Part shown: piece after piece, positions 1 to 64,000 of the stretch | Position numbering within the stretch: position 1 is the first letter of the stretch | Layout of the letters: each line of letters opens with the position of its first letter | From: Amphirosellinia nigrospora | Lineage: Eukaryota; Ascomycota; Sordariomycetes; Xylariales; Xylariaceae | DNA length: 64,000 bases | Reading direction: 5' to 3' | Assembly: GCA_004123355.1 (NCBI GenBank) | Contig: SCHM01000002.1 | Coordinates: forward strand, 5,925,569-5,989,568 | Position numbers and translations under genes: made by a program | The notes under the pieces: generated by a model | The model's input: the letters and a program-made list of their open reading frames with translations, nothing else | Database searches by the model: none | What the model was told of the DNA's origin: nothing

Positions 1-1433
1 CAGTGAGGTTAATAATTAAGTAGAAAGAGATGAAAGCGAGCTTATTATGGATGTATATAGATTGATTATCGATTGATTATGTAGACGGGTAAGCAATGTT
101 AGGTCAACCATGTCGCGGATCCTCGGTAACCCTTTTCGCTCACCTTTAGGTGGTTGTAGCTTGAGGCGAGGATCCGAAAATAGATGAATGATAATGCAAT
201 CAATCAATGTAAGGACATCCATATACGGACGGCACTGCATGTTAGTTTGCCCGTTCCATGTAGGTCAGCAAAGCGGCATGGGTGTGTGATTAGTAAAAAC
301 GGACTATGTATTAAGTAGGTATACCGAATATAGTACTGTAGAACCATTTTGTAACATTCGAGATCGAAATTAAAGGGTTACGGCACGGTAGCTGCCACGG
401 GGGTTTTCTCTGTCCATCGATCTCGGATCCCAGCCCGGCCCGACCGGTCGATTTCTGATTCGAAGGAAACCGAGTTCAACCACATACTTCCCTTCTCGGG
501 TCCCGATAGACGAGCCAAGACCAGACTAGCTAGCATGCACGGTCGGCACGTACAGTACTTGTCCCTACATATGATCGACTGCACGGACGTTCGTGTTACG
601 TATGCGGCTCTTTTCGTAGGAATGGGATGAGGCTCGCTTCTCAGAGGAGTATTCCTTGTATTATGTTTATTAGTCATTTACCGGCGCATTATCGGTAAGT
701 CGTAGGATCTACGGAGCTCCCGCCTTGCGGCTCTTCGTTACTCATTCAATACCCATTAGGAGGATCTGATCGTGATCTGTCAACCGTCGCGTCGATGAGC
801 ACATCGTGTAATATAGAATACGAAGAAAAATGGGTCTAAGTGACAATTGTCGAAACAACATAGTACTCGGTTAAGCCGAGCCTCATAGACTGACGGATCA
901 TCTTCGGTGTAAGGAGTAAGCTGTAAAAACCATAGTAGGGGGTTAGGTTGATTAAGACTTGGCTCCTCTAGTGTTAGGGGTATCCATGTGCCGGAAACCC
1001 CGAGGCGGAGTCAAGCAGCGCAGCGCAGTACCTGTATGTTCATAGAAGACTCTGACGTTTCAAACAAGATAGAATATGGATGAGAAGACGGTACAAGTAA
1101 GCACGATTTATGAATTAAGCAATGATTTCACGATGAGAAATGTGAATGTGAAAACCGTTGAGGACTATCGTCATCGTTTTGAATTTTGAGTCGGGTATCT
1201 CGCACTATATACAGATAAGCTCTGCTTGAAATTTTTATACAAAAAAGTTTTCCTTTCGTTGCGCATCGTAATTGCCATCGTATAGCGCGAATTGGTGTTG
1301 TGCTTCTAGTATTCGTCGTAACTCGTAACAATTTCCTGTAGTTCGTCATGAATGCTTCATTACTACACCTATTAGACGCTTATTGGGTTTGTAGGAAAAT
1401 CCTTTTTGCGTAGTATAGCTGCATTCTGGTAGT
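1..1433. other. intergenic, no supported gene
   Basis: No reading frame here has a recognisable domain, and no exon pair with good splice sites could be built. The short open frames on the minus strand at the left edge and around 378-677 have unconvincing composition. I see no tRNA B-box, no terminal repeats and no clear mobile-element remnant. Confidence 0.5.
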
Positions 1434-4313
1434 TTAATCAACACGAATGACAACTCTCCACCCGAGGGCGCCGGCTTCGCGAATTGCGCACGCCAGACAG
1501 GCCCTCCTACGGCGGCTTATGATGGCGTTCCACCCTTTCTCTGCGCAGAAGGCGCGAACGAGAATTTCTAGGTCGGAACCAAATTGCCGCCTTCGTGCCC
1601 CGAGCTCCATCTTGGTCTCAGGTGCAGTGGGAGGTGGCGGATCGATACGTTCGAATTTACTGGCGCCCGAGCGTGCTGTGCTAGGGCGACGCTCGAGCTG
1701 TGGAGTTGAGAGTTGGATTGGAGGTGTGTTCGTCGGCTCGAGCGCGAACGTGGATGAGAGGGATGACATGCGTGAAAGGGCTGCCATGTCTGGCGAGCGA
1801 GGTGGAGCAAACCCCGTGATGCAGTCAATGACCAACACGCGCTGGGGTCTGTTTGCAAATGATGTCTTTGATGATGATACACTGCTCGATCGTCCGTGTG
1901 ATGGAGGGGTTTTCATGAGGTCTTCGAGGGACGTTGAGGCAGGTCGGTTCAGGAGATCCGTAAGGTGAATCGCGGTGTATGTATAGAAACGGTGGAGCGG
2001 GTGTCCTGAGGATGTTAGTAAGGGCTTTGAAGTTAATATAAGGTTGGGATACACTCACCGGTGGTATGGGCTGGGCTCGAAGGCTTGCCGTTAAAATCAT
2101 GGCCACCCACATCAATTTGTTGGATAGTTGGGCTCGACGGGACTTGAGATACTTTACATAACTGGAAGCGGCACATGGATGCGCTGTTACAAAGTATACA
2201 TCATTCACGAGCGAGATATTGAGATCAATGTCCTGGTCGGTGGCATCGTGAGACACAGAAAATGCCACGGAGGCCATGTAAGCCTTGTCTGAGCTGGAGG
2301 GTAGCTTCGTTCTCTCTATAATAGGCGTGGGGTTAATGCTGTTCGTTGGGATGCGGAGATCTAAATATTTGAAGTCGATTCGAATATTAGATGGCGGCGG
2401 ATTTTGGTATGTAGCTTCGTGGGGGATGATGAAATCAGCGGGGAGTATGTCTGATGGATCAGCATCGCCCAGTACGTTTGATTCCCGTTCGACTGAAGCT
2501 TTTCCCCATATGCGTGCTTTTCTCCCAATCCTGGTTACATCATCTACACACATGTATTAGTCGGATGTCGCACTTTGACCAGATTCTAGATGAACCTACC
2601 TCGAATATCTTCGGCTGTGATACTCACCCAGCCCTCGTCAAAGTTTTGCGGTATCACATCACTTGATATCCAGCCCATACATTCGGCAGACCCCATGCCG
2701 GCTCCTAGCACACGGCCGACAATACAGGCCGTACTCCAGAAGCTTTTCCCGCTATACACAAAGCCTCCGCTTAAATTAGCAATTGGGCCTAGTCTTGCGA
2801 TGGCCTCATTGTCACTTTCCAGAAGAGTCGACATAAGGAAGTGAGACAATGCTTCTCCCGGTAAGATAAGACCGGAAATATAAGACTTAGATAGCCAGCC
2901 AGATGCGTGCAAAGCTGCATCAACTTTGCGCCTTCTGACCAGCTGACCTTTTTTATTAACGGAGGCATGATCGTCGCTGAAGCATGATGAACGTCGTACA
3001 TCGCTTGTTGGTATGGGTATGTTTATTAGCATTCCCTGCCTTAGACCTTTCGCATTCTCAGATATCTTCGTTGCCGACACATCCAAACCTGGCCAGCGTA
3101 ATTTCCGAGCAAAGTGCAACAAGCCAGCTACCTGCCTCTCAGGAAACCTCCCTTTGATAGTATACACATGTTCCGCAGTAGCATTGTGCCGATGTTGAGT
3201 ATGGTCAGTGTAATGAGCTCCGTGCATGTGTTCATGTTTAAGGTTCATCTTGCTAGTCAAAGCTGTTAACCAATGCTTCGGGGTCGATGGCTCCGATGCG
3301 ACGGCATTTGTTTTACAAATTGTAATATTTTCTAGCCATGATCGGGCAAGTATGAGTGACCATCGCACTGACAAGTTGGCCTCTTTCTCGAACTTGTGAG
3401 CATCAGACTGTTTTGGTAAGTGAGTAGCAATATCCTCGCCTTCTGTAATGGCGTCAAGCCGAGTCAGGAGCTCGCAAGCTAGGAGAATTTGAAGTAGCAG
3501 CCAGTACCGCTCTTCGCTCCGCTCTTGTGCGTCGCTTCCGTCCTTTATTGCAGATCCATCAGACACTTCGTCGTCTAGAGGAAAGCCCCAAAGGATTTGG
3601 CCAAGGCGTATTCGCCATTCCACACGAGAGAAATCAATCCAGGCGTTGGATGCCGCGAGAACCTTAACCAGGGCATGTATCTGCACGGCTAGACCAGAAG
3701 GTTCCTTGGGGTCAATCGCTCTCGTGGGCGGATACAAAACCTTCCGAAACAGATCGTTATATAGGTCCTGAGATTTACTGCGCCGCAAGGACTGTCCTTT
3801 GTGATACCTCTCTTCCACTTTGAGTAATTGCTCCATCAGACTCGCATCATCTAAGTGGCGTAATGCGTCCTGGGACGTGATAAGCCTCTGCCGCTGCTCG
3901 ACGATGACGGGAGCTTTTGATCCGAGGCTGTGGAAGCCGTACTGCTCTTCTTGTAAAGCATCAGCAACAGAGAGCTCTAGAGCGGCCTGGTAACCTATAG
4001 TGCCCTTCTCCAGACCTTGCATGCTCAACATGCCGGGCCGTTCCCGACATCGTGAGTTGAAGTGGGGCCGCGTCTTAGCAGTGGGTGAGGGTGCAGACGA
4101 TGGATCGCGCTGGATGAGACGGGCAATAGCCGTCACGCTACCCCAAGCATCATCTTCGATTTGGGTGTGGTCAGTGAGGTCTCGGATAGTCAACTCTTCA
4201 TTCAGGGGGAAAGCTACTGAAGGATGGGGTGCCCCTGAGCCGTGAGACCGGGCGAAGAACTGCGGAGCCCCGGAGAACAGCTTGTCGATCTCGGTTTCAT
4301 TCAAATTAGCCAT
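1434..4313 (-). CDS. conserved fungal protein of unknown function, at least three exons
   Basis: Not assigned to a named family. The first exon runs from the ATG at 4313 for about 575 codons and ends in a GTAGGT donor after an EDIR motif. An intron with a CTAATAC branch leads into a second exon (about 2540 to 2059). A further exon (2005 to 1434) ends the protein with a basic, Cys-containing tail (RRRRACLACAIREAGALGW) before the stop at 1434. The tail looks like a genuine conserved C-terminus. I recall similar uncharacterised proteins in Sordariomycetes but know no function. The obvious 53-base intron at 2006-2058 (donor GTGAGT, branch TTACTAAC, acceptor CAG) joins the last two exons one base out of frame. 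Either a base is wrong or the junction differs. The first exon has a His-rich patch (HEHMHGAHYTDHTQHRH). No membrane segment or signal peptide is evident. Confidence 0.7.
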
Positions 4314-4897
4314 GATGCGGTTTAGTTTGATGACGGGGCGCCGTGGCCTGCATCAGCTTTGTCGACCGTGCCCGGAGGAGGCGGAGACGGCAACGGTTTG
4401 TCCTTGTTAGAATTGAGGGTCGACCGGGGTGACTGCGGCGCCTCGGACAACGGAGATATGGACGAAACCTGCTTGGTGAGTGGAATTAGCCTGCGGCAGC
4501 GCTGGTACCGATTATTCTCCTCCCGCAACCCAGAACTCGGTTGGTTCACAATTGGAGCGGAGGAGCAATGGCAAAAAATGAATATGGCAGCTTGGCTGAT
4601 GGAAATGAAATTGCGCATGCAGGAACAGCGCAACACCAGTACAGTAATGATAGCCGGGGTCATGGGATCACGAGAGACATGCGACTGTGCATACGGAGAC
4701 GAAGACATGGCGCTGGCAGCTGCCCAATCGCTAGATCAGCACAAACCCAGTCGGCGGCCAGGTGACTAATTGAATATGTGGTAAGTTGGGGGCCGGGGAC
4801 GGGGACGGGGACCATGTTGGAGGGTTGGGGTTCGGGGTCGGGTAGTCTAGCGAGCTGGAGGAATTGGAATGCGTGATGTGGGGGAAAGAAAGTAACA

Positions 4898-5218
4898 CTA
4901 GATCCAGTTTGTAAGTTTGACTGAAGTTTCACTTACAGTGCCGCTGGCAGCTCGCTCTGCATCGTGAACCTTTTTGTCGCTCCTACTGTTCTCTTCCCGA
5001 CGACCCCCGAGCTTTGCCTTCGAGGTTGTAATCAAGCTACGAAGAAGAGCCCGCTTCGTCGAGCCCTGCGAATGCTTGTCTCGAGCGTCGCCGGACTCGG
5101 ACTGTGCGATACTGCCGCCGCTGCCACTATCTTGGCCTTCATCTCCTGCTCCTGTTGTCGCCCGTACTTCGTTAAGAAAGTCGCGCGCGGAGCGTCTCAG
5201 AGGCATTAAGGATGGCAT
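4898..5218 (-). CDS. small charged hypothetical protein, 5' exon
   Basis: An open frame starting MPSLMPLRRSARDFLNEVR is rich in Ser, Gly, Lys and Glu and lacks hydrophobic segments. It runs into a good splice donor (ACT followed by GTAAGTG near 4932), which is the main evidence that it is an exon. A downstream exon could lie in the minus-strand frame at 4322-4708, which ends in a Pro-rich PLPSPPPPG stretch, but I could not find an acceptor in matching phase. The function is unknown, and it could also be a chance ORF. Confidence 0.3.
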   Translation of the reverse strand: MPSLMPLRRSARDFLNEVRATTGAGDEGQDSGSGGSIAQSESGDARDKHSQGSTKRALLRSLITTSKAKLGGRREENSRSDKKVHDAERAASGTVSETSVKLTNWI

Positions 5219-5229
5219 TCCGTAAATTT

Positions 5230-8200
5230 AAGGCGCCTTGTACTCGCCTTGTGTTGATGGCGCCAGGCGGGACGCCGCACAATGGCTGCATCTACTGCCG
5301 ATACACGATGAACAGTTAAAAACATTCAAGATGGATTCTGCCAAGATAACGGTCGTATTGCTAAGTCTCTGTTTAAATGTCGATGTCGGTGATAGTGATA
5401 ATGATGAGAATGGTGACAGTGGTGGTGATCAAGCGGCCACTTAAACACCCGTAAAACCACAGTCACCAACGGAGGAAAGCACCTGAGACGAGTTAATTTG
5501 CCATATAAGCGTCCGCTAGAGTAATCAGGATGAAAGGCTGCACCTCTGCCGTCTGAAGGTGTCAATCCAAATCGTACCATAGGGAAGCAAGACCAGGGAG
5601 CGATCCGCGGGCAGGGGATGTTAATATGGAATATCATTCATCTGCGGTATCTTCCATTCCTCTGGCCACACCATATCGTCATTCCCCTGCCAGTGTCTCA
5701 GGATCAAACTGACAAGAACAACACAAGATAATGTGCACGGTGTTACGAAACCTGCTCATCCAAGTTGCTGGGCCCCGTATGAGTTGGGCAAAGGAGTACT
5801 TGTTGCACTTTTGCGATGGGATGACGAGATAATGAAAAAAAGAAATCGGTATTGCCAATTGCTGCAGAGTTATCTGGATGTTAAGTGTTAAGCGGCCTTG
5901 TCCCGGTTGACTGAATCTGTCCTTGCCATTTGTCCGTTCACCCGTCAAGTATTCAAAGATGTTGCACGCCTACATCGGTATTCATGCAAGTACTTTCTTC
6001 ATTCTCGTCAACCACCCTAGGTATCAAGGTACTTGAGCAGTGACTTAAAGCGTCAAGAGTAAGATGTTAAAAGTTTAAATGAGTCCCCTATATAAATTAA
6101 ATTCAATTACGCTGTTATTTCCCTATTATAAGAGAGATTATTAAGTTAAGCCTTTAAGTTATTGATATATCTAAGTCTACCCACTGAGGAAAAAGTGATC
6201 AATTCATCTATAGTAGACTATGAACCTCTGTAAGTATATTGCAGATCAGCCCCCCAATTGAGAATGGTTTCCGACCGACGAGCGCAGGAAAAGCACCACG
6301 ACACCACACCACGATACTTCGATAGCAGGTCGATGGTAGGTACTTTTGTAGTGATAAAAGACAGCTTGATTGCTAGGTGCTGTGTGCTGTAACACCACCA
6401 GCGCATCATTCCGTGGTTGGTGCCAGGGTCAAAAAGGCATGGATCTTTCTGGTGCCGGTGCCACGGCATAAACTGCTATTTTCAGCTCCAGGGTAACCAT
6501 ACCTACCCAAGTAGCGTATCTACTAAGTAGGTACGTTACATGCTACACTAGCCTAAGTATAATACTCCGAAAACATAGCGCTCCTATAACAACCTTGACA
6601 ACCTCTCATCTACTTGGAGAATATGCTGAATGGAACTTTCGTCGTGAGAGCCCCCTGCAATCTGCTGAAACATCCCATAGGTAGGTTCAGATCATGATTG
6701 TTCTTTTGTGGGGATCACGGTTGCTTCTCGAAAGGTTGAAGAACCGATCGGCGGATCATGCCCGCCTCATCCTATATTCCCCTCAATTAGCGACTAATAC
6801 ACAAACTACAGCCTCAGAGATGTGATGTCGCATAGTCATTCGCCGCCGAGGCACCTAACCTACCTACTCATTCCGCTGTGGGCATACAAACTCGGCGTGT
6901 GGGGCTGCTGTAGGATATGTTGACGTACTGACTACCCATTGTGCCGACGTTAGGATCGCCAAGATGTCATAGTTTCGGTCGCGGATTTTAATCTGTATGA
7001 AAAAGCGGTCTGGCTTACTTTATCTTCTTCGGTGCGGGCAAGCAAAGCTACATGCTGGGTATTGCTTGGATTCCAAGAGTATAGAGTCAGTGGTTAGTGA
7101 GAACGAGAAGGGAGATGTTTCACGTTAGCTGACAACAATCCATTTCCTCCCAGCACGCATGCATGACTCTCACCCAAATGGGCTCCCTAGTCCTACTTCC
7201 AGGTACTAGGTAGTCTAGTGCTGCGACCAGATGCAGTATCGAGTTAATGAGTATCTCTACGTAGCATGTTTCTAATCGCCGTCCCGTGTGACATGGAGGC
7301 TGATTATAATAGAGACATGTTGCGGCTGATGGAAATACTTGAAGGACTGCTACGCGACAACCCTGGTATTATAGGGGTCACACTATAGTATCATCACATC
7401 GATTGCATTGACGATCGTCGCCTAGGGTACCATCCTAGTTACTCGTGGCATCCCGCATTCGGGAACGAATACTACGCTATCCATCTTCTCGGCCGGCTTG
7501 GCTATTAGCCAACCGCAGCGCTGGAGTTCTACCCATATCCCGACAGGACTGGTGAGCCTACCGGTTCGCCTCACCGCAGCCTCCTTGACAGGAGACATGT
7601 CGATCGTGACCGTGACGTGATAAGGACCGCCACAATGAAAGTACGAATTGCGCTAAATGGGAGGATGCATTTGCCCTCTGCCTACCATCACCTTATTTAA
7701 AGGGTCTTGCTTGATCATTGAGAGTTTCAAGTTGGCTACCCAAACATTGTCTGACCATCCTCACCGACGGAGCACTAACTACTATACGATGGTATACGAA
7801 CCGAGTATAGCAACGATGGAGATAGGACTAAAGCCGTCTCGGAAAGCGAAATGGTAAGTTGAAGATTTGTCACAGGCGAATTTGCAGAGGCAATAGGGCT
7901 CAGTATTAAATAGGTATACTCTCAGCCTTCGTTCAGCCTGCATAGGGCTGGCTGATCCCCAGAGACGAAAATCCTTTGGCCCCATCCTGTCTTAGTTAAT
8001 GTACTAGTGTAAATCAAAAGATCGTCAAAGGCTACAGCGGCCGTATACCACATGACCCTCAGTTGGGATATATACTTAGTCCCGATCCTGATGAGTGATG
8101 GTACGTAATCGGAGCCGAAGTATAGATGTAAGCCAGACTAGAGTTCGAGGAGGGTTACTCTCGCAAACCCTTCCCCAGCTAGAGTGACTGGCCCCTGAAT

Positions 8201-8899
8201 CCCTAGTCTACGGTATGCTCGTGACTCCAAGCGTGTCCCTTCTTACCCGTCTTGGTTCAACGGTCTTGCAGAGACTAGGATAGTTCTATCTACACGCCCT
8301 GGCCGGAAGTACTCGCGAGGTTGTTCTGTTCCGCGTTTGAAGAAGCTGACAGCGGATGCCCTGGCCCCTCTATAGCTATCCATAATTATTAGACAGGCAT
8401 ATGGGTTCAAGTCGCCACTTGATGTGTGGTGGGGGGTTATAGTCTCATCCGTCGAGGGCTCCAATCAAGCTTGACAGGAGGGATTACCGACCCAGCCGAT
8501 GCATGAGAACTCGTCGGGTAGAAAGGCATTCAATTCGGGGTCGAGCCGAGACCTCCGCTCTCTCTGCGAATGCAACACAACGAAGACACAGTAGGATACG
8601 TTGAAACTACTTGAACCAGCGTTCAAAAATAGGCAAGTATCGTGACGATGATGACCAAACCAAGGGAAACGCTTGGGTGGAAGGAGAATAGTCGTTTCAA
8701 ATATTGAATAGCTTTTATTCTCAGTAGTGGGGTATCATTTCTCCAAAACGCCTTTCCATGCCAACAAACGACACATTTCAAAATACCAATCAAGATACCG
8801 GTGAGACGAAGCAAAATTCGGCGCCAAATACCTCGTTAGTAGCAAATCCATCGGGGCATATCGCGCAAACCGTTGATAAATAGATCTGGTAGGTCGGGC
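5230..8899. other. gene-poor stretch
   Basis: About 3.7 kb with no supported gene. Near 5378-5430 there is a GAT/GGTGA-rich low-complexity patch. TACCTA/TAGGTA-type words occur around 6500-6540 and 7200. A minus-strand frame at 8243-8464 reads without stops, but I cannot assign it. No terminal repeats were found that would define a transposon. Confidence 0.45.
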
Positions 8900-9495
8900 T
8901 TAGGCTGGCGGCGTATCGTGAATAACCACGAGCAAGTATTTTGGTTCGGGCACAATGACAAACTCTTGTTTCTTAGTGCGCAGTCTCAGAAGCTTCAACT
9001 CGTCCTATAGAGAATAAACGCGCGATTAGTCTTTTTCCCCTGTCTGATCACCGACACCTTGACTCGCTAGACGCAACTTTGACGTAGCTGAAGACCATAC
9101 CTCGCTATCGATCTCATCGACCAGGCTCCCCGCAGTACTGAGGAAGCTCCAAACCATGCTTGCCAACTCCTGCGCAGCCAGTGATTCGTTATCTGTATCG
9201 GGTTGAACATCGGCCGAGAAGGACCCGCCGGTGGCGTGGGCAATGAGGGGGACGCGCCAGTATCGTTGGCATTCGAGGCGGATTTCGCAGGCCGTACCGC
9301 GGCGATCTGGCCGTTGGTTTTCAAGACGGCGCCGTCTGATCGGTCGAGCATAAGCCAAGCCTTCACGCCGGGCTTCTTGGAGAGTCGGTGCAAGGCTTCC
9401 TCCATCGATTCGAGATTGACCGAACTCTACTCGCCGTTAGTGTGGTTGGACAATAGTATTTAGTTTGGAAAACGCACTAAGCCTTTATCCGCCAT
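8900..9495 (-). CDS. roadblock/LC7-domain protein (dynein light chain roadblock type)
   Basis: A small three-exon gene. Exon 1 (9495-9478) codes only MADKGL. A 51-base intron (9427-9477, branch CTAAC) leads to exon 2, which begins SSVNLESMEEALHRLSKK and continues KPGVKAWLMLDRSDGAVLKT, the typical first half of a roadblock domain. The last exon reads DELKLLRLRTKKQEFVIV, then YLLVVIHDTPPA and a TAA at 8900-8902, which matches the end of fungal Robl1-type proteins. A GTATGG donor and a CTATAG acceptor define the second intron. Roadblock proteins are homodimeric light chains of cytoplasmic dynein used in nuclear and vesicle transport. In the variable Ala/Pro-rich linker, around 9180-9260, the frame shifts by one base with no plausible intron. 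I treat this as a probable sequence error, because both halves are well conserved. Confidence 0.75.
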
Positions 9496-9928
9496 TGTTG
9501 CGCTTAATCCTTCTTAGATTTCTCAGCTGGGATCGCGTATTATCCCTCTAATTGGAGCCTTTTGGACGAAACAAAGTCGTGGAAAGTATGGTGTTTAAGG
9601 TACTTTGAGTAGACAACAAAGCGTACGATTTGGTGGGTTCCATTGCGAGCGCTGTAGGTAGAGCTTCAGCCACAACTAGCAGGGTAAGTAGGCACTATTG
9701 TGGTTCCGCTCAGCCGCCTATTGGTGCTATGGCATGGGGGCAGGTCTACGGGTCTACGCGCCACCTCTCTATAATTCTGCCCTAAGCTACCGCCAAAAAG
9801 TTCATGATGAATTGAGCATTATCTTAGATTATACCTATCAACGGCTACTGTAGGGAGCTGCTGGTATCGGGTCGTCTCACGAAGCTTGCTTCGTCGCGTA
9901 TCTTTGTCGCCCAAATGACCCAGTCACG

Positions 9929-11162
9929 ATGGGCTCCAGCGACAGGAAAAGAAGGAAAAGAAGAAAGACTTCCAGAAGCCCAAGTTGAAAGTCGGCAAGA
10001 CTAAACCGAAGGCTTCGAACTTCACCGACACTAGTTTTAAGTCCAAGTGTAGGAGGCACCTTTATGTAGTCTGTTTCAATTGATTACATCTGCTAAATAT
10101 GTCATGCAGCAATTGTCTTGCAGCAGCAGCTCTCTGAGATCGCGCCCGATGCTGTAGAGCGATTCAAACATCAGCTCTCTCTTACGAGCTCTCGAACCGA
10201 CACACAACGTCGAGATGCGCTGTCCTACCTGACGGGACAGCTTTCGACGAACCCACCCACGAATCCCGTGGGAACGTCCACATTACTGCAGAAGGTTCTG
10301 CCGTTGATGCCGGATTCTTCCAAATCCGTTCGTAGTCAACTTCTGAAACTTCTTCAACAGCTCCCCGCCGACGAGGTCCGGCCACATCTCCAGAAGGCTA
10401 TGTTATATATCCGGGGCGCCATGACCCACTTATCGCAAGATATCAAGGATGATGGGCTAAACTACTTGGAATGGATTCTCGATGCTGCGGGCGAAGACCT
10501 GGTCGCAAGTCCCGGCTGCTGGGTTAAGCCCCTAAAGGACTTCATGTCAGTGCTGGGATGGACCGTCACGACCGCGCCGTCAGCTGCTACGAAGGGCGGC
10601 TGGACCTCGGCGCCACGCACTACGTTCGGGTCCAAAAAGTTTGGGCACTCGTTCCCACGGCAGATGATGGTGCTAGCCAAATTCTTGGAGCTCGGGTTCA
10701 AGACGGAAGCCTCAATTCCCTGGACAGCGAACGGCTGGGTCAGTGGTATCAGCACGGTCCCCCGAGTGCCGGACCCGTTCGGCTATTTGGGCTCTTTAAA
10801 CCCCCCCGAGACGAGGACGGCGAGATATACCGCAATCGAGAGGATAGACAGGAGATATTCGCCAGAAGGTTCATGGATGCTGTCGAGGCCGGCGTCGAGA
10901 TGGCCAAGAAGGAAGGAGGGCTGCCGGGCGAGCAGCTTCTATGCTAGACCAGGCACTAAGAGATGGCATGGGTGATTATGAGCGCGCTTTACAAGTTGAT
11001 GATGATGAAAGCATGTGGGGGGTATATCATGTAGATATGAATATCCCACATGCAGGTCCCAGGTTCTATCAATGTTCACGTCGATCTAGAATCTCATATC
11101 TCTTAAATGACAGTAGGCCCCTCAGCTCTTATGTATATCCTACCACAACTGGTTCATACTGA
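9929..11162 (+). CDS. IPI1: pre-rRNA processing protein IPI1 (Rix1 complex)
   Basis: Ipi1 acts with Rix1 and Ipi3 in the nucleolus and nucleoplasm in ITS2 processing and 60S maturation. The N-terminus shows the family's Lys-rich start followed by KDFQKPKLKVGKTKPKASNF and TDTSFKSK. An intron (10049-10109) then leads into SIVLQQQLSEIAP and the helical-repeat region, including SKSVRSQLLKLLQQLP, YIRGAMTHLS and SVLGW. The C-terminal part reads GLFKPPRDEDGEIY and then LDQALRDGMGDYERAL. These segments lie in three different frames. Breaks fall near 9945 (the ATG at 9929 is out of frame with the Lys-rich segment), at the GGG run 10789-10791 (one more G restores the frame) and near 10940. The protein sequence is otherwise well preserved, so assembly indels are more likely than gene death. 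The exact 3' end is uncertain. Confidence 0.8.
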
Positions 11163-12793
11163 TCAACTCTCTTACCGTTGAAGATACAATCAACCAAGGC
11201 TCGTTCATAAACATTCATAACCTAAACAATCTTTATGTGTTTTGACCTTTTCGAAGGCATTTTACCCAGGGTTTTGTTCCTATGTTCTGCTGGGTATCTC
11301 TATATAATAGATTACCATTATCACCTCTATATACCTTATCTACCTTGCCAACTTACCCTTCCTTTGCCTTCAAACATTTGAATGGCAACGTGAATTATGT
11401 GCATTAGGTACCGTAGATACCACATATAAGTACTTAGGTACATTCTCTATGCGCCTTATTGACTTCTAAGGCAGTCACACCTATTGGATAGGTAGGTACC
11501 TACCTAGGTATAGTTAGTATAGTTATATCCCCTACTATATTATACCTACCTACCCATACCTACATGAGATAGCTACTTGAATACTTCTGCTACCTCCCAC
11601 TTTCCTCCATTTCTTCTTCTGACTTCTTTATAATACATCCAGGCTCCGACCTTATTTTATAAAGGTCCAGAGCTTGCCCGCTATCCTGGCAGCGTCCTAT
11701 CTGCACACCTAACACTTCAGAATTCAAGATTAGGTAGTGGCAAGGCTATCATTGTAAGTATCTTGTGTTTTCTCTGCCTCTTTCCCGACAAACAAACTCT
11801 CTGGGTCTTTTTATTTATATATCGACCTTTCTTCCCTATCCAGGCAACGCCCTCTTTCACCTTGCCTGACCCTCCCCAGGCCAGCACAGGATATCTCTTG
11901 CTGTTGAGGCTGACAACTTTCTCCAATCTTCCACTGCCGAAGATAGCAAGTAGTAAGTACTTATGTTTCTATTGAACTTGTGATATCCCTCTATTTCTAT
12001 CTTAAAGCCCTTCTTGAGGTCCTGAGTGGCGTTTCCCCTTCGACTGCAGGCTCCCGCTAGTGCCTAAACAGCTCTATTTGTTCTTTCCCAACTTCAAACC
12101 CAAACAACACAGAAGGCTTGTACCCACGTACCAGTCTCCTTCTAAGGTATTACAATACCACCCCTGCCTTCCTTCTATCTATCACCAGTACAAGGCTACA
12201 CTTCCTTCCCAGCCCCAACTGCCCAGGCATCCCTTCTCAGTCCTTCCTCCACCTTTATACCTTACCTAGGTAGATAGGGATCTCCATCACTGTGCCGTCA
12301 ACAATCATCTCAATCATTATCCATTGATCTGTCATGCTATGTGGTTGTGTGCCCACATGCACTGATCAACCTGGCGCCTACTATCATCCTACCTATTCCC
12401 TCCAATCGTCACTCGTCAATCCACGTCTCACCTTCTGTACTGACACATCCCTACGTCTAGTCATCTTCGGCTAAGCGTCAGTTTCGGTTTGACAGTCAAT
12501 ATTAAGGTAAGTCAAATCAACTTCACAAGAATTCATCTCAGCAACTGGGCCATCTGTGGTCACCATGACAATCTGGCGGCTTTATTTTGTTCTTCACTCT
12601 GCGTTACTGCGTAATCTCGTTCTTAGCACGTCTCTTGACCCAACTCAATCCTTCTATTACCACACCTTACCTTACCATATATTATGATCAATACCCAACA
12701 TTCTTATTTCCTTTCCTTTTCCCCAAAGTAAATGAAACGCACTAACCCTGGCCTACAACAAGTTCGCAGCACTCGACAACTGAATATTTCATC
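11163..12793 (+). promoter_or_regulatory. long pyrimidine-rich upstream region and leader of the helicase gene
   Basis: About 1.6 kb of C/T-rich sequence precedes the helicase ATG. It contains several strong splice donors with no matching coding frame (GTAAGTA near 11755, GTAAGTAC near 11952, GTAAGTC near 12508), and a possible acceptor (CGCAG) lies about 25 bases before the ATG. This suggests one or more 5'-UTR introns. A TATA-like word (TATATAAT) sits near 11300. The split between promoter and leader cannot be placed from sequence alone. Confidence 0.4.
11489..11506. repeat. 18-bp perfect palindrome, TACCTA/TAGGTA type
   Basis: The sequence TAGGTAGGTACCTACCTA equals its own reverse complement. 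Related TACCTA and TAGGTA words cluster around it (11410-11570) and recur near 6500-6535 and 61010-61040, always between genes. The role is unknown. Confidence 0.7.
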
Positions 12794-14830
12794 ATGTCGG
12801 GTTGGGAGAACATCGACGACCTGAAGGCTGCGCTCCCAGAGGCGCCTCAGGGCAATGGCAATGCCCAGCCCGTAGGCATGGTCACTGAGAAGCAGGGTGA
12901 CTGGGTCGAGAAGACTAAGAACAACTACGACGACGATCGAGATGTCTCGTGGGAGGGCAATGCGAGAGTCTATGAGTGGGATCAGGAAGAAGGCGACCTT
13001 GGTCCTGAACATCCCGAGCTCGAGCTTCATCTCTTTGGAGAACCTGACTTGCGTAATGACCCCCAGGGCATAGACTTCAGCAAGTATGTTACTGTTTCAA
13101 ATACTTCATAGGTATCATTTTCGCTAACTTTTGCAGGATCAACATGATCAACGTGATTCAAGAGGGTATGCAGCGCATTCACCCGATTAATTCTTTCAAG
13201 GACGCTGGCTTGCACCCAGCTATGCTTCGAAATGTCGAGTTGTGCGGTTACAAAACTCCAACCCCCATTCAACGATACTGTATCCCGGCCATCAAGATGG
13301 GATATGACTTACTTGCAATTGCCCAGACTGGTAAGTAATTGGCTCATTCTCGTAATTTTCAAAGGCTCGCAACAGTAACCAATATGTGAACTAGGTTCGG
13401 GCAAGACGGCCGCTTACCTAATTCCCATCCTCAACCATCTAATGGGAAAGGCTAAGAAGCTGGCTGCACCTCGTCCGAAGCCTAGCGATGCGGATCTTGG
13501 TGCTCGTGTTCGTGCTGAACCGTTGGTCGTTGTCGTTGTGCCTGCTCGGGAGCTAGCCATTCAGATCTTCAACGAGGCTCGAAAGTTTTGTTATCGCACA
13601 ATGCTGCGTCCCTGTGTCATCTATGGCGGAGGCCCCATGCGAGACCAGATCGATAATCTCCAGCGAGGGTGTGATGTTCTGATTGCATCGCCCGGACGTC
13701 TCATCGATCTGATGGAACGAGACCATGTTTTGTCCTTTCGCAGAGTAAAGTATATGGTTATCGATGAGGCCGATGAAATGCTCCATGCGGACTGGGAGGA
13801 AGAGTTCAGCAAGATCCTCGGCGGTGGAGGTAAGTTGGAATATTCTCATGCTTGAACAGCTTAATTAATGTGGGTGATAGAACAGGAAGGGTAACGTCAA
13901 GTATATGCTCTTCTCTGCCACGTTTCCGACTGCAGTTCGCCAACTAGCCAAAACGCATCTTGCCGAGAACTACGTGCGTGTCAAAGTCGGACGCATTGGA
14001 AGCAGTCATGAGAACATCCAGCAGGATGTCATATTTGTGGAACCTTCCATGAAGAAACAAGCCCTTCTCGATCTTATTTACTCGAAGGAGCCGGCAAGAA
14101 CCATCATTTTTGTCAACAACAAACGAACTGCTGATGAACTTGACGATTTCTTGTTTAACAAGGAACTGCCTAGTACATCGATGCATGCCGATCGCACTCA
14201 AAGAGAGCGTGAGGATGCGATGAGAGCGTTCCGCGCAGGCAAAACTCCGCTTCTGGTTACCACTGGCGTCACTGCTCGTGGCATTGATGTTCGTAATGTG
14301 ATGCATGTCATCAATTACGACCTTCCGACCATGGATCATGGTGGTATCCAATATGTTCATCGCATTGGTAACTCCCGCATTGCACCTCTTTCAACTCTGA
14401 TCCCACTGACTAAGAATAGGTCGTACGGGACGAATTGGTCATCGTGGTTTGGCTACCTCGTTTTATACTGAACGAGATGAGCCCATGGCCAACCTTTTGA
14501 CGATGACTCTCATGGAAACTGGCCAGGCTATTCCTGACTTCCTCGAACAATACAAACCGGAGGAGAAGGATGTCTCGAAGCTCAAATTCGAGTACGATAC
14601 AGACGAAGAAGACCCTGGTGAGAATGGTGAGAATGGCGATGCGTGGGGTGCTGGTGGTGATGCGGGTGCTGCCAACGGTAATGGCGGCGATGCTACAGAT
14701 GCTACAGATGCTTGGGGTGCCCCTGCTACAGGTGGTAATGATGATAACGCTTGGGTACCCTACACCTGCTGAAGGTGGTGGTGATGGCAATGCTTGGGGT
14801 GCGCCTGACGGCGCACCCTCGGGCTGGTAA
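12794..14830 (+). CDS. DEAD-box ATP-dependent RNA helicase (DDX3/Ded1/Vasa-like) with Trp-Gly-rich tail
   Basis: All helicase motifs are visible in order: Q motif (GYKTPTPIQ), I (AQTGSGKT, across an intron), Ia (PARELA), SPGRL, II (DEAD), III (SAT), IV (IIFVNN), V (TARGID) and VI (HRIGRTGR, across an intron). Five exons are separated by introns at 13084-13136, 13331-13394, 13830-13880 and 14368-14419, all 51-64 bases and GT-AG. The N-terminus (MSGWENIDDLK) is acidic and Asn-rich. The tail after the RecA2 domain is Gly/Asp/Ala-rich with repeated DAWGA and NAWGAP units and ends in SGW. Two single-base breaks exist. A GGG at 13889-13891 needs two G's to avoid an immediate stop and join the SATFP segment, and a CCC at 14758-14760 needs two C's to reach the PTPAEGGG tail. 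DEAD-box proteins unwind or remodel RNA in translation or RNP assembly. The subfamily is inferred. Confidence 0.85.
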
Positions 14831-17800
14831 AGTCGTGAAGCATAGGTTTCGAGTCAATGCTTACGCGTCGGAGGTAGTTTCTTGAGCTTTGGCTTGAAAG
14901 CTTTTCCGCATCTTGTTACGGTAACTAAAAGGGGGATTTTCGACATGCGAGCCTCGCTTCTTTACAACGTCATAGTGGCACGCTTTCATGTTTCTGAATC
15001 TCGTCTAGGAGTGATGCGAAGCACATGCACATCACTACGATACTACGTCGTGGTAGAAATCTGCATGAAGTTAAGAGGCACGCTATCGAATAGGGATCGG
15101 TATGACGGCCTAGCTGATAAGACAAATCATGCGTTCTGTTGATTGTTCTGCGTCTTGGAGTCGTGATGCTTGATTGTTCGTCTAGGTGCTTTTCTCACTT
15201 CTTTCTATAATTATAGGATCTATTCTGAAGATTGTAGCGAAAAAAGTGATGGATAGTATCGGCTCGTTCATTCATTTTTTTTACTACGGGAGAATGCGAC
15301 AATAGAAAAGTTAAATAAGGGACAGCTGTTTATAGATTGCAGTATACTAAGTTAAATATGTGCCTGCGAGTCAGGATAGGGCGAGAGGCTATGTCTTGTG
15401 CTCGATAGATGGGCGAGCAGTACCTGGTATCCTGGGGAGTGGAAGGTTTGGGATTGTGCGTTGCGGTTTACGTCACGATAGAGGGGTTTTTGGGATACTA
15501 GAATATTAGAAGGGGGGCAGATGTTTGCGTTTGGGGGATGATTCTTCTTTCGTTGGCTGAGTTGTTGATATCGTCAGGTTTATTGGTGTACGTATTGAAC
15601 CTCGTCCCTCCCACAACCCCAGCAAACGAACGTTCTATTTCCTTGTGCCTTTCCAGTGTGTCACCTGCTTCTACGCTTCCCATTGGCCGTATGCACCCGA
15701 TACCTACTAACCTAGATCTTCATGAACATAGTTCAGACGCATGGCTTACTGAAGCGAAGAATTTTCGCATCCTGGCATGAGAGATAGGTTTAGGCCGAGC
15801 ATCGTCCTCGGAACTATGATCTCGCCGTATGAGTCAAGCTTAGCTTGGGCTCTCACACCTTTTAGAGGAAACCTTGGAGCGCGCTATGCTCGCCCGCCAA
15901 CGTCGTAAGTCACGGATTTGTACATCGGATGAAACAGGATAGACTTGCGCTAGACCGTAAAATTTATTCGTGAAACGCAAAAAAAATAGATGATGAAGGG
16001 GATCGGATAAAACCGTTATCGCGGGGTCTAAGGGGCAGGTAGGTAGCTCGCGGTCACCTTTGCCTAGGATAAGATAGGTATCTATGTCCGTTTAGAGTAG
16101 AAGTACGTAAGTTTTTACTTGCGATAGACTTTGTCGCCAAGTACGTCAAGATAAACTCATGATACTTTTTTATTATTTAAGTTCTCGAGGCCACGCTAAC
16201 ATAATTCAACGTCTCGGAATACGCTAGGGTGTGTGTAGATAATTTCGTCCAACAGACCGTATACTAAGTAACACTAGATATGTTTGCTACGATCGACTCT
16301 GATAAAACCTCGTGAGTCATGAGAACCCGGTTGGTTGGTTATACTTCCGCTAATAGATGAATTGCGAGTTGTTTCCCATGTAAGGTGTGGAAGGATTGAT
16401 GACTCCCTTCTATAGGAAGTCAACTAGACATGCCATGCTAGGAGAAATACTTCGTAACCTTTTCTCTCTAAATGCTTTTGGGAAGCAGCCGAGCATAGTT
16501 ACTAGCCCCTGAACCGGCTGTCGCCTGATAAAAAGTAGGCATGTTGATATACTTCGTAGGATATATGAAGCTAATAACTCTCAGTCCATGGGATTAAGAG
16601 ACAAGTAGACAGGGTACGACGAGACAACATGCAGTATGAAAGATTAAGAGTTACGGAATATTTGTAGAAAACATGTGATAGACGTAGACTATCTAGACGA
16701 TTACCATTAATTGCCAGCCCACACATGGTTTGAGATTAGCGTACTGGTGTTTGTATACTTGCGAAAGGGAAGTTCTATACCCGAACATCGAGTCTTTTCC
16801 CCGGCCGGCGCCTTCAATATAGTTTAAGGAGAAAATAGGAATAAAACACAAGGAAGAACAGCCTTGTTCGTGTTATTGAGCCGAAGCTATAACTGAGCAG
16901 TACCTAATCTAGGAGATCGGACGTTCGAAGAAACGAGCAACTCCAGTTGCTACCCCGGAGAAAAGGAATAAGTTAAATGTCAGGTCGATTTCGGAATGCG
17001 AAATTAATGAACCTATCATGAGGGAGAGAAGTCGGTAGAAGTACCTAAGTATGCATGACCTGCACATATATGCCGCTCCTCAACCTATACATTCGAGTGC
17101 ATCCAATCGCATGATTTGGCGGCCTCGACACTGCCTGTGAGTAGCATAGTGAGGCATATCCCATCTTTATCTGTGATTTTCCATCACCTACTTCTACTGG
17201 AGCATCCAGGTATGCCATGCGTGTGCCACTCACACCAGAGGCCGGAAGAACTAGTCCAAAAGAATAGGGGCCACTAGCAGTGGCAAACGAGGAAAAAATT
17301 CTTATACATCACGCTCTCGGCACTTCTTACTGCTGGCCCAGTACCGCGGATCCGGTTCATCCACGTAATCTGGTTCGGCGAAAACAAGCGGGATGGAAGA
17401 GTTGACTTAGGGGCAACCTGCTGGAGTAGTGCGTGTGATAGATAGGCCGGACTGACTCCGTGCAATCCGATGCTGCGGGGTCGCGTAGTAGATGAAACGA
17501 AGGAGTGCTAGAGGTGTCGTGAAGGGAACGGTTAGGTAAGGTAGGGTTTTATGATAACTCACATCCTTATTGTAACCATCGTGAATGACACGGTCATCAC
17601 AGCACAGAGAACACTACTAGAATTCACGTTGTGGACTGACATGGTGTTATCCAGCTATACTTAGCATGAGCCACCTTCGGTTTTAATCACGATTACCCAC
17701 CTGGAGTGAAAATCAATATGCATACGCATAAAGTATAATGGGTGGTGTGGAGGTTGGTTCCTAAGCCCCAGTCACGATGCCCTTGAGAGAGCTGGAAGTT

Positions 17801-18892
17801 CACTTTCTTGGCACTACCCAGCCCGGATGTTGCCTGGAGACGGGAATTAGACGTATCGATTGTGGATAAGCGGTTATTGTTCCTTGGATATGATTGGATG
17901 CGGCTCGGATCCAAGAATTCTCACCAATGACTCACCCGCCGGCCAATGTATGGCCATGGTATGGCCGCGTAGCATCATTCCGCCTGATCTCAGGTCAGCA
18001 AATCACAAATTCGCAAACTCACGCACGATGCAGGCCCAGTCGGTGCGTTGGGCACCTTGCACCATCATCAGCCAACCACTTTAGGAATCGCAAACATTCG
18101 ATTCTCCACTTGAATTCTGAAGGGCATTAACCACAACTCGCAATAATCGAGGGCACGGCAAAAAGAATGTCATGATAGACGTGGTAATGATCGCCCTGCT
18201 CAAAGCGGGTTTCAGATTTGGAAGCTATCTTCAAGGTTGTGTTTTTGGATCTTTTTTCAGAGACTCATCTAAAGCTTTTTAGTTGTTTGCTAGTAGCTTT
18301 TCGGTACGCCAAGACTTGTAGACTAGATCCTCATCACTTCCACTCAACTTTGGGCTCATGCAGTTACCGACCTAGGAGAAATAGCAGCCGTATTTCGACG
18401 GTGTTAATATCGATCAGTCGGTAAGAGTGTTGAATCTTGTTGGCAGACCAAACGGGAATGAACACCACGGACTCCCAAGTTAATGCGATTTAGCCACAAG
18501 CTTACCAGTCGCCCAAATACCTATTCAGGGAGAGGTACTGACAATAATGCTTGTGCGCTTTGCTTGCCACGTTCTCTTCACTCCTCGTCGCACGACTAAT
18601 TACCCCTAAACACCAAACCAAGCCAAGCATGGCCCTCAGTGAATCGTACAAACAACAACTAGCCTTTCGGGCAAACTGCCCTTAATGCCGCAATCCAGAA
18701 ATGCATGGAGATCGGCTTTTGAAGTATCTCCTGAACCTGCCTTTCAGGTTGTCTATAACTAAGTAAGCTTTAAAGGATGGTATCAAGAGTCCGATATCAA
18801 TGCAGTTCCCCAAGACAAAGGAAACAATTGAATATTATCACAAGGATTTGGTATGTTCTGAATCTCGAATTGGCTGAGGTTTTGCGATACGT
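14831..18892. other. gene-poor stretch after the helicase
   Basis: About 4 kb with no supported gene. The first few hundred bases are probably helicase 3'-UTR. Short open frames on both strands show neither domains nor well-placed splice sites. The area around 16000-16100 carries an AGGTAGGTAG-type word. No repeat boundaries were found. Confidence 0.45.
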
Positions 18893-21011
18893 CTAATTCA
18901 AGATGCCTTCCCACATTCCCGGGGCACCGGGTCCCCCAGCTGCAGGGTGAATTGTGGGGATAACGTAAGGACGGAGTTCGCTTTCAGACGAATAGCAAAA
19001 CCGCTTCCGGCATCCGCCACGAAAATCGAGGACAGGCGTTTGATGAACATCTAGGCTGGCGATAGATCGACCGTCTAACGCTCTATCCTGCCACTTGTTT
19101 TCATCATACGAATTATACTGTGCGCTCAGCATCTCGCGGACATTTTCTTGTAGAGATTCATCAGTCGAAATGCGCCGGTTCCGCTTCATGCCGAGCCGTG
19201 GTCTTGAGCCGACCTGCGCATTCGAATGATGGCAGTTATGGAGTTCTTGCAATGCGCGTGCCGCGTCCGCAACATCTTCCATATCCGAGTCTTGCCTTGT
19301 CAACGGTGCGTCCAATGACATTGAATACAAATCCTTGCCCACCGTGCCGGTGTAGGATTCGGGCGAAGACGTGATGCAGTTCTCTTCATAATCCTCTGGA
19401 ACCGAAGTAATGGTCGGTTTCATGCTATACCTCTCACCGTATAGCTTCGCATTCCGGCATCGCGCCTGGATGTCAAGTTTGACAGACGGCGCGCTGACCA
19501 GCGACGAAGCTGACGAGATTGAGGATGAGCGTGATGTACGTGACGTGTCTGAAATCATTGACTCCGGTGAGGATGCTGTGGAGATAGAGCTAGCAAGGGA
19601 AGGGCGACGCATTAACATATAACTGCGAGGCGATGTGTTGATTGCGCCAGGCCATTTGTCTAAACTTTGGGACGCAGAAACCTGAGCTGCCTGAGCCATG
19701 GCGAAACTCATAGAGCACCTTCCACCAAGTATGGAAGTAGCGGTAGTAACGGCAGGAGTGCAAAGCCCAGTCGACTGAGGCGTCAAACGTGGTGTAGGAA
19801 GCAAGCCGAGAGCAGGAGCAAGACGTCCGGGCGTATGCACAGTGGCGGGAGCTGGCTCCATGATTGTCAAGGCAGCGACAGCTTTAGGGGTGCGAGGTGA
19901 AGCCGGAGCCTCGATTAACGGATAAGACCCAACTCGAGAGGGGAAAGGAGAGGGATCCGAACTAGGGAGCGCGGCTAAACCTCGACGTGGAGAGGGACTA
20001 ATATGTATCAAATCTTCAATATTCTCCAGATCGGGGTCAAGTTGTAAGATAAGGTTTTTCCAGTCCAAAGTTTGCTGCTCGGATATTTGAATGCATGCAG
20101 AACCCGACGACGGGGGTTGGGAGGGTCTGTGTTTCAGTATAATCTCGGTCCAACGCTTGAATACAGCATCGGTTATGTGAAGCTTCCAACTCACTGCGCT
20201 CAAAAAAGCCATTTCGTTCTGATTGATCTCTTGGGTTGCAAGCCCGGAAATCTTGCTCCAAGCCCGGGCTGAGTAATTACGGTCTTGAAGATACTTGGAC
20301 GCCAAGATAAAGCAGCCAGAAACATACGACGGCCACACTGAAGCGCTCGGACTGCGTGGATATCGTCAGGCTGCTCCATAGTGAAATCATGGCTGGGCAC
20401 ATGTGGTTTGATAAGAATCAGGTAGTATAAGGCGACTTGTAAAGTAGAGTAGCTGGTGCGAGAGCGACGTAGTGTCTCTTGAATAAAAGTGCGCAGCGGC
20501 AGTACAGCCTTGTGGCCCATTTCCTGTCGATGAAAGACAGAGGCCAGAGGCCATATAGCCTCTACTATTTGCGTTGACGAATCTAGATATGTTGAGCGCG
20601 TGCTAGAGGGTGCAGGTTAAACCGTTCTGAAGCTTACCAACGAGATTATCGACAAAGTTGACCTTGCGATCACTTTGTCGCGCAAGGGTGGGAGGACCAT
20701 TTAGCTGTGCCATTGCCATACGTCCGTCGCGGGTTCTTCCGGACTACCTGAGCAATCTCGGTTTTTTGCGACGACCCACAGGCAGAGTCGGCCCGGTAAA
20801 AGTTGGCTTGTTGAGAGAAACAACAAGGGTCACATTGTTGTGAGGAGTCGGAAGATGAAGAAGTCGAGGTGTTGTCGGAGGCTTGGGACGATGCCTCGGA
20901 GAATATAGAGGTTTGAGAGGATGAGGCGGACGAAGCTAGAGAAGGGGCGTATGGGCCATCTTCGAAAGATCCGGCGGTGTAGTTCAGCGAATCATGTTCG
21001 CCGTACATCAT
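18893..21011 (-). CDS. PHO80/PCL-type cyclin
   Basis: This is a cyclin of the Pcl/Pho80 group, which partners a Pho85-like kinase. A Ser-rich N-terminus (from MMYGEHDSLNYTAG) is followed by RQSDRKVNFVDNLV. After an intron at 20583-20637 comes the cyclin box, with KAVLPLRTFIQETLRRSRTS, YSTLQVALYYLILIKPHVP, CGRRMFLAAL, ILASKYLQDRNYSARAWSKI and NEMAFLSAVSWKLHI. The long C-terminal part is Ser/Pro-rich, with many SP/TP sites, and is probably disordered and phosphorylated. It ends at a stop at 18893. Two frame breaks occur. One is near 20710, before the LNGPPTLARQSDRK segment. The other is at about 20308, where CTTTATCTTG needs one more A to read AALILASKYL. Both neighbouring segments are strongly conserved, so I treat it as one functional gene. 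Confidence 0.82.
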
Positions 21012-22465
21012 TTTGAGAAAGTGGGGGGGAGAGGTCGAATAGTAAACCTCCAGTCGCCCGTCGAGCAGAGTCAACCAATTAGATCGTTACGTAGGTAGAA
21101 TCGTGAAATCTATCGTCCAAGTAGCGTCCTCACAACAGTGACATACAAAAATGCACCGCTGTTGAGCTTCAAAGATTCGAGAGAAATGGAGATTAGACGG
21201 TGAAGTCTAGCACCAGGGTTTCACGGGCGATCAGACCAGAAGACAAAGCAAGACGGACGACTGAGGTAGAGAACAGGGATATCGCAAGCATCGTGTGGTT
21301 TTTGTTTCGATCGGGGAAACAAGCAGTAATGTGACGGCAGGTGCAGCAGCTAGATGTCCATCAAGCTGGTTGCTGCGCTACCTTGTATATGTCACAAAAG
21401 ATGGTGGCGATGGCGATGGTTTTGGTGGTGGTGGCAAGCGCCGGTTCGGATACGTATGTGGAATGTAAGTAGCGTGTGTATGTGGTGTGTAAATACAGAC
21501 GGTCGGTTGTGGTGTAAGTCGGAGTTGGTTATGCAAGGTACGGGCTGCAACCACTTTCAACCGATGAAGTACACATGCGGGTGAAGAGGTGGGATTGGCG
21601 CGTGTTTTAAAATAATACTCGAGGCTGAAGGCGAATTATGAAATAACAGGTAACCAACAGCGGAGTGACTTGGTTGGCCGCGGTAGTGAGTGGGATGAGT
21701 CGGCGCGCTGAAGGCAAAGGGGCGACGCAACCGAAGACGGACGTGGCAGGGTGGCCGGGAGGTTGACTGACAGTGGTCTTACTTAGCAGCACTTAGCGTT
21801 GGTGGCAGCCTTTGGGCGCTGGGCACGCCTGCGCGATGACTCTTATCTCGTGATTAGGTGGCGAAGGCTTGTGGGGATTTACCGCAGTGGTGTCCAGTCC
21901 AGCGGCCGTGCTGGTCGAGGTGGTGGTACAGTGGTACAGGTGGTCCTAGCTTTGCTGTGTTGAAGCCTGAGACTGCGATGGCGCCTGACAGGGGTCTCGA
22001 ATCGGGGGCTTTAGTGGGCTAGGTGGCTAATTAAGAGAAGAGAGGCCTAGAAGGGGCTAGGTACCGACGGGGAAGATGACTCCAGGTGGCACAATAAAGC
22101 AGACCAAGAAGCCAGATCGGGTTCGTGACCACGGTGGAAGCCTAGAAGGTGAATCGATGGATGAATCCTCCGTTTGTTTCAACGCCGGTGGCAAGTGAGC
22201 AATGCAAATAAAGAAGTGAGGGGAGAGTGTATCATTCGAAAGGAAACTTGGAAATATAGAAAAGAGAGGACGATAGAACAGATTATGAAAGCATAGACGC
22301 GGATTGAGTTTTGCTGTTTCTTGATCTTAGGGTTTGTAGATTGCTCTGCAGTACTTCGTATGCTGAGATCTGTCTAGAGCGAACTTGTCATGGGGGCAAA
22401 AATTGCAGTTTGAGAATCGATGACGCCGATGAGCCCGTTTCACGGCGTGTGAGTGAGTGGGTTGG

Positions 22466-22487
22466 GTTGAGTTGAGTTGAGTTGAGT
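22466..22487. repeat. (GTTGA)n pentanucleotide microsatellite
   Basis: Four or more tandem GTTGA units lie in the non-coding region upstream of the cyclin gene. Confidence 0.8.
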
Positions 22488-23872
22488 CGAAGTCCTTTGT
22501 TGGAGCGCAAGAGTACAAGTGAATGCCACTGCGGACACGGACAAAGGGAGACGAGATGTTTGTGCGAAACGGAGGGATGACGATACGGAGGACTAAAAGA
22601 GTTGCTCTAGTACACAAGCCGCATGAGCAGACTTTAAAAAGTCGCCTCTTTTTTTTCTTTTAGATCTTCAAATGTTATAATCGAACATTGCGCCGGCTTT
22701 GTTCGATGAAGAGAGGGAAAACAGGGGGACTCGGTTGCTGCTTGGGGTGCAGACGAGTTTTGAATACCTGAGACTTCGGGCTGCACTGCGGACCCCAAGA
22801 TAGACGGTCAGGAGAGGACTGCTTTACCTACATGGGAATTGGTGTGTACCTATGGGGGTCTACCGACTACATGACATGTACAGATGTAGCATCTGTAATG
22901 TAATGCGTGCGCTGTATGTGTCTCCAGCGCCTGTGGCATTTGAGCCAGTCATATTCAAGAGCTGCATGCTCACTGCTCCACAGCCAGCCGAAATGAGCCA
23001 GGGAAGACGGGAGAAGATACGGAATGGGGTGTTTATAGATATATCACGTCTCTCATTGGCCAAGATGCACGAGAAGAGGGGTGGAAGGGTGACTCTAGCC
23101 TAAGAGATGGCGTGGTCGCAATGCTAGATACATCACCATAATCACCATAACAGGTAGCGTTATATAATGCGTCGTGTCCATTGGCCCAGTTCGGCCCCAC
23201 CCCACCACACCTCACATAACCTGCAGAATGGCGGATCACCACAGCTCCAGCATTGCTTCGATCTTTCTGCTAGTCCCATCGCCCGTAAACAGCTTAGTGT
23301 AGTTGCAGATTGCAACGCTGGGCAACAAAAACCCCAGCCACTGCGACTGTGGAAATTTGTTTGAGAAAGATGAGAGCTACGAAGGCGAGGAGTCATCAGG
23401 GTTATCACGTCTTTATTACATATTCCCAAGACCCAAGACCCCATCTACAGGGCATCCATGATACAGCTCTCACCTAGCATAGGACTCCCCTAGACTTCCA
23501 GTGTGTTGCGTGCATTCACCCAATCGAAGCACGAGAAGAGAAGCAGAACAATGAAGAGAAGAAGACGGAAAACCCCTTTCCACAATCTGTCGCCGTCGGT
23601 GGCCACGTGCATCTCTGATTGTCAAGGCGACACAGATCATACACTCGTAACGGGATGACAAGTGATTCTGTCTAGATAAGTGCATCTTCATTAGTAGCGT
23701 CTCTCCCGAATAGCGCTTCTCCCAAATAAACTTAGGCAGTCTGCTGTAGTAGATAACAGGCGGTAAAGGATCGGAGTCATCAGGCTGGTGCAAGTTGATG
23801 CTACTACTACTACCACCGTTAGCATCCGCTTGGGATGCGCTGTGTCGGGAGGCCCGTATGGAGAAGTATTGC

Positions 23873-23911
23873 TACCACACTTGATACCGCACTTGATACC
23901 TCACTTGACAC
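23873..23911. repeat. short tandem repeat, about 12-bp unit (CACTTGATACCG-like), three to four copies
   Basis: Consecutive units CACTTGATACCG, CACTTGATACCT and CACTTGACACC follow each other with small differences. No function is apparent. Confidence 0.7.
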
Positions 23912-26900
23912 CATTCAGGGAGCCTTGGTGCGTTTCCCGTCCCAGCCATTATTGTTTCGAAAGGGGGGATTGAAACATGGCGAGTAAGTTTTGCAGTTTA
24001 GACTTACATCGTTACAACCGTGCGTAATCCCTAGCCTTGTCACATTCTTTTACATGAGAACTAAAAACAAGTTATTTCTATATTTGGTTCCCCAACTTCG
24101 CCTTGCCGTCCGCAGAGGTGGGATATGTTATCGTGGCGGTACTGCCTGGCTGATTATTCCGTTTATCGGAGAAGGAGAGACACTATCTCGCTCGACAGTG
24201 GCATACCTTGCCCTGAATACTGTGACTCCCAAGTCGATACTCTCTTCTTCCACAGGCAAAATGCTACTAGTTACCAAAGCCATGAACAGCATCTTCATAC
24301 AGAGTAGCCATGTCATAGACACTACTGTAGTTACGAAGATATTCTTCAAAACGCCACCGGATAGTGGCAGCGCCATATTGATGCGCAATGACAATAATCA
24401 ACTTTGCTATTCGTGTTAGTTGATAAAACCCCGCGTTCCTTTAAGGTGCTCTATACGGGTGTGGTCGCAGGCTTCTGAGCCTTTCGACGCCGCCATCGCC
24501 CCACCATGCAGAAATGTATGACAGAGAATCTACAACAGCAACTATACTGGAGTTTTATCCAGCCCCCATCCGTTCCATGAAGCAGTGTAACACACCGCTC
24601 TGCGCGTTGTTTATAGTGATCCTAGGCAACGGGGTATGGTTCAGTGTAACTAGGCAGGATGCCTATATCAGCAGTTATCGTAAGGCATACAAGGTTGTCT
24701 AACATGACCTCGGATTCACTAGTAATGTAAAAACACCCGAAGCCCCAACACACAGCGAAAGAAGTTTGGATGAAACCAGAGGGGCCCTAGATGATGGCCA
24801 CCCGTAGCGGCGAGTCACGACGTATCACAAGATTCAAGTTCTCTTGACTGTAATCTGTTTAGCCTCTCCTACGACCATTCACGCCACAGCCAATGGGATG
24901 GCGGATTCGGCGTTTTGGTTGCAGCCCAAGTCGCGATGACTCAACTTCCCAGCTCAGCTGTCCGTCCGCACCATCATTCTATCTAACCACCATGATCCTA
25001 CAGGTCAATTCAACTCGTTTCATTGATACGTATAACTACCTCACTTTCTGCTTATCGAGGAATGACGCGAGATCGGTGTTCCATTCGTCTGCGGTTGCTT
25101 ATCTAACATGACCGTGCTTACAAGTGTAAATGATCTTCTCTTCACGCCTCATCAATGCGTGGTGTCACACGGCTGGGGGCCCATGGTGGTGGTCATCGCT
25201 TACGAAAACTAGGCCTAGATTGCTAGTGTCACAATCAAGTTTGTTACCCAAAATTCGCCTCTCAGCAAAGCAAATAAGCGCTTGAATATGATCTAGGTCT
25301 AAAGCATGTACTCGGAAGGTCGGCTGAGAAGAAATAAGGCAAAGAGAGAGAGGGAGGGGGAAAATTCTCATTGGGAGTAGCATCATAGGAGACGGCGACT
25401 TGCAGTGTCTCCGTTTACTACGTGCGTTTCATTCCGTCCCGTACTCTCTCACCTTGGTGTCAAATTCACGTCTGTTCACTACCCAGGCAATGCCACGCAT
25501 CCAAAACTCCGCATTCTCCCGGTCATCCGATGCAAGAGGGGCTCCTCAGAACTACTGCACGAACCAGGAGACAAATCTGCAAGTAAAGCTAAAAGACGGC
25601 AGATTGTCGGTATTCTGGAATAACCTAGAAGTTATAAAGTGCCTACTATGCAATAGAGTCGATCCATTAAAGGTTCCGTATTAAATACGATGTTCATCTA
25701 CATGAAAAACAAGTCTCCACACGTAAGGACACATTTGTAAAGAAAGCCACCATCCTCAGAACACACAATTTCAAGAAGCGGTCGGGGAACTAAGATAACT
25801 GCCACGCCGACTGGTGCATAAATGTGCTGGCTGCCATATCCAAATTACGTGCCGCCAAGGCAACGCCTGAACGCTTTACTGTATTCAACAACTTTGCTCC
25901 TCGGCCAATGACAATGTTGCCGCCAAATGACAATTGCGTGTTTGCAATGCCATAACCTAGCGTGGCTTTACATCCGCCGGTACTACACTAAGCAAATTAG
26001 GTTGATGAAGTCAGCGATACGGAAGTCTATGACAACACGCAAACCAGATGATAGACAAAAGCCAGAATGATGTTGGGGGATGGCCGTCCATCGATGCGGT
26101 GATGGTACTGTCCAGGTGGCGAGTCCGAGACATTCATCTTGGCGCTGGCCAATCAAACCCATTTGTGACTAGCGAAGTACCATTACAGGATTTAGTTGTG
26201 TTGGCTATTATGTATACAAAACGCTACGTCGCTGCTATGCCATCGACTCTGAATCACGGACTCAGTCTAGACGAACGAATCCGGCCTCGCCCGCGGACAC
26301 GAACTATGCACCGTCGAATGTCTCATTGATCAGTTGTCGGTAGGTAGCCAGGCGGGACGGCCGCATTCGCTCTCGCCCGCGCGCTTGTCTGGAATAACCA
26401 CGACGCGATGCGGACTCAGCCACTTCGTCGTGTGTGTTTTGCGGGTTGGAGAGCGCGAGCACTGCCATCATCCGGTACATGAAATTGCGCGTCGCAGAAC
26501 GAATCCTGTCCTGTCAATCATACACTGGGCGAGATCCCGTGACCCTCGGTACTGTCTCAAGTTACCAACCCACATCGCCATTCCTCACCTGAGTAAAACC
26601 CGAAAATGCGAAGGCGGCCTGCCAAACCTTAGGTAAGTGACGCCGGCTAGTATTGTTCCCGGACATTTGAGGACTCCTGTGGAGGGGCAGCTAGGCTACC
26701 ACTGCGCCAAATCCAACCCTGTAAGACAGCTGAGAAGCCAAATCAGAGCGCCCGAATTACCAAGCATTAGCTGTTACCCGGCAACGTCGGGGGTCTTAAG
26801 TAGGTTGTGACCAGGGGATTTCAATTAGACACCTCCAATGTAAATTACCATCAGCAAATAGCCGTAACAGTGGACCGAGAACAAATAACCCGATACCGAT

Positions 26901-28459
26901 TTCACAAGCACTCCCATCTTAGTAAGCTACCAATAGCCGTTTGTCACCCTGCTCTCAAGCAGATAACCCGAGCTACAACGGGTAAAGCTGTTATTCTATT
27001 ATTATAATAGCTGTCAAATTAACTATCAAAATTACAGAACTGCCCAGTGTTATCGAGAACCTAAATCGCGCGATTTGACAACAAGGAATATTTTGTCCCT
27101 TGTTCATAATCCCAATGTGCTTACCCGAACACAGCTGAATAACCAGCCAGCCAGCTACCTGGATATGGCAACCCGGGAGTGCGCATATGTCAGCAACCGT
27201 TGACAAAGTCAGGCATATATCTATCTATATGCGACCCTTGATGTCATCATGTATTCAATCCTAAGAAATAACGAGTTGGGGGTTGGCTGTTGTAGACCGA
27301 GAGAGTGTCTCGCACGATTATGAGACAACTTCTAATGTTCTAGAAACGTTCCACGGCTGGGCACTCGTGAAAGTGAACGAACTACTCGCTCTAGATCCTC
27401 CGCGGATCCTACCTTGGGGTCCTGCACAATTACTTACATACATACCTCCCTAGACCTAGAAAGAATGTTAGCGTGTGTGCAACCCGCCCACAAATGATCA
27501 TGATCATCTTCGCCGTGATTGGCGACGCATCACTTCCCTCGTGCAGGTTTCCCGTATCCCGACATGTAAGATATCGATCACAGGGAAGACCGAACCCCGC
27601 ACCAGGTCACCTAGTTCGGCATTTCAGGACTCTATATCATCACCACTACTGTTGCTTATACACTTTGAGAAAGCCCCCAGCCAGCCGGGCGTCTACTTGT
27701 ACCCGGCATCCGTTAACCGCCAAGGTTGGTATAGTGAGGTTGAATCATTGACGTCGGCCTTGGGTCGAATGAATGGCCATCAAGGTCTCTCGCGTTAGAT
27801 CAAACCTACACCAAGTTTAATGATGAGGTACATGGCGACCTATCAGCTGGCGTTATCTATTCACCGCGAAACAACATCCTTGCCTTGCTTTCACTCACGT
27901 TATCACTTTGAGTATTCGATAGATGATGCTGGGTAGGTTCGGCGCACCGTCTAATTACAAGGCAAAATACTGCGCTAACTTTAACTGCCTGTAGTGTGTA
28001 TTTTAGCAACTTCTCGTGAGAAGCATTGGTGACATTTCGTATCAGAATAATGTGCTGACATATTGTTTCCTGCCCATACCCCGAAGCTCTAAAACGTTAC
28101 CTACGCGCAGGTACTTTTGAGGAGCCACTAGCTGACTGGGTATGGAGTGAAGTAAGGAGGGCGACTTATATCAGTCAAGTTAAAGTACTACTTATGCGAC
28201 CAATTTTAAGCCAGGCAGGTCAAATACCGTGCCTACATGAGATCTTACAAAGGCCATGGGTCTTGATTTATCATGAACTCTAATAGCCGTCTATGGCCTT
28301 TATAAGTATATACAAAGATGGATCAATAGACGAACCCCACGCGAATACGCAAAGAGATACAATAGTCGCCATGTTCAAAGTCTCGATCAAATAATTACCT
28401 GAAACGCCTTACCCGGGGAACTGTAAAATAAACCCCCCCCCAAAACCAAAGGTATCACC

Positions 28460-37813
<9,354 letters not shown>

Positions 37814-39360
37814 TCACCACCAGCTCCTCTTGGGGACCTTCTTGTCGTCGGCCTTGCTCATCTGTAGGCGCCGTAGTTTCTCACGGTTACCGGGGTCCAA
37901 TAAACCTACATGGCCGTCGTCGTGGAACCAGTGGTACTCCCTGTCCCGGCCCTGCGGTGTTTCACCCTGCATCTTGATGCGCTGTAGGTTCCGTAGCTTC
38001 CCTAGGCCGTATCTGCACACTATGAGGGACATTATGATGGAGATGGCGGTGACTGCACCGAATCCCCAGTTTGTTTCCTCGATGAAGTTTTCCAAGTTGG
38101 CACCGTATAGACCGGCTATGAAAGTGCCCATGGCTAAACCTAGGGTCCCAACACTAAATTTGAGGTCAAGCAGCATCAAGGAGTTGCGATTGGCGTCTAG
38201 AATGGCGCGAATACTAAGTAAGAGACACGAGTTAGTGGAATCGTCGATAGATGGGTCGGTAAACCTCTCACATTTCCTCGGTATTGCGGATAGAGGACAC
38301 CAAGTTCTGCGCTTCCTGCACGATTTCGTCACATAGTTTATAGTAGGATTCCAACAACATCTCTACTTCAGTGTGGTCATCAAGGTTTCGGCGAATATCG
38401 CGGGTTTTCTCGGTTAGATACATGGCTACTAGGTCATCATCGGCTTCGAGAAGTTCGTCGATAGCATCGCGGACGAGTTTTGCCCTCTGTTCGAAAGTGC
38501 TGACCCGCTTCGAAAGGATGAGGAGAACACGTAGTTTATGGCGATCAATATCATCCTCTAGCTCGCGAGGATGGATAACGGGGTCTCGCCACTGCTTCGA
38601 AGTCGGCTTCTAACTCCTGTGTCACGGACTGTAGCACAGCTTCGAGGGCACGAAACTCGTAAGGAAGGCCGCCGTTTGTGGCCGGTGCTTTTTGTTGGAG
38701 CTTCCCTTGTAGATCATACATGAAAGCGGATTGCGGATGGGATGCTTTTGTGCCGTATACGTCGAACAGAAGTACTCGATTATGCTTTATAAGAACCTTA
38801 AGATGTAGTAGGTTGAGTAGTATCGACGTAGGGCGGACAAGGATGTGTGGCAGGTTGGATGAGTCGATCTTGCGCAAATCACGGGGCAAAAGGCCAAACT
38901 ACGCAGCGTTAGCTAGGCTGTCTGGCAAACGAGCACACGGCGGGATTGGCGAATACCCTCGCTATCAGCTCACTCTTCTTGAACTCGCTGTCCACCAGTA
39001 TGACATTTCCGTTTTCGTCGACTTCGGTGCAGCGGAGCCTGGGCTCAGAGGCGGCCTTCTTGCTAAGTTGACGGCGAGTGCTGAACATGGAATTCGTGCT
39101 ACCGTCGCCATCGACTTCGGGGAGGTCGTCAGGTTCCAGAGGTCGACCGGGCCTGCGGGTGCCGACGCCCCAAAGCCACTCTTTCCAAGCCGGCCGGCAG
39201 GTGTGGGCTGGCGATCAGAGGGGTTGTGAAGGCGGCGCAGGGCCAGATTTGGATAAGGCGAGCGCCTGGTCCGGACGGCTTGAGGACCCCGCGCGGGAAT
39301 GAGTGATTGCAAGTCTAATATACCAGCCTCTAGGGGGCTGGCGGGCATCGGACGGCGCAT
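37814..39360 (-). CDS. MRS2/LPE10-type CorA magnesium channel of the mitochondrial inner membrane
   Basis: The family brings Mg2+ into the mitochondrial matrix. The N-terminus is Arg/Pro-rich (a possible presequence). The soluble domain contains LRCTEVDENGNV, LPRDLRKIDSSNLPHILVRP and NRVLLFDVYGT, then a long helix with HKLRVLLILSKRV and LLEADDDLVAMYLTEKTRDI. The C-terminus has two membrane helices around LGLAMGTFIAGLYGANLENF and AVTAISIIMSLIVCRYGLGK, then a basic tail. Introns are near 38213-38273 (GTGAGA donor) and about 38900-38955 (GTATTC donor, CTAAC branch). Frame breaks occur near 39190 and near 38585-38592 (one base too many before DPVIHPRELEDDID). The usual Gly-Met-Asn signature after helix 1 reads Gly-Ala-Asn. 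I cannot separate the MRS2 and LPE10 branches by eye. Confidence 0.85.
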
Positions 39361-40093
39361 TGGGATCTGCGGGCAGCTTGTCCTACCGACAGAGGCGAGA
39401 CATGGTGGTTTGGGGAGAAGAAACTGAAGCTTTCTGTTTGTTGCCGAAGGAAGCGCAACAGCCCGACTGAGGGCACCGGTAATCGAAGTGACGCCATCCG
39501 GATTTATGGGACAAATAAATATATACGACTGTGCTATGACGATGTTGTGGGCAAGGCTATGTCCATGGCTTCTCCAGTGACGTTCGCATCTCTGAAGCTA
39601 GAGGTAGATTGTCAACAAGCCTAGCACCAAGTTGATAACGCGGGCGCAGAGAAGTTTAAAAAAAAAAAAGCTTGATGATGTATATAGTCTATCTAGTACC
39701 TATCATGAGAACATCCTGGCAGCTGGACAAACAGCTGAACATGCTGATAAGGGCACCTGACAGTTGCCAGGGGGTTGCTTGTACACTTATTTTAGCGTGC
39801 AGGTGGACGGTACCGTGGGGCAGGGTACCTATATGTAAGTGAATTGACAGTGGGGCGCGACATCTCAATTGGAATCGAGTGTACTTCCAATATACTCCTA
39901 ATTCGACTTCTTCCTTTACGCATCTCGATTTCACAACTTTTGGCTCTTCCAAAAGGCCTCGGTGTGTTAATTATGCGGCATTCTCCATTTGGTTTGGTTC
40001 CAAACTCAACCCCAATCGCAACCTCAATCATATAAATTCCACTTGTTACTAAGATACGGTTGAACCAAGAACAGATGTGAATGTCATCCGGAG

Positions 40094-41177
40094 ATGGAAC
40101 TGACGCCAATCAGGGTGCGCGGCAAACGGCGCGCCAGGGGAGAAAAACTCGTCGTCGCCCGCTCACCAAAGCGCCTTAAAAAAGACCGGAGCCGGAAGAG
40201 GCAAGTCAAGGATGGTCGTCCCAAAGCTTCAGAGATCGAGAAGTCCCTGCCCCTTGAAATACTTGAGCATATTTTTTGGCTGAGCGAGAATGTCAACTTC
40301 CCGCGCGCTGGCCCTCGCCTCGGACGCCTACTTTCTGGGCCCTCCACGCTGCGTGGGACCTTTCTCTCCGCATTTGGACCAACGTGGGACGTGTGGTTCG
40401 GGTGTGTGAATGGCGCGGGCATAGACTTTCCGCAATTCATAGTTACGCGGGATGGGAGACAGACACTGATCGGTTTGGTGGGAACCCTAGCTTTCAAGTT
40501 GGTTCCCTACATTGTTGACTCCTAATACGAGTAGCTAACGCGCTCCAGACTGATCTGCTGGCCTGTTCATGGACGACGATTGATCTGATTCTCGATTGTC
40601 GGGATATCTGGGTTCGGCGCCACGCCCGGAATCTACCATTCCAACATTTCCCACTATGGGGTAGTCCGATTGAGGCCAGCTCTTATACGGGTGGAATTAG
40701 TGACATCACAGAAGCCAGACACTATTTTTACCGTGATTACAATGCCTTTAGAAATATTGAGCTTCCGACTGAAAATACTTACACCACTTTGGGAACCGAA
40801 CATCCCAATCATAATACTTGGATCGAGGTCCATAGATACACTGAAATACCGATGGCCTTATAACCGGCCCATGGGATGAAGGCTCGCTCCAGAAGTTTTT
40901 CTGGCTTGTACAGGGCGGCGCTCGACTTTCTTCGGGCCAGACTTGGGAAATTACCCGTGAAGGATTCAGCAACGCTCTCGCAGACCCACGTGCTCCCAAT
41001 CTTACTGCGATACGACTTCTGAGAGTTTTAGGTTCATTCCTAAAGTGGCCAATCTCTGTCACATCACCAGAATGGGGCAGGCTCGATACTATTTTCCCCA
41101 TTTCGGAAAGGCGTAGTGATGAAAGACTGCGTGCGACGTATGCCTACATTGAAGCGGCCATCTTGGATTACCATTGA
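40094..41177 (+). CDS. F-box-like protein of a fungal-expanded family
   Basis: A basic N-terminus (KRRARGEKLVVARSPKRLKK) precedes an F-box-like motif, LPLEILEHIFWLSENVNF. The body has WETDTDRFGGNPSFQ, LLACSWTTIDLILDCRDIWV, FYRDYNAFRNIE, WIEVHRYTEIPMAL and QTWEITREGFSNAL, and the stop is at 41175-41177. I recall this architecture from many Pezizomycotina F-box proteins, which usually serve as variable substrate receptors of SCF ubiquitin ligases. One intron, 40498-40548 (CTAATAC and GCTAAC branch-like words, acceptor CCAG), is in phase. Frame breaks lie near 40430 and at about 40858-40862 (one base missing before ITGPWDEGSL). The gene lies between the MRS2-like gene (-) and the HET gene (-). 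Confidence 0.7.
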
Positions 41178-41290
41178 GTAGACCCTTCGACAACATTTGT
41201 ACTGCTCTTGGGATTAGGCCTCTACAATAATTAGAATGAGTATTAAGGTGGCAATTATTGCAGATCTTAAATAGAGGTTTGTTTTTGGTA

Positions 41291-44010
41291 TCAGGCTAAT
41301 ACCACGGTCCTCCATTGTGGTTGAAGTTTCACCCATTCGTCGGGAAACACTACTCCTACGGCGAGACGGTTACAGACACCATCTTTCTCTTCCATTATCA
41401 TCACGAGAAGGCACAGTTCATTCAGGTGACGCGGGTCCAGCCTTGATAGCTCTCCTTTATCCCATTGCATCCATCTTTTCCCAGAACAGACACCAAGGAG
41501 TGCGACAAGACATTCTCTCCCCTTTTGGAACATATCAAAGGTCATTTGCGGCGCCATGGTCATAGTTATACCGACAGGGACATCGCCTTGGCTTTCAATG
41601 ATACAGCCACTGAGATGTCGTCGAGGAGGTATTTTGAACCACATATGCCCAAACGGCGTGACCTTTAAATACGCACAGGAAGTATTGAAGACAATTACTG
41701 TTTGGTTTCTCCTTTGCGAGCGAGGTGGCCTCGCTGGATAGATTTTCTAATTGTCGCCGAGTTTCAGGATCATTGATAGTCGTAGGCGGCCACCATCTAG
41801 TATCGGTATGCTCCTCTAAGTTCCGTAAAGCTGCGAGGGCTGTCTTATCCTCTGAAAGGTCATGGAGTCGGTTCGATATAGGAATGTCCGCGGTCGAAGG
41901 AGGCCAGGGGTGAGTAATATCACCACCTTGTGCTTTATTATGTGCCCAGTCCCAAGCTTCTTGTACAAGCTCGTCTAGCCTAACGACTTCTACCGTCATG
42001 GGATCATCTGTAATCGACGATGGCCACCACGAAGCTGTCGTCTCTTTGATTACCGTGAGTGCGACCCGTTTTTGCTCCACGAGGTAATCTTCTAGAGACT
42101 GATGCCGTTCCCTAATAGGTCTTATCCCTTCTTTGAGATCGGAGATATAGAAGTTCACAAAACTTGCTTTCACTTCTGTCACCATGGCGGCGAGATATGT
42201 ATCGTGTGCGATTGTCCAGTCTGTATCCCAGGTTGCCCTGCTGTCCCAAGATGCCCAGCTCCAGCTTGGAACATTACCAACAAACCGTCTTGTCCCCATG
42301 AAGCCAGGTTGGGGGATCCAGCGCAAAGATTGTGTGAAAAATTCCTCGGGATGACCCAGTAACATTGGTCGTTTAAGCTTGGTTTCTAATACATTGACTA
42401 TACCCGCGAATGCGCGCAAGACATCGTCGGGGAATGTGAGCTTTCTAGGACTGAAGAAGTTTATGACCTTCGAATAAGTAGCAAACGAGTCCAGACCAAA
42501 ATCCCAGGGGCGGGCGAGGAAACTCTCCATATCCCAGATTGCTGTCTTACTCCATACTGATTCGTCTTCACCCTCTGGCATTTCTTGCCATCTCTCCTGA
42601 GGACAATCGCCGTAGACGTGACCCGCATCGAAGTAGATCCTACGCTTTGACAACACACTCTCCTGAAAGGTCCAGGCTCTGTTATTCCACACTGATTCTG
42701 AAATGGCCAACTCAATGAGTGGGAGTCGAGCCTCGCCTATAGGGTTACGCATCATAGCCAATAAATCCCACTATAATAGTTGGAGTCAGTCGTCACGATT
42801 TCGAGTGTGATCTATATCAAAATGAAAGGATATGTGGGGGATATTTTTAATATTAGACTGGGCAGAAAATGATATTGAGCATCACTTACACCCCAATTTC
42901 GGAAACTCTGTTGACGCGGCCGGGAGGGGAGGCCTACGAGACCAGGGGTAGGGCCATCCCCAAGAGCGACAACTGTCAGAAACGCACGATCATATATCAC
43001 GCCCATAGCATCGATCTGCTCAGCCTTCAGTTTCAGGTCGTCTTGCACGATGCAGAAGCGGTCCACCCAGAGATATCGCTGCCCAATATCGACACACAAG
43101 TTGATAGCATCAGCAACCACTTCCGGTAGGATCGAGTCTCTCAGGCTGCCGGGTTCCCCTAGATCCTTGATGTTTTCGGAATAAAGTTGTAGACCCTGCT
43201 TTTCCGGCGAAGCCGACGCAGCGCTCCAGACATAACTCAGGGCGGTGTACTCGACCTGCGATTCCCGTGGCAGCAGCACCACTAGGCGCTCGCGGACGTC
43301 GATTAGCCGAAACTCTCGAGGCAGGGTGACGGAGGGCGGCGTCCACGAAGCGCGGCACTTCTCCCGTGCTCGTGAGCGCAGCGATGAAGCCATCTCGTGA
43401 TCTGACGAGTATCCATAACCCTCCTATCCCACGGGTGGACCCGTGAAAGATCGTAGCACCACTTCTCGTACCGGAGAATGAACTCGAGGATCCCGGGCTG
43501 ATACGACCACTCGTCTCCGCCCGTCGGCGCCGTCGCGATGCAGATGGCGAGCACGCACTTCTGCAACCAGGGCACCATGCCCTTCTCCACAGCCGTCTGC
43601 TCGTCACGGACATTCCACTGATGCCCACTCGGGTCAAGAATAAAGGGTCGCCAGACGGCGATCTTCGTCTCCTTCCCGTCTCCGTTCTCCCGTCTCGCCC
43701 TCTGGAGAGCGTCCCTGAGCGTCGAGCACATGATGCAGTCCCCGCCGCGGGCCGCGAAGTGCTCGTCCGAAAAGAAGGCGAGGTCTCTGAGCTCGCCGTA
43801 ATCGCCCTTTCGCGCCGGCGGCCAGTTCGGGTTGTGCTTATAACTGAACATCACGGGGTTCAGCGGCGCGTGGCTCGATGCCAGCTCTCGGCAGTAGTTG
43901 ACGTGCAGCAGGTCGTCCCAGTCTTGGCAGTCATCGCATAGTCTGGGGTTGACGCGGGGCTGCTGGCCTGCCTCCTTGGCTGAGCAGATTGTGCATTGTC
44001 TTGTTTTCAT
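41291..44010 (-). CDS. heterokaryon-incompatibility (HET) domain protein
   Basis: HET proteins mediate non-self recognition and programmed cell death after hyphal fusion. The N-terminal region is Cys-containing (CTICSAKEAG, LCDDCQDW, CIMCSTLRDAL). Then come FRLIDVRERLVVLLP and the three HET blocks: EYTALSYVWSAAS, RYLWVDRFCIVQDD and NNRAWTFQESVLSKRRIYF. An intron at 42771-42889 (GTAAGT donor, TATAG acceptor) separates blocks two and three in phase. The C-terminal half contains DVLRAFAGIVNVLE and PSWSWASWDS, usual in the family. Two frame breaks occur. At the CCC run 43363-43365 one more base restores HGEKCRASWTPPS, and near 41645 the last 110 residues continue in another frame. The usual Gly of SYxWG reads Ser and the Leu of WVDxLCI reads Phe, which may reflect divergence or weak decay. 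Confidence 0.82.
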
Positions 44011-46652
44011 GTTCCTCTTGTCCTCGTCAGTCTGGAGACGTGGTTACTGAAATGGGTATAATTCCTTAACTACATAGCTTTTGTTATTTACTGGATAGGG
44101 GACATGTCAAGTATTTACAGGCCGCGATTGGGTTCTGATCTGGGTTGCAGTCAAATCTGTTTTGGTTAGCGTTAAGAGAAGATCGCCGTAAATGGTTTCC
44201 CATTGGGCTCTATACAGATGGAGCTTAACTGGAAGTGGACATCTGCTGCAAGATACTTTCATTGGAAGGTGTTTTGACGTCAGTTGGAGATGTAAATAAC
44301 TGGTAGTTCTTCAAACTAATGCTATTACATTATTTTCAATCCATAAAATAACTAAGTACCTACAATGATAGCACAACGTTGCTTGTATTCGGTAGATATA
44401 TTCAGATACAATCAACTATATCGAAGCCGAGTTGTGAATTTGGCTTTGAGTTTCCTTTGATAAGATTGGCCTTAGTTGTGGTGTTGATGACTGTAATTTG
44501 AATTATATACCTCTTGTTAGACACATAACTTCGGCAATGAGGTATCAAGTCTTCCACACAGCAATGAAATCATATCGTAATTATATAAGAGGCGTCCATA
44601 AAGGTCATGACACCTCTAGAGATCCGCGTCGCCTTGGTTGATAATTTTGTTTATTAATTTTTGCCACGAAGCACGCACAGGCACAGAGACACAGAGACTC
44701 CTATATAAATAGGATCAGATAGCCTCCATGGGGATAGTTTTAGGGCCTCGGCAACAACAAGGGTTTATTGTCCATGTACCGGGCTCATGACAATTTCTGT
44801 CTTCAACTTGAACCACTACGAAGACATTCCCACAAAACTTTGATATATTCTCTACCCCTTTCCAAATTACTTCACTATAGTACGTGTTTCTATATTCTTT
44901 ATATAGTTCTTGGTTTTTACAACTATCTGTAGCTTAACATTCTCGTTTCTGGGAGCTCGCCCAGCTCAGTTCCCGTGACTTTTTGTGTGTAATGTTACTG
45001 CCAAATTCTCACAACTGCCTCGATAACAGGATTATTATGGAGATATACATACACCTTTGTCACCAAGACTGAGCCCAGGATACCTAACTATCGTGTCCTA
45101 GTGTAACCTTTGTACGATACATTTAGGAGTCCATCTTTGCACCGAATCTCCGAGACAATAAAAATAACGGGGCAAGTTATTGCGAAGCACGATCACTGAA
45201 TACGAGGCTGTCAAGATGTAAATGGATGAGAGATCTCCTACTTCAAGCGAGCTAAGAGACTTAGACGTTTCATGGGGCCCTTGTTTTCATCAAAGGTTAT
45301 TGTCATTTGTTCGTATAGGTAACTCCAGGTGCGCCTCGATATCAAAAAGGTTCCACTTTTGTAGTGTTGTGAGCCAGTTGCAATTCTGTTTTCGTAACAA
45401 ATAAATTGCTCTCACTCAATAGGTTGATTCTCCTGCCTAAGATCTGGCCCGGCTGCTTTTCTTACGTCCGTAAGGGATTTGCGAGTAATGAGATAGGCGC
45501 CCGTTGGCCAGAGTGGGCGCTTCATTGGTCAACCAACTCACTTGAACCGAGTTCGGATTCACGATTGTGGCAAAAGGTAGACAGTGCAAAAGGTACATCT
45601 GTGATCGACATCTATCCGCGGCGGGATCATAGCCGAGCTGACACGAGAGAGAGAGAATGTTCTCCACGATTTCACGCCACCGAATTTTCTTCCTCCTTCC
45701 TTGCTTGACTAGCCAGGTGTGCGCGTACCCGTGTGATTCGGTGGAATTTACTCACAACGCGTATCAGCACGTAATACAGAACCGCGCGGGCAATCCCTAG
45801 TGGCTGGGAGTCGGTGCGGCACGGGCCTGAGGCGAGGGATAAGCTAGTCGTGCAAGTCTTGACGGGGGAACAGGGGTTCCTCTCTCCCCTGAGTCATCAT
45901 CAAAGTTGTTTGCGAGTTTACCAGCAGCTGAAACTGCACAACTTGCTCTCTATTCGAGTATGAACTCGCACCATTAAGCGCCTCGTGATGCGTAAATGGC
46001 ACCACCTTCGCAAGCTGGACCGGTCCGAGTATGCCACAGGGGCTGAAGGCTACACCACACAAACACGGATGTTCTGCGTAGACATAGCGTGGCACACGAA
46101 AGTTTTTGGAGCCCTTGCCTCGCCAAGGAATGCCCAAGACAGACAAACATTAGGTTTGGCCAATGAAAGGGGTGTTATGACCATCTAGAGAGTGCTTCAC
46201 AGTATCATGGCGGCGCAGCAAAGCAAGGAATCCAACCAGTCGAATACAACGCATTAAAATATCTAACTGAACATCATAGCTAAATGAGTGCATGTAACTA
46301 CACAAGTGGACCAACCTGGTTCAAAACGTGTAGCCAAAGTTCTAGTTTCCAAACACATGCATGTACGTAATAAGTGTTTCCATGGCTTTGCCGTCTCGAA
46401 GTGTCCAAAAATAAACCAGGTGTATTTGTGTACTGTGTGCCACTCCATCTACGACCTCCGCTGGCGCTTTGGGTTCCGCTCGTAGTGTCTGGTCCAGTCA
46501 GCGACCTGCGTCACATCAAGAGACACCACCTTGGCGATATTGTCGAATATTTCGATGTCTCGATTAGTATTTACATCCAATATTCTTTTGATGATGGATG
46601 CTTTTTCAGACCTAGTATTAGAATTGATTAGCCTTGTGGATAATGCTCCGTG
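44011..46652. other. intergenic, no supported gene
   Basis: The first half (44050-45200) is AT-rich with no readable coding signal. The second half has short open frames on both strands without domains. A purine-rich GAGAGAGAGA patch lies near 45646. I see no mobile-element boundary. Confidence 0.45.
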
Positions 46653-49134
46653 TCAGAATGGGCACTTACGTGATTCTCTCCAATTTCCTCTTTGTATGTC
46701 TTGTGGCGCATTGGGGGGCTCATCCTCCTCCTCAGTGACGGGTGTCTCGTCATCTTCCTCAATGGAGGGTGCCTCGTCATCTTCCTCAATGGAGGGTGTC
46801 TCGTCATCTTCCTCAATGGAGGGTAGCTCGTCATCTTCCTCAATGGAGGGGAGCTCGTCATCTTCCTCAGTGACGAGCGTAGTATTCTCTTCAAAACCCT
46901 CGCGAACTTGGCAAAATAGCGATTCCAAGTATTCAGGGTAGTCCATCTTCCGGGAAAAGGATATACCGACTGAAAATGGTACCCATATCTCTGCTGCTTC
47001 TCCTAAGTCCGCAGCATATTGACTTCTTAGAGTCCGCAAGGCTTTTTTGAGGGACGACTCAAAGCCTGCTGCAATACACATCTGCGTAACGTTCAGGTAG
47101 AAGTCTGAAGTACGCATTGATACTCGCTGCGGCTTCGCGTGCCCGAAGGTAATGTATACGAGGCCTTCTGATGGAGATTCCTTAAGTCGACCATTTGGAT
47201 CGTCATGAGCTCCTGGTGTAAATGCGCGTGACCGGGGCGCCCGAGTAAAATCGAAGCTTTGGGCATCCTGACTTCCCTCACTTTGGCTCTCTATCGAACT
47301 TCCAGCATTGTCGTCTATTGTACTGTGATACTCGCGTGAGTTGGAGTCGACGTGATTAGAATCCTCCGTTGCACCATTACTAGCCGGTTCAAACTGGTTG
47401 TCAGGTGACCTGGGCGCAGAAGGGTCCAAGATGATCGTACTCAAATCGCTAGCCTCATTGTCGTATCCACTAGGCTCAATCGCCTCGTTCTCGGTAGTGG
47501 CCAAATGGGGATTGCCCAGACGAAGCAAGATCTTGTTAACAACAGTCTCCACTAGCTCCACAACTGGGCCGCCACCATCCAAGTTGACGGGTAATGGTGC
47601 TGCCCTTATCACCTCTCTAATTAAGCGGGTTTGCTCCTGTGCCATATTTGTAGCCGGGGACCAACGGGGATGGGTTTTGTGGTGGATTCTCGGGGGTAGA
47701 AAGGAAAGGGTGCTGGAGGCATACTTTGGCGGAAGGTCGGGATTGCGGATTTTCTTTAAGCATGAGGTCTATAAATTCCCACTCAGGTGTTTCTGAGTCT
47801 TCAGAATCTAAATGTACGTCAAGAACCATATACCATTGAGCGTCTCCAGGTTCTGTATGCTCCGGCCAGTCTGGAAGTCCGTAGATGAGTTCCACTGTTA
47901 GTATACCCATAGACCATATATCCACTTTGTTAGTATACCCACGGCGACTGAGGTCGACCTCAGGTGCCAGATACTGATTCGTGCCAAGAAAACTCCTGGG
48001 GGTGCATCCTGTAGGTGATGCATGGCCGAAGTCGGTGATCTTCAAGAATATGCCGCTGGAGTCGCGTTCATGTACTATGATGTTACCAGGCTTGATGTCC
48101 CGATGGGTAATCCCTTTACCGTGGAAATAGACCATGGCATCAAACAACTGGCTTAAGCCCATCTTTATCTCCTTATGACTGAGAGGCCAAATCAGTTGTA
48201 CTTCGTGGAGATCCGGCCCCCCTAATTCCATTTGTATCATTTGCTCTCCGCTATAAACGGCTTGGAAAATGTACCTGATGATATGTTTCTATAGTTTGGT
48301 TAGTTCGGCCTCATAGTCATAGAGTGATATCAACGGAAATACTTGCATGAACAAGTTGGCCACTGACTAGCGCCTCCCGGAAGCTGCTAGTATCCATCTT
48401 GTTGAACCGTTTTATCGCGCACAGCTGGCCAGTGGCTTTTTCCGTTGCCTCAAACACTCGAGCTTGGGATCCATGACCAATTTGCTTCCCGATGACAAAA
48501 TCAGTCTCCAATGTTCGTCTCGCCGTCTTGTTACCTATAGCTAGTCCATGGATACTGGGGGGTTGCACTTCAACTCTGGCATAAATGCTGCCAAATTTTC
48601 GAGAAATGCGGCCCGATGGTTGTCGTGGTCAGGGACTCGAATTTGAATTTTGCAGAAGTCAAGGTCGACGTTTACGGATTGTTTCTCCTTCAGGAATATT
48701 TTTCCTTCTTTAGCGAGTATGCGACGACGTAACGATGTTGTTAGCTTGGTGCCCTTTGCACTCAGATTCATCAGAATCAATACTCCTGTCTTCCAGTTCG
48801 GCCAGATGCTGAACTGCTTTCTGCTGACCCGCCCGTCTGTATACGGACCAAGCAGGATATCGCAAATATTGGTCTCGCGGCCAAAAACGAAGCCACTCTC
48901 GGGGCTATTCGGCGTATGGATATCATCCATGGTGATCCGCAGGAATCTCTGTGTTCCAGATTGGGGGGCTTGGGTGGGACGAGATTGGTTCTTGAGGCAA
49001 CCATCGGTTGCGTTGTCTCGTTCCTCATGGCAGATGAATGCTTTGTTGAGATCGCCGCCAGTGATATTTTGGTTCTCTGAGTGGACCGTAAAGAGTGTCT
49101 TGGCTGAGATGGCATCGTCATCCATGGTTGGCAT
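46653..49134 (-). CDS. FHA-domain Ser/Thr kinase reading into a KilA-N/APSES-like domain and acidic repeat tail
   Basis: A phosphothreonine-reading kinase of Rad53/Chk2-like layout with an unusual extension. The FHA part shows FVFGRETNICDILLGPYTDG, VSRKQFSIWP (Gln where His is usual) and NLSAKGTKL. The kinase has a glycine loop IGHGSQARV, Lys in CAIKRF, HRDIKPGNIIV, DFGHAS and GTNQYLAPE, so the catalytic residues are present. The following frame (47645-46653) carries RTSDFYLNVTQMCIAAGF, then AEIWVPFSVGISFSRKM and YLESLF, which fits the KilA-N/APSES DNA-binding fold. It ends in tandem SIEEDDE(L/T/A)P units. Frame breaks occur at the six-G run 48557-48562 (one more G joins FHA to kinase) and near 47640 (kinase to KilA-N). 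The kinase exon junction near 48300 is not resolved. The start at 49134 is favoured, but 49125 or 49209 are possible. The kinase and KilA-N parts could instead be two adjacent genes. Confidence 0.75.
46723..46876 (-). repeat. coding minisatellite, 27-bp unit, five to six copies
   Basis: Near-identical 27-base units encode nine-residue blocks of the type SIEEDDELP, SIEEDDETP and SIEEDDEAP. The outer copies begin VTEEDDE. Differences between copies are few and mostly change one residue. The tract lies at the C-terminus of the KilA-N-bearing frame. Confidence 0.9.
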
Positions 49135-49409
49135 GATGGAACAAGGTTGGAGTCTTCTTTTCTTTCTCGTCTGATTAGACTTGTGATTTTTGAGAATGCA
49201 GAAACTCATTCGATCGAATTTGAGAATCTATTCATTAATATATACTTAGTCATTTTGACAACTATCCAAGGGGGACATGCAACAATGCCTATACGTTTTG
49301 AAACGCCTAACATACCTTGCGCGGGCCGACACAAGTATTAGTTGCACACAAATGCTGGCGGCTAGTTAACAGGGAAGGCATTGGACCAGCGGACTACTTC
49401 GTTGCGCAC

Positions 49410-49437
49410 AGTGAGGACAGGGAGGACAGTGAGGACC
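49410..49437. repeat. 9-bp tandem repeat (AGTGAGGAC type), three copies
   Basis: The units AGTGAGGAC, AGGGAGGAC and AGTGAGGAC follow each other in the divergent promoter. Confidence 0.7.
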
Positions 49438-49671
49438 CGACCTGGCCACCTGATAGGCGTGGTGCGTGTGTAACGCCCCTCATCCCTTTCTTCCACACCG
49501 ACAAGAATTCGAAGCCGGGCCAGGCAAACAAACAAACAACCTCCTCCCACGCGGATCTTGACATCACACAACGCATGACTTTGGCTTCTACTACCTTGTT
49601 TTGCCCATCGACAATCTCACGAGCGTTTTGGAGCTTTGAAACACCACTCGCTCCTTTTTCACCCGCTGGCT

Positions 49672-49702
49672 GCACCACACCACACCACACCACACCAGAA
49701 CA
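49672..49702. repeat. CACAC pentanucleotide microsatellite
   Basis: Five CACAC-type units lie about 75 bases upstream of the ATG at 49777, probably in the leader of the four-repeat gene. Confidence 0.8.
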
Positions 49703-49776
49703 CGCGAAACCGTCAGCCGCCTGCGAGCCCCCCAAATTCCTCTCTGAACCCGCGGGCCATCGCTTCACCAGTCACC

Positions 49777-52154
49777 ATGGACGAGTCTAACTCCGTGCAG
49801 TCTGTTACGGAAGAGAACCTGGCCATGCTGCAGTTTATCCAGGCGCAAAAAACCCCCACAGCATCGTTAGCCACATCGGACGATTTACCTATTGATGCGC
49901 TGGACCGAGCAAAGGTTCTGATCTATCGATTCCTATGGAGACTCAGGACTTATGGAGCTGAAGGGGACCGGATTCGCGATGAAGTAGACGTTTACCTGGA
50001 TGAGAAACGAGTTGTCCACTATCGAGGAAATTCAGTCCCAGCACCTGACCTCGAAGATTCTAACTTTTGGGAAGCCAAAGTATTATATCTCGAGCAGAAA
50101 TATGGACGCCACCTCAAGCTCCGACAAGAGAGACGCCTTATCTATCACACAATGAAAAGACTTCGTGATCTTGGGACGGACGGCCAGAAGGTCCTCGATG
50201 AATGTGAACTCGACTTTGCTGGCACGGAAGACGTCCGGTATCGCGGCGGTGATCCCGAACCCGATCTCGAAGATCTCACTTACTGGAGGGCTCAATACAA
50301 ATTTCTATCCTCTAAATATGACGTGTTATACGAGACGCCTTACCCTCCGACCGAGATGTCGGCCGAATACTTTGTTGACCTTGCGTCGCTGCCGCCGTCG
50401 CCGCGGAGAGTCCTTCGAGAAGACAATCCCGAAGACTTGAAGTGGATCTGGGCCAAAATGAAGAGAGATATTCGGGCGTGGGTCGACGGACTACATGGAG
50501 GTAAAGAATCCGCATGGAATAGAATCGCAGTGGGTGCTAACATGGAATAGAGGTCAGCTCATCAGGACCACGAGGCCCGATACTGCATTACCCGTCCGAA
50601 AATACTGCCGCGAATATTTCCGAAGACACAAATAGTTACCAATTTGAAGAGTACTTTAGATGGCATGAGGCGTACAGGGGTGTCTACGAAAGGATGGCTG
50701 CGCTTTGGAAACTTGGAGGCGAAGCTCGCGAAACGGTCAAAAACGACGAACTTCGTATCATGGGCCGTCATGACGTGCGGTATAGGCGAAGTAGAGGTCC
50801 AAAGCCGGACCTGAAAAATCCAACTTACTGGGAGGCTAAATGGGAATACTTTACCGGGAAATATATCTCCTTCCTTCGAGATATGCGTATGGCCTAAGTC
50901 CTTTCTCTTTGTATTCGAAGCAACGAAAGACAGCTACTGATATATACCAGAAGACAGCTCTAAAGTACTTGAAGAATTAGCCCTATATCCGTATGAGATA
51001 CCCGTTCCTAGTGCGGCATCGTCCGTTCTCTCTCCCACATCGAGCTCGGTGTCAAGTCTTCAGCCAACTGCAGAGTCAATCCGGGTTCAGAAGGTGAAAG
51101 AAGCGAAAGAACATTTATATCTCCTCCTCACTACAGATTTCTTCCAAAACGAAGGTCGGAAAATCCTTGACGATGACGATGTGTATGTTTCAGGCCTAGG
51201 TGAGGTTCGTTATAGGCATACGGTTGGACCAGAGCCGAACCTCCGGGATCCCCAGTTTTGGCTGGAAAAGATTAATTATTTCCTTAGCAGCCACCATGCA
51301 TCTTTCCCAGATGGCGGTAAGTCCCTCGCATTCACGAGATTACGAACGGCCACTAACAAGGAATAGCACTAGTTAGCAGTGGCCCATATACTCGGCCACC
51401 AATCTCGCAGGGTTGGACCTCCCGGTACTTAGAGCGATCCTCCAATGAAAGTACAATTCGTACAATTCTCGGTCAACAACGAGACCCAACTGTGCCAGTG
51501 ACGGACCCTGCAGATAAAGAGAATTGTGCGCCTTGTTCGGGGTTAGCCACCACGCAACCCATGCAATTACCGAGTGCGCCCAAGAGAAAGAGGGCTGGTT
51601 TCTTGGATGATACAGACGAAGTCGAGGACCAGCTATCACGTCGTATAAAAAGGGGCAGGCTAGAAGCGGGACAAGCAAGCACGGCTGGTGCTACAGTTAT
51701 GGGCAGTTCGTCTGGAGCAGCGCCGTTACCGAAAACATCGACTGGAGACGCTATTGTGCGGCAACCACGTGCCTCGCGTCGAGCACTCAACCATGGGGTA
51801 GGTCAATCCTCAACAATGGCACCCATAGTGATCGAGGGGCCTGAGACCAGGGCCACGCAGACGCCGCCCCAACGCCGCAAGAGGCAACGCAAGACGTACG
51901 AGAAGGAGAGGACTAGTCGGAGACTCGCAGGACAGTCGCCCGAGTTCGGGTTGTTGCCAGAACGAGGCGAAGAACCCCAGCCCTATGAGTCGTTATCGCG
52001 GCGGGCCGCAAATACAGGCGAGACCAAGGGTCTAAAGACTCGCAGCGGTCGGATATCGAAGAAACCAGCAGCGGCCAAAAGCACGAGTTCTCGAGCGACT
52101 CCAAAGCCTGCTGAAGAAAGAGCGAGCTGCCAGAGGAGGACAAAACGTAATTGA
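49777..52154 (+). CDS. 737-residue protein with four copies of an unrecognised ~70-residue repeat and a basic tail
   Basis: Family not recognised. The exons 49777-50500, 50551-50886, 50951-51316 and 51367-52154 join in phase with no frame break, giving 737 residues. Introns are 50-64 bases with canonical ends, and the first has a GCTAAC branch. The ATG at 49777 has a strong context (GTCACCATGG). Four repeats lie at about residues 44-112, 119-184, 280-350 and 402-470. Each has a helical first part, then an (R/H)YR motif and a P-x-P-(D/N)-L block followed by aromatic-Trp: PAPDLEDSNFWEAK, PEPDLEDLTYWRAQ, PKPDLKNPTYWEAK and PEPNLRDPQFWLEK. Most copies end in (Y/F)L-x2-KY-like words. The region 476-737 is basic with likely nuclear signals (PKRKRAG, RRKRQRKTYEKER, SGRISKKPAAAK). 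It is probably nuclear. It is divergent from the FHA-kinase gene. There is no membrane segment or signal peptide. Confidence 0.85.
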
Positions 52155-52648
52155 GAACTGGAACATGTACATATAGGGATGTTGTCTTTAAAGGCCTTTT
52201 GAGGACCGCAATACAACTCCTATAATCGATCTGTATAAGAGGCATAGTAGCGGGGCTACTATATTGTATACGATATTAGAAGCGATGGTTATCTAATTGT
52301 TAATTGAGCAAATGTGTTTACATTGAACGAAGTTTACATACATATTGGTACATTGATCAGTTGCCTTCCCTCTACCAATGCTACTCATAACTGCAAGAAT
52401 CTCTCGTTATTGCGCCCTGTTTGATCATGATGAAGCGCTATGATATATACAACACGATGAGAGCGATAATAATGCTATACTGACAAATTTATGTGAGCAG
52501 GACTTCTCAGTTCCCTGTTGCTTATATGATAAACATAAGCGGTTGCTATGTCCAATTCTAGCCTTCAATTCCTTCGATATCATGGAATGTCCGAGAGAAA
52601 GGCGACAGACACTGCGCTTTCATCTACCCTGACGATGTGCGAGCCAAA

Positions 52649-54439
52649 TCAGCGAAGCACAAGTCTCTCTTCCCAGAATGTCTTGCAGTGGGCCATGAAT
52701 GCCTTTTCCGACCAAGTAAACTGTCTCAAGATGCCAAGCAACTCCGACCATGATTCACACAAGCCTCTGAATCTGGACGCGTTGTTCGAGCGCAGCAGTG
52801 CCATGTAGCCGGAACGCACGGCCCCTGCCGGGGCGAATGCGCCGCCTATGTATAGGAGCCAGAGTAGCAGATCCGGGTGGTCATCCCATACTCGGTCGTC
52901 GTTCGCCCGTTGTAACTCGCGGAGCAGTTGGGAGGAAACGTGGGGCTGTGAGAACCAGAATTAGCGCGGGAAGCGGAGGACTCGTGGTATATAGTAAAGC
53001 TCATCTCGGCTTGGAGGAACTAGCGAGAGATAATGGCACAATGTTGATGGTTCACCTACGGGAATTACTAAGGGGCACCAGACTTTGCAGCACAGCATAG
53101 CCGAGCATAGATATGCGGCAACTCGGCAGCATGACATGACAGGGGAGAGATCGCGTAGGCCCGCGAGCCTAGATTGGATGGATGCTGTGTGGTTGTTGAT
53201 GTGTGCCATTAGTGTGGCGCCGCATGTTTTGGGCGAGGGAACATTCCGGACGCATTGTAGTGCGTGCAGATCTTCGAGCAGTTCGATGAATTCGAAGGAA
53301 ATAAGTAGGACCGTACTTGGAACCCGGGCGAAAGCCGGAAAAAACTCGAGGATAGCGAATCTCTTGTCCAGTGAAGCTCGGGAAATGTCGTGTGATCAAC
53401 TATACGGCTAGAGCCCGTTAAGACCGATGAATTCAGGTCTTGCCTATTGACTATTAGTGTACGAAGACTACGCCACAAGAGCAAGGAGAGACGTATCTCT
53501 ACTTACCAAAATATGGCGCGTTTGATTCCTCCTGTCAGATAAATGCCCTTTGCTTGACATATCTGAAGGAGCAGACGCACTGCCCCATGTGAAGTTGGAC
53601 CTGAGATGTCATTCTAAGACAAGCCTAGGTCGTCAAGTATTAGCCGAACACAGCCCCTAATACCAGGAAAATAGCTAAAGAGCAAGGTTTGCGAACCTCC
53701 ACCCCGGCGAGTAGCAAGATAGCTCCAATGGTTGATTGCGAAGCAGCCTCCGCCGAGGAACTCATCCTCTCACGAACATAACCGATCGTCTGGCCCCTGT
53801 ATCCGAGGCACTCTGGGTTGATGCTACCCCCAGCGACAGCGAATGCTAACGAAAGCATAACGGCGCTTAGCAGAGCCGGGTCAACTAAACCGGTTCGGAA
53901 AACCGAGCTAAAGCTTTGGAACTCAAGCTCTTCCGTAACGCTGAAGACCGGCTCCGGGCCCTGCCGAGCTTTGTCTAACGCATTCTCTGTAAGTCAGTCC
54001 ACGACAGCTCTCAGTGGCTGGGGGGAGCTTACAGTCTCCAAGGAGTGTCTGTAGCCTTGACGGATTAACCGCGAGTGTCTGGAACGGGTCGAGTATACCC
54101 CAGACAGAGAAAAGAGCGGTATGATTTCAGTTCTGGCACCCTTTCTCCTCCGCCGAAACTTCTCTGGCTTATCCTCCGAGGTTAATACACGGAAATTGGT
54201 TCGCAATTCTTGCTGAGTCTTTCGTTTGTTTCTAAGTCCCTGCCTCACAGCATGCGACCGGGCCAGACGTCGCGTGGCCTGATCCTTGGCATCATCTGGG
54301 GCCTGGATCGATATGAACCGGAAACTTTCAGCTTGTAAGGGTTAGTAGCAAGACAAGACGCAATTGCTCCTCATCTACTTCACCTACCTGCCACAGTCTT
54401 GCTTTCGGCTTCTGTTGAAACATGACTTGTTGATAACAT
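52649..54439 (-). CDS. fungal-specific transcription-factor-like protein (PF11951 type)
   Basis: No single long frame exists, yet family motifs follow each other along the minus strand. Exon 1 (54439-54388) codes MLSTSHVSTEAESKTVA and splices to FRFISIQAPDDAKDQATRR and LARSHAVRQGL. Later segments are DPFQTLAVNPSRLQTLLGD, KARQGPEPVFSV, GLVDPALLSAVMLSLAFAVA, ASQSTIGAILLLAGVE, IYLTGGIKRAIFWQDLNSSV, SPGFQVRSYL, CCRVAAYLCSAMLCCKVW, DDHPDLLLWLLYIGGAFAP and SEKAFMAHCKTFWEE, with a TGA at 52649-52651. I know this series from proteins often annotated as fungal-specific transcription factor or 'tachykinin family', without a Zn2Cys6 domain. Frame breaks include the C4 runs at 54098-54101 and 53583-53586 (one more base restores each) and one near 53300. 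The junctions near 54000 and 53680 are not cleanly resolved, so a recent pseudogene is possible. Confidence 0.65.
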
Positions 54440-55057
54440 TGTGCATGACTATTGGCAGACGGATCGGCCTTCGGACTGCGTCTCTTGAGTACCTAGGTAT
54501 GCCAGGCCGGTAATTATCAATGAAGTAGATTAAGAGGATGATCTATCGCTTGCATGCACGTCAAACAGGGGTCTAGGTGCATTTGCAGAGGCGATAACGT
54601 GACTTTCTGGACGTCGTTTCGACTCATGTCTGCTTACAAATCAGTATCAAGGGCCGACCACTTGTTCCATGTCTAGCGTGGACGGACTAGATAGTGAAGG
54701 CCCAAACCCTTTTTGGAAATATCTTGTTTCCTCAATTGGAAGTATCTTTTTTCCTGATTCGGAATTATCTATTTACTCTAAATGGACGTGTTTAGTGTAT
54801 GAGTAGAGATATTCTTCATCAACGCACATACCTAAGTAATGTTATAGCTGTTCTGATGTGTAAGCTCATCTAGCTAACTGGATCGTTTTGTCATCAGAAG
54901 AAGTCTTTAGAATGACGAGCTATAGGAATATAAACCCCTCGAGCTCCAGGACGTTGAGAATGTCGTCTCTCAGATATCCAAACTATTGGAAGACACCATT
55001 TCACCACCCACTCTTGAACGCTCAAAACCGTGTTATACTAAGTCCAAATCCTTCACT

Positions 55058-56427
55058 ATGGCCGAATCACGCCTTTTCAAGCCGTTGATCATAGGGAATG
55101 TTGAAGTGAAGCATCGGGTCGGAAGTAAGCAATTCTCGGGACCATTTTCGTCCTATCTTGGCAATTTTTAGAGCCCGGTATAGTTGGGGGAGAGGGTCGA
55201 GAAATTTCTAACACCCTTATAATCACACTCCATACAGCGATAGCTAACTCTGAGTGTTGCAGTGGCTCCGCTCACTCGCCGTCGGGCGACCGTAGATCGT
55301 GTGCCGACGCCTATGATGAGCGAATACTATGGCCAACGTGCCTCTGTGCCTGGTACTCTGATCATTACCGAAGGGACTCTGATCTCCCCGTCCGCTTGTG
55401 GAGGATACGAACAGGTACCTGGGATTTGGAATAAAGATCAGATTTCTGCCTGGAGAACCATCACCGACGAAGTCCACCGCAAAGGCTGCTTCATATTCTG
55501 TCAGCTATTTGCAATGGGTCGCACTGCAACTGTTGAAGTGGCCCAAAAGGAGGGAGTCAGCATCGTGGGGCCGAGTGCCATCCCAATCGAGGAGGGCGCT
55601 GCGATGCCACGTCCTATGACCATCGAAGAGATCCGGCAATCGGTTCAAGACTTCGTGACTGCCTCGGAGAATGCCATCAGTGCAGGATTCGACGGCGTCG
55701 AACTACACGGAGCTAACGGCTACCTCGCTGATCAGTTCATCCAAGACACTAGTAATCAGCGTGACGATGACTACGGCGGGAGCGTAGAGAATAGGTCTCG
55801 CTTTATCGACGATATGATGAAGGCTGTCGTCAAAGCTATCGGCCCCGAACGTGTCGGGCTTCGTCTTAGTCCTTGGAGCCCCTATCAGGGCATGAGGATG
55901 GAGAATCCAATTCCACAATTTGCGGATGTTATCAACAAAGCCGGCCGGTTAAACCTAGCATACCTTCATTTGATCGAGTCAAGGGTGTCTGGCGCCGCCG
56001 ACCATGATGCCCATGACCGGCTAGACTTTGCTTACAAGCTCTGGGATGGACCTCTGCTTGTTGCTGGGGTTATAAGCCGGAAAATGCGCGAAGGCTTGTT
56101 GATGAAGAATATCCCGACAAGGACATTGTCGTTGTGTTCGGGAGAGACTTTATCTCAAACCCGGTGAGTCATTCTCGGCATCATTTTCTTCTTATCTTGG
56201 TGACTTTTAGAACTCGAGATTTCCCGTTTTGGGATAAGAGAGTGTCTAGAAATTAAACCAGCTCCATCTGGCGGAAACTAACTTCTGTATTGCAGGATCT
56301 GGTATTCCGGGTTCGTGAGGGCCTCGTGTTTAGTGCGTATAATCGCGACACTTTCTATACAATCGACTCGGTTGGTTACGTGGACTACCCGTTTAGCGTG
56401 GAATATTTGGTGAGTGAGAAAGCCTAG
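55058..56427 (+). CDS. Old Yellow Enzyme-type NADH:flavin oxidoreductase
   Basis: An FMN-dependent ene-reductase of the OYE family, likely cytosolic, about 366 residues. Exon 1 (55058-55124) codes MAESRLFKPLIIGNVEVKHR. The intron 55125-55262 splits the Met codon of GMAPLTRRRA. Active-site words are present: APLTR, ELHGANGYLADQFIQD (His, Asn and Tyr of the substrate and catalytic site) and DDDYGGSVENRSRF. After the GGGG run at 56066-56069 one base is missing. With it the frame continues AGGYKPENARRLVDEEYPDK and IVVVFGRDFISNP, the usual phosphate-binding end. Exon 3 (56296-56427) codes DLVFRVREGL and VGYVDYPFSVEYL. Members reduce activated C=C bonds, and some act in secondary metabolism, but no cluster backbone gene lies nearby. 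Confidence 0.9.
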
Positions 56428-56789
56428 GTCAACTCGCTTGAACTCGGGATACACATTATACAGTCATAGATTATCATTCAATCACTTGTAGTGCAGAGAT
56501 AATTTAATGAATGAGATATAATGTCGCCGCTCATTCTGCAGTTGAGGCTTTGAGAGGGGACGCAGCGCTGCACGGACCACCGAACGATCCATTACGTGAA
56601 CAAGCTAGTCTATACCAGGTTAGCGGGGTGCGGGTAGTCTAGTTTAATCTGGGCTAGTCTCTAATTAAAATCGCAGTCCAATTCCAAATGCGAATGTGCA
56701 AGCCCAGGATGCTGACACCTGGGGCCGTTTGATTGCATCAGTGACGGCATGAGATCTCCGAGCGCTAGTTTGCCTCGCTGAGTTGTCAG

Positions 56790-56835
56790 TGCTGTCACTG
56801 TCACTGTCACCGTCGCTGTCGCTGTCGCTGTCGTC
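56790..56835. repeat. TGTCAC/TGTCGC hexanucleotide microsatellite
   Basis: About seven hexamers lie upstream of the palmitoyltransferase gene. On the minus strand they would read Asp-Ser repeats inside a 107-codon frame (56665-56985) with no other support as a gene. Confidence 0.75.
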
Positions 56836-57031
56836 CATTGCAGCCCAATCCTCAGTGGATTCGCACTCGTCGGTTTTCAGCATCAGCTCACCGACCTCAC
56901 CACCCGGCGTCTTCGCGGCACATGCGGAGTTCTCGGTTCTTGCGCCGCTGCTTATGATAAGACCCAACCCAGACCCGGCTTCCACGCACAGTAATATGCC
57001 TCTTTAGCCTCGCTCCCAGGATGCGTTTGGA

Positions 57032-58413
57032 ATGCCAGCTATCGAGAGCACAAAGGCCGGACGCGGTGGACCACCCGCATAGTCCCTGTCTTTCTTGCCG
57101 TTGCTGTTGCCTACGCGACATACGTCGTCGTCGTCCGTGTGTGTGGTGAGTACGCGCTTCTTTGTGCATCATGCAGTGAGCGAGCGCTAATTACCGTGCT
57201 TCTTCTCGCAGTCAAGTACCTGCTTGGGACCCTAAACGAAACCGGGGCGGCCATCGCTGTCCTGGTTCTCTACTTCTTCTTCTTTCTCTTCATGATATGT
57301 ACCTACGCACGAACCCTTTACCATGCGAACTTCAACCCGGGCGTCGTCCCGCTGGGCCCACGAGCAGTCGCGCGACAGAAGACGATGGTGGGAAGCGGAT
57401 GATGCAGTCGTCGCACGGCGCAGATGATATCGAAAGCCGCGCCTATGATGCCGGACCGGACAGCGACCCGACAGCCCTGGACTGGAGACCTTTTATTCCC
57501 GGGACGCGTTTGTATGCGAGCCCGACGGCCGCCCGAAATGGTGCACCGAATGCAGCAACTGGAAACAAGATCGGGTTCATCATAGTCGCGAGATTGGTCG
57601 ATGTGTCTACCGTATGGATCACTACTGCCCTTGGGCCGGCGGCATGATTGCCGAGAATTGTAGGTTTACTAATACCTACCTCTACCTATATTACACTACT
57701 AATCTGACGCAGCCTTTAAGTTTTTCGTGCAATTTACCACTTATACTGCATCGTTTTGCGCAGTCGTGTTGGGATCGAGTGCCTATGTACTTCGCCGCCA
57801 GGTTCAGCATGGTGCCTCTCCCGATTCTTACCTGATTGCCGTAATAGCGATTGCGGCATTCTTTGGGCTGTTTTCATTCTTAATGACCGTCACCTCAGCG
57901 CGGTATATTTTCCTAAACATGACAAATGTCGACATCTTGTCGTTCCATCAGAAGGCCTACTGCTTGGCCGTGAGAGTCCCTCGGAGCACGAGGTCGGATA
58001 GGTTCGGTGTAGTCGTGTACCCTCTGACACGGCCGGAAACCAGCTCAAGTGATAGAAAGAGAAGCAGCGTTGGCTCGTATCACAAACGCCAAAAGGCCGG
58101 AGCGCAGGAAGCGGATCTATCTGCCTCTTCCCGTGATGATCTCGCAACGCGGACTTTTGCAATTCTCGAGACAGCACCGGGGGAAAATCCATGGGACATG
58201 GGGCCTTGGCGGAATTGGCAGTCGGTCATGGGCTGGAATCCCTTGGATTGGCTACTTCCCATTCGCCACTCTCCTTGTGCTAGCCACGACAACGGCGAGA
58301 GCCTGTACCCTATGGATCGTATGCTTAATCAGCTTCGTAGCAGATACGGCCTTCCTACCGGCCCGCCGTCGGACGAGAGTACGGTGATGGAGATGAGGGG
58401 TTTGCAGAGTTGA
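57032..58413 (+). CDS. PFA5: DHHC-family protein S-acyltransferase, PFA5 type
   Basis: A membrane palmitoyltransferase. Exon 1 starts [11 protein letters not shown] and carries the first membrane helix ([20 protein letters not shown]). The intron 57146-57211 leads to a second helix ([18 protein letters not shown]) and [16 protein letters not shown]. The Cys-rich domain reads [37 protein letters not shown] and AGGMIAEN, with DHYC in place of DHHC. The intron 57660-57712 follows, and then [20 protein letters not shown] and [16 protein letters not shown] (helices 3-4), a TTxE-like region and a cytosolic tail. Layout and the HHSREIGRC pattern match fungal Pfa5. Frame breaks are near 57065, near 57380 and at the CCC run about 57475-57477. 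The tail shows [16 protein letters not shown], typical of the family end. Length, about 430 residues, is normal. Confidence 0.82.
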
Positions 58414-59209
58414 TGAGCACAGATGCGACTGTACATTGGGGCAGATGATACCCTTGTATTTACCATTATGATGCATTAGAGCTTTTGACAGCATGGTAGC
58501 ACATCATTGCTACTATTTTAATATGTAATGGCGTTGGGGTGTATTGTACATACAATTAAGTTTATAATTCCAAGTCATTGTAAGGGTTGGCATTTGAGAC
58601 CCCGTACTGAATTGATCATATAACAAGGATGAGTATCCTGGGCGATGGCTCTTTTTCGTGGGCAAACATCAATCTTGCGTACAAATGGTGAAAAGGGGGC
58701 ATGGAGGCCCCGGTACTAGGAATTTTTGGAATCCGAAAATGGAGTTCCCATACCATCTGCGACTACACAACTAGGTTTCACCTACTTACGAAGAAGGAGG
58801 AAATAGTAATAGCAAAGTATCATCGGGTTCCCTATGTTCATTTCAGCGTGTAGATCTAGGAGGCCCGAGAGATGTGCTCAGGTGCCTGTTAGGCAGTCAG
58901 AGTCACATTGACTTGCAACCGCCCTCGGGCTTTCGTTTAGGTAACAAGGAGCCTTGATAGCTTCTGTTGGTGCCTAATTTTTCATCGCTTATTAGGTATA
59001 TATGCCTGCCCAGAAGAAGGTTATATAGTTGTATAGCCGGCCCAACAATTATTTGATGTAAACTTGCGACAACGTCCTCATCTGTGTACAAAATGGATAT
59101 CGAACTCGGCGCCTCGCAGTATCCAAACGAGAATGTGAGACGAACAATACAAGGTATCCCACAAAGAGAAAAGCCTAGTGGCCGGATGATGTAGTGACTG
59201 GTCTCAGTT
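58414..59209. other. intergenic, no supported gene
   Basis: This holds the probable 3' end of the PFA5 transcript and then anonymous sequence. No domain or splice-site pair was found. Confidence 0.45.
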
Positions 59210-59812
59210 GAGGACTATAGAAATGGATATCCTCGATTCGCAGCTCTCGTCGCGTCGCACGACTCTTTTGTCATTTGCCGCTGATTTTTCAAACTGCGCG
59301 CGCGTGTTTGATTGCTAAAGCAAGACACACTTTCAGTGCTGTAGCAGAGGCTAGAGCAGGTCGATCGCGAGGAACGCAACCCGTTACGTGTCGGAAGCCG
59401 ACGACGAGACAATAAAGAGGAAAGAAAGTCTCTTCTTTCCGACATCTACAAAACGCTATCTGACTATGGTACGTATGACCCCCATTTCTAAGCATGAACG
59501 CCTGCGCTGACCAGGGAACTAAGGGCCCTAGACAATATAATTGTGAGCACTCGTCGGTTTCTCGGGCTTGAGGGTGCGCGGCCGAGAAACATACCCAACC
59601 TATTGAATTGGATTGGAGGAAACAGTTGCGTGGCTAGGACTGAAACTGCATATTTGGCACGGGCTGAAGAGCTAGTCAGCGTAGCTAGCATCGATGAAAC
59701 CGTCATGACATGGCTAGAAAGACTACCTAGCCGAGCATGGCTAATATTGGATACGTCCAGATGTCCACAAGGTCTGCAACCCAAAGCGTGCCCCCTTGAC
59801 ATCATCCTATAA
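59210..59812 (+). pseudogene. DUF6594 protein relic with three in-frame stops
   Basis: From 59210 one frame reads EDYRNGYPRFAALVASHDSF, then VICR, a TGA (59282-59284), FFKLRARV, a TGA (59309-59311), LLKQDTLSVL, a TAG (59342-59344), and QRLEQVDREERNPL, up to a GTACGT donor at 59469. This is the conserved start of DUF6594 proteins (GYPRFA, a Cys-Arg-Arg-Phe then Leu-Arg-Arg block, LLxKQDxLxxLE, LDREE). After an intron-like gap the text continues ELRALDNIIVSTRRFLGLEG, RPRNIPNLLNWIGGNSCVAR and ETAYLARAEELVSVAS. The frame then ends at 59812 without the C-terminal membrane helices of the family. The junction phase is also off by one. The stops replace codons where Arg (CGA) or Gln (CAG) would fit, so C-to-T changes explain them. 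No ATG is visible in frame upstream, because a TGA lies near 59198. Confidence 0.65.
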
Positions 59813-61528
59813 AGCGCCGCCAACCACTTAGTTGAGTCGCAGCAGCTACATATGTTAACTTGTCCTTAGCTATGGCAGAGCTCTTGCTAACTAAACCTGC
59901 ATTACAGCTACACTACGGTTCTTACTGTTTTCATTTCCAGTGCTACTACCCCAATAAATGGTTAGTAACTCGGACCTATAATTTAACATGACCAGAATGA
60001 ATCGTAGTAATTAGGTAGTTGCAAATACGTGACCGGGGTGTCTATGCGCTACGATATCTACTACCGTATAGAACACGTTGAACAGATTCATGCAATTAGA
60101 TCCATAAGCTACGCCCTAGGTATCTTAATCTTGACAAGTTCATGGACTTAGACCACGAACCAAAAACGTACGAAATAGCACAAGCGGCTTGACAGGCCGG
60201 AGGGTAAATAAATGTGCCAAAAGAATCTACACTACATCAACTAGTCACTTTCAGCCCCCGGCGGCTGAAATTGTGGTTGTTAAAGGTGGTCGCAGAGAAC
60301 ATATAACATGGCTAGCCCCTACATACACTCCTCCAAGGTATTCCAGGACTGCATCTAGCTCGAAGTAGAAGAATGTCACGAACCTCGAAAGGGTAGGGTG
60401 TAAACATCTGTTGTTGCACAGAGGACCAGTGAAGTCATCTCCGTGGGCTCTATGTGACTACTTGACTATATACAGAGAGTCTCTTTGTGTGTTCAGATCC
60501 CTGTTTCCTGGCAAAGAAGGAAGTTATATAATATTGTGGTACTATATCAATCACGGGAGCGTGTTTTATCGTCCTACATTTTTTTCTTGTGCTTTCGCTT
60601 CTTATCTCTAGGGCATTGCCTGAACCATCGTCTCGTCACAGATGGGCTAGATAGGTATCAAAACGGTAATATAAAAGATGAGCTGGGAAGGGTTTACCAG
60701 CCTGCTCAGCCGACACACCCTCAGGAATGCGTCACTCGTCCCAACGTTGTGCGGAATGGTGACGGGAAGATCGCCGCCTGGCTCCGGCTCCCCGATATCC
60801 AGAGACACGGTGAAGTCGGGCCGTTTGGTTAGAGAGAATAGGGCGGCTACCTAGGACAGCGCCAAGATTAGCGGCTATTATCGAGTAGACTAGTTTATCA
60901 AATTGTGTTGACGTTGCTGGCGTGTTCCGGCGAAAAGAACCTGGTATAGAAAATGAGTATGTCAGGCCCTAAGGTCACAGGAGGCTAGATGGTACTATAG
61001 AGTAAGACTACCTTACCTACCTAGGTACCTACTTAGGGTAGTACATAGAAGTTAGATATACAGAGACCTAAGGCCTCTCCAAATACTAAGAATAAATTCA
61101 GGAACTAATGATATGAAGCCCTTACCCCTAAGCTTTTATCTACTAGTGACCTAACGGCGACTCTACTTCACTGTGGAGCCTAACTACCCGACAAAGTATC
61201 AGATACTACTGCATAGACTGTGACCTAGACGTTTTATTAACGGTTTCTACGTTAGGCCATAGACCTAGATACTTTCAGGTGAATTAGAGATGTTTCGCTC
61301 GAACAGGTAGATCACATTGCGAAATAAGCTTTCAAGCGAATGTCCTATGATTGTTCATGACGAAGCGAGTGACACCAAGCTATACCGTCCTTCCCTATAG
61401 CGGATGATATGAACCCAATATATCTCTTGAACGAGTGATCGATACATAAGAGCATCATTCCAAAAGAATGTTCCTACATCTCAGGCAACTATTTTCCTCG
61501 TGATTCCAAGCCCAATATCAAGGGGCTC
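59813..61528. other. gene-poor stretch
   Basis: Includes a small hairpin at 60249-60270 and a TACCTA/TAGGTA cluster at 61010-61040. A plus-strand frame at 60485-60832 has no recognisable domain. Nothing else is supported. Confidence 0.45.
60249..60270. repeat. inverted repeat, 8-bp stem and 6-base loop
   Basis: TTTCAGCC and GGCTGAAA flank CCCGGC. The stem is perfect and GC-rich. It is not followed by a T tract, and there is no gene close on either side to which it could be tied. Confidence 0.6.
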
Positions 61529-61778
61529 CTAAGCGGATTTGCACTCATCGCACTTTCTATGCGCGCATCCCTTACAGATGGCATCAGCTTCGTTTGTTGC
61601 ATACTCGAAGTGATCTTCTTCGCCACACTCTGAGCAGGTATACTTCTCGGTCGTTTTGTAGACTGGATCGGCTCTGACATTGTTGTCTTCGGAGTCGGAT
61701 TTAGGAGAAAAGTCTTTATCGTCGGCCCTGCCTCTTTATTAGATCTATCATGTCATGTTAGGAGGGAATATCTTACAT
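61529..61778 (-). CDS. 66-residue Cys-rich (zinc-ribbon-like) small protein, start codon split by an intron
   Basis: Exon 2 (61727-61529) reads ADDKDFSPKSDSEDNN, then KTTEKYTCSECGEEDHFEY and ADAICKGCAHRKCDECKSA, with a TAG at 61529-61531. Four CxxC-type pairs (CSEC, CKGC, CDEC and nearby His) suggest one small zinc site, as in several short fungal proteins of unknown role. No ATG lies in frame in exon 2 before the acidic start. Upstream, a GTAAGA donor at 61776, a CTAACATG branch and a CAG acceptor define a 49-base intron (61728-61776). Joining the AT at 61778-61777 to GGCC gives ATG GCC GAC GAT, so the start codon is split after its second base. The total of 201 bases is in phase with no break. 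The split start is inferred from splice signals. Confidence 0.68.
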
Positions 61779-62209
61779 CTTGATCTGAATAAAGAAGGCA
61801 GTACGTAACACGAGCCTAGTAGAGCGACTAAAAGAGAACAGTATCCGAAGAAAAGTTTGGTCTCAAGTGCTACGAGAGTGAAGATATTTGTTTGCAAAGA
61901 GTATTGTCCAAGGTTTTGAGCTGGTGACTTATGATTCATGAAGAGAATTCTCTTGGTTTCCCGCCGTGTTTATATACTAATAAAATTGTCTCGTAGGACT
62001 CTTGAACTTCAATTTCGGATGGCTACATTGAAGTGCTCGGGACCGCCGTTATCGGTATCCTGTGGTGTCAAAAGTATTGATCGCCAAAATTCACCTGTTT
62101 TCACGTTTTCCTTGCTACAGAGCCTCAACTATTCGACCCAAAGAATATCTCTAACCGCCACGAGACTAGGGGTAAGAGAACGACAGGGGCAAAATCTCTA
62201 AGTGCAACG

Positions 62210-62599
62210 TTGATTGCGGCCTGTGAGCCTTCTGGATTCATCCTTACGGCCAACGTGACGATGACATCTGCGAAAACAACGATCTTTTTTGGCCAAGAAG
62301 AGCCTGTCAAAAAAGCCACCGTCCTAGGGCTGTTCTACCGACGGGATAATCATGGATTAGACCGAGCCGGAATACCTAGAAGAGTACTTCGACGCGGACT
62401 GCCCGTAAACTACAATGATCATTACTGCTGCTCAACGGCTAAATTTCCGATTCAAGGGCAAATTATCTTGGCTCCTTTAGTAACGACTCTTTATCGGGAT
62501 GCATATCGTGTACTACAGAGTTTAGGGGCGCTCCATCCCAAGGCAGCAATATTAGATCCTTCGCATCGCAACTGGCTGCCTTGGTTGAAAAACGACTAG
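62210..62599 (+). CDS. uncharacterised ORF, 129 codons, possible fragment
   Basis: A continuous plus-strand frame contains EPSGFILTANVTMTSAKTTI, FFGQEEPVKKATVLGLFYRR and LYRDAYRVLQSLGALHPKAA, and ends WLPWLKND. The opposite strand in the second half has stops, so if either strand is coding it is this one. I do not recognise the family. The preceding plus-strand frame (61938-62201) ends nine bases upstream in another phase and may be a broken 5' part. No splice sites tie them together. Confidence 0.3.
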   Translation: MIAACEPSGFILTANVTMTSAKTTIFFGQEEPVKKATVLGLFYRRDNHGLDRAGIPRRVLRRGLPVNYNDHYCCSTAKFPIQGQIILAPLVTTLYRDAYRVLQSLGALHPKAAILDPSHRNWLPWLKND

Positions 62600-64000
62600 C
62601 GTCCCTTTCTGTCGGGACTCAGCAGTCCACACAAGAGGAAGGTCCTTACATCATACTTAAGTACTATGCATGAAGGAGACGAATGGAAGCACGCCCGGTA
62701 ACTCGTAGTTCGATCTCAGAAATCATAGACACAGGATAGTTTGGTCAAGTCACACCGCTTGGAAACTGTCTGCTGTCGATGCCTTGGCTAGGTAAAATGG
62801 CGGGACTCGCGTTTATAGCATTCCCCTAGCCTTACAAGATATAGTGAATATCACACGCATAGGTCCAGCCACTGAAGGTATGCCGGCATAGTCAGAGATA
62901 GGAATTATATCAATGTAGCCCTCTGCCAAGCAGTTTAGTATTATCCACACTTTTGAATTAGAATGGCATATTTGTTTTGTCTATTCAACCTGTTTATCTC
63001 GGTCTCCGGTTCGTAAAGCGCTTCTAAACTTTATTTAATCTACAGTAGTAGTATTTTATATTTCCCGTACCAGTGTAATTGTAGCACAACGTAACTAAAC
63101 TGGCATAATTATTGTTCCTCTAAAATAGAAAACTTGTTATCACAAAGGATTATTTTTATTGTCGCACAAGAAGCGGTTTTCTGAATCCTTTTTGTATGCC
63201 TGGCGCCAGGCAGTTGGACCTGTGATAGAATAGTCGCCATTAAGACGCGAGACGCCGCTGTACAATGATATCTGGTGATGTCATGGCCATATGTGGTGCA
63301 ATAGTAGTAGATCAGATGAAATAAACGGCGCAGCCGAGCCCCCTTCTCGCCGGCACGGGACCGTTCGGAACTAACAGACTAAATAGGCAAAAGAATGCGG
63401 GATATTTCCAAGATAAGCTATGTAGGCGCATGGAAGGAATATCTTGTTACACGACAAAGTTCTCATGCGTGCCATTGAGGTGGGGTTTCAAAGGAGTTGT
63501 CGCTCTGCGATTGTCATCCTAGCAAGCCACGAGAAAACATGATGACAGATCCCTATACCAAACACCGAAATAGTGAGGCTCTGCAACTTGTCTTCGAAAA
63601 CACCGTATGACAGAGCTGAGTCCCAACGAATCAAGAGAGACTTCTAGAAGTTGTGTATGTGACATCCTAATAATCTTACTCTCTGACACGAGCAACTAGG
63701 AACCGGAAAGGGGGTCGGCAGCAGCCTGGGCTGCCCTTCCAAACTGTGGATGCACTTATCAGGCTACCCTAGAAGACTTACAAAGCTGGGCAAGATGAAG
63801 GCGCTCGGCTTGGCGTAGGCTTTATAATTTGCGGCCTTGAAATGTAATAGATTAACGATCTAAATGTCACAGTTGGCTTGATGAACGCCCCTGTTTCTTG
63901 TCTTACAATGTCTACTGTGGCAGCCTATACTTGCGTTCTAGTATGGCAACGTAAGGATTATCCAACCAAAAGCATCCATTGATGAATAGTACACCGAGGA
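62600..64000. other. intergenic to the window edge
   Basis: No open frame with support. AT-rich from 62900 to 63180. A gene could begin beyond the window. Confidence 0.45.

Follow-up and report, generated by a model that had tools for sequence, protein, structure and literature searches.

We describe a locus in which an FHA-like block, a Ser/Thr kinase, a KilA-N/APSES-like block and a run of acidic repeats follow one another on the minus strand, from about 49134 to 46450 of the DNA analysed here (hereafter the window, a stretch of 64,000 nucleotides at C4:5925569-5989568 of a 48.1-Mb genome in 11 contigs). With a probability of roughly 0.6, these blocks would make up a single gene, whose product would comprise an FHA-like domain, an active-looking kinase, a linker, a KilA-N-like domain and an acidic tail, in a CHK2/Rad53-type arrangement with docking side domains. 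The combination of FHA, kinase and KilA-N domains is unusual.

Layout of the locus

All features of the locus lie on the minus strand. The 5' coding block (48591-49134) contains the FHA-like domain in an open frame with candidate start codons at 49134 and 49125, and the part of it matched by Pfam spans 48739-48888. Three-frame translation places a frame break (48541-48590) between this block and the kinase N-lobe (48347-48540), which carries the glycine loop and the AIK lysine and is separated by a probable 58-nt GC-AG intron (48289-48346) from the C-lobe (47620-48288). A stop codon closes the kinase frame at 47617. By then the KilA-N frame has been open since about 47768; the second break falls somewhere within the stretch that is open in both frames (47617-47768). 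The KilA-N/APSES-like domain occupies 46914-47120, and a 27-bp minisatellite of 5.8 copies (46713-46869) translates into acidic EEDDE repeats. Another probable 58-nt intron, of GT-AG type (46612-46669; GTAAGT ... TAG), may lead into a possible last exon (46449-46611), a weak candidate seen as an open frame with a basic KRQRR stretch at its end; the in-phase frame after this intron is short, and the longer open frame is one base off. The original prediction had one frame break, between kinase and KilA-N, whereas we find several discontinuities: two breaks for which we see no convincing intron (48590-48541 and within 47768-47617) and the two probable introns (48346-48289 and 46669-46612).

We read 48346-48289 as a GC-AG intron because its removal brings the two kinase lobes into one frame at normal spacing; its GCAAGT donor, CTAAC branch site and TAG acceptor were assigned by hand from the sequence and frame arithmetic. 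With a plain GT-AG intron of 54 nt (48342-48289) the frame would be off by one base, which is why we prefer the GC-AG reading; an assembly indel combined with GT-AG splicing from 48342 could serve as an alternative to it. At the break between the FHA-like block and the N-lobe, an intron was rejected by eye, as no donor and acceptor lie at a plausible spacing. A blastn alignment with the decayed copy described below puts a one-base gap at this break, but it is one of four gaps and thus a weak indication.

The four blocks are stop-free over 222 (FHA-like), 83 (N-lobe), 223 (C-lobe) and 371 codons (KilA-N frame), the last consisting of the KilA-N ORF (P0001) and 41 codons upstream of it. When the region was shuffled 300 times by mononucleotide, no open block exceeded 219 codons, against the 371 of the KilA-N frame, which indicates that this frame is coding now or was until very recently.

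Beside the kinase gene lies a HET-domain gene spread across several frames (41598-44010; HET, 77.8 bits at 42815-43393). Two adjacent ORFs at 49636-51366 share between them three repeats of a roughly 70-residue module in which 11 columns are invariant; Pfam returned no match for them at E 0.01. The window is fungal, and its introns, the HET-domain gene and an IPI1 gene that lies close to the one in structure 8pv4 suggest a filamentous ascomycete.

The kinase domain

The central block is, judged by its sequence, certainly a Ser/Thr protein kinase. The glycine loop, the AIK lysine, HRDIKPGN, DFG and APE are all present, and the Pfam Pkinase profile (PF00069) matches the C-lobe with 123 bits over profile positions 59-263 and the N-lobe with 23.6 bits over positions 2-41, the latter alone being below the cut-off of 31.7. 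The kinase sequence does not appear to be clearly nearest to CHK2/Rad53: among the best 60 of 2194 PDB sequences, CHK2 chains (1.4e-19) come behind CaMK2, Aurora A, DCLK1 and PAK5, and the best match within the genome is a locus that we take to be of Ste20 type.

The FHA-like domain

Pfam is less generous to the two side domains than to the kinase, which is clearly positive; the FHA and KilA-N domains of the original prediction both remain below their cut-offs. For the trimmed FHA domain the shortfall is small (PF00498, 19.7 bits, E 0.0011, just under the cut-off of 20.7). The whole FHA ORF (P0002) had no FHA match in Pfam, and the window's block is absent from the seven matches listed by a genome-wide search for the FHA family. 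A two-sequence profile of the window's FHA block and the decayed copy on contig C1 (profile A3) was compared with the PDB at E up to 10, and all eight matches were chains that bear an FHA domain, six from RAD53 (two of them chimaeras with DBF4) and two from TIFA, with E-values of 0.01 for the best TIFA chain and 0.11 to 1 for the RAD53 chains. The raw FHA ORF, as a single sequence, found no FHA chain in the PDB and two chance matches. Among the ORFs of the genome loci compared, the block resembles the FHA-kinase locus L050 (E 5.7e-4). With the FHA piece as query, 51 stretches of bacterial and archaeal contigs matched and none was confirmed, and PHROGs gave no family.

The FHA motif is partly retained, with GR and S kept, the His of SxxH changed to Gln and the Asn of NGT changed to Lys. 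The original prediction had called the FHA and kinase motifs complete; this is true of the kinase (HRDIKPGN, DFG, APE and the catalytic Lys) but not of the FHA, in which the His and the Asn are replaced. In Rad53 FHA1, R70, S85, N86 and T106 grip the phosphothreonine phosphate, while N107 holds the peptide backbone (PMC5041073). In the profile A3 alignment the window keeps R70 and S85, whereas N86, T106 and N107 are replaced by R, A and K, so that two of the five contacts are retained. We consider this an FHA-like domain that is real but divergent.

The KilA-N/APSES-like domain

The signature that had been predicted for the frame next to the kinase, N-x-T-Q-x3-A-A-G together with WVPF-x-x-G, is indeed present, with N-V-T-Q in its first part, in a block at about 47120-46914. 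In Pfam, KilA-N (PF04383) reaches 15.3 bits on the trimmed block, against a cut-off of 23.8, and 12.5 bits with the ORF; Bromo_TP outscores it on the trimmed block (18.0 versus 15.3 bits), and genome-wide PF04383 searches at E 0.001 and E 10 list the window's domain in neither case. More can be seen with an HMM built from three APSES/KilA-N domains that Pfam recognises in this genome (L001-L003). It scores the trimmed block at 16.4 bits, with an alignment that runs across positions 12-86 of 88, and none of 20000 shuffled sequences (16106 of which returned a score) attained this value. When 4479 ORFs were ranked with the same HMM (3335 scored; the set was drawn from overlapping loci and so contains duplicates), only the three training domains stood above the window's ORF, which at full length has 11.7 bits, the next unrelated ORF having 6.9. 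The block thus bears a whole-domain similarity to APSES domains that is above chance. Against the assignment, alignment to APSES with hhalign recovers the expected register with E 0.011 but gives a probability of 3.7 percent. Of the training proteins, the KilA-N protein of L003, which we take to resemble Bqt4, exceeds the Pfam cut-off at 25.5 bits.

Also against the assignment, a profile of the KilA-N piece (A1) found no APSES chain in the PDB and one unrelated chain, and the raw KilA-N ORF found no match there. AlphaFold2, run on single sequences without an alignment, gave uninformative models (pLDDT 41.5 for the KilA-N block, and 31.5); the low-confidence model of the KilA-N piece has strands, two helices, two strands and a helix, an order compatible with a winged helix to which we give no weight. 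Searches with the KilA-N piece matched a pattern in one stretch of the viral contigs, with none confirmed, and found one weak family of unknown function in PHROGs.

The APSES domain of PCG2 reads DNA by a QXGXGXXQ wing motif (PMC4333399). L001 and L002 carry this motif; L003 and the window lack it. The 87-residue KilA-N block has a net charge of +1, compared with +3, +3 and -5 for the three yardstick domains.

A decayed copy on contig C1

Besides itself, each of the ORFs P0001 and P0002 has at least one match in the genome with an E-value no higher than 0.001, these counts being lower bounds since the whole-genome search scores only its best candidates, and both matches are on contig C1. They lie in the interval C1:7402000-7409000 (L008), on the same strand and 1.9 kb apart, with FHA before KilA-N, and are 72% and 86% identical to the window at the DNA level. 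A search for the kinase between the two pieces found no match, and part of the intervening DNA recurs in the genome (29 matches, its own included). The frame breaks and stops within the pieces mark the C1 copy as a relic. Against the domain assignments, the APSES HMM gives its KilA-N piece -1.5 bits (rank 1333 of 3335), and Pfam has no match for that piece and one unrelated sub-threshold match for the FHA piece.

Compared with the relic over ungapped blocks, 48 codons of KilA-N give a dN/dS of 0.47, and 63 codons of FHA give 1.16. The former lends weak support to a past constraint on the KilA-N block, and the latter gives no support for constraint on the FHA block. The relic shows the FHA and KilA-N pieces travelling as one unit, an association that is compatible also with two co-duplicated neighbours. 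As far as our searches reach, the KilA-N-like tail would be confined in this genome to the window gene and its relic.

Frame breaks and the number of genes

Other genes in the window help in reading the breaks. IPI1 is essential, and as a conserved ribosome-assembly gene it is unlikely to be dead. In the window a first piece of it (10109-10783) covers residues 43-265 of chain 8pv4_CS, from a Chaetomium structure, and a piece in the next frame (10771-10941) takes up that chain at residue 265 and follows it to residue 316, with the break at about 10777-10780. Because the two alignments join at a single residue, they leave no space for an intron, and an assembly indel is the simplest cause. A weaker control is an ARG6-type gene (29494-31501), in which Pfam places AA_kinase and NAT, followed by a semialdehyde dehydrogenase in an overlapping frame. 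The apparent break is at about 30050, in what is a single polypeptide in fungal ARG6. An old-yellow-enzyme-type gene (55262-56163) also seems, by eye, to have a frame break at about 56068, and its short second piece found nothing in the PDB at E 0.01 and only a chance match in Pfam. The best solved relative of this gene is chanoclavine-I aldehyde reductase (4qnw, 7.9e-81). Assembly indels would be the simplest cause of the breaks in the kinase gene as well, IPI1 being the only firm control. Because IPI1 is broken in the same way, little can be concluded from the breaks of the kinase gene as to whether there is one gene or two, or a decaying one.

If the breaks are real mutations, the locus would be a decaying gene, with the C1 copy further along the same path. 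We consider such decay unlikely, though the two frame breaks that lack convincing introns, the state of the sole relative found in the genome, a relic, and the dN/dS of 1.16 for the FHA block all speak for it. A pseudogene sits poorly with the intact catalytic motifs of the kinase and with four blocks that remain stop-free over the lengths given above, and the same kind of break in IPI1, and apparently in ARG6, fits assembly indels. A two-gene reading would end an FHA-kinase at 47617 and begin a KilA-N-like gene from the ATG at 47645. It takes the sequence literally, with the stop where it stands and the start codon in the next frame, and adjacent genes duplicated together would yield the same linkage on C1. 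Yet the first frame would then contain the start of the second gene, with no space between them for promoter and terminator; the downstream frame runs open from about 47768, well ahead of the ATG; and the C1 copy preserves the order of the FHA and KilA-N pieces. We regard a pair of genes as very improbable. A scan of the junction for bacterial-type promoters and terminators returned none of either, with bacterial models that are not meaningful for a fungus.

We favor a single gene because the break in the kinase gene is of the kind seen in IPI1 and because the C1 relic keeps FHA and KilA-N together. The single transcription unit of the original prediction is, on these two grounds, the likeliest reading, while a single polypeptide is a further step that we infer.

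Relation to known systems

Like CHK2, Rad53 and Cds1, the window gene would place an FHA domain ahead of a Ser/Thr kinase whose catalytic motifs are all present. The order of the two parts agrees, and the frame break at 48590-48541 interrupts their continuity. It differs from them in its C-terminal KilA-N-like domain, in retaining only two of the five Rad53 FHA1 contacts and in a kinase that is not clearly closest to theirs. Two of the seven FHA matches that Pfam gives in the genome are directly upstream of kinase matches (L049 and L050), and among the ORFs of these two 7-kb loci none stands out with the APSES HMM. With the APSES domains of SBF-type factors (Mbp1, Swi4, PCG2) the window shares an alignable N-x-T-Q region and W-V-P wing end, over profile positions 12-86 of 88, but its domain is below the Pfam cut-off, lacks QXGXGXXQ and is C-terminal to a kinase. 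Swi6 is not known to be a kinase. Its N-terminal domain, which we liken to that of the window by description, has an APSES-type fold with a shorter loop and is said to be unable to bind DNA (PMC4333399).

Fusions of a kinase to a transcription-factor domain have some precedent. In the accessible text of a fungal kinome survey, Fungal_trans is among the very rare accessory domains of kinases, and neither KilA-N nor APSES is named in the main text as far as it was available (PMC2838846). The Fungal_trans-kinase fusion, likened here by description, also joins a kinase to a transcription-factor domain, but one of another family. The Fusarium kinome includes many unclassified kinases, and KilA-N is not named in the sections that were accessible (PMC6001611). 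A discussion of SBF/APSES evolution, again in its available part, treats fungal KilA-N/APSES domains as parts of transcription factors, without kinase fusion (PMC4862756). Within the part of the open-access literature that was covered, we found nothing that pairs KilA-N or APSES with FHA, and nothing that pairs KilA-N with a kinase domain in fungi or Ascomycota; in the portions of text available, KilA-N and Rad53 co-occur only as separate mentions. Kinases of the Pezizomycotina with the same architecture, combining FHA with APSES/KilA-N domains, are probably represented in public protein databases.

Possible function

Kinase activity, nuclear location and docking by the side domains are what we would infer for the product of a single gene. 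The N-terminal FHA-like domain would dock the kinase to partners, the C-terminal KilA-N-like domain would retain it in the nucleus or tie it to partners bound to chromatin, and location would in turn set the choice of substrate. Both side domains look like docking modules, and it is doubtful that they bind their classical ligands. Most residues that bind phosphothreonine or DNA in the known relatives are lost, which makes protein docking likelier than sequence-specific DNA binding. Direct DNA binding by the KilA-N-like domain is possible but less likely than protein docking. The direct link from phosphothreonine to DNA that had been proposed for this gene is accordingly weak, with three of the five FHA contacts changed and QXGXGXXQ absent.

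A narrower version of the one-gene reading, compatible with it, holds that the KilA-N-like domain binds protein and not DNA, as reported for the N-terminal domain of Swi6, and to this we give slightly less than an even chance. It would account for a wing motif that is absent here and present in two of the genome's three APSES/KilA-N domains, and the Swi6 domain, with its shorter loop, offers a precedent (PMC4333399). However, QXGXGXXQ is described for the MBP1 branch, and other KilA-N domains may bind DNA in a different way; the slightly positive charge of the block (+1) also tells against a purely protein-binding role. A broader proposal would be that a lineage-specific branch of checkpoint-type kinases gained an APSES/KilA-N domain, and that one protein couples phosphopeptide docking and kinase activity to a chromatin tether, aiming phosphorylation at DNA sites or at complexes of APSES-type factors. 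This we hold to be quite improbable.

In the prevailing view, checkpoint kinases come to chromatin through their partners. If our reading is true, a kinase with FHA-like and KilA-N-like domains would be a shortcut from phosphorylation signalling to DNA-associated factors, and the window gene would offer a simple system for how such domains lose or change their ligands. If the KilA-N-like domain does dock to protein, it would be one more case, beside Swi6, of an APSES-type fold turned adaptor.
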